A DNA stretch of 33,283 nucleotides. Source: a virus. A model generated the notes under the pieces. The model made no database searches. It was not told the origin of the DNA and saw only the letters and a list, made by a program, of their open reading frames with translations. Location of the stretch: the IMG/VR virus record IMGVR_UViG_3300033987_000190, positions 1 to 33,283 of that record, one strand, 5' to 3'. Within the stretch, counting starts at the first letter, position 1, and each line of letters opens with the position of its first letter. The translations under genes were made by a program, and so were the position numbers. Shown piece by piece: positions 1-33,283 of the stretch.

Positions 1-96
1 GTCGCGAAGGTCGAACACGGGCCCGCTCGCCCCGGCCTTGGCCAGGTCGAAATCGAGCGAAGCCGGAAGGCGCTGGGTGAGGTTGAAATCGGCCAC
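1..96 (-). CDS. Unknown tail-region protein, N-terminal fragment
   Basis: Only the first 32 codons lie in the window; the gene continues past base 1. The chosen GTG start at 96 is preceded by AGGAGG, which overlaps the end of the gene at 101-511, so the two are translationally coupled. The peptide begins VADFNLTQRLPASLDFDLAK and shows no recognisable domain. Its position after the fibre genes suggests another tail-tip or fibre-associated product. Function cannot be assigned from this fragment. Confidence 0.6.
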   Translation of the reverse strand, partial: MADFNLTQRLPASLDFDLAKAGASGPVFDLRD

Positions 97-100
97 AAGG

Positions 101-511
101 TCACGCCTCCTGGATCACGGCCGAAGTAATGCGAACAATGCCCCCTTGGTAGATGTCCGTGGCGTTGAGCTGGATCACCGCTCCACTGCCCGTCACCCCG
201 ACGTCCATGTCCGCCACCCACGCTCCGGCACCGTCCACCAGCCGCGCCCATGTGGCCGTGCCGGACGCCGGAGCCAAGTCTTCCTCCTCTATGGGCGAAA
301 GAGTGAGGGCGCCACCCGATACTGTTCCGCAGGGAAGAGAGAGGGTAAGGGTGGCTAGGAGCACCTGGGTGGTTACGTCACCGCCAGGAGGATCCGGCGG
401 CGTTCCGTCATAAATGTGGATTTCCCCCGGGGCTCCAGCCCCGTCAATCAGGTCGGCCAAGGCCTGCATCCTGGCGTCCTTCGCTGCCGTGCTCCACGTT
501 ATCGTCGCCAT
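101..511 (-). CDS. Small phage structural protein (136 aa), tail-fibre region
   Basis: The protein starts MATITWSTAAKDARMQALAD and is followed by a Gly/Thr/Val-rich beta-type sequence with no membrane segment or signal peptide. The N-terminal pattern of a short helix, then IHIYDGTPP and alternating hydrophobic strands, resembles small hypothetical proteins found beside fibre genes of Mu-like siphophages; that resemblance is from memory. It lies 1 base after the fibre gene at 513-1775 and overlaps the ribosome site of the next gene. A role in the tail tip or fibre is inferred from position only. Confidence 0.7.
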   Translation of the reverse strand: MATITWSTAAKDARMQALADLIDGAGAPGEIHIYDGTPPDPPGGDVTTQVLLATLTLSLPCGTVSGGALTLSPIEEEDLAPASGTATWARLVDGAGAWVADMDVGVTGSGAVIQLNATDIYQGGIVRITSAVIQEA

Positions 512-512
512 T

Positions 513-1775
513 TCAGCTCACCTCCGCCTGCACCCAATCGGCCACCGCCGCATTGTATGTCTTTGCGTAGTCGTCACAGATAATGATATAGTCAGCATTT
601 GGAGAATACCCCTCAAACCGGTATTCCCCAGTGACAGGATTGCTCCATGTGATGGCCAACGGCCTCATTGCTCTTCGGTCAAACAGTGTCACCCTTCTTT
701 TCGCAGGACTTCCGGCCACAAGGACAGTGCCAGAGATAACGCCTGGACCACACAAGGATGGTACTGCATAGGCGGGGTCACACCAAATGTATGGTTGGCC
801 GAACGGTTTTGCCAAAGTAACTTGTTCTGGTGCTGGTGGAGGTTGCCCGACAGTTTCAACTGACAGTGCACAATCAATTGTGGGTTCTGGATCCACGATT
901 TTTCGCACGAACACCCAATCAATGTCCGTGTACCTATTATACCAGCTTCTAAAAAATATTCGTTGGTTGGTATTCCTTGGATTAGCGGAACACTCATACT
1001 TTATGGTGTTGTCCTCGCACAAAAGAGCAGTGGTGCCTAGAGCCCTAAAAGATAACACTTTTGGTGCAGAAGGACAATATCCACCCGAAGAACAAACTCT
1101 GGCCCCATCGACAAAGAAGCCCCACCACGAGGGCCCCCCATCATCATATCTGAAGAAATATGACTCTGCACCGCTCAGCGTGGACAATCCGAAAGCAAGA
1201 CGTGCTGTCGAAGTCCTACCGCTCATTAAACAAGCGACTTCTATGTCGCTGTATGGTGTCCATGATTGTACTGAATAGAGATAGTCGTCATAGTTTGTTG
1301 TATCTTGTCTGGCATTGGCGTTTAACCTAATGTTGCTATTGTTTATCGGCTGATATGACTGCTCCCATTTCGTTGTGTCTATTGGGCTTGAATCAAAATC
1401 GTCAAATAGTTCAAACATCCCATCAGGGGAAGAAGCGTTTTCTGCGTTTGGGTTATTTCCATAGCAATAAATCGTTGCAGGTTGATCATCCAAGTTGACA
1501 GGGATTTTGACCCAAATAAAAGCCACTCTGTTTGGGGGCGTCCCTCCCACATGCCCTACCCAGAAGGGGCACAATGTCGTCCCATCATCTAGTGTGAAGC
1601 GAATATCTCCGCTTTGATTCTTCCCGGGAGGGAAGGAATAAAGGTATGGAGGGATAAGATTCCCACCCGCGAGGTTCTCGTAGAAGACGAAGGGAATAAC
1701 ATAATTTGTGCCGGCCCCGGGCGCCGCCGATATTGTTATTTTTCGTCTATTCTGCCACCCTTCAAGCCATGCCAT
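513..1775 (-). CDS. Tail fibre / receptor-binding protein with DUF2341-like domain
   Basis: About 420 aa. The N-terminus (WLEGWQNRRKITI, then strands with IRFTLDDGTTLCPFWV and ATIYCYGNNPNAENASSPDG) is typical of DUF2341 beta-sandwich domains. A concanavalin-like segment follows, starting near FELFDDFDSSPIDTTKWEQ and ending near DIDWVFVRKIVDPEPT. The last 100 residues look like a carboxypeptidase-regulatory-like beta domain (VISGTVLVAG, TGEYRFEGYSP). I prefer the ATG at 1775 to the in-frame ATG at 1790 because GGAGGG sits 7 bases upstream of it. The gene is visibly richer in A+T than the neighbouring genes, as expected for an exchanged host-range module. Surface-glycan or receptor binding is inferred. 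Confidence 0.7.
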   Translation of the reverse strand: MAWLEGWQNRRKITISAAPGAGTNYVIPFVFYENLAGGNLIPPYLYSFPPGKNQSGDIRFTLDDGTTLCPFWVGHVGGTPPNRVAFIWVKIPVNLDDQPATIYCYGNNPNAENASSPDGMFELFDDFDSSPIDTTKWEQSYQPINNSNIRLNANARQDTTNYDDYLYSVQSWTPYSDIEVACLMSGRTSTARLAFGLSTLSGAESYFFRYDDGGPSWWGFFVDGARVCSSGGYCPSAPKVLSFRALGTTALLCEDNTIKYECSANPRNTNQRIFFRSWYNRYTDIDWVFVRKIVDPEPTIDCALSVETVGQPPPAPEQVTLAKPFGQPYIWCDPAYAVPSLCGPGVISGTVLVAGSPAKRRVTLFDRRAMRPLAITWSNPVTGEYRFEGYSPNADYIIICDDYAKTYNAAVADWVQAEVS

Positions 1776-1777
1776 AA

Positions 1778-3031
1778 TTATTCCCTCCACGGGCCTGTAA
1801 TGTCTATCATCACTTGCCCTTGCCTCGGCCCAGACGTCTCATAACTAAATTTCCATCTTGAACATAGATATTTTAGCGCAAGCAAGGGCCGTACTTGTAC
1901 TGCGTCAGTGACAACGCTCAAATCGGAATACGGTCTATCGTGCAGAGGTGCAAACAACCCGGGAAGATTACCTCTAAAGACGCATCCTTGCCCACTTTGT
2001 TCAGGGTCTCTATTGTCGACGAAAGGTTCAACAAGAATAGGTTGTGAGAGAATTACAGACTTTGTTGTAGGACAGGGAAACGTCGTCGGCCAACTCCCTA
2101 ACGCTCTTGGATATGAATCTTTAGAATAAGTTGGTGCAGTTATATGTAAATCAACACTAGATATGCAGCACCGTTTCCCTGGATAATAACCATAAATATC
2201 CCTCGCAATATAACTTCCGGACGCCGGTCTTGTCACTTGCGTAATGGTCAATAACCCGCCGCAGTAATTGTTGTCTGTCGATGAACCATGACCTGCAACG
2301 ACACAACCATAGACGTCTGCGGTGTTGAATGGGATGATGTCCCCGAAAGCGTAAATATATTGCTTGCTTGAGGAATCGGCGTTGACCCACACGTAGAAGA
2401 GCCGACTATCCGCAATCACAGCCCACGGGCGCGCTGTTGTGACGTCCCAACCCTTTAGCCACCAAACCCACTGATCATCGGTCGCCGACCAGGGGAACGG
2501 GCCGGAGCGTGTATCAATATCCGTCACCATCTCATAACCCTTGGCTCCAGCGCGGAGGGGCCAGGCGTTGGTGTCGTCCACGTAAAGGTAGAACCCGGTG
2601 GCTTCGGGGGCCGTGCTGCGGAAGGCCGCCCGGAGTTGATCGCCGCTCACAAAGCTCCGTTCCCACCCGGCCGGCGCGGCCTTGGCCTCCAGGGTCGTGC
2701 CGGTGGCCGGCGTGGCTGGCGTCACGCCGTCAGGAAGCTCGAAGGTGAAGGTGTCGTTGGTCACCGTGTCGATGCGGAAGTCTCCGTTGTATTCCTGCTG
2801 ATCGCACCCGCTGATGCGCACCACCTGATGTTCCACAAACCCGTGCCCGGCGCTGATCGTGACCGTGACGGTGCTGCCGTCCCGGGTGATGGAGTCCACG
2901 GGGGTTGCTCCGAAGCCCGTCACGAGACAGGCGTGAAGGATTTCCAGGATGGAACCGGCCGCCCCGGTGAGTGTCGGTGCTCCCTGGTGTTGGTAGGTGA
3001 ACCACTTTACCGCCGTAGATCTCGCCGCCAT
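1778..3031 (-). CDS. Tail protein upstream of fibre (417 aa)
   Basis: The start MAARSTAVKWFTYQHQGAPT is preceded by GGAGGAG. The first 120 residues include a beta domain (STVTVTISAGHGFVEHQVVR, then TNDTFTFELP) like those repeated in phage tail and baseplate proteins. The C-terminal two thirds are aromatic-rich, with YLYVDDTNAWPLRAGAKGYE and DDQWVWWLKGWD. The first ~600 bases of the gene are GC-rich while the later half is AT-richer, so a composition boundary falls inside the gene near 2400. Its TAA precedes the fibre ATG by 2 bases. A distal tail or fibre-attachment role is inferred from context. Confidence 0.7.
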   Translation of the reverse strand: MAARSTAVKWFTYQHQGAPTLTGAAGSILEILHACLVTGFGATPVDSITRDGSTVTVTISAGHGFVEHQVVRISGCDQQEYNGDFRIDTVTNDTFTFELPDGVTPATPATGTTLEAKAAPAGWERSFVSGDQLRAAFRSTAPEATGFYLYVDDTNAWPLRAGAKGYEMVTDIDTRSGPFPWSATDDQWVWWLKGWDVTTARPWAVIADSRLFYVWVNADSSSKQYIYAFGDIIPFNTADVYGCVVAGHGSSTDNNYCGGLLTITQVTRPASGSYIARDIYGYYPGKRCCISSVDLHITAPTYSKDSYPRALGSWPTTFPCPTTKSVILSQPILVEPFVDNRDPEQSGQGCVFRGNLPGLFAPLHDRPYSDLSVVTDAVQVRPLLALKYLCSRWKFSYETSGPRQGQVMIDITGPWRE

Positions 3032-3043
3032 ATTTCTCCTCCA

Positions 3044-6000
3044 CTAAGGCGTGTTCACGTCGCCGCGCACGCAAATGCGGAAACGGTCTTCCCCGGCCGA
3101 GGCGTCCCCCTGCAGGATGGTCCTCACCACCCACACGGGATAATTGGCCGCGATGGTGTTGATGCGAAGAACGTTCCCGGTGGCCCACCCCGTGCCCCAG
3201 CCGCCGGCGCGGATGATGAAGTAGGGGACGCCGGTTTCGGGATTGATGGGGCTGAAGTCCGTGTTGATGTCTCCCGTGGCGATCTGCCCCGTATACTCCC
3301 CCACCAGCTTGAAAGTGGCGGAGCCGGTGAAGATGATGGCCCAGCGTTCCTGGATGCACCCCTTGTTGGTGACCAGGATGGGATAAAGCGTGTTGTTGTA
3401 TTTGCCGGTGGTGTCGGAACCTATGCGCGTGTCGGACCATTCCCCGGTCCAGGTGGCCTGGGAAAACACGACGCCCACCCGCGCCCACATGTCGCCGATC
3501 ACCAGAGCGCTGGAAACGTAGCTCCCCGCCGGATACGCATGGGATAGCGCCCGGGTGAGCTGGAGCGTGCCGTTGATCTGCAGATCGGACACCAGCGCCA
3601 TGTCCTCGATGCGGTCCTCCAGTGTCAGCGGAGCTGCCAGGCCCGCAACGTCCAGCAATGTGACGGTGCCGGCGTCCAGGTCCACCGTGTACCGGCTTGT
3701 GTCCACCAGGGCGCCATTGGCGTCATACAGGCGCGCATAGCTCAGTCGCACCCGACCCGTGTCGATCACCTGGTTGTTGGTCGGATTGGCGATTTGGGTG
3801 GTCTGCGTGTGGTGGACGACGATGACGTCCCCCACCCGGAAGATGGGCACCTGGCCGTCCATCGGGAGGCGAACCGGGTCCAGGCCCAGGATATCCGCGG
3901 ATAGGGGCATGTAGACGTACACCACGACGTTATACCGGGCCGTGTTGGGGATGACCTTCCGGGGCATCCAGACGGTCCCGTCCGGCAAAACGTCCTCCTC
4001 TCGATACCACCCGGCCTTCTCTTCCTCGGTCAGACTGGATGCCTGCCGATATTGGCCGAACCGCACGCCCACGACGCCGGTCTGCACGTCGATCCCGCCG
4101 TCCACCCAATCTCCCGCGACATTGCCATCCAGGTCGGCGGATGCCGTGAGCAGTTCCCCGTCCTCGGCCATCACCGCAAGCGTCAGGCTAGCAGGCCGGC
4201 ACGGAGCGGATGCCGTGCGCCAGGTGAGCTCGGTGGTCAGCCTTGGCGACACTTCCAGGAGCAGGGAGTCCAAGGCAAAGGAAAACGTCCCGGTAGCCCA
4301 GTAGGTCAGTGTGACGTCTCCCGTCTGGTAGTTGATGGACCCTGCCGGCGTGCCCACGCCGGTCCCGGGATCGGGATCCATGTGAATTTCGCCTTCGATG
4401 TCGACGAATGTATGTCCGGATAGGCGGAATTGGACCGTGCCCGGCACCACGGCCGCGTTGCTCGCGGGCTGGAGTCGGACCAACATGGACTGGCCTGCCA
4501 CATTCTCATCGTAGGATTCTAGCTGTGTCCCCTGGGCGATGTAGTCCACGTTGATGTCCACGGTCCCGTCGATGGAGGTGGTGGCCGAGGTGGTGGTGTC
4601 CCAATCGTAGCCCTTAAATTCAGGGCCACACGAAGTGCAGTACATCTGCAGACCCGTCTGGGGATCATTCCCGCACGGGTTGGCCCGGCACACCGTGTCA
4701 TAGACCGCATGCTGGGCGTAGTATTGGATTTCCGTGGGCACCGTCACGGTCTTGTTCACCAGGTCCAGAGTCCCGAACGGGAGGTCGCCCGCAGAGCTTG
4801 CCGTCATGCCGATCCGGAGCCGCGTATTGCTTTCCGCCACCACTTCCAGCGTGGACCCGTTGGGCATCCGGACCGGACCTTGCCCCGTGGCCACCGTCTC
4901 GCCCTGGCAGATCACCTTGAATCCCGGGGTGTCCACATTGGCCGTAAAGGCCCGGACCGAATACTTCACCCGCACGGACCCGGCGTCCGGCTGTGCCTGC
5001 AAGATCACCGTGGCTTCGTCGTTAACGACCGGCACGCCCTGAAAATCCTCTTGCACCGGCTCGAAATAGCCCTGGTAGGACAAGAGGGGAGACGTGTCGG
5101 GATCGGGGAGTTCCGTGGGACGAAACACCACCAGGCCGTCCCCGTAGAGCACGTAGCCCGTGCCGTCCCCGGTCAGGTTCCCGGCGCCGTCGTCCGTGAT
5201 GGTCTTCGGCGATCCGCCGGCATCCCAGGTGATGGAAACGGAACTCGGCGCGATGGGCGGATGCGCCACGGTGTGCCGATACTGAGGCAGATCCACGTCG
5301 ATGGAGGATCCCTGGATGTACTTGTCCCCCGTCCCCCAGCCCAGCATGATGGCCGTGCCGGTGTCTGGCAAATCCTTCAGCGTGATGGCAACGGACCCGG
5401 TGGTGTAGTTGACCGTGCCCGAGCCTTCACCGGTGAGGCTTCCATCGCCGGCTTCATCGAAGATCACGTACCACTTGTCCCGGGAGCGGTAGCTGACTTC
5501 CAGGGTCCCCGCCGCCGGTTTTGGGGTGAGCTGGAAGACGTAATTATATTGGCGGTTGGCCTCTTCGATGGCGTAGCTGTAAGTGTAGCTCACCTGGTTG
5601 ACGGTGGCCGAGCGGGCCCCGCCGGAAACCGTCACCGTGCGCACGGACCCGGCCGGAATGTCCAGCATGGCGGACTCGCTCTGGGTGCTGGGGACCAACG
5701 GCGTTTTGTACCGCTCCACCCGCAGCGTCATGTCCCCAAAGGACGCCGCTTGCGCCAGAGGCGATACGCCGTAATAGCTCACGGCTTCCACCACGTTGGT
5801 GCGGTGGACCTTCGTGGGAGGATCGTAACTCGTGTAGCGGGACACAGAGCCGGCCTCGAAATCGTAGCGTAGCGGGTCGCTGATCTCCAGCGTGAGTTCC
5901 AGCCGCTCAAAGGCGCCTTTGTCGTCGTAGTAGGTGGCGACCCGGCTCTCCACGGACAACACCCGCACGAACTGCTCGTGGGTGTCGTCCTTGAGGACGT

Positions 6001-6454
6001 ACACTTCCCCGGCACCCGGCAATGGATCCGACTGCAGTTGGTAGCACAGAATGGACCGCTGGCCCTCGTAGTGATTGCCCACCAGGCGCATCGGGGCCAC
6101 CGGCCCGATGGCCAGGTAGCTTTCCAGCTTGTTCCTGGCCTCTTCACGCTCATTGAAAAACATGTCGTCCGTGGCGATGCGGAAGATGGAGGCATGGACG
6201 TTTTCATCGTCCGGGGGTTCGGCCACGATCACGTTGGCCCCGTAATAGACGGACGTGTCCGACGTGAGCACGGCAGGAAAGAGCTTTCGCAGGTTCACGC
6301 GCCCGTAAGTCCGGTCCAGCTCGGAGATGTCCGGGAAAAGATTATTCGATTGCCCGTCCACCACCTCCTGGTTGACCATGCGGCCGCCGCCGTCGTCGGT
6401 GTCGGTCATGCGCTCGGATTTCAGGAGCTTGATATCGGTCTCGAGGATCGCCAT
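3044..6454 (-). CDS. Large distal tail protein (1136 aa)
   Basis: A long, mainly beta protein without membrane segments. It contains repeated units such as GNLTGDGTGYVLYGDG, GSLTGEGSGTVNYTTGSVAI and GSINYQTGDVTLTYWATG, each reading 'synthesised value, then strand', typical of repeated beta-sandwich modules in tail-tip or baseplate-hub proteins. A cysteine cluster (CRANPCGN...YCTSCG, about residues 590-610) could bind metal or form disulfides. ATG 6454 directly abuts the TAA of the preceding gene, with GGAGG upstream. Its place after the tape measure and a ~127-aa tail protein fits a tail-tip/adhesin-carrier role in D3112/B3-like siphophages; that role is inferred. Confidence 0.75.
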   Translation of the reverse strand: MAILETDIKLLKSERMTDTDDGGGRMVNQEVVDGQSNNLFPDISELDRTYGRVNLRKLFPAVLTSDTSVYYGANVIVAEPPDDENVHASIFRIATDDMFFNEREEARNKLESYLAIGPVAPMRLVGNHYEGQRSILCYQLQSDPLPGAGEVYVLKDDTHEQFVRVLSVESRVATYYDDKGAFERLELTLEISDPLRYDFEAGSVSRYTSYDPPTKVHRTNVVEAVSYYGVSPLAQAASFGDMTLRVERYKTPLVPSTQSESAMLDIPAGSVRTVTVSGGARSATVNQVSYTYSYAIEEANRQYNYVFQLTPKPAAGTLEVSYRSRDKWYVIFDEAGDGSLTGEGSGTVNYTTGSVAITLKDLPDTGTAIMLGWGTGDKYIQGSSIDVDLPQYRHTVAHPPIAPSSVSITWDAGGSPKTITDDGAGNLTGDGTGYVLYGDGLVVFRPTELPDPDTSPLLSYQGYFEPVQEDFQGVPVVNDEATVILQAQPDAGSVRVKYSVRAFTANVDTPGFKVICQGETVATGQGPVRMPNGSTLEVVAESNTRLRIGMTASSAGDLPFGTLDLVNKTVTVPTEIQYYAQHAVYDTVCRANPCGNDPQTGLQMYCTSCGPEFKGYDWDTTTSATTSIDGTVDINVDYIAQGTQLESYDENVAGQSMLVRLQPASNAAVVPGTVQFRLSGHTFVDIEGEIHMDPDPGTGVGTPAGSINYQTGDVTLTYWATGTFSFALDSLLLEVSPRLTTELTWRTASAPCRPASLTLAVMAEDGELLTASADLDGNVAGDWVDGGIDVQTGVVGVRFGQYRQASSLTEEEKAGWYREEDVLPDGTVWMPRKVIPNTARYNVVVYVYMPLSADILGLDPVRLPMDGQVPIFRVGDVIVVHHTQTTQIANPTNNQVIDTGRVRLSYARLYDANGALVDTSRYTVDLDAGTVTLLDVAGLAAPLTLEDRIEDMALVSDLQINGTLQLTRALSHAYPAGSYVSSALVIGDMWARVGVVFSQATWTGEWSDTRIGSDTTGKYNNTLYPILVTNKGCIQERWAIIFTGSATFKLVGEYTGQIATGDINTDFSPINPETGVPYFIIRAGGWGTGWATGNVLRINTIAANYPVWVVRTILQGDASAGEDRFRICVRGDVNTP

Positions 6455-6838
6455 TTAGACCTCCATGAGCCGCAATGCGGCCAAGACATATAATGTGCCG
6501 TCGTCCGGGTCCGTCACTTCCAGGACCGGCCTGGCCTCGATGGGCGCCCGATCCCGGCGCCACATGACCTGCCGTTGATCTCCGGGTTCGATCTCCAGGG
6601 TCATGACCCGGCCGGCCTCTCCGGTGAGGGCGTAGAGCTGGTCGATCACGCTCTTGGTGGTCCAGCAATGGGTTTCACCCGCCGCCGTGAGCGTGATGGG
6701 CCTTCCGGCCGTTTGGGCCCCCTCCTGGACGATGACCGTCCCGGTGACGCTCACGGAGACGGTCTGCACCACGGGCGTCCAGTCGTAGCGGTCCGACCAG
6801 GTGAGTCCTTCTGGAAGAGTGATGCCGTCCAATGTCAT
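6455..6838 (-). CDS. Distal tail protein, small (127 aa)
   Basis: Starts MTLDGITLPEGLTWSDRYDW with AAAGGTG upstream. The pattern 'LP..L.W.DRY.W..V.Q....LTG...V' followed by AGRPITLTA and WTTKSVIDQLYAL is what I recall for small proteins placed just after the tape measure in Mu-like siphophages; they look like the N-terminal part of distal tail proteins. No membrane segment is present. The gene is adjacent to the 1136-aa tail protein (TAAATG junction), suggesting coupled synthesis of tail-tip components. Confidence 0.7.
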   Translation of the reverse strand: MTLDGITLPEGLTWSDRYDWTPVVQTVSVSVTGTVIVQEGAQTAGRPITLTAAGETHCWTTKSVIDQLYALTGEAGRVMTLEIEPGDQRQVMWRRDRAPIEARPVLEVTDPDDGTLYVLAALRLMEV

Positions 6839-6854
6839 TGCGACACCTTTCAGG

Positions 6855-9800
6855 TTAGGACGCCGCCCCGGCCGTGCTCAGGCCGCTCACAACGGCTGCC
6901 GCCAGCTGTTCCGGGGATAGCGAGGCGCCGGAGACGCGCCGGGCGATGGCCTCCACATATCCGGCAATCTCCGCAAGCAGACGCTCCATGTTCCGAGTGT
7001 CCGCAAAGGCTTGTGAGGGCGCCGGTGCGGAAGGAACAGGTGCGGCTGCGGCTGTAGGCACGGCCGCCGTCTGAGCGCCGGTTTGAGGGGCACGGGCCTT
7101 CTTGACGGCGTCCACCACGGAATACTTGGACAGATCAATGAATCCGCCGAATTCCGAAACGATCTGCTGAACCTGCTTGGAGATGAGTTCGTTGATCCCC
7201 GTGGCGTCGAATTGCATTTGCAGCCGGTCCAACTCGGCCACGGCATCGGAGACTTCCTTGGCCGTCTGTCGGAACCGCTCCAGGGAGTAGTTCTTGAACG
7301 CCCAACCTCCGCTGGCAAGAATCTTGTAGCTTTCCTGGATCACGGCGTCGGAAAGGCGTTCCATCTCCCGCTTTCCGACGTCCGATAGAGCCTCCCACCC
7401 CCTCACCACGTCGGCCATGCGGGTGACATGGGTGACCTCTTTGGACTTTTCCGCTTCTTCCTGGGCGGCCTTCCCGGCATCCTTCACGGCCTCGGCCGCC
7501 TGCTTGGCCGATGCGGAAACGTCCTGCATGCCGTCCGCGATCTTTTGGGTGGCCTGCTCGCCCACCTGGCCCGTCTTTTCCAGTTCCTCACGAAGCCCAT
7601 AGACGGCCCGCTGGGATTCCAAGGTCTCGGCGGTGGCCACCGCCTGGGCCTTTCCGTGGGCTTGCGCCGCCTTCATGGCGGCCCTGGCGTAGGCCTCGAA
7701 CGCCTGGGCCACCTCACCGGCCGTAGCTGTCCCGGAATCCCGGATAAGCTCGAAATCACGCCGGGCCTGCTCCGCCAAACGGTCCAGTTCCGCCGCACTT
7801 TCCACGCCCAAACGCTGCATGGCCGCCGCCACGGGGGACAGCATGCCGGCCGCCTGTGCCGCCGCCCGGTCCAACCGCTTCATGGCCTCCGTCACCTGAT
7901 CCACGGATAACACGCCGGACCGGCCCAGTTCTTCCACCTGTGCCCGCAACTGGTCAATGGCCGTCGTGCTGGAAATCTGGCCCATGAGAGCGTCCAGGGC
8001 CGCGGCCACCATTTCCGACGACGCCTGGGAACTGCTGGCCAGCGACGAAAAGAGCGACAGCGCTTCTTTCTCCGCGCTGGTCATACCGGAGCGGAACGTT
8101 TCGACGTCCACACCCAGCTTGACGAGGGCGGCGGACACGCCGGCCTCCAACACCCATGCGTAGTCCTGTGCCGTTTGCCCGGCCGACTCGAAGGCGATCT
8201 CGGCCTTCGATTGGAAGTCTGCCAAGTCTTGGGCCGACAGCTTCTGCAGGGCTGCGGCCAGGCGTTGATCCACGGTGGCCGCGGCCTCTTCGCCGAGCAT
8301 TCGCACCTTGTCGAGGCCAAGCACCAGGGCTTCGATCTGGGTGTAGTCCCGCTCGGCCAGGGCGACCTGCAGAGCCTTGTCGATCTCTTCCGCCGCCGCC
8401 TTACCGCTCGCTACGACGGATTCCAACTGGGCCTTGACGTCCGCGGCTTGGGACTGCACCGCGCCGCCGGCCTGGGCCATGACCTGCTGCATGGCCGCCG
8501 TGGTGTCGGCCACCATGCGCCTGGCGGCCTCCGCCGTGGACAGGGCCGCGGTGTCAGCGGATCGGGACGCCTTCCAGCTTCCGTCCTCCACCTCATTGTA
8601 CATCTGATCGAAGATGGCGGACATCTGCCGGAGCCGTTCTTCGTGACGCCGCGTGGCTTCGTCGATGGTGTCGTCGGTGAAGACGGCCTTCAGGGTTTCC
8701 CAGGCATAGCGCAGATACTCGAAGCCCTTCACGGTGGTTTCCACCATGAAGACTCCCGCCTTCCGGGCGATCTCGAACTCATCGGACAGCCACTTCCCGA
8801 TGTCCCACCCCACCAGGAAGGCGCTGATGACGGCGAAAGCGGAATTCAGACGGCCCAGGGCACCGATGGCCTGTCCGATGGGGAGATTCATGGAGGCGAT
8901 GGCCTCGCCGGCATCCATGCCCAAGGAGATTCCCGCCAGCCTGGCAGCCAAAAAGGCCGCGCGCAGCGCTCCTGCGGCAGCCGCCACGGTGGCCAACGTG
9001 GTGGCCAGCTGGGTGATCAAGGGAAACCGCTCGGCGAAATCCGCTATGGCCCGGGAGGCGTCCGACAGCCCTCCGGCGATCTTGTTCACCGCCGGGAGAA
9101 AAGTGGACCCGATGTTGATGGCGATGGCCTCAACAGAATTCGCGAGCAGCTGGATTTGTGCCTCTGTGGTCTGCAGACGCCGCTTGAATTCATCCTGCAT
9201 GGCGCCGGCGGTGCGCTGCCGGTCGGAGACGAGCCCCAGGGCCCGTTCGTACTGGCCCAGGCTCGCGATGAGAGCGCTGATGTCGTCCTGGTATTCCAGC
9301 CCGAAGAGCTTCACCAGGACCTCGGACCGTGCCATCGGCTCGATCCGCTGCAGCGTGCGGAGGAATTCCACCAGGGCCTGTTGGGGGTTCTCGCGGATGG
9401 ACGCAGCGAGTTGTTCGGCGTCGATGCCGATCCGCTGCAGCGCCTCCTGGAAGTCCTTGCCGGCGACCTTGGCCGTCTGGAGCTTGGCAAGCAGGGCGTT
9501 GATGCCGGTGGCGGCCACCTCCGGGGTCTTGCCCAGGCTCAGTATGGCGGCGCCGAGAGCCGCCGCCTGGTCCGCCGCAAGCCCGAACTGCCGGCTCTGT
9601 CCTCCGATGCGGGACATGACCTCCACGATGTCCCGCTCGGTGGTGGCCATGTTGTTTCCGAGGGTGTTCACCGCGTCCCCGACGGACTGCACCTGCTCCA
9701 GAGTGAGGTTGAAGACGTTCATGAGCCTGGCGATGGCCTGGCCGGCCTCGTCGGCGCCCATGTTGAACGCCGTGGCCATCTGGGCAGCCAGCTCGGTGAA

Positions 9801-10490
9801 TTCACGGAGGTGTTGGATGGGGATGCCGAGCTGCCCCCCGGCCGCGGCCAGCCGTGCCAGCTCGTCGGCGGACATGGGGATGGTGCGCGTGAGATCCTTG
9901 ATTTCGTCCCCGAGCCGCTGGATCTGCTGGTCCGTTGCGCCGGTGACCTTGGCCACTTCGGCCATCGCGGATTCGAAATCCATCGCCTGCCGGATGGCCA
10001 AGGTGAGCCCACCTCCGGCGGCGGCCAGGCCGGCCAATTCCGCCTTGGCCGCCTGGAGAGCTCCGGCAAAATCGTTGGTCTGGCGCTTGAGATCGGCGAT
10101 GCGGCGTTGGGTGGCGACGGCGGCCTGGGCGATTTCCTGCTGGCTGAGCACCCCGGACTTTTTGAGCGAATCAAAAGCGGCCTCCACTTCGCGAATCTGC
10201 CGTTGAATCTCCGTATGCGGCACCAGACCCAGGATGTCCCGACTCTTGGCGACATTGACCAGATCCCGGTAGGAGACCAGCAATTCGTGGGTTTCTTTGT
10301 CGACATAGTCCGCCGCCTGCCCCGTGGCGATGAAATCCTGGGCGAGCTTGGAAAACGTCCTTATATCTTCGGGCGTTTTTCCGAGAGATTTCAGCAACTC
10401 ACCGAATTCCTCGTTGAGCCGGTCAACGTTGCTGGTTGCCTCTCGGGTATCGGCGGAGATAGTGATCTGCAGCTTGTAAGGATTCGCCAT
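6855..10490 (-). CDS. Tail tape measure protein
   Basis: 1211 aa, the longest gene in the window. An N-terminal coiled-coil region is followed by a TP901-type core (AMDFESAMAEVAKVTGATDQ and DLTRTIPMSADELARLAAAG, about residues 165-215). Hydrophobic segments lie near residues 490-560 (LITQLATTLATVAAAAGALR and FAVISAFLVGWDIGKWL). Long Ala/Gln/Glu-rich helices and an Ala-Pro linker near the C-terminus complete it. This protein sets tail length and in related phages passes through the cell envelope during DNA entry. The start at 10490 has AGGA upstream; that ribosome site lies just past the T-rich flank of a strong hairpin (10516-10572). Confidence 0.93.
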   Translation of the reverse strand: MANPYKLQITISADTREATSNVDRLNEEFGELLKSLGKTPEDIRTFSKLAQDFIATGQAADYVDKETHELLVSYRDLVNVAKSRDILGLVPHTEIQRQIREVEAAFDSLKKSGVLSQQEIAQAAVATQRRIADLKRQTNDFAGALQAAKAELAGLAAAGGGLTLAIRQAMDFESAMAEVAKVTGATDQQIQRLGDEIKDLTRTIPMSADELARLAAAGGQLGIPIQHLREFTELAAQMATAFNMGADEAGQAIARLMNVFNLTLEQVQSVGDAVNTLGNNMATTERDIVEVMSRIGGQSRQFGLAADQAAALGAAILSLGKTPEVAATGINALLAKLQTAKVAGKDFQEALQRIGIDAEQLAASIRENPQQALVEFLRTLQRIEPMARSEVLVKLFGLEYQDDISALIASLGQYERALGLVSDRQRTAGAMQDEFKRRLQTTEAQIQLLANSVEAIAINIGSTFLPAVNKIAGGLSDASRAIADFAERFPLITQLATTLATVAAAAGALRAAFLAARLAGISLGMDAGEAIASMNLPIGQAIGALGRLNSAFAVISAFLVGWDIGKWLSDEFEIARKAGVFMVETTVKGFEYLRYAWETLKAVFTDDTIDEATRRHEERLRQMSAIFDQMYNEVEDGSWKASRSADTAALSTAEAARRMVADTTAAMQQVMAQAGGAVQSQAADVKAQLESVVASGKAAAEEIDKALQVALAERDYTQIEALVLGLDKVRMLGEEAAATVDQRLAAALQKLSAQDLADFQSKAEIAFESAGQTAQDYAWVLEAGVSAALVKLGVDVETFRSGMTSAEKEALSLFSSLASSSQASSEMVAAALDALMGQISSTTAIDQLRAQVEELGRSGVLSVDQVTEAMKRLDRAAAQAAGMLSPVAAAMQRLGVESAAELDRLAEQARRDFELIRDSGTATAGEVAQAFEAYARAAMKAAQAHGKAQAVATAETLESQRAVYGLREELEKTGQVGEQATQKIADGMQDVSASAKQAAEAVKDAGKAAQEEAEKSKEVTHVTRMADVVRGWEALSDVGKREMERLSDAVIQESYKILASGGWAFKNYSLERFRQTAKEVSDAVAELDRLQMQFDATGINELISKQVQQIVSEFGGFIDLSKYSVVDAVKKARAPQTGAQTAAVPTAAAAPVPSAPAPSQAFADTRNMERLLAEIAGYVEAIARRVSGASLSPEQLAAAVVSGLSTAGAAS

Positions 10491-10515
10491 CGCCTGATCC
10501 TATATAAAAAGAAAG

Positions 10516-10572
10516 GGGGTGCAACCGGGTGACCACAGGACTCGCGGCCCTCTCGAATCCCGGCGGCACCCC
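10516..10572 (-). terminator. Hairpin/attenuator between tail tube and tape measure genes
   Basis: GGGGTGC (10516-10522) pairs with GCACCCC (10566-10572), and inside it CCGGG (10524-10528) pairs with CCCGG, separated by a small internal loop. On the leftward transcript the stem is followed by CTTTCTTTTT (10506-10515), so it looks like an intrinsic terminator or attenuator. It would reduce read-through from the abundant tail tube gene into the tape measure gene. It is about 57 nt, too short for a normal tRNA despite a TCGAATCC-like stretch. Confidence 0.6.
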
Positions 10573-10593
10573 GGAGTCGGACGGAGGCCCAAA

Positions 10594-11325
10594 TTACTCA
10601 ACCAGCGTCACACGGAAGTATTGGCTCGTTCCGGCCGGCTTGCTGGTGTCCTTCAGCGCCTTGCCCTCGACCTCCAGGCCGGCGTAGTCATCTCCGATGA
10701 GGCTGATGGTCTTGGCCGCACCGAAGCGGGCCCGCCACACGTCCACGATCACCGGCTTTCCGGATCGCGCCTCGTTCAGCCCCTCGAACACCAGCTCGTA
10801 GGTGCCCTGGGCTCCGTCCAGGGCCTGCACCACGTCCTGGGCCCCGTAGTCGTAGTCGACGTGCAGGGTGGCGCCATCCGCGATGGACCCGGTGCTGAGA
10901 ATGAAGATCCCGCCCGGGCGCACTTCGTAGTCCGTGCCGGCCGTGTAGGTGGTGGTGTCCGTCTCGTCCTGGACCACCACGTTGCTGATCCCTGTGTGTG
11001 CCAGCCGAACCAGCGCGTCATGTTTCGCCGTCACCACTTCACTCGTCGCGGACCCGGCCTCCACGGCCTCGGTGGTGCCGTAGAGGGACATCGCAAGGTT
11101 TGTCGCGTTCAGGTCGTGGAGCGTCATGGCCAGCGTCACGCCGGTGATCCGGCGCACCTCGTTGATGACGCCGCCTCCCGGAGACCGGTAGTCCCGCAGC
11201 TCCTTCGTCTCCTCCTCCGTTCCGATGTCGAGCTTGGAGACGTTTCCGATCTCGAGGAGCCCGCCGGATCCGGAAAGGTCCCGCATGTAGATCTTGCCGC
11301 TGCCGATGTAGGAATAGTCCGCCAT
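10594..11325 (-). CDS. Major tail tube protein
   Basis: 243 aa, starting MADYSYIGSGKIYMRDLSGS with AGGAGG upstream. The order 'G.GKIY.RD..G..GLLEIGNVSKLDIGTEEE.KEL.DY.SPGGG' followed by ITGVTLAMTLHDL matches tail tube proteins of siphophages (lambda gpV-like and those in B3/D3112-type transposable phages). An Ig-like module is possible in the middle. The protein polymerises as hexameric rings around the tape measure. It precedes the tape measure as usual, but I see no tail-assembly chaperone gene between them. Confidence 0.82.
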   Translation of the reverse strand: MADYSYIGSGKIYMRDLSGSGGLLEIGNVSKLDIGTEEETKELRDYRSPGGGVINEVRRITGVTLAMTLHDLNATNLAMSLYGTTEAVEAGSATSEVVTAKHDALVRLAHTGISNVVVQDETDTTTYTAGTDYEVRPGGIFILSTGSIADGATLHVDYDYGAQDVVQALDGAQGTYELVFEGLNEARSGKPVIVDVWRARFGAAKTISLIGDDYAGLEVEGKALKDTSKPAGTSQYFRVTLVE

Positions 11326-11336
11326 CCCCCGTCCTC

Positions 11337-11774
11337 CTATGCCATCCTGGCTTTCATTTCGTAGATCTGTTGATAGACCACCATGCGATCATCAGCGCTA
11401 ACGGCACCTTCCCTGAGGAGCCTGGCCGGCGTCCACCCGGGCAGGAGCCGTGCCCTGTTGAGCAGAGCCCGGCAGCGATCCAGCCAGTGGTACGCCCCAG
11501 GAGAGGAGCCGATGCCGCGCCGGGCCGCTTTCTGCCCTCGTAAGTCCTGGTCGCAGACCAGCACCAGGACCTGCACGGTGTACAAATCCGCCTGGTTGAC
11601 CGATTCCACGGAGCCCCCCGCCCACACCACAAACACGGCAGGAAGTCGCCTTGTGCCGGTCTCCAGCTCGGCCGTCCCGATCTCGTCCGCGTAGCTGTCC
11701 AGCGTCCGAAGGCCTTCCGCCTTGAGCGGCGCCAGTGCTTCCAGGAAGGCGTCCTCGATGGCCGAAATGTCCAT
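11337..11774 (-). CDS. Mu gp37-like protein (DUF1834)
   Basis: 145 aa, starting MDISAIEDAFLEALAPLKAE. The pattern 'IE.A....L..L...L.TL.SY..E' with LPAVFVVWAGG and the late conserved WLDRCRALLNRARLLPGWTP is characteristic of DUF1834, the Mu gp37 family, thought to act at head-tail joining or tail completion. It follows the holin-like gene, with only 4 bases between them, and precedes the tail tube gene, matching the order 36-37-tail in Mu relatives. Confidence 0.82.
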   Translation of the reverse strand: MDISAIEDAFLEALAPLKAEGLRTLDSYADEIGTAELETGTRRLPAVFVVWAGGSVESVNQADLYTVQVLVLVCDQDLRGQKAARRGIGSSPGAYHWLDRCRALLNRARLLPGWTPARLLREGAVSADDRMVVYQQIYEMKARMA

Positions 11775-11778
11775 CCCG

Positions 11779-12012
11779 TTATCCGCCCCGCTTGGCCTGG
11801 CCCCGGCTGATGGAGTAGCCCAGGGCGCTCAGCGCCGCCATGAGCCCCCCGACGACCTGCACCAGGGCGTCCGAGAGGATGTTCGCCTTGGCCGGCTCGA
11901 TGGCGCCGAAGAGCGCCAGGATGCCGATGACCTGCGCCACGGCGGTCACCCAGAACTCCGTCGTCTTGTAGCCGGGTTTGGGGTCGTTCTTTTGCAGAGT
12001 CGTAAGTTCCAT
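11779..12012 (-). CDS. Putative holin (77 aa, two membrane segments)
   Basis: A short N-terminal hydrophilic part (KNDPKPGYKTTEFWV) is followed by two hydrophobic segments, about residues 20-39 (VTAVAQVIGILALFGAIEPA) and 47-66 (SDALVQVVGGLMAALSALGY), ending in a basic tail SRGQAKRGG. The motif PGYKTTEFW is common in phage holin-like proteins. It would form the pore that releases the leaderless endolysin encoded nearby at 12487-12972. The gene starts at ATG 12012 with AGGAGG upstream. Confidence 0.7.
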   Translation of the reverse strand: MELTTLQKNDPKPGYKTTEFWVTAVAQVIGILALFGAIEPAKANILSDALVQVVGGLMAALSALGYSISRGQAKRGG

Positions 12013-12031
12013 GTGTCAGGCCTCCTTGTCG

Positions 12032-12052
12032 CGCCTCACGCCTCACGCCCTA
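12032..12052 (-). repeat. Three tandem heptamers at the end of gp36 gene
   Basis: On the + strand the units read CGCCTCA, CGCCTCA, CGCCCTA; the last overlaps the stop codon of the gp36-like gene. The same heptamer family occurs at 13021-13055, also overlapping a stop codon. Confidence 0.8.
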
Positions 12053-12475
12053 GGGCATCTGATCCAGCTCGTCGCTTCCGAACACTTGAGATCTTGCCCG
12101 CACGGTGATCCTCATGTGCCCGGGCGCATCCGGTTCCGGCTCGGCTCCCAGGCTCACGATCCCCTTGCTGATGTCCCTGAGCAGCCGCACGGCGTTGTCG
12201 TAGGTGCGCTGGAGCGCATCACTCACCTTGCCCACGCGCAAATACAGGTAGTAGACGGAAAGATCCGTACAGAGCTTCTTCACCAGCGGATGCGCGGTTT
12301 CGAGGGGCACGGCGTATCTCACGCCCACGTAGGCGTCGATCTCGCTCGATGCGCGCTCCAGCGCGGCATCCACCACCGTGTCATCCACGGCACCCGCACC
12401 CGCATCGTCCGTGAGCTCCACCAGCACGTCCGCCGGCACGGCCTGTTGGATGTCCGAAAGGGTTGCATAGGACAT
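12050..12475 (-). CDS. Mu gp36-like protein (DUF1320)
   Basis: 141 aa, starting MSYATLSDIQQAVPADVLVE. DUF1320 is recognised by 'Y.TL.DI', the helix DDTVVDAALERASSEIDAYV, VGVRYAVPLE and the LVKKLCTDLSVYYLYLR segment. In Mu relatives gp36 sits between the major capsid protein and the tail genes and is thought to be a head-completion or neck protein. Here the endolysin is inserted between capsid gene and gp36. The stop codon overlaps a heptamer repeat. Confidence 0.85.
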   Translation of the reverse strand: MSYATLSDIQQAVPADVLVELTDDAGAGAVDDTVVDAALERASSEIDAYVGVRYAVPLETAHPLVKKLCTDLSVYYLYLRVGKVSDALQRTYDNAVRLLRDISKGIVSLGAEPEPDAPGHMRITVRARSQVFGSDELDQMP

Positions 12476-12486
12476 GGCTCAACGCC

Positions 12487-12972
12487 TCAGTCCAGGGCCC
12501 GGCGGACCCAGCCGAGAAGGAACTTCCGTCGGGCCGCGTGCTGGGCCAGATCCGCATAATGTCGAACGGCCTGCAGTCGGAGCTGCGCCAGGATCAGGCC
12601 CGGCACCGGGTGGCGATTCACGGCGTCCACCGTATTGGGCCCCAACCAGCCGTCCACCTCCACATGCCCGCCGGATGCGTTCACGGCCCGCTGGAGCATC
12701 TTGTGGGCCCGCCAGGGGCCCACATGCACCGCCAAATCCAGGAGCTTGGCCGCAATGTCGGCATTTTCGATCCTGTGGTAGCCGTGTTCGTCCCACCAGT
12801 CCTTGCGGTAGATGGCGCGGGCCTGCTCTTCCGTGAGGTTCCGGATGTCCAGGTCCGGGTAGCTCCGCTTGCTGATGCCGAACTTGGTCTCCCCGCCCGG
12901 ATCATCCGGATCGTTCACGTAGCCGCCTTCGTGCTTCAGCACCACCTCCACGGCTCTCTCGAACGTATCCAC
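12487..12972 (-). CDS. Endolysin, GH108 N-acetylmuramidase
   Basis: 161 aa from a GTG start; an upstream extension to 13128 would be low-complexity and overlap the capsid gene, so I reject it. The N-terminus FERAVEVVLKHEGGYVNDPD followed by GGETKFGIS is the signature of glycoside hydrolase family 108, with the Glu of EGGY (residue 15) as catalytic acid. The C-terminal half (LDLAVHVGPWRAHKMLQRAV, then VDGWLGPNT) matches the associated peptidoglycan-binding domain. There is no signal peptide, so it should depend on a holin such as the one at 11779-12012. It cleaves the glycan strand of the cell wall at the end of the lytic cycle. Confidence 0.9.
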   Translation of the reverse strand: MDTFERAVEVVLKHEGGYVNDPDDPGGETKFGISKRSYPDLDIRNLTEEQARAIYRKDWWDEHGYHRIENADIAAKLLDLAVHVGPWRAHKMLQRAVNASGGHVEVDGWLGPNTVDAVNRHPVPGLILAQLRLQAVRHYADLAQHAARRKFLLGWVRRALD

Positions 12973-13020
12973 TGCCTTCGCCCCCGCTCTGGATGGGCGC
13001 CAAGCGTTCCTGCTCTCGTG

Positions 13021-13055
13021 CGCCTCACGCCTGACGCCTAACGACTTACGCCTTA
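13021..13055 (-). repeat. Five tandem heptamers at the end of the capsid gene
   Basis: Units on the + strand are CGCCTCA, CGCCTGA, CGCCTAA, CGACTTA and CGCCTTA, in exact 7-base register. The final unit contains the stop codon of the major capsid gene (read as TAA on the - strand). The sixth base of the unit varies freely while the frame is otherwise kept, as in slowly diverging short tandem repeats. Confidence 0.85.
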
Positions 13056-14045
13056 GACCACCTTCGCGTACACGATGGCTCCGGGGCGCTGCAGCACCGG
13101 AAGCGGCCGCGATTCCACCTTGATCCATCGCCCGCTGGGATCCTTTGTGGCCCAGCTCTTGCTGAACAGGTACTGCCCGGGCTCCAGGTTCCCAACGCCC
13201 TGGGGAGCGTCCTCGTCCACCACGGGCGCATAGGGGCAGTCGAAGGCGTCGTCGCTGTATCCCACCAGGCAGAACCGATCCTGCGGCACAAAGTACTGGC
13301 GGGTCTGGCTCTGGTCCACGTAGCTCCCGGTGACCTCCACAATCTCACATCCCGCGAGACGTTCCACGTCTCCGGTTTCCGCGATGGTCCTGCCGGAGTC
13401 GTAGCGCAGGAGCCCCAGCACGGCCTCGTTGCCGAGCAGCGCGTCCATCGCTTCCCAGCCCACGAAGGCGATCCATCGCTGGATCTCACCCCCGTGGTCC
13501 TGCTCGATGAGCCGCTTCCAGGCGCGGATGTCATTGATCGGATTGGATTCGGCCGCGGTCCACAGCGTGGAGAGCGTGGGCTTGTGGCTTGCGTCCATGT
13601 TGTAGTCCACGAGCGTGGATCCGTCATCGTCCACGATCTTCCCCTGGAGCACCGTGGATGCCCAGTATTCCAGGGTCCGGTCGATCATGTTGCGCATGTC
13701 GGTGAGCTCGCGGTTGATCCGGTTGCTCATGAGCTCCAGCGCCGCCTGCTCGCCGTAGGCGCGCACCCCGTTCAGTTCCGCCGTGTGGATGAACCGCTTG
13801 TGGGCCAGCCTCGGAGCCTGCACGGTCACGGTCTTCCGGCCCGTCTTTTCGGTCACCTGCGCCGGAGCATAGACCGAGATGTTTTTGAGGATGCCCTCGC
13901 TCCCGCTGATGATGTCGAAGGCCAGGCGGTCCGAGGGCTCCATGTGCATCTTGTCGGCGAAGAGCCTGCTGAAGATCGGCCGCTTGGGTGCCTTCAGGTT
14001 GTTCACCGCCGTGGTGAGGGTTCTCACCTTGAAGAGATCATCCAT
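13053..14045 (-). CDS. Major capsid protein (lambda gpE family)
   Basis: 330 aa, starting MDDLFKVRTLTTAVNNLKAP with AGGAGG upstream. Features of the phage capsid E family are the N-terminal LTTAVN.LK.P..P.FSRLF, the segment RLAHKRFIHTAELNGVRAYG, and the C-terminal NLEPGQYLFSKSWATKDPSG and ESRPLPVLQRPGAIVYAKVV. It builds the icosahedral shell and works with the decoration protein directly upstream. This is a lambda-type head module replacing Mu gpT. Confidence 0.92.
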   Translation of the reverse strand: MDDLFKVRTLTTAVNNLKAPKRPIFSRLFADKMHMEPSDRLAFDIISGSEGILKNISVYAPAQVTEKTGRKTVTVQAPRLAHKRFIHTAELNGVRAYGEQAALELMSNRINRELTDMRNMIDRTLEYWASTVLQGKIVDDDGSTLVDYNMDASHKPTLSTLWTAAESNPINDIRAWKRLIEQDHGGEIQRWIAFVGWEAMDALLGNEAVLGLLRYDSGRTIAETGDVERLAGCEIVEVTGSYVDQSQTRQYFVPQDRFCLVGYSDDAFDCPYAPVVDEDAPQGVGNLEPGQYLFSKSWATKDPSGRWIKVESRPLPVLQRPGAIVYAKVV

Positions 14046-14055
14046 CGCGCTCCTC

Positions 14056-14421
14056 CTATTTCACCACGATGCCGCGGTCCTGCAGGTTGAGGATCGCCGT
14101 GGCCTTCTGCGGGTCCGTGATCGTCCCGGGCCAGATGAGATCTGCCAGTCGGTATTCGCCCACCAGGTAGATCTGGGCGCTCACGTCGGCGGCCGTTGCG
14201 TCCACGTCTTCCGCCAGGATCCCCCGGGCGATCTCGGTGCCTTCGCTCGCCTCAGGTTCCAGTTGCACCCATTTCCCGTCGGCGTTCATGGAAAGCACCG
14301 TGCCGCGGCTCAGCGCGCCGGCTCCAGAGGCGACCACGCCCGTCTTCATGGCGCGAAAGTTCCCCGCCACCAGCTGGCTCATGGCGCTTTCCGTGGTGAT
14401 GGTGGCTCCGTAGTCGGCCAT
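14056..14421 (-). CDS. Head decoration protein (lambda gpD-like)
   Basis: 121 aa, starting MADYGATITTESAMSQLVAG. The core 'K.GVVASGAGALSRGTVLSMN' and 'ARGILAEDVDATAADVSAQIYLVGEYR' is typical of HDPD/gpD-like proteins that bind as trimers on the outside of the expanded head and stabilise it. It lies between the protease/scaffold gene and the major capsid gene, the classic C-D-E order of lambda. Confidence 0.85.
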   Translation of the reverse strand: MADYGATITTESAMSQLVAGNFRAMKTGVVASGAGALSRGTVLSMNADGKWVQLEPEASEGTEIARGILAEDVDATAADVSAQIYLVGEYRLADLIWPGTITDPQKATAILNLQDRGIVVK

Positions 14422-14424
14422 TGC

Positions 14425-14817
14425 TTACCCCTCCTTTCGCGGCTGGACGCCCGCGATCTTCAGCCCCAGTTCCCGTTCCTTGTCGCCGGTATCGGGCTGC
14501 CCCTGCGTGAATTGCGCCCCCATCGGAACCACATGGGGGAGCTTTTCCAGGAACTGCCGAAACCATGCGGACGGCGTCTTCTTGCCGTCGGAAAACTCGA
14601 TTTCTTCCGGCTGTCCTTCCAGGGCCAGCAGGAACTCCACCAGGCCCATTTCCTTGAAGGCCGGCGCCAGCTTGTTTTCCCGCTCCAGCTTCTCGCAGAA
14701 CGCCTCCACGTCTTGGCGCCGCACTTTGGCGGCCAGCTCCAGGCGCTCCTTCTCGGCGGCTTCCTTTTCCGCCTTGATCTTTTCCAGCTCGGCCTTCAGC
14801 CGTTCCACTTCGTTCAT
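14425..14817 (-). CDS. Nested scaffold protein (Mu gpZ-like) from internal start
   Basis: An ATG at 14817, codon 253 of the protease gene, is preceded by GGAGGGAAAGAAC, an ideal ribosome site inside the coding sequence. The resulting ~130-aa product begins MNEVERLKAELEKIKAEKEA, a charged coiled coil, and ends with the protease C-terminus. This is the same arrangement as Mu I/Z and lambda C/Nu3, where the in-frame product is the scaffold. The site is seen directly; use in vivo is inferred. Confidence 0.75.
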   Translation of the reverse strand: MNEVERLKAELEKIKAEKEAAEKERLELAAKVRRQDVEAFCEKLERENKLAPAFKEMGLVEFLLALEGQPEEIEFSDGKKTPSAWFRQFLEKLPHVVPMGAQFTQGQPDTGDKERELGLKIAGVQPRKEG

Positions 14818-15573
14818 GTTCTTTCCCTCCTCATCGATGGCCGCAAGGAGCTTGCCCGCGGCGTCCAAGATGGCCTCTGCGCCCTGTTGCCCCGCCCTCT
14901 GGCGGATGGCCGTGAGCGCCGAACGGTAGACCTTGCCCTCCTTGCCGAAGGGATATTTCCAACGGGCCTTGGTCTGGTCGGCCTGACCCGTGTCTTCCGC
15001 CAAAAACCATCGTGCGTACGCCTCCCAATCGGGCGGGTCTCCCAGCAGCGCATTCTCGTCCTCCGCCGAGATGGACCAGGGCGATTCCAGATCCACCTTG
15101 CCCTCGCGGATGAGGCGCAGGGCATGATCGAATCCGGCGCGGTTCAGTCGGACGCCGCCCTGGGCGAAGTCCAGGTGGATTTCCACCACGTCCTCAGCCG
15201 CACCGTCCCGAAAGGCCGGATCCGGAAGCCCCTTCACGGCCGGCGGCACCGCTCCAAGGAACCCCACGTGACGCAGGCTCCCGTCGGGGTAGAGGCTGAT
15301 GGAGCGCTTCTTGTAGAGCTTCTTTTGCAGCCACTCCTTGAATTCCGGGGCCAGGTCCTTGATCTTGGCCCACAGGATCTCGCCGTCCCGCTTGAGGGCT
15401 TCCACCCATCCGTAGGCCGGCGCGTTGTCCTTGGGATGCCCGACCACCACCGGAGCCTCGGACTTGGCCGGGTCGTAGCTCTCCACAATCTTGTCGATGT
15501 CCTCGACGTTCCACGTGCGCGTGCGGCCGGCTGAATCGGTCCACGTCCCGGCGCGAAAGACCGCGATCCACAT
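14425..15573 (-). CDS. Capsid maturation protease with C-terminal scaffold (Mu gpI-like)
   Basis: 382 aa. Residues 1-140 carry the gpI-type protease domain (RAGTWTDSAGRTRTWNVEDI, PVVVGHPKDNAPAYGWV, KKRSISLYPDGSLRHVGFLG). Residues 170-245 contain the region DWEAYARWF...TKARWKYPFG.....YRSALTAIRQRAGQQGA, seen in many Mu-like head proteases. Residues 255-300 are a charged coiled coil (scaffold), and the C-terminal end should form the capsid-binding tail. The protease would process the prohead and remove the scaffold. In the same frame a strong internal start (14817) can make the scaffold alone. Confidence 0.9.
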   Translation of the reverse strand: MWIAVFRAGTWTDSAGRTRTWNVEDIDKIVESYDPAKSEAPVVVGHPKDNAPAYGWVEALKRDGEILWAKIKDLAPEFKEWLQKKLYKKRSISLYPDGSLRHVGFLGAVPPAVKGLPDPAFRDGAAEDVVEIHLDFAQGGVRLNRAGFDHALRLIREGKVDLESPWSISAEDENALLGDPPDWEAYARWFLAEDTGQADQTKARWKYPFGKEGKVYRSALTAIRQRAGQQGAEAILDAAGKLLAAIDEEGKNMNEVERLKAELEKIKAEKEAAEKERLELAAKVRRQDVEAFCEKLERENKLAPAFKEMGLVEFLLALEGQPEEIEFSDGKKTPSAWFRQFLEKLPHVVPMGAQFTQGQPDTGDKERELGLKIAGVQPRKEG

Positions 15574-15577
15574 GTGG

Positions 15578-15877
15578 TCAGTCCTCCTGTTCCTGCAACG
15601 CCCGCCGGCAGAGGCTCATGATCTTCAGGACCACCGGCTTCGGCACGTCGGAAATGATGGTTTCCAGGTCCTGGTACACGCTCCAGCCGAAGGCCAAAGC
15701 CTCGCTGTACCGCTCGTCTTCCAGGCGTTTCCACCTGGCCTCCTCCAGGTCGATGACTTTCACGGCTCGGTCGATCCTCTGCACCTGCTCCAAAGCCCCC
15801 TGGATGTCGCCGATTCCCAGCAGGTACTTCAGGCAGAGCACGGCGTTTCGGATGTGGTGTTGTTCGTGCGGGCCCAT
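15578..15877 (-). CDS. Unknown 99-aa protein, first gene of leftward late operon
   Basis: Starts MGPHEQHHIRNAVLCLKYLL and is predicted to be all helical (DIQGALEQVQRIDRAVKVID, then EEARWKRLEDERYSEALAFG). There is no membrane segment or known motif. It is the promoter-proximal gene of the leftward capsid/tail operon, 4 bases upstream of the protease gene. I do not recognise the family; a regulatory or head-assembly function is possible. Confidence 0.65.
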   Translation of the reverse strand: MGPHEQHHIRNAVLCLKYLLGIGDIQGALEQVQRIDRAVKVIDLEEARWKRLEDERYSEALAFGWSVYQDLETIISDVPKPVVLKIMSLCRRALQEQED

Positions 15878-15913
15878 GTCCGCCTCCGGGCCGATGCCTC
15901 GTCTGCTCGTTCG

Positions 15914-16023
15914 ATATTAGCGCAACGCCCAAACCGGCGTGTCACGCCCAGTCACGCCCAGTCACAAAAAACGAAGCTAGCGCGATCGCGATGCGAAAAT
16001 CTTTGGAATACTTGCGCTATAGT
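15914..16023. promoter_or_regulatory. Divergent late promoter region
   Basis: The 184-bp gap between two divergent operons. Rightward: TATAGT at 16018-16023 overlaps TTGCGCTA (16012-16019), with no good -35 at 17 bases. Leftward: TAATAT (19-14 of the 159xx positions, i.e. 15919-15914) overlaps the same motif TTGCGCTA read on the - strand (15925-15918). The matching extended -10 blocks and weak -35 elements suggest two activator-dependent late promoters controlled together. A 10-bp palindrome CGCGATCGCG lies between them near 15980. Promoter function is inferred. Confidence 0.55.
15936..15965. repeat. GTCACGCCCA iterons and palindrome in late control region
   Basis: GTCACGCCCA occurs twice in tandem (15941-15950 and 15951-15960), followed by a third partial GTCAC (15961-15965). 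The first copy also completes a perfect palindrome GGCGTG-T-CACGCC (15936-15948). The array lies between the two divergent promoters, closer to the leftward one, and looks like a binding site for the late activator or a repressor. Confidence 0.75.
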
Positions 16024-16061
16024 GGGGATGGAACGGACTTCGGAGACGAAAGGAGGCGCCG

Positions 16062-16358
16062 ATGATCCGTGATCAGGAAGAAACCCGCATGCTCTGCATG
16101 CTGGCCGAGCACGGGGCCATCCTGGAATCCATCGTGGAGCGGCTGGAGCGGCAGGAAAACTCCATCGCCGTGATGGATGACCGGCTGGGGATAAGGATCG
16201 ACGCGGTTCATTCGAGCCTTGCGAATCGCATTGACAAGATCGACGACCGGCTGAGGACCGTGGAGAAGTCCAGCGCCGTCTACGGCACGACGGCCGGGGC
16301 GCTCATGAGCACGCTCATCACCGTGGCGCTCAACATTCTGCTCGGAAAATCTCACTAA
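16062..16358 (+). CDS. Membrane-anchored coiled-coil protein (98 aa)
   Basis: The start has AAAGGAGG upstream. Residues 15-70 form a heptad-like helix (ILESIVERLERQENSIAVMD, then RIDKIDDRLRTVEKSSA), followed by one C-terminal hydrophobic segment (TTAGALMSTLITVALNILLG) and a basic end. The shape fits the small membrane proteins that precede gp27 in Mu-like phages (gp25/gp26 position), possibly part of lysis or DNA ejection. It is the first gene of the rightward head operon. No specific function can be claimed. Confidence 0.75.
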   Translation: MIRDQEETRMLCMLAEHGAILESIVERLERQENSIAVMDDRLGIRIDAVHSSLANRIDKIDDRLRTVEKSSAVYGTTAGALMSTLITVALNILLGKSH

Positions 16359-16370
16359 GGCGAGGCGCGC

Positions 16371-16868
16371 ATGGCGTGGTCGAAGCAACAGCGGCTGGAA
16401 GTGCGGAATCTCTACGTGAACGACGGGCTCCAGCCGCAGGACATCTCCCGCGAAACCGGCATCCCGGCGTCCACCATCTGCCGCTGGCGGTCCCAGGCCA
16501 GGAAGAAAGGCGACGACTGGGACAAGGCCCGGTACCAGGCGTGCCTTTCGAGCGAGCACATCGAGGGGCTGAACCGCCAGATCCTCGGCCGCTATCTGGA
16601 CATGCTCACCAACACGGTCAACTCCGTTCATGCCGCGGACCTGGACCCGATGGAAAAGACCAAGGCCCTGACCAGCCTCGCCGACTCCTACAACAAGATG
16701 GTCGGGGCCATGAAGCGGATCAACCCGGAAGTGGCCGTGGCCGAGGTGGCCGTGAACGTCATCACCATCGTCCATGAGGCGCTGAAGGCCCGGTCCGAAT
16801 CGGCGGCGGCCGTCCTGGCCGAGTGCATCGACGAAATCACGGCGCGCATCCAGGAGCGATACAGTTAG
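16371..16868 (+). CDS. Terminase small subunit-like, Mu gp27 family (DUF1804)
   Basis: 165 aa. An N-terminal HTH (MAWSKQQRLEVRNLYVNDGL, then DISRETGIPASTICRWRSQA) is followed by a helical region. Mu gp27/DUF1804 proteins sit directly before the large terminase and probably recognise the phage end for packaging. The gene ends 2 bases before the large terminase ATG. Confidence 0.85.
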   Translation: MAWSKQQRLEVRNLYVNDGLQPQDISRETGIPASTICRWRSQARKKGDDWDKARYQACLSSEHIEGLNRQILGRYLDMLTNTVNSVHAADLDPMEKTKALTSLADSYNKMVGAMKRINPEVAVAEVAVNVITIVHEALKARSESAAAVLAECIDEITARIQERYS

Positions 16869-16870
16869 GC

Positions 16871-18508
16871 ATGATCGGAGCGGTTGCGAAGCTGGACAAG
16901 AAGGCCCTGGCGGCCGGCATCGAGGAGCTGAAGCGCCGGATCACCGAGGAGGTGAAGCCCTTTCAGGACGGTCCTGGCGACCAGGCCGCCCGCGTCGAAC
17001 GTGCATCGAAGGACCTGGCCTTCTTCGGGCAGACCTACTTTCCCCACTACTGCACGCGCCCGATGGGGGCCATGCACCGGGAAATTTGCTCGCTATATGA
17101 GAAAATCATCCTGAATCCCAAGCCGCAGAAGACGGCGCTGGCCGCCCCTCGCGGCAACGCCAAGTCCACCTGGACGAGCCTCATCCTGCCCATCTGGTGC
17201 ATCGTCTTCGCCCGAAAACACTTCATCGCCGTCTTTTCCAATTCGCATACCCAGGCGGCGGATTTCCTGGAATTCATCAAGGCCGAACTGGAATCCAACG
17301 AGCGGCTGCGCCACGACTTCGAGGGCGCCTGCGGCGAAGGGCCCGTCTGGAAGTACGGCACGGCGGTCACGCGCAACGGCATCCGCCTGAAGGCGTGGGG
17401 CGTGCGCCAGAAACTCCTGGGCGCCCGGCATCTCCAATGGCGTCCCGATCTGTGCATCTACGACGACCTGGAGGACCCGGAAGAACTCGCCAACCCGGAA
17501 AACCGCAAGAAGAACGAAGCGTGGTTCTTCCGGAAGGCCGTGAACATCGGCGACATCAACTACACGGATCACCTGGTGGTGGGGACGATCCTCCACGCCG
17601 ATGCGCTTCTCCCCAAGCTCATCGCGAAGTACGGGGGCACCACGTACCGGAGCGTCATCCGGTGGAGCGAAAGCCCGCTCTGGGACCGGTGGGCCGACAT
17701 CTATGCGTCCGAGGCGGACCCGGAAAAGCCCGAGGCCCGCGCCTTCTTCGAGGCCCACAAGAGCCGGATGCTCGCCGGAACGGAGGTTCTGTGGCCGGAA
17801 GGAGAAAGCTACTACGACCTCATGTGCCTGCGCCAGGACATCGGCCCCGCCGCCTTCGACGCCGAAAAGCAGAACGACCCGGCCGAATCGGGATGGTTCA
17901 AGGAGGAATGGCTGGAAAAGTGGGCCTACGACCCGGCCGACATCTCCGGAAGGAAGCTCATCGTCACCGCCGCCTGCGATCCCTCGATGGGAAAGGACAC
18001 GGGGGCCCCCTCGGCCATCGTCGTCCTCGGCCGCGATCCGGAAACGGGCGTGGTGTACGTGCTGGAAGGGGACATCGCCCGGCGCCATCCGTCGGCGATC
18101 ATCCGGGACGTGATCGCCCATCAGGAGCGCCACCGGTGCGTGGCATGGCGGTTCGAGGAGGTGCAGTTGCAGGAATATTTGAAAGACCAGCTCCTGGCCG
18201 AATCCATGCAAGCCGGCGTGCCGCTCCCCGTCTATGGTGTGCGGCCGCACAAGGACAAGCACCTCCGGATCCAGGGCCTGCAGCCGCACATCTTCAACGG
18301 CGTGATCCGCCTGCCGCGCTCCATGAAGGCGGGCCGGGACAACCCCATGAACCTCTGGAACCAGCTCATCCACTATCCCAGGGCGGCCTTCCTGGACGGA
18401 CCGGATGCCCTGGAGATGGCCTTTAACGGCTCCAGGTCCCTGGGCGAGGGACGGGTGGTGACGCGCCGCCGGCGCCGATCCTCCCGCATGACGCAAGGCT
18501 ATCTGTAG
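16871..18508 (+). CDS. Terminase large subunit (Mu gp28-like)
   Basis: 545 aa from ATG 16871. The ATPase shows a variant Walker A, PRGNAKST (residues 93-100), a Walker B LCIYDDLED (about 194-202) and a coupling motif VGTILH (237-242). The nuclease domain has TAACDPSMGKDTGAPS (Asp370) and RFEEVQ (Glu429/430), as in RNase-H-like terminase nucleases. It powers headful packaging of DNA into the prohead through the portal. The next gene is the portal, 14 bases downstream. Confidence 0.93.
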   Translation: MIGAVAKLDKKALAAGIEELKRRITEEVKPFQDGPGDQAARVERASKDLAFFGQTYFPHYCTRPMGAMHREICSLYEKIILNPKPQKTALAAPRGNAKSTWTSLILPIWCIVFARKHFIAVFSNSHTQAADFLEFIKAELESNERLRHDFEGACGEGPVWKYGTAVTRNGIRLKAWGVRQKLLGARHLQWRPDLCIYDDLEDPEELANPENRKKNEAWFFRKAVNIGDINYTDHLVVGTILHADALLPKLIAKYGGTTYRSVIRWSESPLWDRWADIYASEADPEKPEARAFFEAHKSRMLAGTEVLWPEGESYYDLMCLRQDIGPAAFDAEKQNDPAESGWFKEEWLEKWAYDPADISGRKLIVTAACDPSMGKDTGAPSAIVVLGRDPETGVVYVLEGDIARRHPSAIIRDVIAHQERHRCVAWRFEEVQLQEYLKDQLLAESMQAGVPLPVYGVRPHKDKHLRIQGLQPHIFNGVIRLPRSMKAGRDNPMNLWNQLIHYPRAAFLDGPDALEMAFNGSRSLGEGRVVTRRRRRSSRMTQGYL

Positions 18509-18522
18509 ACGTGGAGTAAACG

Positions 18523-20025
18523 ATGCCGGACGAACGAAAGCTCCTCACCAAGACGCTTTTCACCCGCGCCAGGCTCTGGGATTTCCAGACCTGCCTGGGG
18601 CTCCTCCCCAACCCGGATCCGGTGCTGCGAAAGAAGGGCCTGGCCATACAGGCCTATGAGAACATCCTGGTGGACGGGCGCGTGGTAGCCTGCATGGAAA
18701 GCCGAAAGGCCGGCGTCCTTTCCTGGGCATGGGAACTGGAAGGCGGCGGGTCCGACAAGCACCGAGGGATCCTGAGCGACCACCTGGAAAGAATCGACAT
18801 TCACAACGTGCTGAACCAGGTCCTGGACGCCGTCTTCTTCGGCTACAAGCCGCTGGAAGTGATTTGGGAGCGCGTGGGCGGCGGGTGGATCCTTCCCGCG
18901 GAAGTCCGGGGGCTGCCGCCCCAATGGTTCGCCTTTGATCCGGAAAACCGCCTCCGGTTCCTCTCCGCATCGTCCGCCCTGACCGGGGAGGAGGTGCCGG
19001 AGCGCAAGGTGCTCGTGGCCGCCCGGGACGCCTCCTACGCCAACCCCTACGGCCGGCCCGTGGCGGCTCTCTGTTTCTGGCCGGTCAGTTTCAAGCGGGG
19101 CGGGCTGAAGTTCTGGGTGTCCTTCGTGGAGCGCTTCGGCATGCCGCATCTCCTGGGCAAGGTCCCGCCCGGCACGCACGAAGACAAGATGAACGCCCTG
19201 GCGGACCAGCTGGAAAAGATGGTCCAGGATGCCATCGCCGTCATCGAAGACGATCAGAGCATCGACACCCTGGACGTGGGGACCCGGTCCGCATCCAGCA
19301 ATCTCTACCGGGATCTCAGCCGCCACATGAACGACGAGATCGCCGTGGCCGTGCTGGGCCAGACCCTCACCACCGAAGTGCGCGAAGGCTCGCGCGCCGC
19401 CGCCCAGGTCCACATGGCCGTGCGCGACGACATCGCCGCCAAGGACCGGCGCATGGTGGCCGGCGTCATGAACCGGCTCATCCGCTGGATCTGGGATCTC
19501 AACTTCACCGGCGATCCGCCGGTCTGGCGCTGGGTGGAAGAAGACGATCCCAGGAAGGATTGGGCCGAGCGGGACGATTTGTTGGCCAAGCAGGTCCGCT
19601 TCACCAAGGTCTACTTCCAGCGCCGCTACGGCCTCCAGGAAGACGAATTCCAGGTGATGGATACCCAGGGTCTCCCCCAGGCGCCGGAAGGCGTTCTGGG
19701 GCCATCCAGAGGCTTTTCCTGGGCGTTTCGTTCCGGGGCCGCGCCGGCGATGGCGACGCCTCCGGCTCAGGACCCCGGCCAGGCGGCCATAGACGGACTG
19801 GCCGATGCCTACGCCGGCCGCGCGGCCGAGGCGTTTCAAACATCTTTGGGCCCGGTGCTGCAGGCCGTGCAGGAAGCCCAAAGCTACGAAGACCTGATGG
19901 AACGCCTCTACGAGCTCCACAGGGAGATGAACACCGCGGACTTCCAGGAGCTGGTGCGACAAGCCCTCTTCGCCGCGGATCTCTGGGGATACCTGCGCGC
20001 CAAGGATGAGGCGGGTGGGGCATGA
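18523..20025 (+). CDS. Portal protein (Mu gp29-like, DUF935)
   Basis: 500 aa. Diagnostic stretches are LAIQAYENILVDGRVVACME, the central YKPLEVIWERVGG, LVAARDASYANPYGRPVAAL, FVERFGMPHLLGKVPPGTHE and the conserved AIAVLGQTLTT-type segment (here AVAVLGQTLTTEVREGSRAA). It forms the dodecameric ring at the head vertex that binds terminase and the tail. Its 3' end overlaps the MuF gene by 4 bases (ATGA). Confidence 0.93.
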   Translation: MPDERKLLTKTLFTRARLWDFQTCLGLLPNPDPVLRKKGLAIQAYENILVDGRVVACMESRKAGVLSWAWELEGGGSDKHRGILSDHLERIDIHNVLNQVLDAVFFGYKPLEVIWERVGGGWILPAEVRGLPPQWFAFDPENRLRFLSASSALTGEEVPERKVLVAARDASYANPYGRPVAALCFWPVSFKRGGLKFWVSFVERFGMPHLLGKVPPGTHEDKMNALADQLEKMVQDAIAVIEDDQSIDTLDVGTRSASSNLYRDLSRHMNDEIAVAVLGQTLTTEVREGSRAAAQVHMAVRDDIAAKDRRMVAGVMNRLIRWIWDLNFTGDPPVWRWVEEDDPRKDWAERDDLLAKQVRFTKVYFQRRYGLQEDEFQVMDTQGLPQAPEGVLGPSRGFSWAFRSGAAPAMATPPAQDPGQAAIDGLADAYAGRAAEAFQTSLGPVLQAVQEAQSYEDLMERLYELHREMNTADFQELVRQALFAADLWGYLRAKDEAGGA

Positions 20026-21491
20026 TCGAACTCAAGCCGCTCCCGTTCGATGAAGCGATCCGGTTTTTCCGGGACAAGGGCCTGGCCGTCTCGCCGCTCT
20101 CCTGGCGGGACGTCTGGGCGGACGCCAATGTGCGCGCCTTCACCGTGGCCCGCGTGGCCGCAATGGATGTGCTGGAAGACATTCGTCGGGAAGTGGACCG
20201 GGCCGTGCGATCCGGCGTCACCCTGCAGGACTTCAAGGCTTCGCTCGCCGAAACCCTGGCCCGCAAGGGCTGGTGGACTCCTCCCTTAGAAAAGCCCGAA
20301 GAGATTCTGCCCGACGGCATGGTCCGAAAGCGCCTAACGCCCTGGCGGCTGGACACCATCTTCCGCACCAACGTGCAGAGCGCCTACAACACGGGCCGCT
20401 ACCGGCAGATGATCGAAAACGCCCCCCGCCGGCCCTGGTGGCTCTACGACGCCGTGAACGACGCCCGCACGCGCCCCGCCCACGCCGCGATGGACGGCAA
20501 GGTCTTCCGCTTCGATCATCCCATCTGGGACAAATGGTATCCGCCCAACGGCTTCAACTGCCGGTGCACGGTCCGGGCCCTCTCGGATCGGGACATGGAG
20601 CGCCGCGGCCTCCGGGAAAGCACCCGTCCGCCCGCGGACAGACCGGATGAAGGATTCGACTACAACCCGGGCCGCGTGAAGTGGCAGCCGGATTTCAACC
20701 GCTACGCGCCCCGGGCCCGGCATCTGCTCCAATCCGATCTCTCGGACGGCTCCGCCTCCGGACCTTTACCCCTTCGGAACCGACCCGACATCGCCGCCGT
20801 CCTGACGCAGAAGCTGGGGCACATGCTCCCCAACGGCGTGCGGGACGTCCGCTTTGCAGACGCAAAATTCCTCATGGCCACGGACAGCCGCGGCGGCTTT
20901 GTGGTCTCCACACGCCCTAAGAACCTGACCAAAGTGGGAGGGCCGGCGGCTTATCGGGCCGACCGCATGCTGGAAAGCGGCCTCCGGGCGCTCGGTAGGC
21001 GTCCGCTCACGTTCGACGAAGAATACGCGCTCGAAAGCTTCTGGCACGAATGCCTGCACAACCTCCAGGTGGAAGCGCGGGACCGGACCGCTTTCTACGC
21101 CAAGCGCTATCCGGACAGCCGGGTGCTCATGGAAACCGTCACCCAGTGGACGGCCAGGCGCACCTACCACCAGATGCTGGACGCCCTGGGCGGCTACCGG
21201 CCGTCGCTGCAGGATGACATCATCCGGCGCGGCTATGCCTACCGGCACTGGGTGAGAAACCTGGAATCTCTGCGGGTGCGGGTGGGGATCGGTGAATCGC
21301 AGCTCAAGGCCGCCTGTGCCGAGGTCATGGGAAGCGTTCCGCGGGACCAATACGAAGACGCCCTCGTCGAACGGCTTACGGCGCGTGGAGCGCTCCAGCC
21401 CGACCGCGAGTTCGTATTCCGTCTCGGCCTGCAATGCCTGCGCTCGGATCCGAAGACCTTTGCCGAGACCGTGCTGGCTTTCTTGGAGTGA
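20022..21491 (+). CDS. MuF head morphogenesis protein fused to zincin-like domain
   Basis: 489 aa. Residues 1-235 are a normal MuF (gp30) domain: DTIFRTNVQSAYNTGRYRQM (111-130), ARTRPAHAAMDGKVF and PPNGFNCRCTVRAL (174-187) with its Cys-x-Cys pair. Residues 250-489 are an added domain, with FDEEYALESFWHECLHNLQ (331-349): HECLH (342-346) fits the HExxH zinc-protease motif, and Glu371 (METVTQW) could be the third ligand. MuF proteins are minor head proteins injected or placed at the portal, and the family is known to carry variable C-terminal toxin or enzyme domains. The last part is helical (QYEDALVERL, FRLGLQCLRSD). Protease activity is inferred. Confidence 0.85.
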   Translation: MIELKPLPFDEAIRFFRDKGLAVSPLSWRDVWADANVRAFTVARVAAMDVLEDIRREVDRAVRSGVTLQDFKASLAETLARKGWWTPPLEKPEEILPDGMVRKRLTPWRLDTIFRTNVQSAYNTGRYRQMIENAPRRPWWLYDAVNDARTRPAHAAMDGKVFRFDHPIWDKWYPPNGFNCRCTVRALSDRDMERRGLRESTRPPADRPDEGFDYNPGRVKWQPDFNRYAPRARHLLQSDLSDGSASGPLPLRNRPDIAAVLTQKLGHMLPNGVRDVRFADAKFLMATDSRGGFVVSTRPKNLTKVGGPAAYRADRMLESGLRALGRRPLTFDEEYALESFWHECLHNLQVEARDRTAFYAKRYPDSRVLMETVTQWTARRTYHQMLDALGGYRPSLQDDIIRRGYAYRHWVRNLESLRVRVGIGESQLKAACAEVMGSVPRDQYEDALVERLTARGALQPDREFVFRLGLQCLRSDPKTFAETVLAFLE

Positions 21492-21501
21492 CGACCGCTC
21501 T

Positions 21502-21762
21502 TTAGGCCTCGGCCAAAAGATCCGGATTCAGGTAGGCCAGTTCCAGCGTGAAGCGGTATCCCGGGTCCCGGATGGAAGCGAGATATTGAGCGGCACGGTC
21601 TTCCATGCCGCGGTGGAGGTAGAGCCTGGCGATTTCCCCCAGCTGGGTGTCGGCGCCACGGGCCATCGTCCGCTTGTATCGGTCCAGATCTTCCCGGGAC
21701 CGGATGTTGAAGACCAGCGCCAGCTCTTCCGGGGTGGGTTCGTGATCGAAGATGGTTTCCAC
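21502..21762 (-). CDS. Small helical protein convergent with MuF gene (86 aa)
   Basis: Starts METIFDHEPTPEELALVFNI, with later segments GEIARLYLHRGMEDRAAQYL and DPGYRFTLELAYLNPDLLAE, predicted mostly helical and acidic. It is encoded against the head operon and ends 10 bases from the MuF gene end. Its upstream 93 bases of coding sequence are copied at 22936-23028. I do not recognise the family. A partner or immunity role for the zincin-like MuF domain is a speculation based only on adjacency. Confidence 0.6.
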   Translation of the reverse strand: METIFDHEPTPEELALVFNIRSREDLDRYKRTMARGADTQLGEIARLYLHRGMEDRAAQYLASIRDPGYRFTLELAYLNPDLLAEA

Positions 21763-22129
21763 TTCCGCTCTCCCGTTTTGTTTCAGGATAACGAAAGGAT
21801 AACGCCGTGAGCGTTCGCATTCAAATAAAAAAGAACCAGGACACCGTGAGCCGGCTGCTGCAGGATCTCACGGGCCGTCTCCAGGATCTCACGCCGGTCA
21901 TGCGCGACATCGGAGAGATCCTGGTGGAGCACATCCAGGAAAACTTCCGCGAAGGCACCGCCCCGGACGGAACCCGCTGGAAGCCGTCCGTGCGGGCCAT
22001 GAAGGAAGGCGGCAAGACCCTCATCGACACGGGCGTGCTTCGGAATTCCTTCCACGCCCGGCCGGACCGCCGAAGCGTCCGGATCGGCACCCCCGACGTG
22101 CGGGCGGCCGTGCACCAGTTCGGCGCCCC
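21670..22129 (+). repeat. 460-bp direct duplication, copy 1
   Basis: Bases 21670-22129 recur at 22936-23395, offset exactly 1266, with identical protein translations on both strands throughout. The copy spans the first 31 codons of the small - strand gene, the spacer, and the first ~108 codons of gpG. Confidence 0.93.
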
Positions 22130-22286
22130 CCTTCCTCGTATCCCTTCATCGCCATACGGCCGAGGCGTAGCGGGCCGCAGGGGATTTCGATTCAGCCCGG
22201 AAACATCTGGAACAGGCCAGGGCCATGGCCATGTTCCTGGAAATGTCGCCCGTCGTAATTGGGAAGCTGAGTCACGCATTGGATGA
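21807..22286 (+). pseudogene. Truncated gpG-like virion morphogenesis gene (copy 1)
   Basis: GTG start with AAAGGA upstream. The first ~107 residues (MSVRIQIKKNQDTVSRLLQD to AAVHQFGAP) match the intact copy at 23073-23609, then the reading frame enters unrelated DNA and continues for 52 residues with no similarity to the gpG C-terminus (RIPSSPYGRGVAGRRGFRFS...). The conserved C-terminal PARPFLPDPD part is lost, so this copy is probably non-functional, or makes a truncated competitor. Confidence 0.85.
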
Positions 22287-22347
22287 GCTGAAGAAACTCA
22301 AGTCTCCCGGGAAACGTTCGGTTCGGCCGGCGGCGATGCCGGCTTAG
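22130..22347 (+). pseudogene. 3' fragment of unknown helical gene, interrupted by TAG
   Basis: One frame of the inserted DNA reads as a plausible helical protein end: RAAGDFDSARKHLEQARAMA (from 22171) through GKLSHALDELKKLKSPGKRS to a TAG at 22345-22347. The same frame upstream (PFLVSLHRHTAEA) is separated by an in-frame TAG at 22168-22170, where a Gln codon CAG would fit a TPR-like helix. It looks like the broken 3' end of a gene brought in with the cargo. No start codon with a ribosome site is seen. Confidence 0.45.
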
Positions 22348-22357
22348 GAGGTGTCCG

Positions 22358-22735
22358 ATGTGTCCATTGAAGCGTTGTCGTTTTCTTGAGGCGGCGAAAG
22401 CCATCATTGACGAGAGGCGTTGCTTGGAGTGGGGGTATGTCCCCTCTCGGGATCTCATGGGCTATTACTGGAAGGGGGAATGGGTCGGAGGCGATACCGT
22501 GGACGATGCGATCCATTTTATCGCCGACCAGATTGATGCCTCCCAGTCCCCGAAGTCCATGCCGTCCTGTTGCCGGGAGCAGGCCCTTGTTGACACCATC
22601 GAAAGCGAGGGGTTCGATTGTCCGAACCTGCACGCCCTCGTGCTTGCGACGCCCGTGCGGTTTTCGGGGCGGGTGCTTCGACCGGCGGACGGGAAGGACG
22701 AGCGGAGCGGAGGCGAAGGACTGAAGCGATCCTGA
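22358..22735 (+). CDS. Unknown cargo protein (125 aa)
   Basis: ATG 22358 has a perfect TTAGGAGGT upstream, right after the end of the preceding fragment. The protein starts MCPLKRCRFLEAAKAIIDER and contains WGYVPSRDLMGYYWKGEWVG and DAIHFIADQIDASQSPKSMP; cysteines occur at residues 2, 7, 22, 71, 72 and 87. No membrane segment. The C-terminal 30 residues are basic and low-complexity (RPADGKDERSGGEGLKRS), reading into a GC-rich repeat-like tract. I do not recognise it; it is the only complete gene of the 806-bp insert. Confidence 0.6.
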   Translation: MCPLKRCRFLEAAKAIIDERRCLEWGYVPSRDLMGYYWKGEWVGGDTVDDAIHFIADQIDASQSPKSMPSCCREQALVDTIESEGFDCPNLHALVLATPVRFSGRVLRPADGKDERSGGEGLKRS

Positions 22736-22741
22736 CCGGAG

Positions 22742-22885
22742 GGCCGGCGCTGGGCGGCTAACGGAGACAAACGGGAAGCCGGAGCCAAGGCGACCGAGCG
22801 GAGGCACCCAGCCGGGCAAGCCCTACGCGCGTTAAGTCCCGGCTGGGTGCCGGAGCGCTTTGTCGGAGTCCGCCCAGCGCCGGCC
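22742..22885 (+). repeat. 144-nt nested inverted repeat downstream of cargo gene
   Basis: Outer arms GGCCGGCGCTGGGCGG (22742-22757) and CCGCCCAGCGCCGGCC (22870-22885) pair perfectly over 16 bp. Inside, GACAAA (22766-22771) faces TTTGTC (22859-22864), and GGCACCCAGCCGGG (22803-22816) pairs with CCCGGCTGGGTGCC (22838-22851) over 14 bp around a 21-nt loop. Together these form one long rod hairpin or cruciform just after the cargo gene. There is no T tract, so it is not a simple terminator. Confidence 0.85.
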
Positions 22886-22935
22886 TGGAGGGAAGGGTTA
22901 GCGGAAGTCCGGAGCCGGAGCGGAGCGGGCGTCGG

Positions 22936-23028
22936 CCGCTTGTATCGGTCCAGATCTTCCCGGGACCGGATGTTGAAGACCAGCGCCAGCTCTTCCGGGG
23001 TGGGTTCGTGATCGAAGATGGTTTCCAC
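22936..23028 (-). pseudogene. 5' fragment of the 86-aa gene (duplicated)
   Basis: The first 31 codons (METIFDHEPTPEELALVFNI to DRYKR) repeat the gene at 21502-21762, then the frame runs into cargo DNA and continues open as low-complexity sequence. It retains the same upstream region, so it may still be transcribed, giving antisense RNA toward the cargo. Confidence 0.8.
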
Positions 23029-23395
23029 TTCCGCTCTCCCGTTTTGTTTCAGGATAACGAAAGGATAACGCCGTGAGCGTTCGCATTCAAATAAAAAAGA
23101 ACCAGGACACCGTGAGCCGGCTGCTGCAGGATCTCACGGGCCGTCTCCAGGATCTCACGCCGGTCATGCGCGACATCGGAGAGATCCTGGTGGAGCACAT
23201 CCAGGAAAACTTCCGCGAAGGCACCGCCCCGGACGGAACCCGCTGGAAGCCGTCCGTGCGGGCCATGAAGGAAGGCGGCAAGACCCTCATCGACACGGGC
23301 GTGCTTCGGAATTCCTTCCACGCCCGGCCGGACCGCCGAAGCGTCCGGATCGGCACCCCCGACGTGCGGGCGGCCGTGCACCAGTTCGGCGCCCC
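22936..23395 (+). repeat. 460-bp direct duplication, copy 2
   Basis: Second copy of 21670-22129. Identity begins at CCGCTTGTATCGGTCC (22936) and ends at GCCCC (23391-23395), after which the intact gpG continues. Copy 2 carries the 5' part of the small - strand gene (23028 down to 22936) without its 3' half. Confidence 0.93.
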
Positions 23396-23609
23396 GGCCG
23401 GCTCCTTCGGCACGGTGGAAGTCCTGGTGCGTGAACACTTCCGTCGCCGGCCCGGAAAGGAACCCGTGCGGGTCCGGGCCCACACCCGCCGCCAGCGCCT
23501 CCCCTGGGGCGACATCCCCGCCCGACCCTTCCTCCCCGACCCGGATGCCTTCCCTGGCCGGCTGATGGAGGACATTCGTGAAAGCATCTTGGATTTTCTC
23601 CGCCCCTGA
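23073..23609 (+). CDS. Virion morphogenesis protein gpG (intact copy)
   Basis: 178 aa from GTG 23073 with AAAGGA upstream. The family (Mu gpG / phage tail S) is recognised by the N-terminal coiled helix, EHIQENFREGTAPDGTRWKP, LIDTGVLRNSFHARPDRRSV and the C-terminal PARPFLPDPDAFPG. Mu gpG is an assembly protein acting at the head-tail interface or tail completion. It ends the rightward head operon. The copy is full length compared with the truncated copy upstream. Confidence 0.88.
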   Translation: MSVRIQIKKNQDTVSRLLQDLTGRLQDLTPVMRDIGEILVEHIQENFREGTAPDGTRWKPSVRAMKEGGKTLIDTGVLRNSFHARPDRRSVRIGTPDVRAAVHQFGAPAGSFGTVEVLVREHFRRRPGKEPVRVRAHTRRQRLPWGDIPARPFLPDPDAFPGRLMEDIRESILDFLRP

Positions 23610-23637
23610 TGCTTGCATGGACCATTCGCAAAGGAAA

Positions 23638-23764
23638 GCCCGGAGATGTGCCAACGCCACCAAAGGAAAGCGCCCCCGTCCTCGCGGTACGGGGCATCTC
23701 CGGGCTACTGGACATACCGGCCCAATAAAAAAGGCCGCTGACGGGGGCCTCCCGCCTTTGGTGG
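23638..23764. other. Crossing inverted repeats (pseudoknot-like) at operon convergence
   Basis: Two pairs of arms cross. A: GCCCGGAGATG (23638-23648) with CATCTCCGGGC (23695-23705), 11 bp. B: CCACCAAAGG and GCCCCCGTC (23657-23666, 23672-23680) with GACGGGGGC and CCTTTGGTGG (23740-23748, 23755-23764), 19 bp in two blocks. The order is A-B-A'-B'. Arms A and B each start next to a copy of AAAGGAAAGC (23630-23639, 23662-23671). The region lies between gpG and the end of the early operon, with no gene in it. Confidence 0.75.
23726..23750 (-). terminator. Intrinsic terminator of leftward early operon
   Basis: On the - strand AGGCC pairs with GGCCT around a 9-nt loop and is followed directly by a T tract (TTTTTATT, within 23724-23731). 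It sits about 65 bases after the stop of the last early gene (23814) and would separate early transcripts from the convergent head operon. Confidence 0.7.
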
Positions 23765-23805
23765 TTTAGGCGTCATTAGCCTAACCCGGCGGGACCCCGG
23801 CGTCA
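23739..23805 (-). repeat. Alternative hairpin overlapping the terminator arm
   Basis: TGACG and TCCCGCC (23739-23743, 23750-23756) can pair with GGCGGGA and CGTCA (23788-23794, 23801-23805). Inside is a small hairpin TTAGGC/GCCTAA (23766-23771, 23779-23784). It competes with both the terminator stem and arm B', so it may act as an antiterminator or simply extend the terminator. Confidence 0.55.
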
Positions 23806-23813
23806 ACAAAAAA

Positions 23814-23957
23814 TCAAACCGCAGTCTCCCCGTCGCACGGGGCGAAGAAGAGCCTCCGGGCCCATCCCCGAACCTCGACCCGGGCCTGGTATCCGTCGGA
23901 CTGCTCGTTGATGAGCTCGGCCAGAAACCGGCAGGATGCTTCGTTGGTGATGCGCAT
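23814..23957 (-). CDS. 47-aa protein, last gene of early operon
   Basis: ATG 23957 with GAGGAG upstream, ending TGA at 23814. Sequence begins MRITNEASCRFLAELINEQS and continues GYQARVEVRGWARRLFFAP. It is small, partly basic, with no membrane segment. The start follows the excisionase-like gene by 18 bases. I do not recognise it; the good ribosome site and position support it as real. Confidence 0.65.
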   Translation of the reverse strand: MRITNEASCRFLAELINEQSDGYQARVEVRGWARRLFFAPCDGETAV

Positions 23958-23975
23958 GGTGTGTCTCCTCGATGG

Positions 23976-24167
23976 TCAGGATGTGTATTCTTTCAGGCTG
24001 GAAGCCTTCACGCGGAGGCCGCGCCGCACGCCCACGGTGACGGCGTCCAGCGCCCCCGATTCGATGAGCCGATAGACCGTCCGCTTGCTCACCCCGAGAA
24101 TCGCCGCCACTTCATCGGGGCGCAGCAGCGTCTTGTTCTCCAGGATCCGCCTTTCCGGTGCCGTCAC
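23976..24167 (-). CDS. Excisionase-like HTH (MerR-type) protein, 63 aa
   Basis: GTG 24167 overlaps the stop of the upstream gene (GTGA) and has GGAGGGG 7 bases upstream; longer ORF versions have no support. The core LLRPDEVAAILGVSKRTVYR LIESGALDAV is a classic helix-turn-helix of the excisionase/MerR class, followed by the wing VRRGLRVKASSLKEYTS. It lies at the distal end of the early operon, where Mu carries its middle activator mor. It is the best candidate late activator here, which is inference. Confidence 0.8.
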   Translation of the reverse strand: MTAPERRILENKTLLRPDEVAAILGVSKRTVYRLIESGALDAVTVGVRRGLRVKASSLKEYTS

Positions 24168-24754
24168 GGACGCGCCCCTCCCATCTTTCCGGTCCAGGCT
24201 TTCAGCATCTCGTACACCTTCCGGCGCTCCTCCTCCGTGGCCGGCCGTTCCGGCTCGGCTGTCCCCTCCGCCACTCTTTCCTCTTTCCTCTCCACTCTTT
24301 CCTCTTCTTTTCCCGCTCTTTCCTCTTCCGCCACGTAGGCTCGTCCCATCCGCTGCCGCTCCACGGCCCGCTCCTCGCTCGCCGCCCGGCCGGCCGCCAT
24401 CTCCCAGGCCACGTGGCGGAGGTAGTTGTGGTTCTTGAGCCCCTTCGGCCGGCGGGCCAGCACGGCGTCCAGGGCCGCCGCCCACACGGTGGGAGGGCAG
24501 GGGCGGAGCTCGCCGCCCTCCCACCGCACGGTGCCGGACTCCACCATGTCCTGGAGCTGCTGCAGTAGCCGCAGGGCGCGCGTCCAGGTGAGCCCCCGGC
24601 CTCCCTGGCGGAACAGCCCCAGGTACGGCAGCACACGGCTCTGCACCACGCCCGGGAGGCGGGTCACCACGTCCAGGGCCTGGCGCGCCGCCGCGTCGTT
24701 TTCCCACGCCTCGGCGCTCGCTATCGCGCCGCAACTCGGGCAAATCAGCCTCAT
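24164..24754 (-). CDS. Zinc-ribbon protein with charged repeat tail (196 aa)
   Basis: N-terminus MRLICPSCGAIASAEAWEND has a CxxC and a following helix; only one CxxC pair is visible. The middle is helical (PGVVQSRVLPYLGLFRQGGR, WTRALRLLQQLQDMVESGTV), and residues 145-170 are Glu/Arg/Lys repeats (EERAGKEEERVERKEERVAE) encoded by a homopurine tract also found at 26599-26630. It overlaps its neighbour's stop (ATGA). Such proteins recur in Mu-like phage early regions, without known function. Confidence 0.75.
   Translation of the reverse strand: MRLICPSCGAIASAEAWENDAAARQALDVVTRLPGVVQSRVLPYLGLFRQGGRGLTWTRALRLLQQLQDMVESGTVRWEGGELRPCPPTVWAAALDAVLARRPKGLKNHNYLRHVAWEMAAGRAASEERAVERQRMGRAYVAEEERAGKEEERVERKEERVAEGTAEPERPATEEERRKVYEMLKAWTGKMGGARP
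24274..24305 (-). repeat. 32-bp homopurine direct repeat, copy 1
   Basis: On the + strand an all-pyrimidine-plus-one-A tract of 32 bases starting CTCTTTCCTCTTTCCTCTCC; the same 32 bases recur at 26599-26630. Here it encodes the charged E/R/K tail of the protein at 24164-24754. Confidence 0.85.
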
Positions 24755-25110
24755 CCGATCATCTCCCGGATCACTCGGGTTGCGACCATGAGCACGGTTT
24801 CATAGGACAATTCCACGCCCTTCTCACGGGCAATCCGCACGATGGATTTCCACACGGACACGGGCCGAATCTTGTCCAGGAGCTCGTGGCCATCCCAGGT
24901 CAGGCGAAAAGCCACGCAATCGATCTTCATCCCAACGTTGTCCCGACACCTGGCCTCGATGAGTCCGGCCTGATACAGCAGCCACATATGGTAGGCCACC
25001 TGCTCCCGATCAAAACCTTCCACCTGGTCGGGGCGAAGCACCTGGTCGGTTCCTTCCATCTGCTCCAGGGCCTCCAGAATCGCCCGCATAAGCTCCCAGT
25101 CCCGTTTCAT
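24751..25110 (-). CDS. DUF2513 protein (119 aa)
   Basis: Starts MKRDWELMRAILEALEQMEG, then YHMWLLYQAGLIEARCRDNV and LTWDGHELLDKIRPVSVW: these match the winged-helix-like DUF2513 family (order: KRD.DLIR.IL...E, Y....L...GLI, LTW.GHEFLD...). DUF2513 proteins occur in phages and mobile elements; a DNA-binding or regulatory role is suspected. The start has GAGGTG upstream and the end overlaps the next gene by ATGA. Confidence 0.85.
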   Translation of the reverse strand: MKRDWELMRAILEALEQMEGTDQVLRPDQVEGFDREQVAYHMWLLYQAGLIEARCRDNVGMKIDCVAFRLTWDGHELLDKIRPVSVWKSIVRIAREKGVELSYETVLMVATRVIREMIG

Positions 25111-25119
25111 GCGCCCACC

Positions 25120-25389
25120 TCATGCCCTTGTCATCTCCCGGATCACCGCCATCGCGTCTTCCAGGATGCGCCGCTGCTGCCAGGCCAGTTCCTTGGTGCT
25201 CCGGGTGCGGCCGCCGATTTTTTCATATTGATTGCAAAGCTGGACGCCCTTCGCCAGGATCCCCTGCAGCCGGACCACGGCCGGCATGGCGCCGGGACGC
25301 TCATCCAGCTCCGCCCCGCAGCACACGCACGTGTATTGCGTGCACCGCTCGCAGTGGTTCACATGCCCGCACGAGGGACAGACTTTCAT
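25120..25389 (-). CDS. Zinc-ribbon protein (89 aa)
   Basis: The N-terminus has CPSCGHVNHCERCTQYTCVC CG: four CxxC-type pairs within 25 residues, enough for one or two zinc sites. The rest is a helix (VRLQGILAKGVQLCNQYEKI, then ELAWQQRRILEDAMAVIREM). AAGGAGGTGG precedes the ATG, which overlaps the upstream stop (ATGA). Function unknown; probably nucleic-acid or protein binding. Confidence 0.75.
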   Translation of the reverse strand: MKVCPSCGHVNHCERCTQYTCVCCGAELDERPGAMPAVVRLQGILAKGVQLCNQYEKIGGRTRSTKELAWQQRRILEDAMAVIREMTRA

Positions 25390-25718
25390 CTCCCACCTCC
25401 TTGCCGGGCCGTAGCTTCGCGAAGGCCGGCTCCGTTCGCCGTCAGCACCGTCACCGCCATGCCACGGTCCTCGTCCACCAGCAGGATCATGCCGCGCTCA
25501 TGGTGCCAGTATTCGGCCAGGATCTTATGCGGCACCAATGTCCCGAAGCGCCGCACCATGCACCGCATCTGCCTCCGGATCCGGCAGGACTCCGCCAGGA
25601 TCCGGTTGATCGACTCAAGGGACGGCGTCGCCCCCACCCGCTCGTTCCATCGCCGCACGAAATGCCTCGAAAGACTGTGCACCTGCTGATGTCTCACCGT
25701 CGCATCACCATGCCTCAT
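25386..25718 (-). CDS. Small protein with RelE/DUF4258-like pattern (110 aa)
   Basis: I start at ATG 25718, overlapping the GemA stop (ATGA); the longer ORF lacks a ribosome site. Sequence: HSLSRHFVRRWNERVGATPS, then IRRQMRCMVRRFG and AEYWHHERGMILLVDEDRGM AVTVLTA. The pattern 'S.HF..R..ER' followed by two beta strands ending in 'V.TVLT' resembles DUF4258/RelE-like folds. That is weak pattern memory; it may be an RNA-binding or toxin-like small protein, or neither. Confidence 0.65.
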   Translation of the reverse strand: MRHGDATVRHQQVHSLSRHFVRRWNERVGATPSLESINRILAESCRIRRQMRCMVRRFGTLVPHKILAEYWHHERGMILLVDEDRGMAVTVLTANGAGLREATARQGGGR

Positions 25719-26140
25719 GCCGTCCTCCTTCGCCGGTCGTATTCCAGGGCGGCGATCACCGCCTGGAGCTTCCGGCCGCTCAACCATTCCACCCGCTGCA
25801 CTCCGAACATCCTCCGCGCGATGGCGTGGGCGTAGGCCCAGGGCCGCCCCGCGTCGGCCAGCAGCGCTTCCACCTTCCGGAGCATCGCCCCGCGCTCCGG
25901 ATGTGCCATGTTTCGGGGACGATCCGGATACCCGCCCGCGGACGCGGAGCCGGCCGGATCCAGGTGGGAAATGAGCCGCACCAGCTGGTCATCTGTCAGC
26001 CCGGCCGCCGATCGCACGCCGAACAGCGCCTCGATGGCCCCGCGGTAGGTCTCCTCATCCAGGCCGAGCTCCTTCTGCAGCAGATGCACCTTAGCCAGCA
26101 GCCTGCGCCGCCTGTCGCCCGCCTTGTTTCGCTTTCCCAT
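25715..26140 (-). CDS. GemA-like protein (Mu gp16, DUF1018)
   Basis: 141 aa from ATG 26140 (MGKRNKAGDRRRRLLAKVHL). The N-terminal 'LLAKVHLLQKELGLDEETYRGAIEALFGV.SA..LTD.QL..LI.HL' and C-terminal RKVEALLADAGRPWAYAHAI and ARRMFGVQRVEWL define the Mu GemA/gp16 family, which in Mu is linked to changes in host gene expression and DNA supercoiling. It follows Gam as in Mu, overlapping its 3' end by about 50 bases. Confidence 0.88.
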   Translation of the reverse strand: MGKRNKAGDRRRRLLAKVHLLQKELGLDEETYRGAIEALFGVRSAAGLTDDQLVRLISHLDPAGSASAGGYPDRPRNMAHPERGAMLRKVEALLADAGRPWAYAHAIARRMFGVQRVEWLSGRKLQAVIAALEYDRRRRTA

Positions 26141-26636
26141 CACCGACTCCCGCCAGGTCGTACCCATAACGCACACGTTCCACGCGCTCCGTGCCCACGG
26201 CCTCCAACTCGGCGTCCGGCCAGGTTTCCAGCTTCGACCAGTCCACGCTCTTGGCGATCTTGACCGCGTCCAGGCGCCCCAGGGCTTCCAGGCGCTCCAA
26301 CACGCCCCGGGCCCGCTTCACGCGGATCTCGACGCTTCGGATCAATGTGCCGTTCCGGAGCCGCACCCAGCATTCCGGCTGAGATGCGTCGAATAGATCC
26401 CCTTCGTGCGCCTTCGCCGTCTTCTTGATCTCCTTGTCCACCCGATCCAGCTCGGCCTTCCATTTCTGGATGGGCTCCTCGTATTCGGCCCGCACCGCCG
26501 CGAGCCTCCGTTTCATCTCATCTTCCAGGTCGCGAAGCTCCACTGTGAGGCGCCCCGCCTCGGCCAGCAGCTCGTCCAAGATCTTTTCCGGCGACACCCT
26601 CTTTCCTCTTTCCTCTCCACTCTTTCCTCTCTTCAC
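26091..26636 (-). CDS. gam: Gam-like host nuclease inhibitor
   Basis: 181 aa. GTG 26636 overlaps the upstream stop (GTGA); a second GTG at 26597 after the homopurine repeat is an alternative. The helical pair LLAEAGRLTVELRDLEDEMK and YEEPIQKWKAELDRVDKEIK, then HEGDLF, VRLRNGTLIRSVEIRVKRAR and VDWSKLETWPDAELEAVGTE, match Mu Gam, a Ku-like dimer that binds DNA ends and shields them from exonucleases. It protects linear phage DNA during transposition. Confidence 0.88.
   Translation of the reverse strand: MKRGKSGEERGKRVSPEKILDELLAEAGRLTVELRDLEDEMKRRLAAVRAEYEEPIQKWKAELDRVDKEIKKTAKAHEGDLFDASQPECWVRLRNGTLIRSVEIRVKRARGVLERLEALGRLDAVKIAKSVDWSKLETWPDAELEAVGTERVERVRYGYDLAGVGDGKAKQGGRQAAQAAG
26599..26630 (-). 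repeat. 32-bp homopurine direct repeat, copy 2
   Basis: Identical to 24274-24305. Here it spans the start of gam: it encodes residues 3-13 of the longer form (KSGEERGK) and provides purine-rich sequence just before the alternative GTG at 26597. Confidence 0.85.
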
Positions 26637-27082
26637 GCCGCCCCCCTGCGCCTGGCCTCCATTTCATAATCCTTCGCCTCCACGGCGATCTGGCCCAGCA
26701 GCTCCGGCAATGTGCGCCGGCGCAGCTTGGCCACCATGCCGAGCTTTCGGAGCGCCTGGGCCTGCACGCGCTCCGCCCATTCCTGCAGCTCGCTGCCGCT
26801 CATGATGTAGTAGCCGCCGCCCGCCTGACTGGCGGAACTCCCGATGGCCGCGCCGCCTCGCCGGAGCTCCGTGATGATCGTCCGGAGGCGCCGGGTGTCG
26901 TTGATCTTGTGGCGCCACTCCTCGCCGTACACCCTGCGATAGAGTTCGCCCATGTCGATGGCGTTGGCGCGCCCCACATGCTCCGTGAGCACCTGGAGCA
27001 CCCGGGCCTTCACGGCCTCTCTCTCCAACATCCGCTCCGCCCTGCGCTTCTCCTCCTGCAACGCTTTCTCTTCCTGCGTCAT
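26633..27082 (-). CDS. Unknown early protein (149 aa)
   Basis: AAGGAGGTG precedes the ATG. The first 35 residues form a charged helix (EEKRRAERMLEREAVKARVL), followed by a winged-helix-like part (ANAIDMGELYRRVYGEEWRH, DTRRLRTIITELRRGGAAIG, GGGYYIMSG). The 'TRRLRTIITELR..G..I......G.YY' arrangement suggests a winged helix for DNA binding. It lies just before gam and overlaps it. Not a named family to me. Confidence 0.7.
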   Translation of the reverse strand: MTQEEKALQEEKRRAERMLEREAVKARVLQVLTEHVGRANAIDMGELYRRVYGEEWRHKINDTRRLRTIITELRRGGAAIGSSASQAGGGYYIMSGSELQEWAERVQAQALRKLGMVAKLRRRTLPELLGQIAVEAKDYEMEARRRGAA

Positions 27083-27291
27083 CCTTCACACCTCCTTGCC
27101 GCGCCGAAGGCTTCAGGCGATTCCTGGTGCGGCGTGATCAGGAACTTGAACGGCGCCAGTCTCTTGGCCACCACGTACCGGCGACCGCTGATGGTCAGCT
27201 CGTCTCCGATCTCCACCTCGATGACATACCTCTTGCGGCCGGATCCGTTCTTGGGAAGCGGCCACCGGCCCAAGTCCACGCTAGCCCTCAT
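27079..27291 (-). CDS. Small unknown protein (70 aa)
   Basis: I choose ATG 27291 (MRASVDLGRWPLPKNGSGRK) because GGAGGG lies 5 bases upstream and it overlaps the preceding stop; longer starts read through the neighbouring gene. The rest, KRYVIEVEIGDELTISGRRY VVAKRLAPFKFLI, is predicted beta-rich. The stop overlaps the next ATG. Function unknown. Confidence 0.6.
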   Translation of the reverse strand: MRASVDLGRWPLPKNGSGRKRYVIEVEIGDELTISGRRYVVAKRLAPFKFLITPHQESPEAFGAARRCEG

Positions 27292-27574
27292 CGTGTCCCT
27301 CCATCCCTCCATCCTGCACACACCAGATGACCGGATGCCGGGGGATTCCAACCGGTCCACCATCCCGATCTCTTTCGATGTGCCGGAACTCTCCCATAAG
27401 CCAACTCCCGTACCTGCCTCCCCACAATCGTGTCCGGCGCACATGTTCATGGGCCGTCATGGCCAGGCACTGCATGGCGCATCCCTGGACCACGTCCTGG
27501 CTGTGGACCCATTCCCCCCACCATTGGCAGGCGGATTCCAGGCACCGTTCATTCCGGATCGGACAGATCTTCAT
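27281..27574 (-). CDS. Cysteine-rich small phage protein (97 aa)
   Basis: The N-terminus MKICPIRNERCLESACQWWG with CAMQCLAM has five cysteines (4, 11, 16, 32, 36), a spacing seen in small phage proteins that probably bind zinc or an Fe-S cluster. The C-terminal half is less ordered. It overlaps the membrane-protein gene upstream by 26 bases and the 70-aa gene downstream by 11. Confidence 0.6.
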   Translation of the reverse strand: MKICPIRNERCLESACQWWGEWVHSQDVVQGCAMQCLAMTAHEHVRRTRLWGGRYGSWLMGEFRHIERDRDGGPVGIPRHPVIWCVQDGGMEGHDEG

Positions 27575-27701
27575 GGCCTTCCCCCCCTTTCAAAATCTCG
27601 TCGAACACCTGGTCAATGTCACGCCCAAAGGCCCACACGCACGCCCAGAAAGCGCCGAGCCAAAGCGCCGCCCCCAACAGCCAGATCACCCATCCGTCCA
27701 T
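27549..27701 (-). CDS. Small single-span membrane protein (50 aa)
   Basis: MDGWVIWLLGAALWLGAFWA is a strong membrane segment, followed by an acidic cytoplasmic tail (IDQVFDEILKGGEGHEDLSD). AGGGGGAG precedes the ATG. It overlaps the zinc-ribbon frame upstream by ~80 bases, so one of the two ends may be wrong. Function unknown. Confidence 0.55.
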   Translation of the reverse strand: MDGWVIWLLGAALWLGAFWACVWAFGRDIDQVFDEILKGGEGHEDLSDPE

Positions 27702-27843
27702 ATCTCCCCCTCTCTTCGCTTCGAATCCACCGGCCCAGCGGCCAGAACGCCCCGGACCCGCATGCAGGACACGTTCTGCCGGAATCGCGATCGAACACCT
27801 CGTCGCAGTCCAGGCACACCCAACACCCGTTAATTTTCGGCAT
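27619..27843 (-). CDS. Zinc-ribbon protein (74 aa)
   Basis: Start at ATG 27843 with AAAGGAGG upstream. MPKINGCWVCLDCDEVFDRD and TCPACGSGAFWPLGRWI hold two CxxC pairs about 14 residues apart, the layout of a single zinc ribbon. The tail beyond ~residue 55 overlaps the membrane-protein gene and may be non-essential. Its start lies ~38 bases from the -35 of the divergent XRE promoter. Confidence 0.65.
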   Translation of the reverse strand: MPKINGCWVCLDCDEVFDRDSGRTCPACGSGAFWPLGRWIRSEERGRYGRMGDLAVGGGALARRFLGVRVGLWA

Positions 27844-27880
27844 CCAAGCCTCCTTTTTTTGGTTTGCACTCATTTTTCTC

Positions 27881-27909
27881 TTGACATCGCTACGGCAATG
27901 CCGTATAGA
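27881..27909 (+). promoter_or_regulatory. Promoter with palindromic operator for XRE gene
   Basis: TTGACA (27881-27886), an exact 17-base spacer, and TATAGA (27904-27909). The spacer contains a perfect 15-bp palindrome TACGGCA-A-TGCCGTA (27891-27905) reaching into the -10 box, a likely operator for self-repression by the XRE protein. Confidence 0.8.
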
Positions 27910-27942
27910 TCAATAAAACCGAGGATAGAAAGGAGACAAGCA

Positions 27943-28350
27943 ATGGACTGGAGAGGATTCATAAAGAACCTTCGTAGAGAACTCGGCATCAATACGCGCG
28001 ATTTTGGGGACCTGGTAGGAATCTCCAGCCGAACCGTAGAGGATTGGGAGCAGGGCCGCCGGAATCCGAGCAGGGCAGCACAAAAAGCGCTGCTCAGACT
28101 GCACGCCGACATGGTCCGCAAACAGTGCCTGTCCCGCGAACCAGGCGTGGGTCTCCACACGATTCGGGAGGATCTCGGGATTAAATACATCTACGAATTC
28201 CGTCCACCACTCGGCGAATTCGCCCCGAGGGACACCGATCCCCACGAGTGGAGCCTCGTCCGATACCCGGTCCGACTGGGACCGGATTGGGCCGAGCGCT
28301 TCGACCACACCTCCTGCGAGTGGATCTCGCAGGACCCCCCTATCAGTTGA
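27943..28350 (+). CDS. XRE/HigA-type HTH regulator, opposite to early operon
   Basis: 135 aa from ATG 27943 with AAAGGAGA upstream; the longer ORF has no support. Residues 1-50 (FIKNLRRELGINTRDFGDLV, GISSRTVEDWEQGRRNPSRA) are an XRE-type HTH with the 'S.RTV.DWEQGRR.PS.AA..LL' ending typical of antitoxin-like regulators. The C-terminal 80 residues are of unknown type (YIYEFRPPLGEFAPRDTDPH, WAERFDHTSCEW). It has its own strong promoter with palindromic operator, and no partner toxin is seen. It may be a lysogenic gene (moron) or immunity regulator. Confidence 0.8.
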   Translation: MDWRGFIKNLRRELGINTRDFGDLVGISSRTVEDWEQGRRNPSRAAQKALLRLHADMVRKQCLSREPGVGLHTIREDLGIKYIYEFRPPLGEFAPRDTDPHEWSLVRYPVRLGPDWAERFDHTSCEWISQDPPIS

Positions 28351-28361
28351 CACTTTTAAGA

Positions 28362-28386
28362 GCCGGGGTTGACCACACACCCCGGC
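28362..28386 (+). terminator. Hairpin after XRE gene
   Basis: GCCGGGG (28362-28368) and CCCCGGC (28380-28386) pair perfectly over 7 bp with an 11-nt loop, 11 bases after the XRE stop. No T tract follows on either strand, so termination is weakly supported. Confidence 0.45.
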
Positions 28387-28447
28387 CGCAGCTTCGCACC
28401 AGCTATCCATCTTCGCCATGCCTCACCTCCTTGGAGCGCCGTAGCTT

Positions 28448-29074
28448 TCATGCGAAAGCGGCTCCGATCTCCCTGCACAACTCCGCCGCCCTCCGCCCGT
28501 GTTCCTCCACGTGTTGGGCCAACCCACTGCACACCAACCGATTCAGCTCCACGACCTTCATCACGAGAGGATCAGGCTGGAACTCCTCTTTGGAAGCCGG
28601 CTCGAAAATCGCGTCCCTGCCCGCCAGCGTGAGGCGCCACAGTTTCTCCACGCAACCGTTCGGCTTCCTACGTATCCCTGCCTGGCGAACCCATCCTTTC
28701 TCCTTGTAAGTCCGCATGCGCTTGTAGATGTAGGAATCGCTGGTGCCGGCCTGCTGCGCGATGTCTTGGACGGACCACTTCTCGTTGATCTGCATGGCTC
28801 GCCGGATGCGGTCCTCCATCTCGGCTGGCCTCGGGGCGTCCGGTCCGCCGGCCTCGGGCCCTCCGCTCCGATCGCTCGCAAAGGCATACACGCCGTGGCT
28901 CAGCTTCCGGAGAAACCCCTGCCGGCAAAGCGTCTCCACCGCGCGCTTCGCCTGGTCCACCGTGAGCCCCAGGGCTTCCCGGACCTGCTTTTTGCGGATC
29001 GTCCCCTGGGCCGCAGCGAACTGGCGCACCATGTCCGTGGTGGTCCCGACCCTGAGCGCCCGTCCCGTCGTCAT
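28448..29074 (-). CDS. Winged-helix DNA-binding protein (208 aa)
   Basis: Two winged-helix units: residues 12-70 (MVRQFAAAQGTIRKKQVREA, VDQAKRAVETLCRQGFLRKL, HGVYAF) and 86-155 (IRRAMQINEKWSVQDIAQQA, GTSDSYIYKRMRTYKEKGWV, LWRLTLAGRDAI). The start has AAAGGAGGTGACGG upstream. It follows MuB directly and resembles regulators in the early regions of B3-like transposable phages. Target unknown. Confidence 0.75.
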   Translation of the reverse strand: MTTGRALRVGTTTDMVRQFAAAQGTIRKKQVREALGLTVDQAKRAVETLCRQGFLRKLSHGVYAFASDRSGGPEAGGPDAPRPAEMEDRIRRAMQINEKWSVQDIAQQAGTSDSYIYKRMRTYKEKGWVRQAGIRRKPNGCVEKLWRLTLAGRDAIFEPASKEEFQPDPLVMKVVELNRLVCSGLAQHVEEHGRRAAELCREIGAAFA

Positions 29075-29103
29075 CCGTCACCTCCTTTCCGCAGTTCCGC
29101 ACG

Positions 29104-29838
29104 TCATGCCCAGGCCCCGATCACCTTGAGTTTCCTGCCCCCCTTCGGTCCATCCAGCCACCTGGGCATCCGATCCACCATGTCGGCTTCCACCATTTTG
29201 GTCCTGTTGGCCTTACAGATCCGCTCAAGTTCCCATACCGCCTGCCAGACCCGCCTGAAATCGCCGCCCGAGATCTTTTCCACCTTGCGGGCCGCCTCGG
29301 GCTCCATCTTGAGGTCCGCCGCCTTCAAGGTGAACAGCATGATGTCTTCTGCTCCGATGGGCCCGAACTCCACCGTGCGCGTGACACGGCTCCACAGCCT
29401 GCGACGGCTCTCGATCTGGGCGAACAGGTGCTGCTCCCCGATGAACACCACCGGGGCCCCGGTTAGGTCGTGCAAGTCCCGGAAATGCTCGATCAGGTCC
29501 ACCTTCAGCCGGTCGGCCTCATCCACGAGCACCGGACGTGGGTCGGCATCCAGGGCCTCCGCCGCCATGCGCCGGCACCGTTCCACGCTGTGGGCTTCCT
29601 GTCCCCGAAGCGCCCGGCAGAGCGCCCCCAACATGGCCCGAGGGGTCCAGTCCTGCATCACCCGGAGATACACCGCCCCGGTTCGCACTGCGTATTCCCG
29701 GGCGCACACCGTCTTGCCCCGGCCGGCGATTCCCCACACCACCGCCAGGCCAGGCTGGCCCGCCTCGATGTCCTCCAGGGCCACCATCGCCTCGCGGAAC
29801 TTCCGTACATTGGCCGTCTCCAAGAAAATGTTTCTCAC
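29104..29838 (-). CDS. MuB-like transposition ATPase
   Basis: 244 aa from GTG with AAAGGAGGT. Walker A GIAGRGKT (36-43), Walker B VLVDEADRL (103-111), sensor VVFIGEQ (130-136) and arginines at 145-147 (SRRRL), the pattern of AAA+ MuB/BcepMu-type target selectors. It is shorter than Mu B (312 aa) because it lacks the N-terminal HTH domain, as in D3112/B3-type phages. It binds target DNA, activates transposase and gives target immunity. Confidence 0.9.
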   Translation of the reverse strand: MRNIFLETANVRKFREAMVALEDIEAGQPGLAVVWGIAGRGKTVCAREYAVRTGAVYLRVMQDWTPRAMLGALCRALRGQEAHSVERCRRMAAEALDADPRPVLVDEADRLKVDLIEHFRDLHDLTGAPVVFIGEQHLFAQIESRRRLWSRVTRTVEFGPIGAEDIMLFTLKAADLKMEPEAARKVEKISGGDFRRVWQAVWELERICKANRTKMVEADMVDRMPRWLDGPKGGRKLKVIGAWA

Positions 29839-29859
29839 TCAGCCACCTCCTTTCCGCGA

Positions 29860-32139
29860 TCACTTCACCCCGTACAGCTCCGCCAGCTGATCGTAGCGGT
29901 CCGCGAAGTTCTCCCGGAATTCCGCTGTTTTCTCGTAGTAGCTCATGAACGCCTCATCCTCATCGCTGAGCCGCATCTTGTGGATGTGCTTCGCCCGCCA
30001 GCACCACTCGTAGCGCTCCGGTTCGCTCCCGAACCACTCCGGACGCTCCGGCTTCTCCGGATCATCACCACAGGCCGAAGCCTCCTCGTCCAGCTGCTCG
30101 TAGACCACCCGAAGCCGATCCATCTCCTCCGGATCCGGAATCTCGGCCGGCGCTTCTCGCTTTCCTTTCAGGACCGCCGCCATGCCCCACGGCGCATCCA
30201 CCACATCGCGGATATCCTCCGGGATCACGCCCAGCTCCCGCAGGTTCTCCACCGTCTGTTTCTTGAGCCGGCGCTGTCGCTCCAGGGCCGCCCGCACCTG
30301 GTCCACCGCCACCTGGTCTCCGAACTCCCGCGCCAGCGGGTGCAGCGCCTCCACAGGATGGATCTCTCCGAGCAGGTGCCCGTCCAGCGTGCAGGCCCAC
30401 ATCCTGTTGAGATCCGAACAGTCGTAGTACACTCGCACCCGATCGGTCGTACCGTGCAGGCAGTCGCCCTCGTAGTCGATCCCCCACATCCGGATCCGGC
30501 ATCGCCGCACGGGACGCTCCTCCCGCCACAGCATGTCCCAGCCCAGCTGGTACTCATCGACGCCGGGGCCTTTCCCGGCCTCGAAGACCTCCCTGGGCGT
30601 CCGGCCGCCCAGCCCCCGGTGGGGTTGGTCCACGTACCACTCGATATACCGGCCGATGAGGTGCGCCGCTTCCCGGATGTCAGGGATCCACCCCTGGAAT
30701 TTGGCTTCGTGCCAGGCCTTGTGCAGCTTCTCGTTACGCTGCATCCAGGCTGGCTTGCGATCGATGGAGGAACCGCAATAGGTGGGCAGGAGCAATTCGA
30801 ACTGATCCGACAGCGTCTGGAAAAATCGTTCGACGATCTTGGCGCGCGCCTCATACGGCCTGGCCGTGAACACCGCGATGCCCAGGCGGGTGTAGAGACC
30901 CGTGCATTCGCCTAGATCCGGATCCGTCTCCGTGAAGACTTTGGCCTTGAAGGCCTTGCCGTTGTCCACGTAGACCGATTTGGGGATCATGCCCAGGGTG
31001 ATGATCCCGCGGCGGAGCGCCGCGTGGATCGCCACCACGTTTTCGGTGGGCATAATCTGCCAGCCGGCCGGGTAGCGGCTCACCCAATCGTAGTAGACGA
31101 TGAGCTTCATCCGGCACGGCTTTCCGGTCTGCGGGTGCAATACGAAGAAGTCCAGAGGATGTCCGTCGGCCACCAGGCAATCGCCCACGTTCAGGATCCA
31201 GTCTGCGCGATCGATGTGTGGAGCGATCTTGTCCTTGTAGGCCTTCTCGCCTTCGCGCATCAGCACGATCACATGCTGATTGTGCCTGGCGTAGTCCCTG
31301 AACCAGCGACGGAAGGTGTCATCGTGCGCCGGCTCCTCGATTCCCCGGCGTTCCAGGATCATGCGGGCGGCCCGGATGGCCGTGGATACGCTCGGCCGGC
31401 TCGGTTGCAGGTAGCATTGGAGGAACGCACGGCGGGCCGGCTCGCTGAGCTTCCGATCCTTCCACTTGGTGCTGCCATGCTTCGCCCAGCCGCCCCGGGT
31501 GTCCGCGATGGCCAGGAAATCGTCATCGGCCTCACGCAAATACTTGTCCAGTCGATAGAGGGTCTTGGCGGCCACCGGTCCCACCACCTCGAAGACTTCG
31601 GGCAGGCGCTGCTTGGAGTTATATGCCGCCAGGAAAGCCTCTGTGGCATCTTTGCGTTTGCCCCACGGGGCGCGCCCGCGCAACTCACGCCAGGCATGCA
31701 CCAGCTTGTACTTGGCTAGCCCGATCTTCCTGGCCCGATCCGGCATGCCGAGTGGCAGAGGCACGTATCGCCGGATTTTGTCTCGGCGCCGCTCCTCCGC
31801 TTCGGCCATCAGCTCCCGAACCGTCTGGTCCATCAAGGGGTTCGGCCGCATGGCCGCCAGAGGCACCTGCTCCACCGCCGGAGGGATCTGATCCGCCGGC
31901 GGCAGCGGTGGAGGGTTCTCCCGGATCTCATCCAGCTTCCGCTGGATCTCCCATCGCTGCACCGCCTCCCGCACATCCCGCGGCAACGACGCCAGGGGAA
32001 AGAGCTTCTGTTTGCCGCCACGGCCCTTGCCCTTCTGGAGGACATGGGGCCAATTCTCCGCGGTCGCTCGCTTTTCTATCGCCTGGCGGGTCACTCCAAG
32101 CGCCTTCGCTATCTCTTTTGCAGCATAAGAGTCCTTCAT
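29860..32139 (-). CDS. Mu-type DDE transposase A
   Basis: 759 aa. Residues 1-65 form a Mu-type HTH (KDSYAAKEIAKALGVTRQAI EKRA, LFPLASLPRDVREAVQRW). An end-binding domain lies at 100-300. The integrase-like catalytic core has Asp325 (LVADGH), Asp392 (VYVDNGK, 67 residues later, exactly as in MuA) and Glu437 (KIVERF). A beta-barrel follows at 540-600 and the C-terminal helical part should contact MuB. It performs DNA strand transfer for integration and replicative transposition. Start ATG overlaps the upstream stop (ATGA). Confidence 0.95.
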   Translation of the reverse strand: MKDSYAAKEIAKALGVTRQAIEKRATAENWPHVLQKGKGRGGKQKLFPLASLPRDVREAVQRWEIQRKLDEIRENPPPLPPADQIPPAVEQVPLAAMRPNPLMDQTVRELMAEAEERRRDKIRRYVPLPLGMPDRARKIGLAKYKLVHAWRELRGRAPWGKRKDATEAFLAAYNSKQRLPEVFEVVGPVAAKTLYRLDKYLREADDDFLAIADTRGGWAKHGSTKWKDRKLSEPARRAFLQCYLQPSRPSVSTAIRAARMILERRGIEEPAHDDTFRRWFRDYARHNQHVIVLMREGEKAYKDKIAPHIDRADWILNVGDCLVADGHPLDFFVLHPQTGKPCRMKLIVYYDWVSRYPAGWQIMPTENVVAIHAALRRGIITLGMIPKSVYVDNGKAFKAKVFTETDPDLGECTGLYTRLGIAVFTARPYEARAKIVERFFQTLSDQFELLLPTYCGSSIDRKPAWMQRNEKLHKAWHEAKFQGWIPDIREAAHLIGRYIEWYVDQPHRGLGGRTPREVFEAGKGPGVDEYQLGWDMLWREERPVRRCRIRMWGIDYEGDCLHGTTDRVRVYYDCSDLNRMWACTLDGHLLGEIHPVEALHPLAREFGDQVAVDQVRAALERQRRLKKQTVENLRELGVIPEDIRDVVDAPWGMAAVLKGKREAPAEIPDPEEMDRLRVVYEQLDEEASACGDDPEKPERPEWFGSEPERYEWCWRAKHIHKMRLSDEDEAFMSYYEKTAEFRENFADRYDQLAELYGVK

Positions 32140-32354
32140 GCCGCATCACCATCAGACACAACGGGGCATCCGTGTCTCTTCAGGAACTCAAGCACAGCAC
32201 CGCTCAATCCCTTCCCGCTTGCGCCTCGCTCGCCGGCCACAACCCTGCATACGAGCGCCTTAGACGCACCCGTCGCCTTCGCGACGTCGGTCTGCGTGAT
32301 ACCTGCATCCAGAAGCCACTTCTTGATTTCCACTCTCTGTTTCATCTCTCTCAT
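32136..32354 (-). CDS. Small HTH regulator (Ner-position, 72 aa)
   Basis: EIKKWLLDAGITQTDVAKAT GASKALVCRVVAGERGASGK is an XRE-type HTH with a short tail. Position just before transposase A matches Ner of Mu, a negative regulator of early transcription. It overlaps both neighbours by ATGA. Whether it acts as Ner is inferred. Confidence 0.8.
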   Translation of the reverse strand: MREMKQRVEIKKWLLDAGITQTDVAKATGASKALVCRVVAGERGASGKGLSGAVLEFLKRHGCPVVSDGDAA

Positions 32355-32809
32355 CTACAGTCCCACTCCTGGGCTAGTTTTCTGGCTCGCTTCTTTGCTC
32401 TTCGAAGCTCAACCTCCGACCTGGCCCAGAGCAATAGCTTCTCATCCTGGAGATCGATGACCCTGGCTCCCATGAAGCTCTTGGCATAGGCCTCCAGAGG
32501 TAAATTCGAGCCCACCACGCGGCAAAAGATAGGCAAGAGTCGGAGTGGGATGACGTGCCCCGCCGACGGCGCCACCCACTTGTCCAGCAGCGCCGGAGTC
32601 ACACCCTGGGCCCTGCCGTTCGTTGTCCACCCCTGAGCCCTCATCAGCCGATTCATCTCGTCCACGATCTGATCTCTGGACAAAGATGAAGCCCGAATCG
32701 CCTCGTTCATGGCAGACTTCAGTACGGGGATCGGATCCTGAAGCATCTGATCCCACAGATGCAGCTGATGGGGTTGTCCGGAATTTCCGCTGGATTGGAC
32801 GTTGAACAT
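32351..32809 (-). CDS. First early gene, putative DNA-binding regulator
   Basis: 152 aa from ATG 32809 (AGGA 9 bases upstream); the TTG at 32842 is an alternative. The part LHLWDQMLQDPIPVLKSAMN, LSRDQIVDEMNRLMRAQGW, and VTPALLDKWVAPSAGHVIPL RLLPIF is what I recall from the first early genes of BcepMu/B3-like phages. An HTH-like region lies at residues 40-80 ('S.DQIVDEMN....' to 'LDKW'). It is read in the same direction as transposase, so it is not a classical Mu c repressor. Confidence 0.72.
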   Translation of the reverse strand: MFNVQSSGNSGQPHQLHLWDQMLQDPIPVLKSAMNEAIRASSLSRDQIVDEMNRLMRAQGWTTNGRAQGVTPALLDKWVAPSAGHVIPLRLLPIFCRVVGSNLPLEAYAKSFMGARVIDLQDEKLLLWARSEVELRRAKKRARKLAQEWDCR

Positions 32810-32862
32810 GGCCGCCGTCCTGAGGTATGGTGCGGGTGACAACTTCTTGCCAACGTGAAGAC

Positions 32863-32891
32863 GTTATAGCACCAGCAAACTAGTCCGTCAA
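32863..32891 (-). promoter_or_regulatory. Leftward early promoter
   Basis: On the - strand TTGACG (32891-32886), exactly 17 bases, then TATAAC (32868-32863). It drives the early operon from about 32856, some 47 bases before the first ATG. The 12-bp repeat at 32903-32914 lies just upstream. Confidence 0.8.
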
Positions 32892-32902
32892 CACATAAAA
32901 TT

Positions 32903-33013
32903 GGTTGCATAGTCAAAATTGCACAGTTTTATGGTTCGCTAATAATTCTAATATGTTGCGGGGGTTCGCTGGTTGCTTAATCGGTTGCTTAGTCTTCACA
33001 GAACTAAGCAACC
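32903..33013. repeat. Array of GGTTGCTTAGTC-like 12-bp sites (operator region)
   Basis: Copies: GGTTGCATAGTC (32903), GGTTCGCTAATA (32933), GGTTCGCT (32963), GGTTGCTTAATC (32971), GGTTGCTTAGTC (32983), and an inverted GGTTGCTTAGTT ending the array (33013-33002). The first three start exactly 30 bases apart. The last pair makes a perfect 11-bp inverted repeat with a 9-base gap. Repressor or transposase binding sites are likely; this corresponds to the Mu operator/enhancer region. Confidence 0.8.
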
Positions 33014-33030
33014 TCAAGGAGGCCATTGGA

Positions 33031-33177
33031 TTGCACAGCACCTTGGGCGAACGTATCAGATTTCTAAATGAATGGAACAGACCAGGCCCGATGCGTTCTT
33101 CTCATTTTGTCTGCCAAAAACAGGCAAAAGACATGCATTTTTCTCATTTTGAGTTCCGGGCATTATATCTAAGCTAA
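33031..33177 (+). pseudogene. Remnant of divergent repressor gene (48 codons)
   Basis: TTG 33031 has AAGGAGG 8 bases upstream and opens LHSTLGERIRFLNEWN, the usual first residues of XRE phage repressors (TLGERIRFLRE...). After ~15 residues similarity ends and the frame closes after 48 codons. Two putative transposase-binding sites (33099, 33141) lie within it. In Mu relatives the c repressor occupies exactly this place and direction. It looks like a decapitated or internally deleted repressor. Confidence 0.45.
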
Positions 33178-33242
33178 GTGCTCGGCATGTCTCATAGTTC
33201 ACGCCGCCTCACGCTTTTTCAACTTTTCTCAGATTATCTGCC
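33099..33242. repeat. Putative transposase-binding sites at the phage left end
   Basis: TTCTCATTTTGTCTGCC (33099-33115), TTCTCATTTTGAGTTCC (33141-33157), a weaker TCTCATAGTTCACGCC (33190-33205), and TTCTCAGATTATCTGCC (33226-33242). The first two start 42 bases apart. Sites 1 and 4 agree at 13-14 of 17 positions. Several ~20-bp sites within ~150 bases of a terminus is how MuA sites L1-L3 are arranged. Confidence 0.6.
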
Positions 33243-33248
33243 TCCCCA

Positions 33249-33250
33249 CA
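33249..33250. other. Predicted phage terminus (CA/TG); host DNA beyond
   Basis: Reading inward on the - strand from 33250 gives TGTGGGGAGGCAGATAATCT, beginning with TG like Mu-type ends and placing the outermost 17-bp site 8 bases inside. A CA at 33247-33248 is an alternative. The remaining 33 bases to 33283 would be host DNA and hold no recognisable feature. The partner end lies outside the window, so the 5-bp target duplication cannot be checked. Confidence 0.45.
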
Positions 33251-33283
33251 ACCGCCAGCAGTCGCGAACAGGCCGTATCGAAG

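Follow-up and report, generated by a model that had tools for sequence, protein, structure and literature searches.

A 460-bp segment that carries the start of gpG was found to be duplicated exactly in the genome of a Mu-like phage, with 806 bp of unrelated DNA enclosed between the two copies. The arrangement was interpreted as a recent Campbell-type insertion-duplication, an explanation which is held tentatively and at just short of an even chance. The window, that is the whole stretch of DNA analysed, is an entire IMG/VR virus record of 33,283 bp. Two genes, one for a Mu-type transposase (29860-32139, minus strand) and one for a Mu F-like head protein (20022-21491), indicated that the phage is transposable and Mu-like. 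Its closest relatives were the metagenome record L002 (IMGVR_UViG_3300005882_000313) and the prophage L084 in Desulfacinum hydrothermale DSM 13146.

The two copies of the repeat, at 21670-22129 and 22936-23395 on the plus strand, were compared base by base and all 460 of 460 positions were identical at an offset of 1266, which confirmed the exact duplication claimed in a preliminary description of this DNA. A repeat scan gave 99%, the 300-nt reference copy used in it beginning 9 nt outside the exact repeat. Identity beyond the repeat edges was at chance level (21/60 and 15/60), the chance expectation for an exact 460-mer is about 10^-255, and no other long repeat was present in the 33,283-bp window. 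The spacer of 806 bp at 22130-22935 (plus strand), referred to here as the cargo, was likewise unrelated as described earlier; it is unlike the phage and is absent from L002 and L084. Two further repeats were observed apart from this locus. The 32-bp polypyrimidine stretch CTCTTTCCTCTTTCCTCTCCACTCTTTCCTCT occurs in two exact copies 2.3 kb apart (24274-24305 and 26599-26630), which lie within two different minus-strand reading frames of the early region and possibly represent a gene-shuffling site or a repeated charged linker. The related phage contig L016 has an 87-bp exact direct repeat (211-297 and 871-957), with further related copies, partly inverted, elsewhere on the same contig.

The effect of the duplication on the two genes at this locus was analysed. 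The repeat covers the start of an 86-aa minus-strand gene, the intergenic region and approximately the first 108 codons of gpG. The 86-aa gene at copy 1 (21502-21762, minus strand) is intact and is conserved in L002 and L084; its function is unassigned, and this gene, divergent from gpG, gave no Pfam, NCBIfam or convincing PHROG family match. The gpG of copy 1 (21807-22286, plus strand) is truncated, having about 108 phage residues followed by about 51 cargo-encoded residues, and its Phage_tail_S match ends at residue 109. The gpG of copy 2 (23073-23609, plus strand) is intact with 178 aa, matches PF05069 (E=4e-24) and PHROG 26 tail completion/Neck1, and is 90% identical to the gpG of L002. 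Both gpG copies scored above the curated cut-off of 24.3 bits for PF05069 (Phage virion morphogenesis family), at 85.6 and 76.4 bits. The 86-aa gene of copy 2 is represented in the list of open reading frames by a truncated frame (22465-23028, minus strand) with 31 phage residues followed by antisense cargo. Both affected genes thus retain one intact copy and gain one truncated copy, and no gene is lost. As both divergent genes begin within the repeat, the 86-aa gene stays whole at copy 1 and gpG at copy 2, with nothing essential lost. Such intact-plus-truncated gene pairs are the hallmark of insertion-duplication as against a simple insertion into gpG.

The comparison with the relatives revealed the empty state of the locus. 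L002 aligned with the window at 85.7% identity over 8.4 kb up to position 22127 and again at 86.0% identity from 22963 to 23631, and it has a single uninterrupted gpG with the 86-aa gene adjoining and no cargo. L084 also has a single uninterrupted gpG (72% protein identity to the gpG of the window) which the 86-aa gene adjoins. On subtraction of the insert and one repeat, the outer flanks were colinear with L002 on both sides, and likewise with L084. The single 86-aa gene/gpG order that removal of 1266 bp had been predicted to restore is therefore the order in L002 and L084, and these two also supply the related phages lacking the cargo that had been sought. Since both are empty and have a single gpG, the 1,266 bp of duplication plus cargo is derived in the lineage of the window. 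The 129 fetched loci that were compared contained no long, exact duplication at gpG, which points to a private and probably recent event.

The model we prefer starts from a short DNA in which the 460-bp gpG start region was linked to a foreign bacterial segment of 806 bp, which would require an earlier illegitimate join of gpG to bacterial DNA. The joined molecule would circularise, and one crossover between the circle and a normal phage genome, within the common 460 bp, would give the product left flank, repeat, cargo, repeat and right flank. The structure should later collapse back to one repeat through ordinary recombination, and a crossover between the two 460-bp copies would be expected to excise the insert precisely. 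The exact repeat, the empty relatives, the intact gene copies and the helicase relic are observed; we infer the circle, the single crossover, the recency and the reversibility; a single crossover is the simplest model giving repeat-cargo-repeat with intact outer flanks, and at present the best one rather than a proven one. Experiments in E. coli showed that DNA carrying a single homologous segment integrated chiefly by single crossover after circularisation, and the duplications beside the foreign DNA measured 109-950 bp (PMC3240628), a range into which the 460 bp fits. Campbell-type integration as described there is similar in that direct repeats of the target flank the foreign DNA and the interrupted genes keep one intact copy; it differs in that here the searches recovered neither a donor plasmid nor a circle, and neither a vector nor a selectable function is present in the cargo. 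Homology-facilitated illegitimate recombination (HFIR) also captures foreign DNA beside a homologous anchor. However, about 1 kb of recipient DNA is usually lost in HFIR, with 3-10-bp microhomology (PMC3240628), whereas a duplication was formed here and the L002 arrangement is complete at the join, so that classical HFIR fits less well.

Repeats without a single mismatch are compatible with a recent event and also with an artefact. It is possible, though unlikely, that the true phage has one gpG and that the assembler or library passed the 460-bp segment twice, the junctions being supplied by a second molecule, be it a different variant, a small circle of its own or a chimeric fragment. In favour of this, the sequence comes from an IMG/VR virus contig, its closest relatives are without the structure, and an artefact would also give copies identical to the last base. 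A segment of 460 bp exceeds common short-read lengths, and a small circle, tandem array or minority variant could be assembled into the same layout. An artefact would, however, need two independent false junctions, both into the same 460 bp, which was judged less likely than a real molecule. A simple repeat collapse should drop copies and would not add 806 bp of new sequence, and the flanks of the contig are colinear with L002 on both sides.

The cargo was then considered for its content. It contains a 3' gene end without a start (22183-22347, plus strand), recovered by six-frame translation and terminating in ...DFDSARKHLEQARAMAMFLEMSPVVIGKLSHALDELKKLKSPGKRSVRPAAMPA before the stop codon at 22345-22347; its GC by codon position is coding-like (0.62/0.42/0.67), and no relatives were found for it in the collections searched. 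The stop codon is overlapped by the ribosome site AGGAGGT (22346-22352) of a 125-aa open reading frame at 22358-22735 on the plus strand. Residues 82-115 or so of this frame match motifs V-VI of SF2 helicases, and the frame gave a phrog_16 DNA helicase match (E=0.0013). A full-length alignment with helicases was rejected because the gaps were too large, although its N-terminal part was suggestive, and residues ~82-115 alone were trusted; residues 1-77 had no convincing relatives in the collections searched. The helicase fragment (22607-22705, plus strand) matched a helicase gene of contig G022:C15 at 84% identity along 68 bp. Relative to that gene it has lost 21 bp in frame near 22669, at a point flanked by a pair of short, similar repeats, and the missing 21 bp mark the cargo piece as a relic. 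GC by codon position favours coding up to about 22690 and not past there. The neighbours of the G022:C15 helicase gene were recognised by eye as ParA-like, RecJ-like and integrase-like frames, and the neighbourhood looks plasmid- or ICE-like. The cargo had been described as a broken gene end followed by a complete gene with an excellent ribosome site; the gene end, the open frame and the AGGAGGT stand, but the last third of the frame is a helicase relic. Rather than a working cassette, the cargo resembles partly decayed bacterial DNA, and it is most probably a passenger relic and not a useful gene.

The long hairpin earlier noted in the cargo was also recovered. It is a two-part structure at 22742-22885 on the plus strand, with a perfect 16-bp outer stem (arms 22742-22757/22870-22885, GGCCGGCGCTGGGCGG/CCGCCCAGCGCCGGCC) and a perfect 14-bp inner stem (22803-22816/22838-22851), and the folding z-score for 22736-22940 was -4.1. 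The reading as a typical intrinsic terminator was rejected, as no T-run follows the stem. No Rfam family came near threshold for the hairpin, and no viral contig contained its pattern. One open reading frame followed by a long hairpin resembles an integron gene cassette, but the attC reading was rejected on inspection by eye, as the base of the hairpin is without paired RYYYAAC/GTTRRRY boxes. The sole downstream GTTAGCG is no match to GTTRRRY and lies beyond the stem. The locus thus differs from an integron cassette in having no attC core boxes, and 460-bp target repeats are not integron products.

The source of the cargo was searched for in several collections. Elsewhere in the 33,283-bp record there was no second copy of the cargo and no significant DNA match to it. 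No relatives of the cargo protein were found in viral contigs, genome contigs or phages, and plasmids gave only short helicase matches, to the plasmid helicases of Desulfohalobium and Nostocales. The cargo DNA gave only chance-level matches in phages and plasmids. Pieces of the cargo were also compared with genomes belonging to the same classes and phylum as those of Desulfacinum and SURF_67. Besides the G022 helicase match, this comparison gave a weaker helicase match in G030 and 31 matching bp in G457. Two further matches were discounted: 37 bp within an ftsZ-like gene of G021, attributed to chance, and 37 residues in G112, as there was no convincing gene there. No viral contig carried a repeat/cargo junction, and no donor molecule or circle with the repeat and the cargo once was found in the viral, phage, plasmid and genome collections searched. 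The earlier proposal of a homologous single crossover or recent insertion is partly upheld, by the empty relatives L002/L084, the exact repeats and the derived state of the insertion, and weakened by the search for a donor or circle, which found none, and by a cargo that is not a neat cassette.

The make-up of the cargo also bears on a different route, in which two phage copies were bridged illegitimately during replication or break repair, with no circle and no homologous crossover. An end would leave one copy at 22129, copy or join 806 bp of bacterial DNA and re-enter a second copy at 21670, so that the intervening 460 bp would be duplicated. The same anatomy would follow from one episode, and the composite look of the cargo (the end of a gene, an N-terminal segment of unrelated sequence, a helicase piece with a deletion, and a hairpin) is what serial template switching predicts. 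This route was nevertheless rated rather improbable: the composite look is equally explained by decay before capture, just one piece of the cargo has an identifiable relative, and microhomology at the joins can be judged only with the donor sequence. Tandem duplications between sister chromosomes are known in transformation, but these are far larger and proceed via homologous repeats (PMC3784515).

Phages of this group differ in what lies just downstream of gpG, and the gap there constitutes an accessory-gene site, which holds almost nothing in the window (at ~23630). Window position 23630 corresponds to L002 positions 8559 and 10847; in L002 the region downstream of gpG (8560-10877) carries a SIR2-like gene and a P22-type antirepressor gene, and in L084 the corresponding region (2248-4829) carries a C5 methylase, Vsr and an HNH nuclease. 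Mu-like Pseudomonas phages also carry accessory genes at fixed loci (PMC4378225). That the cargo is a selected accessory (moron) cassette at the preferred site of the group would agree with the position of the accessory genes in L002 and L084, directly downstream of gpG, and with the morons and regions of genomic plasticity of Mu-like phages, which are likewise foreign DNA among conserved genes and absent from close relatives (PMC4378225). This was considered most improbable, since the cargo looks decayed, has a deleted helicase fragment, no nameable gene family and is common to no relative. To our knowledge morons have not been associated with long target duplications at their flanks. Consensus scans alone were applied for a moron promoter and terminator, and these gave neither a sigma-70-like promoter nor a T-run downstream of the hairpin. 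The cargo is near the accessory site but between two gpG starts rather than downstream of gpG, and is not counted as an accessory cassette.

The event, read as the insertion-duplication preferred above, is of a familiar kind and its cargo is without evident function, so that its value is that of an example. A broader view, which is very doubtful, is that the Desulfacinum-type Mu-like group regularly samples foreign DNA near gpG by insertion-duplication and that later loss of one of the repeats leaves clean accessory genes such as those that follow gpG in L002 and L084; the duplication would then preserve the essential gene as new DNA is tried. Should the structure be an assembly error, it would call for caution in interpreting duplicated genes in virus contigs. 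If it is real, it would be a snapshot of a phage taking foreign DNA into an essential gene, with the gene kept, before selection or recombination tidies the locus.

Follow-up and report, generated by a model that had tools for sequence, protein, structure and literature searches.

A predicted left end with three putative transposase sites in an environmental Mu-like phage, and the possible remnant of its repressor

Introduction

At which base does the phage end, and where does host DNA begin? This question is raised by the window studied here, the whole stretch of 33,283 bases that was analysed, which is an entire IMG/VR record of linear class whose first base is base 1. Close to its last bases the window carries a group of related direct repeats and, just outside them, an inward-reading TGTGGGGAGG at 33250-33241, from which the original prediction placed the left end of a transposable siphophage at 33250 or, alternatively, at 33248. 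Boundaries of proviruses in metagenomic contigs are usually guessed. The rule used in this work, namely T(G/A)T followed by five bases and a site, has been partly tested in relatives and places the ends of environmental transposable phages in such contigs. The second question is the short left arm, in which a loss of lysogeny by deletion could be directly checked in the phage of the window.

Results

Early genes and class of the phage

The genes adjoining the repeats are of the Mu-like type (Table 1). Transposase A is a DDE protein with Mu domains, its rve match remaining under the Pfam cut-off, and it is neighboured by B; several left-end sites, a 5′-TG terminus and the Mu-type portal and F proteins (Portal_Mu, E 1e-93; Phage_Mu_F, E 5e-24) complete the Mu-like features found in the window. 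Left of the early genes lie the Mu-type head genes and then the gene of a 1211-aa tape measure protein, and from this gene, together with the D3112-like setting, it is plausible that the phage is a siphophage. Similarity of A did not place it in Casadabanvirus, the D3112-like genus, with an identity of 26.7-26.9% over 47% of the length.

Table 1. Features at and near the predicted left end, in window coordinates
Feature	Position	Strand	Remarks
Bases beyond the phage end, probably host DNA (33 bases)	33251-33283	-	outside the T(G/A)T terminus defined by relatives
Predicted target duplication GCGGT (minus strand)	33251-33255	-	five bases adjoining the phage
Terminal eight bases TGTGGGGA, predicted first phage base 33250	33243-33250	-	8-nt offset from L1 as in relatives
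Predicted transposase site L1 GGCAGATAATCTGAGAAAAGTTG	33220-33242	-	bases 9-31 from the end; top with the right-end matrix
Predicted transposase site L2 GGAACTCAAAATGAGAAAAATGC	33135-33157	-	bases 94-116; shuffle and matrix tests
Predicted transposase site L3 GGCAGACAAAATGAGAAGAACGC	33093-33115	-	bases 136-158; shuffle and matrix tests
48-codon ORF, N-terminus STLGERIRFLNE	33031-33177	+	TTG start at 33031; AAGGAGG at 33016-33022, eight bases upstream
Operator-like GGTTGCTTAGTC-like repeats, direct	32902-32914, 32970-32982, 32982-32994	+	between the regulator and the repressor-like start
Operator-like GGTTGCTTAGTC-like repeat, inverted	33003-33013	+	end of the 32902-33013 cluster
Regulator, first early gene	32351-32842	-	phrog_2345 (transcriptional regulator family), E 1e-20
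Small HTH protein, Ner-like by position	32136-32354	-	weak matches under Pfam cut-offs
Transposase A (DDE, Mu C-terminal domain)	29860-32139	-	phrog_310, E 9e-110; PF09299 and PF09039 over cut-off
Target-choice ATPase B, adjoining A	29104-29838	-	phrog_296 'DNA transposition protein', E 4e-47; AAA_22

Three putative transposase sites

The sites L1, L2 and L3 are three direct 23-mers with spacings of 85 and 42 bp. The best site triple in the outer 250 bp was matched in none of 200 dinucleotide shuffles, for 17-, 20- and 23-mers each. With leave-one-out matrices, in each of which the training sites numbered two, two of the 66,522 positions outscored L2, two outscored L3 and three outscored L1; the three positions above L1, set against two training sites, mean that one other place inside the phage beats L1. 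A matrix made of 16 sites from the right ends of eight relatives (see below) ranked L1 first over the same 66,522 positions of the window, at 25.8 bits with a runner-up of 16.7, and placed L3 fourth and L2 outside the top ten.

Three or four related sites had been proposed originally, and the count of three is the one that survives. The fourth candidate, at 33183-33205, scored 7.9 with the family matrix against 19.2-27.5 for L1-L3, while other places inside the phage reach 9.4 and 18.6, and it was dropped because its score is like the background. A further site-like 23-mer, TGCAATCAATATGAAAAAATCGG at 25214-25236 on the minus strand, is the best place apart from L1-L3 with the full matrix of the window and the third with the right-end matrix; it is either a chance occurrence or an internal site.

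Sites and termini in relatives

A search with A gave a set of 80 loci, the closest A proteins found in IMG/VR being 51% identical in their best segment and 53% in an alignment, and a scan of genome contigs with the transposase gave one weak locus. An unseeded search for site triples in the relatives returned chiefly AT-rich and coding noise, yet it exposed L007 and L028, in which the same kind of sites lies left of A; matrices derived from sites performed better, and scanning with them revealed more loci.

The far ends of 23 relatives were scanned for sites in inward orientation, and for seven loci on both strands. Tandem site pairs, 21-22 bp apart, stand at seven of these far ends (G018, G002, G031, G026, G027, G037 and G038), and an eighth pair, in G022, was accepted by eye at a score of 14.8, below the print threshold of 16. 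The other 15 of the 23, which may be fragments, had no tandem pair of this kind. The eight far ends with tandem pairs are right ends, among which G037 and G038 are not independent because their sites are nearly the same. The eight bases that precede the first right-end site start with TGT in seven of the eight relatives and with TAT in one.

On the left side, the right-end matrix found site pairs 60-200 bp apart in 27 of 77 loci, the 77 being the window and the 76 relatives whose upstream sequence is 200 bp or longer. T(G/A)T is located 8 nt outside the outer site at 15 of the 27 pair loci (14 of 26 relatives when the window is excluded; L057 and L058, both among the 15, have an identical end), and 8 nt before the inner site at 2 of 27, where about one is expected under equal base use. 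At a stricter threshold, which excludes the window because L3 scores 10.8, the outer site has it at 12 of 21 loci versus 2 of 21 for the inner site. The 12 of 27 loci without T(G/A)T at this offset from the outer site, among which L032 and L046 show TTT, may include some wrong automatic picks; for L036, L047 and L081 a pick by eye, which has T(G/A)T, disagrees with the automatic one, and the automatic count was kept. As a side observation, the left terminus starts with TAT, not TGT, in L007, L035-L037, L040, L042, L051, L057, L081 and L084.

Both ends could be compared in six records. Two of them have 5-bp duplications at exactly the predicted termini, TTCAT in L028/L090 (G018) and GTGGG in L007/L089 (G002). 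The other four (G026, G027, G038 and G022, the left ends of G022 and G038 having been assigned by eye) have no matching duplication, and we read these four as contigs assembled from mixed virions. The left end of G031 lies beyond its record, and a left end of G037 was looked for and none was found; the right ends of these two records each predict a duplication, and matching strings do occur left of A, but they were not counted because no site stands beside them. For the window phage the record, which starts at base 1, contains only one flank and lacks the right end, and the expectation that the right end would mirror the left, with inverted sites, a CA/TG end and the same five flanking bases, was followed in relatives only and held in part: sites and termini were found as expected at the eight right ends, with TGT in all of them except one, and the duplication was present in the two records and absent from the four. 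Separately, matching ends and a 5-bp duplication delimit a transposable provirus in L007/L088/L089 (G002, about 2716-56807); at about 54 kb it is longer than the D3112-like phages (36-38 kb).

The phage end is placed at 33250

In the window, TGT is present at 33250-33248, 8 nt off L1, and the same offset from the outer site is seen for TGTTGACT in L028, TGTTAATT in L026, TATGATTT in L007 and others. Since TGTGGGGA lies outside L1 in the way that T(G/A)T lies at an 8-nt offset in the relatives, the end is assigned to 33250 and not to 33248. The proposal that the inward-reading sequence beyond the sites marks the phage end is therefore upheld, through the offset shared with relatives and the two 5-bp duplications. 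An end two bases further inward, at 33248 (TGGGGAGG), would also begin with TG, at 33248-33247, but its offset would be 6 nt, compared with 8 nt in relatives having a terminal T(G/A)T near the outer site, and the duplications of two relatives fix the terminus 8 nt outside that site; we consider this placement very improbable.

The 33 bases outside the end are probably host DNA. Their length agrees with one paper, which in its available part gives 31-36 bp of host DNA on the left ends of virions (PMC5977238); another, likewise in its available part, gives 50-100 nt of host DNA for its own two phages (PMC4378225). At 33283 the contig may stop at the physical end of the virion. Left flanks in other contigs vary, however, with 1 base in L026, 43 in L040, 64 in L016 and 114 in L028, and the length of 33 bases may therefore be due to chance.

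A short left arm and a possibly truncated repressor-like frame

In the window A lies 1111 bp from the phage end, versus 1951-4308 bp in 14 relatives with a picked end, and the regulator lies 408 bp from it, versus 1160-2450 bp in the seven relatives with a significant match (L081, E 0.14, was dropped, and six had no match). Among the 14, ten relatives were scanned with Pfam, and nine of them have divergent ORFs with an HTH, CI or S24 domain, L026 having none. Outside these ten, the ORFs listed for the left arm of L037 include none that is repressor-like; together with the ORF of L026 without a Pfam match, this indicates that the window is not unique in missing a recognisable repressor. L120, whose regulator is the nearest relative of that of the window (58% identical), has a full divergent ORF of 184 aa at the repressor place.

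A divergent lysogeny repressor marks the temperate members of such phages and not transposition itself. Near the left end of the window no such repressor was found, and its place is taken by a remnant-like ORF of 48 codons. With a repressor N-terminus matrix of 11 sequences hand-picked from relatives, its N-terminus ranked first of 53,736 peptide positions, at 15.5 with a runner-up of 11.6. By eye, the likeness stops after about 15 codons, and the frame then crosses L3 and L2 to its stop. The ORF matched nothing in Pfam, even with E values as high as 10 allowed, and gave only weak matches to phage proteins (E 4-9), and a search of viral contigs with GERIRFLNEW for an intact repressor returned none. 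From this one assembly we infer that the ORF would be a lysogeny repressor cut by a deletion that ends at L3, and, as it is cut after about 15 codons, the phage would make no repressor of its own. A 208-aa HTH protein (28448-29074) was considered as a replacement repressor. Since it has homologues in the records of L006, L007 and L009, and since L007 encodes a CI-type protein in the repressor position as well, this was rejected.

The GGTTGCTTAGTC-like repeats (Table 1) are likely operators. The string GGTTGCWTARTC occurs three times in the entire window, both strands included, and all three occurrences lie within 32902-33013; among viral contigs the operator string was found in seven, and in the one of them that was read, L117, the start of the contig is unlike the window region. 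A different assignment would make L1-L3 themselves the operators or other regulatory sites, with the contig breaking inside the phage and the repressor located beyond 33283. The position of the repeats in a regulatory region and the failure to find an intact repressor agree with it. The same sites, however, stand at the far phage end in eight relatives, the repressor-like start at 33031 is within the window with its frame closed at 33177, and the operator-like repeats differ from L1-L3 in sequence, so that we give this assignment hardly any weight and retain L1-L3 as predicted transposase sites.

How the repressor came to be missing is less clear-cut. A single deletion, extending through the body of the repressor as far as the edge of L3, may have made the transposable phage obligately lytic, with the sites and the operator-like repeats kept and the contig end being the virion terminus; taken jointly, this is a serious possibility that we hold slightly short of probable. 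The available part of one paper mentions a lytic relative of D3112 whose left end lacks about 2000 bp (PMC4378225, citing its reference 17). As the same paper counts this genome among those that seem incomplete, and does not include it with the phages that have sites, it is a loose precedent only. Otherwise, the left end could be correct and the missing repressor, like the short left arm, be an assembly shortcut, or the repressor be missing in one variant of a mixed population, the phage being temperate as usual. This would suit the single record and the repressor-like protein at that place in nine of the ten scanned relatives, whereas the sparing of all three sites and of the operator-like repeats by the join, and loosely the short lytic relative of D3112 (PMC4378225, in its available part), speak against it; we regard it as conceivable but somewhat doubtful.

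Discussion

In phage Mu, A binds sites at both ends. The ends are paired, nicks are made at the terminal TG, and the joining to a target has a 5-bp stagger; B picks the targets, and packaging starts from host DNA just beyond the left end. By analogy, A of the window phage would bind L1, L2, L3 and matching right-end sites, pair the two phage ends and nick beside the terminal TG at 33250, and the phage would be joined with a 5-bp stagger to target DNA selected by B. Packaging would begin just outside the left end, which in virions would leave a short stretch of host DNA attached to that end. Binding, pairing, cleavage and packaging are transferred here from Mu to the window phage, and the anatomy of the window and the duplications in two relatives fit the scheme. 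The explanation as a whole, in which the DNA from 33250 downward is a Mu-like left attachment end serving A/B transposition and virion-end packaging, with a putative deletion in the repressor, is in our judgement very probably correct.

The window phage resembles Mu of Escherichia coli in its A/B type proteins, its Mu portal and F proteins, the 5′-TG end and the presence of three sites. The Mu sites L1, L2 and L3 lie near 6, 111 and 151, giving an L1-L2 spacing of about 105, compared with 85 bp in the window. The D3112-like siphophages of Pseudomonas (PaMx73, H70, DMS3 and D3112) have three 22-bp direct left-end repeats at 10, 93 and 124 bp and a 5′-TGT, according to the available part of the source (PMC4378225), and the sites of the window at 9, 94 and 136 are likened to them by position; the TGT terminus and the short host DNA are further likenesses, as far as the accessible parts of two papers go (PMC4378225, PMC5977238). 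The differences are the distant A protein and the right end, as R1 of the D3112-like phages is inverted with respect to R2 and R3 (PMC4378225, available part), whereas the relatives of the window phage have two tandem right-end sites. KS10 of Burkholderia is reported to have direct end repeats presumed to be transposase sites and a repressor on the strand opposite to the early genes (PMC2628397), in both of which it is like the window. The same source describes KS10 as having four 15-nt sites only, without TG..CA ends or flanking repeats (PMC2628397), in contrast to the relatives of the window phage with their T(G/A)T ends and, in two, 5-bp duplications.

The head region of the window contains an inverted block at 16371-21491 (+), with a phrog_756 DNA-binding protein that is probably the small terminase, the terminase, the portal and F, while A, B, the protease, the major head protein and the tape measure are encoded on the opposite strand (-). 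Portal and A strands were compared in the 34 records, out of 41, that have a portal match, and they are co-oriented in 31 and opposed in three (G028, G033 and G035). The portals of these three are 41-43% identical to that of the window, and those of the co-oriented G032, G034 and G016 are equally close. As the opposed arrangement recurs, it is unlikely to be merely an assembly fault of the window record. In a search for inverted repeats flanking the block, the best outside pair was an unremarkable one of 22 nt at 82% (16026-16047 / 22546-22567). B3-like phages have an inverted early operon, in the part of the source available, an arrangement unlike the head block of the window (PMC5977238).

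In L028 (294-833), L037 (1063-1623) and L053 (about 420-500), similar small proteins are encoded on the left side of A, adjacent to the left-end region. The stretch LLFGVRRS.RYHNRRR is common to those of L028 and L037, with a similar stretch in L053 by eye, and perhaps these three are cargo genes.
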